From the NCBI GenBank assembly GCA_946885925.1, contig CAMPHP010000302.1, positions 1 to 5,266 of the forward strand: 5,266 bases of DNA, read 5' to 3'. Below, piece after piece: positions 1 to 5,266 of this stretch (its first letter is position 1; each line of letters starts with the position of its first letter). Origin of the DNA: an uncultured Litorilinea sp. (GTDB lineage Bacteria > Chloroflexota > Anaerolineae > Caldilineales > Caldilineaceae). Below the pieces are notes generated by a model. It did not search any database. It was not told the DNA's origin and saw only the letters and a list, made by a program, of their open reading frames with translations. Made by a program: the position numbers and the translations under genes.

Positions 1-589
1 CCAGTGTACTCAGTAGATGGAGCGGGCGATGGGCCGGAGCGGATTGGGTATCATAGCCACCAAGCAATATGACCACATCCGGGCGCTGCTCGAGCAGGCT
101 TTGACTCAACTGCTCGACGTTGGTGTCTACGGTGAGGTGGCTTTGTCCCACAACTTGCGCTGCGCTACTCAAGACGGCTAGGCGGGCTGCTTCGATGCTA
201 TAGTTGGGGGTAAGTCCAGCCAGCCAAACACGCAGGGCAGGACGAGGGCTAAGCGCCATGACAAGTTGCGCCAGGGGTGGGTATCGAGTCGGGTCATCGC
301 TCGATAGTAGTGGCATGTGATTCTGTTCATCCCACAAGCGACGCCCCAAACGGCTGCCCAACTGGCGGCAGATGCTAGCCACTTGATTGCCCAAATGACG
401 CTCGCCCTGGCGCGGGATGGTGAGCCATGCAGCCAGCCGGTAGACGCCGCGAATATTTTCCAATAGGCAAGCGCGACCATAGTGACCGTCGATACCCAAA
501 GCTAAAAGCGTGCTGCTTTCTATGGCAAGCGGTGGCTGGTTGCTTGGGTCGACAGGGAAAGGTTCACTGATGGGCATTTGTGGCATCAT
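1..589 (-). CDS. MutL-like (glutamate mutase accessory, ASKHA-fold) protein, N-terminal 196 residues, cut by window edge
   Basis: The frame is open from two tandem ATGs (589, 586) through the window edge; the start lies 2 bases after the stop of the preceding gene, which implies translational coupling. After a Pro-rich leader (about 1-25), residues 28-44 form the first beta-hairpin of an actin/Hsp70-like ATPase (LLALGIDGHYGRACLLE). Residues 45-60 (GVYRLAAWLTIP) and 119-127 (LRVWLAGLT), then 170-178 (PDVVILLGG), follow the order seen in the MutL family (PF13941). Canonical MutL proteins carry a DIGSTTT-type phosphate loop; here it reads DGHYGRA, so the Ser/Thr run is lost and ATP binding may be weakened. 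MutL in Clostridium lies between the glutamate mutase subunit genes and is thought to act as a chaperone or reactivating factor, but no mutase gene is seen here. A role with the upstream membrane proteins is inference from the operon. Family assignment is good, function unknown. The remaining ATPase motifs lie outside the window. Confidence 0.8.
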   Translation of the reverse strand, partial: MMPQMPISEPFPVDPSNQPPLAIESSTLLALGIDGHYGRACLLENIRGVYRLAAWLTIPRQGERHLGNQVASICRQLGSRLGRRLWDEQNHMPLLSSDDPTRYPPLAQLVMALSPRPALRVWLAGLTPNYSIEAARLAVLSSAAQVVGQSHLTVDTNVEQLSQSLLEQRPDVVILLGGYDTQSAPAHRPLHLLSTL

Positions 590-591
590 GG

Positions 592-1341
592 CTAGCGTCC
601 ATTCCACCATTGCCAGAAGGGAGTGGCAGAAAAGGCAGCGACTAAATAATCAATGCGGGCAATCAGTAGACTCAAGCGCGAAGCCATGAGCCGGGCAAAG
701 ATGATGCCTGCTGCAAGCCAGAGCGCACGTTGGCCCAGCCACAGCCAACCATTTAGCAACTGTCTGATGTAGGATGGCTGTTCGGCCAAATAGCGTGCAG
801 GGTCTACATAGAGATAAAGCAGGGTAGCTGTGGTGATCAGGAGCGTTAAGACCCCGGCAACAAAGATGGATATGGAAACCGTAGGGTCAAAAGCCATCTG
901 TGCTGCACGCCAGAATTGGGGCAGCAGCGTCCCCTGGAGCGCACCAAAGAGACCTGCGCTCAATCCCACAGCCAAGAGCAGTGCCACGGGCAGACGCCCT
1001 ATGCCGTGCAAAGCTCGTCGCCACAAGGGCGGAGTTGTCGTTGGTGAGGGGCGCAAGGTGCGGTCTAGCCCGGCAACGATCAAGAGCAGGCCAAGAATGA
1101 GTGGCACCCAGCGCAGTGGTTCGCCTGTCGGGTCGGCAAGCAGCGGCGCAATCAGTCGCGGGCGCAACACATGCTGGATCGCAAGCACACCCATGTAGCC
1201 GACGCTGGCTCCCACCAGCAGATGTTGTCCCATGCGCGCCAGTGTATGGTCGCCAGCGATGCCGCTGAAGATGATAAGGGTTATCAGTAAGCTACCCCAA
1301 AAGCCCAGGGTAGCGAGTAATTCATTGCTGGTATATTCCAT
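592..1341 (-). CDS. Conserved polytopic membrane protein (about six helices), function unknown
   Basis: A 249-residue integral membrane protein starting at ATG 1341, 26 bases after the zinc-ribbon gene and 2 bases before the MutL-like gene. Hydrophobic helices lie at about 10-30, 39-56, 77-93, 115-136, 156-177 and 198-221. The best marked part is 30-62, GDHTLARMGQHLLVGASVGYM followed by a hydrophobic stretch ending in RPRL. It resembles a motif I remember from uncharacterised membrane proteins of several phyla (roughly N-x-x-Y-R-F-A-E-H-L-F-V-G-V-x-A-G-Y), usually beside the type of genes found upstream here. There are no transporter signatures, catalytic motifs or cysteine clusters. The C-terminus ends in an aromatic stretch (FWQWWNGR). 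No clear Shine-Dalgarno is present. It is most simply a structural subunit of a membrane complex with its operon partners; that role is inferred. Confidence 0.85.
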   Translation of the reverse strand: MEYTSNELLATLGFWGSLLITLIIFSGIAGDHTLARMGQHLLVGASVGYMGVLAIQHVLRPRLIAPLLADPTGEPLRWVPLILGLLLIVAGLDRTLRPSPTTTPPLWRRALHGIGRLPVALLLAVGLSAGLFGALQGTLLPQFWRAAQMAFDPTVSISIFVAGVLTLLITTATLLYLYVDPARYLAEQPSYIRQLLNGWLWLGQRALWLAAGIIFARLMASRLSLLIARIDYLVAAFSATPFWQWWNGR

Positions 1342-1367
1342 GCCGTCGGTGTTGTTTATCTCTCTGA

Positions 1368-2768
1368 TTATGGCCCGGTCTCTCGGCTGAGTAGTGCTGC
1401 CAAATTGCCCAGGGCGATGGCTGCAAGCAGCGCCAGATGACCCCAGTTTTGCAGGACAATTTGGTGTAGGAGCACCGGAGTACTCTCTGGCGCGACAAAA
1501 GGATCAAGTAGTTTGCGATAGGCATAGGCCCCATCGAATCCACTGACTAAGCCGCTTAACTGGTTGCTATCCCGGTAGGGACGCAGGATTGGGTCTGCCC
1601 CGGCAGCCGTGACAGCAACCACGGGGATGCGATCCAGCGCTTGTACTTGTTCCAGCCAATTTTGCACATCTTCGGCTTGGGGGGCGGCGGTAACGACCAA
1701 TGCCGCGCTCTGCACCAGGGCCTGACGTTGTTCTGGCGAGACGACCAGAATGTTTTCCAGGAGGGCCGCAGTTGGGTCCCGCGCCAAGAGTGGTAGGGAT
1801 GCCGCGCCACCGGGCAAATAGGCAAAGGTAATCGGTTGCGCCAAGTCTGCGGCCAAAGCCAGATTGCCGGAACCTTCGTCGGAACGCACCTGGGCAATCA
1901 GCCGCTCCGCCGTAGCAATGCCGCCAGGGGTAGAGGTAATCACCGCCAGGCGGGCACGACGCTGTAAGAGATGGCGCATGACCGGCTGCATGGCAAGGTC
2001 GATCTCTCCTGCCGTAGCAGGGTCATAGGCAAAATAGACTACCACCAATGAATTCGAGGCCACACCCTGGATGGTGATATAGGCATCTTCCACGCCCGAC
2101 CAGCTATGCGGCAGTCCCACTGGCCCAGCCAAGGACAAGAGCGCAGGCAGTCCTATCGCCAGACCGAGCAACACAAAAATCCAGGGGATACGCAGGGTAC
2201 GAGGGCGGCGCAGCGCAGGGTTTACTTGATAATTGACCCGCGCAGGCGGTTCTGCCATCAACCCGCGAATCAGTCGCAATTCATCATTGCTCAACGCATC
2301 CGCGGTGGGGATAGGACGCGGGGAAGGCATTGGCGCATCATCCGTAATATTGGTGGCAATGCGGATGGGCGCTAGCAAGCCTTGAACCGCCTTTACCAGG
2401 CGACCGCTTGCGTTCAGAGTCTCATCATCCTCAAAACCGGCGTCAAGATCTTCGTCCTCTTCGGCGGCAAATTCCAGCCGCAACCAGGGTTGTCCGGCAA
2501 AGGCGTCATCGATTGGTGGCTCCGTGGATGAAGGTGCTACCGGCTCTGGTGCTGCTGGCTGCGTTGTTGTCGCTTGTGGCGTCACCGGTGTGGTGGATGG
2601 ATGCGACGAACTTTGTTCACCTGGCGAGGTGGAAGTGGGTTCCTCTTGCTCTGGGGTTTGGTCGCGCGGGGGAGGCGATGGGTCGCGCAGATCCGTACCG
2701 CAGCCGTTACAGAAATTCGCTCCGGCGCGGTTGGCAGTGCCACAGTGGGGACAACGCGTAATCGACAT
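1368..2768 (-). CDS. Zinc-ribbon bitopic membrane protein with exposed alpha/beta domain, function unknown
   Basis: A 466-residue protein from ATG 2768. Residues 1-24 form a zinc ribbon (C6-x2-C9, C20-x2-C23). Residues 25-85 are a Pro/Ser/Thr-rich disordered linker, followed by an acidic patch (103-116, EEDEDLDAGFEDDE). A basic stretch (187-193, RRPRTLR) precedes transmembrane helix 1 (about 194-214), which places the zinc ribbon in the cytoplasm by the positive-inside rule. Residues 220-440 form an alpha/beta domain with alternating strands such as SLVVVYFAYDP (240-250) and RLAVITSTPGG (273-283), and later FAYLPGG (315-321). Near its end is QLSGLVSGFDGAYAYRKLL (403-421). Helix 2 lies at about 443-460 and returns a short tail to the cytoplasm. 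The order FAYDP, LPGG, QLxGLxxGxxGA resembles an uncharacterised family I remember from several phyla, next to polytopic proteins like the two flanking this gene. Enzymatic activity cannot be read from it. No Shine-Dalgarno is seen. Confidence 0.87.
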   Translation of the reverse strand: MSITRCPHCGTANRAGANFCNGCGTDLRDPSPPPRDQTPEQEEPTSTSPGEQSSSHPSTTPVTPQATTTQPAAPEPVAPSSTEPPIDDAFAGQPWLRLEFAAEEDEDLDAGFEDDETLNASGRLVKAVQGLLAPIRIATNITDDAPMPSPRPIPTADALSNDELRLIRGLMAEPPARVNYQVNPALRRPRTLRIPWIFVLLGLAIGLPALLSLAGPVGLPHSWSGVEDAYITIQGVASNSLVVVYFAYDPATAGEIDLAMQPVMRHLLQRRARLAVITSTPGGIATAERLIAQVRSDEGSGNLALAADLAQPITFAYLPGGAASLPLLARDPTAALLENILVVSPEQRQALVQSAALVVTAAPQAEDVQNWLEQVQALDRIPVVAVTAAGADPILRPYRDSNQLSGLVSGFDGAYAYRKLLDPFVAPESTPVLLHQIVLQNWGHLALLAAIALGNLAALLSRETGP

Positions 2769-2783
2769 GGCTTAAGGTTGTGG

Positions 2784-2803
2784 AGCCTGTCCAACAGTAG
2801 GCT
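2784..2803 (-). other. Imperfect hairpin in the 72-base gap before the zinc-ribbon gene
   Basis: In the transcript sense the arms AGC and CTGT pair with ACAG and GCT around a TGG loop, with a 3-base bulge in the 5' arm, giving a stem of about 7 bp that ends 15 bases before the ATG at 2768. No U-tract follows, so it is not a standard terminator. It could shield the start region or mark an RNA-processing site inside the operon; it may also be chance. Confidence 0.3.
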
Positions 2804-2840
2804 GCGTGAATAAGTGACTCAAGGCTTTTATCGAGTTGGT

Positions 2841-3485
2841 CTATCTACTGGTCAGCAAGAAACGAATGGCAATGATCACCAGGGCGAAGCTGCTGCCCAA
2901 GAGCGCCCCACGCAATGCCGACATAGCAGGTACATCAACCACCCAATCAATTAGATTAGCGAAAGCGGTGGGTAGCAGAGTATGGGCGATGGGCATTTGT
3001 ACAGCAAAGACGAGCAGCACACCTGTCAAAAGCCATATGCCACCTGGGCGACCAATGCGTAAATAGCGATAGGCTGCCGCTGCCATGAAAAAGGCAAGCA
3101 GCGCAAAGAGTGTGGCCTGGCCCGGAGCGATGATTGCATCGAAAAGCAGTTCGACCAGCGGGCTGCGTACACCTGTGACGCTAAAGAGTCCCGTTACCAA
3201 GACGACAGCCAGCATCACCACCAGGGCCAAGCTTTGCTGCCATCCTGGATTGCCAGCCAGGACTTGGCGCACATGGACCCATGCCACGTTGATGACACCC
3301 AAGAGCAAGGCAAAGGCACTGAGCAATATGCCCCACTCGTAAATAACGATGGCAATGGGGCGCAGCAGAGGCAGGTTGGCAAAGCGGTCAATACCCAAAA
3401 GCAATAGCCCCCCGGCAATGATGAGGAGGACGAAAATGTTGGGACGCAGGGCGCGGGCGGCAGGCATGACGCTGGGCTGACTCAA
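2841..3485 (-). CDS. Conserved polytopic membrane protein (about six helices), function unknown
   Basis: A 214-residue membrane protein with hydrophobic helices at about 15-33, 44-68, 83-101, 115-138, 148-166 and 190-211. Residues 106-146 (a segment containing ATLFALLAFFMAAAAYRYLR, 124-143) and 178-198 (a tryptophan, then VPAMSALRGALLG) match a pattern I remember in an uncharacterised family, roughly A-T-x-F-x-L-L-A-F-F-x-A-S-A-A-Y-R-x-x-R followed by W-x-x-x-V-P-x-x-A-x-x-R-G. An in-frame TAG sits two codons before the first possible start, TTG at 3485, so the start must be TTG 3485 or ATG 3467 (residue 7); no Shine-Dalgarno decides between them. The stop of the upstream gene lies 8 bases before. 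The loop between helices 2 and 3 is basic (HVRQVLAGNPGWQQ). It is probably a partner of the zinc-ribbon protein and the other six-helix protein in one complex, by inference from the conserved-looking gene set. Confidence 0.85.
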   Translation of the reverse strand: MSQPSVMPAARALRPNIFVLLIIAGGLLLLGIDRFANLPLLRPIAIVIYEWGILLSAFALLLGVINVAWVHVRQVLAGNPGWQQSLALVVMLAVVLVTGLFSVTGVRSPLVELLFDAIIAPGQATLFALLAFFMAAAAYRYLRIGRPGGIWLLTGVLLVFAVQMPIAHTLLPTAFANLIDWVVDVPAMSALRGALLGSSFALVIIAIRFLLTSR

Positions 3486-3493
3486 TGGCTAGA

Positions 3494-4087
3494 CTAAATT
3501 AGGAGGGCGGAAAGAACTAGGCAGAAGGCCAGCAGCATGATACCCCAGGCAATCCAATCACTGGTTGGGTCAGATCTGGTTGCTGTGAGGGACAATGATG
3601 GTAGGGCCAACGGTGGGATCGGTTGTTCACCCACTTCGACAAAAGGCAGTGCTTCCCAAGCTGTTGCTGCACCGGGTTGCAGCCGAGGAGCAATCTGCCC
3701 GACGAGTTCGTTCGGAATGCTAGGCTTGACGGAGCCGGGTGTCGTTATTGCGCCAGCGGTCAATCCAACAATTGCCAAGTAGGTGGCTTCGTCCCCTCCT
3801 CCATAGATGAGCGTTGGGGATGGTGCACTGGGGCTATGACCCGTCGGCTGGGGAGACAAAAGCAACCCCAACCAGACTGCGCTGTTGCCTCCTGCCACCA
3901 TCAAGGGCGTTGCTACATCAGCGCGCTGGATGCTGGCATCCTGAAGCGCCAAGAGTGTGGCCGCGCCGGTTGTCAGGCTCGAGGGCGTGCCACCTAGCAA
4001 GACAGCCGTTGCACCTGTCTCCAGTTTGCTCTCAATTTCTTCTTGCCAAGCCGCAGTGATGTCAGCGGCAGACCTGTTCCAGTACAT
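3494..4087 (-). CDS. Tail-anchored protein with GG-motif soluble domain, function unknown
   Basis: A 197-residue protein starting at ATG 4087. An in-frame TGA five codons upstream fixes this start, 8 bases after the previous stop. There is no signal peptide. The N-terminal domain has a strand-turn-helix ATAVLLGGTPSSLTTGAA (26-43), then PLMVAGGNSAVWLGLLL (61-77), and a later glycine-rich strand LIYGGGDEATYLAIVGLT (93-110). Residues 140-172 look like a linker. A single hydrophobic helix (about 178-196) ends the protein, so most of it should face the cytoplasm as a tail-anchored protein. The pair LLGG and VAGGN is spaced much like the 'AGGTD ... FAGN' pair in the middle of MutL-family proteins, and the last gene of this operon is MutL-like. 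A distant relationship is possible but not shown. It carries no recognised catalytic motif. Coding is supported by tight spacing and good membrane-segment grammar. Confidence 0.75.
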   Translation of the reverse strand: MYWNRSAADITAAWQEEIESKLETGATAVLLGGTPSSLTTGAATLLALQDASIQRADVATPLMVAGGNSAVWLGLLLSPQPTGHSPSAPSPTLIYGGGDEATYLAIVGLTAGAITTPGSVKPSIPNELVGQIAPRLQPGAATAWEALPFVEVGEQPIPPLALPSLSLTATRSDPTSDWIAWGIMLLAFCLVLSALLI

Positions 4088-4095
4088 GATCGTGT

Positions 4096-4440
4096 TTATT
4101 CAACCTGGGCGAACGAAGAGCCTGCCGGTGTTGTCAAGTCAGGTGTTGTTGAGTCTGGGGGCGTTAGGAGGGTGGTTAATCGCCGGGTCGCATCGGGGGC
4201 ACTGAGCAACGCCGCCCACCTTGTGACACTTTCCCAACCCAACAGCAAGCCCAATGGCGCAATGGCATAGAGCAGCTGTCCCGCCACAAAAGCCAGCGGG
4301 TTATGACTTGCCAACAACAAAAGCAGGGGAGTGGTCAATTGGCGGCGCTGAACTGTAGCAGCAAGCAATTCCAAATCGGTTGGCATCAATATGCTATTGC
4401 TCTGTTGATTGCTACTCTGTTGATTACCTTGTTGCATCAT
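4096..4440 (-). CDS. Small protein with one hydrophobic segment, first gene of the operon, function unknown
   Basis: A 114-residue protein. I take ATG 4440 as the start (a second ATG follows at 4437). A longer frame opens with TTG at 4461, but that TTG sits almost at the predicted transcript start, and an AGGGGA element lies 10 bases before ATG 4440. Residues 6-15 are a double NQQS(S/N) repeat that looks dispensable. The likely conserved core starts near the internal ATG at residue 19 (MPTDLELLAATV). Residues 34-68 hold a long hydrophobic stretch (including PLLLLLASHNPLAFVAGQLL), enough for one membrane-spanning or membrane-lying helix, then RWAALLSAPDATRRL (74-88) and a Thr/Pro/Ser-rich tail. 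It is the promoter-proximal gene, 8 bases from the next. I recognise no family; it may be an adaptor or assembly factor for the membrane proteins downstream, which is only inference. Confidence 0.7.
   Translation of the reverse strand: MMQQGNQQSSNQQSNSILMPTDLELLAATVQRRQLTTPLLLLLASHNPLAFVAGQLLYAIAPLGLLLGWESVTRWAALLSAPDATRRLTTLLTPPDSTTPDLTTPAGSSFAQVE
4396..4425. repeat. Two tandem 15-bp units at the 5' end of the small first gene
   Basis: Units 4396-4410 and 4411-4425 share 12 of 15 bases (core CTCTGTTGATT / CTCTGTTGATT aside from the first bases). On the minus strand they encode NQQSS-NQQSN at residues 6-15 of the small protein. Such in-frame units can expand or contract by slippage, and they lie before what is probably the conserved part of the protein. 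Confidence 0.6.
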
Positions 4441-4465
4441 CTTTTCCCAATCCCCTACCAATATG

Positions 4466-4483
4466 GGCTATTGTACCATAGCC
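4466..4483. promoter_or_regulatory. 18-bp near-perfect palindrome over the operon -10 box (possible operator)
   Basis: The sequence GGCTATTGTACCATAGCC has 6-bp perfect arms (GGCTAT / ATAGCC) around a central GTAC, with a single mismatched pair (T against C) out of nine. It completely covers the predicted -10 element of the minus-strand promoter, the classic place for a dimeric repressor. No known regulator motif is recognised. Because it sits at or just before the predicted transcript start it would not form an RNA hairpin, so a DNA-binding site is the better reading. Confidence 0.45.
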
Positions 4484-4497
4484 GTGGAATTGGTCAG
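4470..4497 (-). promoter_or_regulatory. Predicted sigma-70-type promoter of the membrane operon
   Basis: Read on the minus strand, CTGACC (4497-4492, four of six to TTGACA) is followed after 16 bases by TACAAT (4475-4470, five of six to TATAAT). The -10 box is preceded by TGG, giving an extended -10. The transcript would begin near 4463, leaving a leader of about 23 bases before ATG 4440. This supports the ATG start over the upstream TTG. The prediction comes from consensus matching only. Confidence 0.55.
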
Positions 4498-4678
4498 AGA
4501 TGAGAGGAACCAAGAGCGGCAAAGTTTCGTATTACTTGCGTATGCCTACGGGCAGGGTCAACACGCTCATCCTTATTGCCATTCATTTTGTTGATTCTTC
4601 TCCATCCTTTCCACTCTTTCTCCATAGAGCGGATTTACAACAGCGTTGAGCAACTGGTATGTGACAGGCTAGGCATTG

Positions 4679-4687
4679 TGGTATACT
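4679..4687 (+). promoter_or_regulatory. Predicted extended -10 promoter of the DUF3048 lipoprotein gene
   Basis: TGGTATACT contains an extended -10 (TG, one base, then TATACT, five of six to TATAAT). No good -35 box is found 16-18 bases upstream, as is common for extended -10 promoters. The predicted transcript start is near 4694, which gives a leader of about 74 bases. The box lies inside a short inverted repeat, GGTA-TAC-TACC (4680-4690). Confidence 0.5.
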
Positions 4688-4767
4688 ACCCGCGATTTGC
4701 TCTATTGCCTGGTGGCGCATCTTATGCCAACAAGGTTGCTCATAATCAGCGAAGGCGTTATCAACTT

Positions 4768-5266
4768 ATGTATCGTCGTATGGTTCGTCCTGTTTCTGCG
4801 AAGTTTGTGTTATTTGCGATTCTCTTAGTTGCGTTGACCGCGTGTAGCAGTACACCTATGGCGGCCACAGCTACACCGACCAAGACCCCTGTTGCCGCAG
4901 CCGAAGTAGCCGAAGTAGCTGTTGTACCCACGGAAACACCCGTTCCAGCCACACCAACCGAAGCGGCGGTGGAACTCGTACCCACTGAGACACCTACACC
5001 GTTGCCAGGTAATATTGCCCCTTACTCTGGGTTACCTGCGGATAATCCCGAAAATTTGAAGCGGCGACCAGTTTTTGTCTGCATCAACAACGACGATGTT
5101 GGACGCAGCGCCCATTATGGGTTGGGGCTAGCCGATTTGGTCTACGAATACATCGTTGATGGTTTTACGGTGACCCGTATCACGGCAATCTACCAGGGCA
5201 ATACGGCTTCACGAATCGGGCCAGTACGTTCGGCGCGTATGCCCAATGTGTGGATGACTTATATGT
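4768..5266 (+). CDS. DUF3048 (YerB-type) lipoprotein, N-terminal 166 residues, cut by window edge
   Basis: The frame runs from ATG 4768 to the window end. Residues 1-12 are basic (MYRRMVRPVSAK), 13-22 hydrophobic, and LTAC (23-26) is a lipobox, so Cys26 should be lipidated and the protein exported and tethered to the membrane. ATG 4780 (residue 5) would also give a working signal peptide. Residues 28-80 are a Thr/Pro/Ala/Glu-rich spacer with a repeated VPTETP (53-58 and 71-76). From residue 87 the DUF3048 N-terminal domain begins: SGLP, then RRPVFVCINN (99-108), YGLGLADLVYEYIVDG (117-132), TRITAIYQ (136-143) and RIGPVRSAR (149-157). The RPV..-NN..., GL..AD-VYE...-G..TR and -GPVRSAR- elements are the family hallmarks. 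The prototype is Bacillus YerB, whose molecular function is unsettled. A weak GAAGG lies 12 bases before the ATG. It is transcribed away from the membrane operon. The rest of the domain is outside the window. Confidence 0.9.
   Translation, partial: MYRRMVRPVSAKFVLFAILLVALTACSSTPMAATATPTKTPVAAAEVAEVAVVPTETPVPATPTEAAVELVPTETPTPLPGNIAPYSGLPADNPENLKRRPVFVCINNDDVGRSAHYGLGLADLVYEYIVDGFTVTRITAIYQGNTASRIGPVRSARMPNVWMTYM
4900..4917 (+). repeat. Two perfect 9-bp tandem units in the lipoprotein spacer
   Basis: GCCGAAGTA occurs twice in direct succession and encodes AEV-AEV in the spacer between the lipidated cysteine and the DUF3048 domain. A second, dispersed repeat in the same spacer is an 18-base unit encoding VPTETP at 4924-4941 and 4978-4995. 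Both are typical of length-variable tether regions. Confidence 0.65.

Follow-up and report, generated by a model that had tools for sequence, protein, structure and literature searches.

Does the run of genes at this locus encode one membrane-bound machine, and what part would a homologue of MutL play in it? In the window, by which we mean the entire analysed stretch of 5,266 nucleotides, the open reading frame list gives six minus-strand genes, running from position 4440 down to the edge at position 1. Downwards from 4440, the gene for a small protein is followed by genes for proteins of 197, 208/214, 466 and 249 aa and by a MutL homologue that is cut by the edge. In that order, the intergenic gaps measure 8, 8, 72, 26 and 2 bases. 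The second widens to 26 bases with the ATG start of the 208/214-aa gene, and an upstream ATG would turn the final one, between the 249-aa gene and MutL, into a 19-base overlap. The features are as follows.

4096..4440 (4461), minus strand: small protein of about 114 aa, or 121 aa if the upstream TTG is the start; hydrophobic segment at 48-69; first gene of the operon
3494..4087, minus strand: 197-aa protein with an alpha/beta domain at its N-terminus and a membrane anchor at its C-terminus; probable diverged DUF6754 homologue, from operon position and profile-profile comparison
2841..3467 (3485), minus strand: six-helix membrane protein of 208 aa (214 aa from TTG 3485), from hydropathy; without a Pfam family
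1368..2768, minus strand: 466-aa zinc-ribbon protein, from PF13240 and hydropathy; between both six-helix genes
592..1341, minus strand: six-helix membrane protein of 249 aa, from hydropathy; no Pfam family above cut-off
2..589 (alternative start ATG 610), minus strand: MutL/GlmL-family (ASKHA-fold) homologue, truncated by the window edge; PF13941

The first-pass annotation had read this layout as a six-gene operon in one direction, encoding two six-helix proteins and a zinc-ribbon protein that crosses the membrane. The positions of the open reading frames confirm the operon, and the layout is not a matter of chance since relatives keep the same gene order. Hydropathy and the match to PF13240 likewise bear out the three membrane proteins. 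Across the operon proteins of the window, a Pfam scan named only the zinc ribbon and MutL.

Membrane proteins of the operon

Six hydrophobic segments were present in each of the 208/214-aa and 249-aa proteins according to hydropathy; the MutL fragment had none. All of the 40 closest relatives listed for the 214-aa protein (P0001-P0040) measure 208 aa, which favours the ATG at 3467 as the start of this gene. Neither protein had a Pfam family over cut-off, and Pfam scans of 41, 47, 30 and 31 relatives of the two returned scattered weak matches only. Paralogy of the two six-helix families was also considered and was not seen (hhalign E 0.19).

The 466-aa protein contains a zinc ribbon (PF13240, E 4e-7; 30 bits against a cut-off of 25), a disordered linker and two hydrophobic segments, at 191-219 and 442-461, from which we infer that it crosses the membrane twice. 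A Rossmann-like alpha/beta domain (residues ~224-421) lies between these segments and would be situated outside the cell. In a search of solved structures, the profile of this family retrieved the zinc ribbon and otherwise just generic matches (E 3e-4). The place of its gene between the two six-helix genes is conserved in relatives. Homology of the 466-type protein with DUF6754, discussed below, was not seen beyond the C-terminal membrane segment (hhalign E 0.055).

Such a composition might suggest that the two six-helix proteins are a transporter or flippase, with the remaining proteins as regulators and the Rossmann-like domain as an external sensor. We consider this unlikely. No transporter family was found over cut-off for either six-helix family in the Pfam scans, and a profile search of solved structures gave neither family a match with E < 0.2. 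Furthermore, the alpha/beta fold is a common one that shows no function, and Foldseek returned no match under E 0.001 for the models of the 466-aa or 197-aa proteins.

The 197-aa protein ends in a hydrophobic segment (175-197) and is tail-anchored; the pLDDT of its structure model is 76. It matched no Pfam family at E 1, and so did not pass the cut-off of DUF6754 (PF20539). DUF6754 nevertheless holds the operon position where the window has the 197-aa gene, with matches at this position of E 1e-25 (L085) and 2e-33 (L081), although the protein of the window, unlike DUF6754, lacks an N-terminal transmembrane helix. In a profile-profile comparison (hhalign), 25 relatives of the 197-aa protein aligned with 19 DUF6754 proteins over 101 columns at E 2e-4 and a probability of only 45%. 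Iterated profiles of the two cross-matched marginally (E 6e-3 in L032 and 4e-3 in L088), and no solved structure was found below E 0.6 for their alignment. These comparisons make it likely that the 197-aa gene is a diverged DUF6754 homologue, whose first, N-terminal membrane helix has probably been lost. Additionally, DUF6754 of other Chloroflexota is preceded by a gene of ~80 aa, and the profiles of this gene and of the small protein each matched members of the other family.

Co-inheritance and gene order across Chloroflexota

A single draw of 151 Chloroflexota genomes was searched with each family. DUF6754 was found over cut-off in 37 genomes and MutL in 64, while the deepened profiles of the 249-aa and 214-aa families matched 41 and 39. 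Two short weak matches, in G080 and G120 (one from each family), were dropped, leaving 40 and 38. Both families occurred together in 38 genomes (Fisher p 1e-33, a value that ignores kinship); the 249-aa family stood alone in two, G007 and G029, and the 214-aa family in none. The claim that these genes stay together therefore holds within Chloroflexota, where the homologues are not scattered singly. DUF6754 accompanied the pair in 36 of the 38 genomes, the exceptions being G001, which belongs to the group of the window, and G141.

Physical linkage was similarly close. In 33 of 38 genomes the 214-aa and 249-aa genes shared a contig, without exception in the same orientation, and in five they were located on separate contigs. 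In all 38 genomes with both, the 249-aa gene shared its contig and strand with MutL at a distance of 35-1670 bases. The genes for the 214-aa protein and DUF6754 were at most 179 bases apart in 34 of the 36 genomes with both, and on separate contigs in the other two. MutL is more widespread than its neighbours: among the 62 MutL genomes in the co-occurrence list (of the 64 over cut-off), 24 were without the 249-aa family, and several other MutL-bearing loci contained no membrane genes. Thus, MutL does not need the membrane genes.

Gene order was scanned by local profiles in 75 loci, comprising the window, L001-L034, L069-L088 and L151-L170. We term the group of the window Caldilineaceae-type after its nearest relatives (metagenomic proteins and a Caldilineaceae MAG); in the genome-contig scan, 26 of its 34 loci were titled Caldilineaceae, two Litorilinea and six Chloroflexi, Chloroflexota, Anaerolineae or bacterium. 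The full order of small protein, 197-aa protein or DUF6754, 214-aa, 466-aa, 249-aa and MutL, on one strand, was present in the window and in 26 of the 34 Caldilineaceae-type loci. Of the two further sets of 20 loci each, L069-L088 had it in 17 and L151-L170 in 3; most loci of the latter set had been selected because they contain MutL but not its neighbours. Among the incomplete Caldilineaceae-type loci, the sequence ends near or inside the operon in four (L009, L017, L028 and L029), the first two genes were not found within the available DNA in L021 and L033, and they lie ~8 kb away on the opposite strand in L007 and L015.

The fuller set of relatives comprises the small protein, DUF6754, a six-helix protein, the 466-type protein, a second six-helix protein, MutL and often an RnfC_N-like protein, a name that serves as a label only (19.5 bits in Pfam against a cut-off of 25.6). 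The gene for this last protein follows MutL in 11 of the 17 complete loci of the second set and in all three of the third. By genome, it was found in none of five of the Caldilineaceae type and in six of seven others, being missed in G020.

The gene set is thus inherited as a block in part of Chloroflexota. Matches in the genome-contig scan bore Chloroflexota-type titles only, and PF20539 was found in 0 of 14 control genomes. The first-pass annotation ascribed to the three larger membrane proteins a co-occurrence in distant phyla as well, and DUF6754-like neighbourhoods may occur outside Chloroflexota. No relatives were found in viral contigs (two query families and two deeper alignments) or on plasmids (466-, DUF6754- and 214-type queries). 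Further neighbour clusters common to at least four loci were restricted to subgroups and had no common metabolic theme. None of the papers searched named DUF6754, PF20539 or PF13941, and no relevant description of such an operon was found among them.

It could be argued that these neighbours are simply transcribed together and contribute to no shared product, given that some genomes have MutL but no membrane genes. The near-perfect co-occurrence and fixed order in a phylum-wide sample, together with the correlated losses described below, render this very improbable. We hold it probable that the gene products form a physical complex.

The MutL homologue and the peptide arrays of its neighbour

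The proposal of a MutL-like protein with an ATPase fold was sustained in part. The fragment matches PF13941 over its residues 114-188 (31.9 bits, cut-off 27) and is a homologous ASKHA-fold protein of the MutL/GlmL family (PF13941; NF040745). The phosphate-1 motif of ASKHA proteins is D/E-x-G-x3-T-K/R. In the alignment, the MutL proteins of relatives carry this motif, whereas the window and its group show an altered sequence. The motif was found by a scan in none of 33 Caldilineaceae-type copies (the window and 32 others) and in 20 of 22 other copies from loci with membrane genes; the two exceptions are L072, which is cut at a contig end, and L170. As the motif is absent, the homologue in the window is ATPase-like by descent only, and an ATP-using member is not supported here. 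Caldilineaceae-type copies are also without much of the second half, where relatives carry a second D-x-G motif. Counted from the start of the alignment, their open frames span 397-439 aa if not cut, compared with at least 564 aa in the uncut others.

The family name might imply a chaperone of the GlmL type, which would reactivate a coenzyme B12-dependent mutase, with the membrane proteins localising or feeding the enzyme. Unlike GlmL, however, the fragment scored 20 bits against the cut-off of 475 for the equivalog NF040745, a comparison made with an incomplete protein, and a relative in L085 scored 79.7. Glutamate mutase E (PF06368), which represents the only B12 enzyme tested, was over cut-off in none of the 22 genomes with an operon-type MutL. 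The control genome G094 was positive, with GlmL-like MutL genes adjoining; G115 gave a weak sub-threshold match, and G065 gave none despite a GlmL-like gene. B12 neighbours were likewise missing from the clusters common to at least four loci. With 0 of 22 genomes and a positive control, the GlmL reading is unlikely, and we assign it a distinctly low probability. The annotation "MutL protein" in these genomes thus does not imply glutamate mutase.

Outside the group of the window, PxW[LMIV] motifs in the cytosolic part often bring the 466-type protein to a length of 800-1500 aa. Of the 20 complete loci there, 16 had between 5 and 63 copies, with shuffled expectations below 2 (1.8 for the protein with 63). 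The weighted consensus of the arrays is E/D, L/V, P, D/A/S, W, L, R/Q/K. At least three motifs were present in 23 of the 1234 open reading frames called in the 75 loci, and none of these was an unrelated frame: 17 match the 466 profile, the frame in L078 follows the 214-aa gene where the contig ends, and those of L151-L154 and L160 encode five zinc-ribbon proteins immediately next to MutL. In the array-bearing L073-L078, no zinc ribbon was found. Caldilineaceae-type 466 proteins contain at most two motifs, and the protein of the window none.

The consensus [DE][LV]PxWL[RQK] resembles the end of FtsZ, which was D[IV]PxFLR in 20 of 20 genomes; all 20 also encode FtsA and none SepF. The arrays might consequently imitate the FtsZ tail and bind FtsA, making the complex an accessory of cell division. 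Against this reading, which we rate as improbable, the arrays have W as the aromatic residue where the FtsZ tail has F, and the shared neighbour clusters, as we interpret them, included no division gene. FtsA and the FtsZ tail are moreover kept in three array-less Caldilineaceae-type genomes (G001, G003 and G004). Since FtsA is present in the array-less group, array loss follows the decay of MutL rather than loss of FtsA.

That MutL itself is the receptor of the PxWL motifs is, by analogy, possible, though we rate it as less likely than not. The coupling is not strict, being weakened by the complete loci L069, L079, L082 and L163, in which MutL has the phosphate-1 motif and an RnfC-like gene is present, yet there is no array. 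In L081, the tail of MutL carries two PxW[LMIV] motifs of its own, so another protein could be the receptor.

A proposed assembly and its relation to known systems

We propose that the products of the six genes assemble into a single membrane-bound unit, descended in reduced form from a MutL-DUF6754 system in which MutL docks on peptides, and judge the chances of this being correct as about even. In the membrane, DUF6754 would form the core together with both six-helix proteins. The 466-type protein would pass the membrane twice, exposing its Rossmann-like domain outside and extending a disordered tail into the cytosol; in most relatives this tail would bear the zinc ribbon and, usually, repeated [DE][LVI]PxW[LM][RQK] peptides. 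Cytosolic, actin-fold MutL would dock on these peptides, in the manner of FtsA with the FtsZ tail or PilM with the N-terminus of PilN, and its ATP cycle, together with the RnfC_N-like partner, would switch or assemble the complex. The Caldilineaceae-type form has lost the phosphate-1 motif, much of the second half of MutL, the RnfC-like gene and the arrays; these losses may all stem from a single event, which weakens the case. Given these losses, what is left of the complex should function independently of ATP hydrolysis by MutL. We would guess that it is a regulated envelope or surface machine.

A bolder version, which we advance only tentatively, is that of an unrecognised Chloroflexota machine in which up to 63 FtsZ-tail-like peptides collect MutL, which in turn drives the DUF6754/six-helix core, the Caldilineaceae, with the window among them, having become ATP-independent by joint loss of the motor signature, the partner gene and the docking array. 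If the proposal is true, two membrane families without a Pfam entry, together with DUF6754, could be placed in one system and given partners. A natural comparison would furthermore be available between relatives that have the full set and a family devoid of the motor signature, partner gene and arrays.

Among known systems, the division proteins share with these loci the similarity of FtsZ D[IV]PxFLR to array [DE][LV]PxWL within the same genomes; these genomes, however, have their own FtsA (20 of 20), and the 466-aa protein of the window is without PxW[LMIV]. The window is not a member of the PilMNOP alignment complex of type IV pili; no PilN, PilO or PilP family appeared in Pfam scans of its proteins. 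Nonetheless, PMC5805733 describes there an actin-fold cytosolic protein recruited by the short peptide of a membrane protein, and the docking of short peptides by actin-fold proteins is reported in both PMC5508204 and PMC5805733. Were our proposal correct, the operon would join FtsA-FtsZ and PilM-PilN as a third case of an actin-fold protein that recognises a short peptide, with the peptide repeated here in arrays of tens.

Zinc-ribbon protein and operon composition

At five of the loci compared with the window (L151-L154 and L160), the MutL gene was found to be adjoined by a gene for a zinc-ribbon protein carrying PxW motifs, in the absence of the membrane genes. The RnfC-like gene, which often follows MutL in relatives, was present at four of these five loci and was not found in L153. 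In the Chloroflexota genomes G066, G091, G115 and G123, an RnfC-like gene was present apart from the operon.

The C-termini of the window 466-aa protein and DUF6754 resemble each other in their juxtamembrane stretches, with QNW and QDW, respectively, preceding the last helix, albeit with an hhalign E-value of only 0.055.

In two Caldilineaceae-type loci, L007 and L015, four of the operon genes remain clustered, while the first two are encoded on the other strand, approximately 8 kb upstream:

~1.5-2.4 kb, minus strand: g197/g121 (L007 and L015)

Genes flanking the operon

The gene divergent from the window operon, of which only the start is present, matched the DUF3048 family and is transcribed away from the operon. 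Neighbour clustering placed relatives in 9 loci, the window included.

Window 4576-5265, plus strand: DUF3048 lipoprotein-like gene, start only (PF11258, 68.8 bits)

Elsewhere, sequence reading suggested identities for the divergent neighbours of the L085 operon and for a P-loop-like ORF in L024, whose cluster of relatives spans 18 of the 75 loci:

L085 6293-7758, minus strand: putative MeaB-type GTPase and putative B12-binding mutase subunit
L024 14356-15765: P-loop-like ORF

Division proteins

SepF (PF04472) was matched in none of the 20 Chloroflexota genomes searched, while FtsZ and FtsA were both present in all 20. A second FtsZ-type match was observed in G129, G073, G121, G109, G091 and G123.
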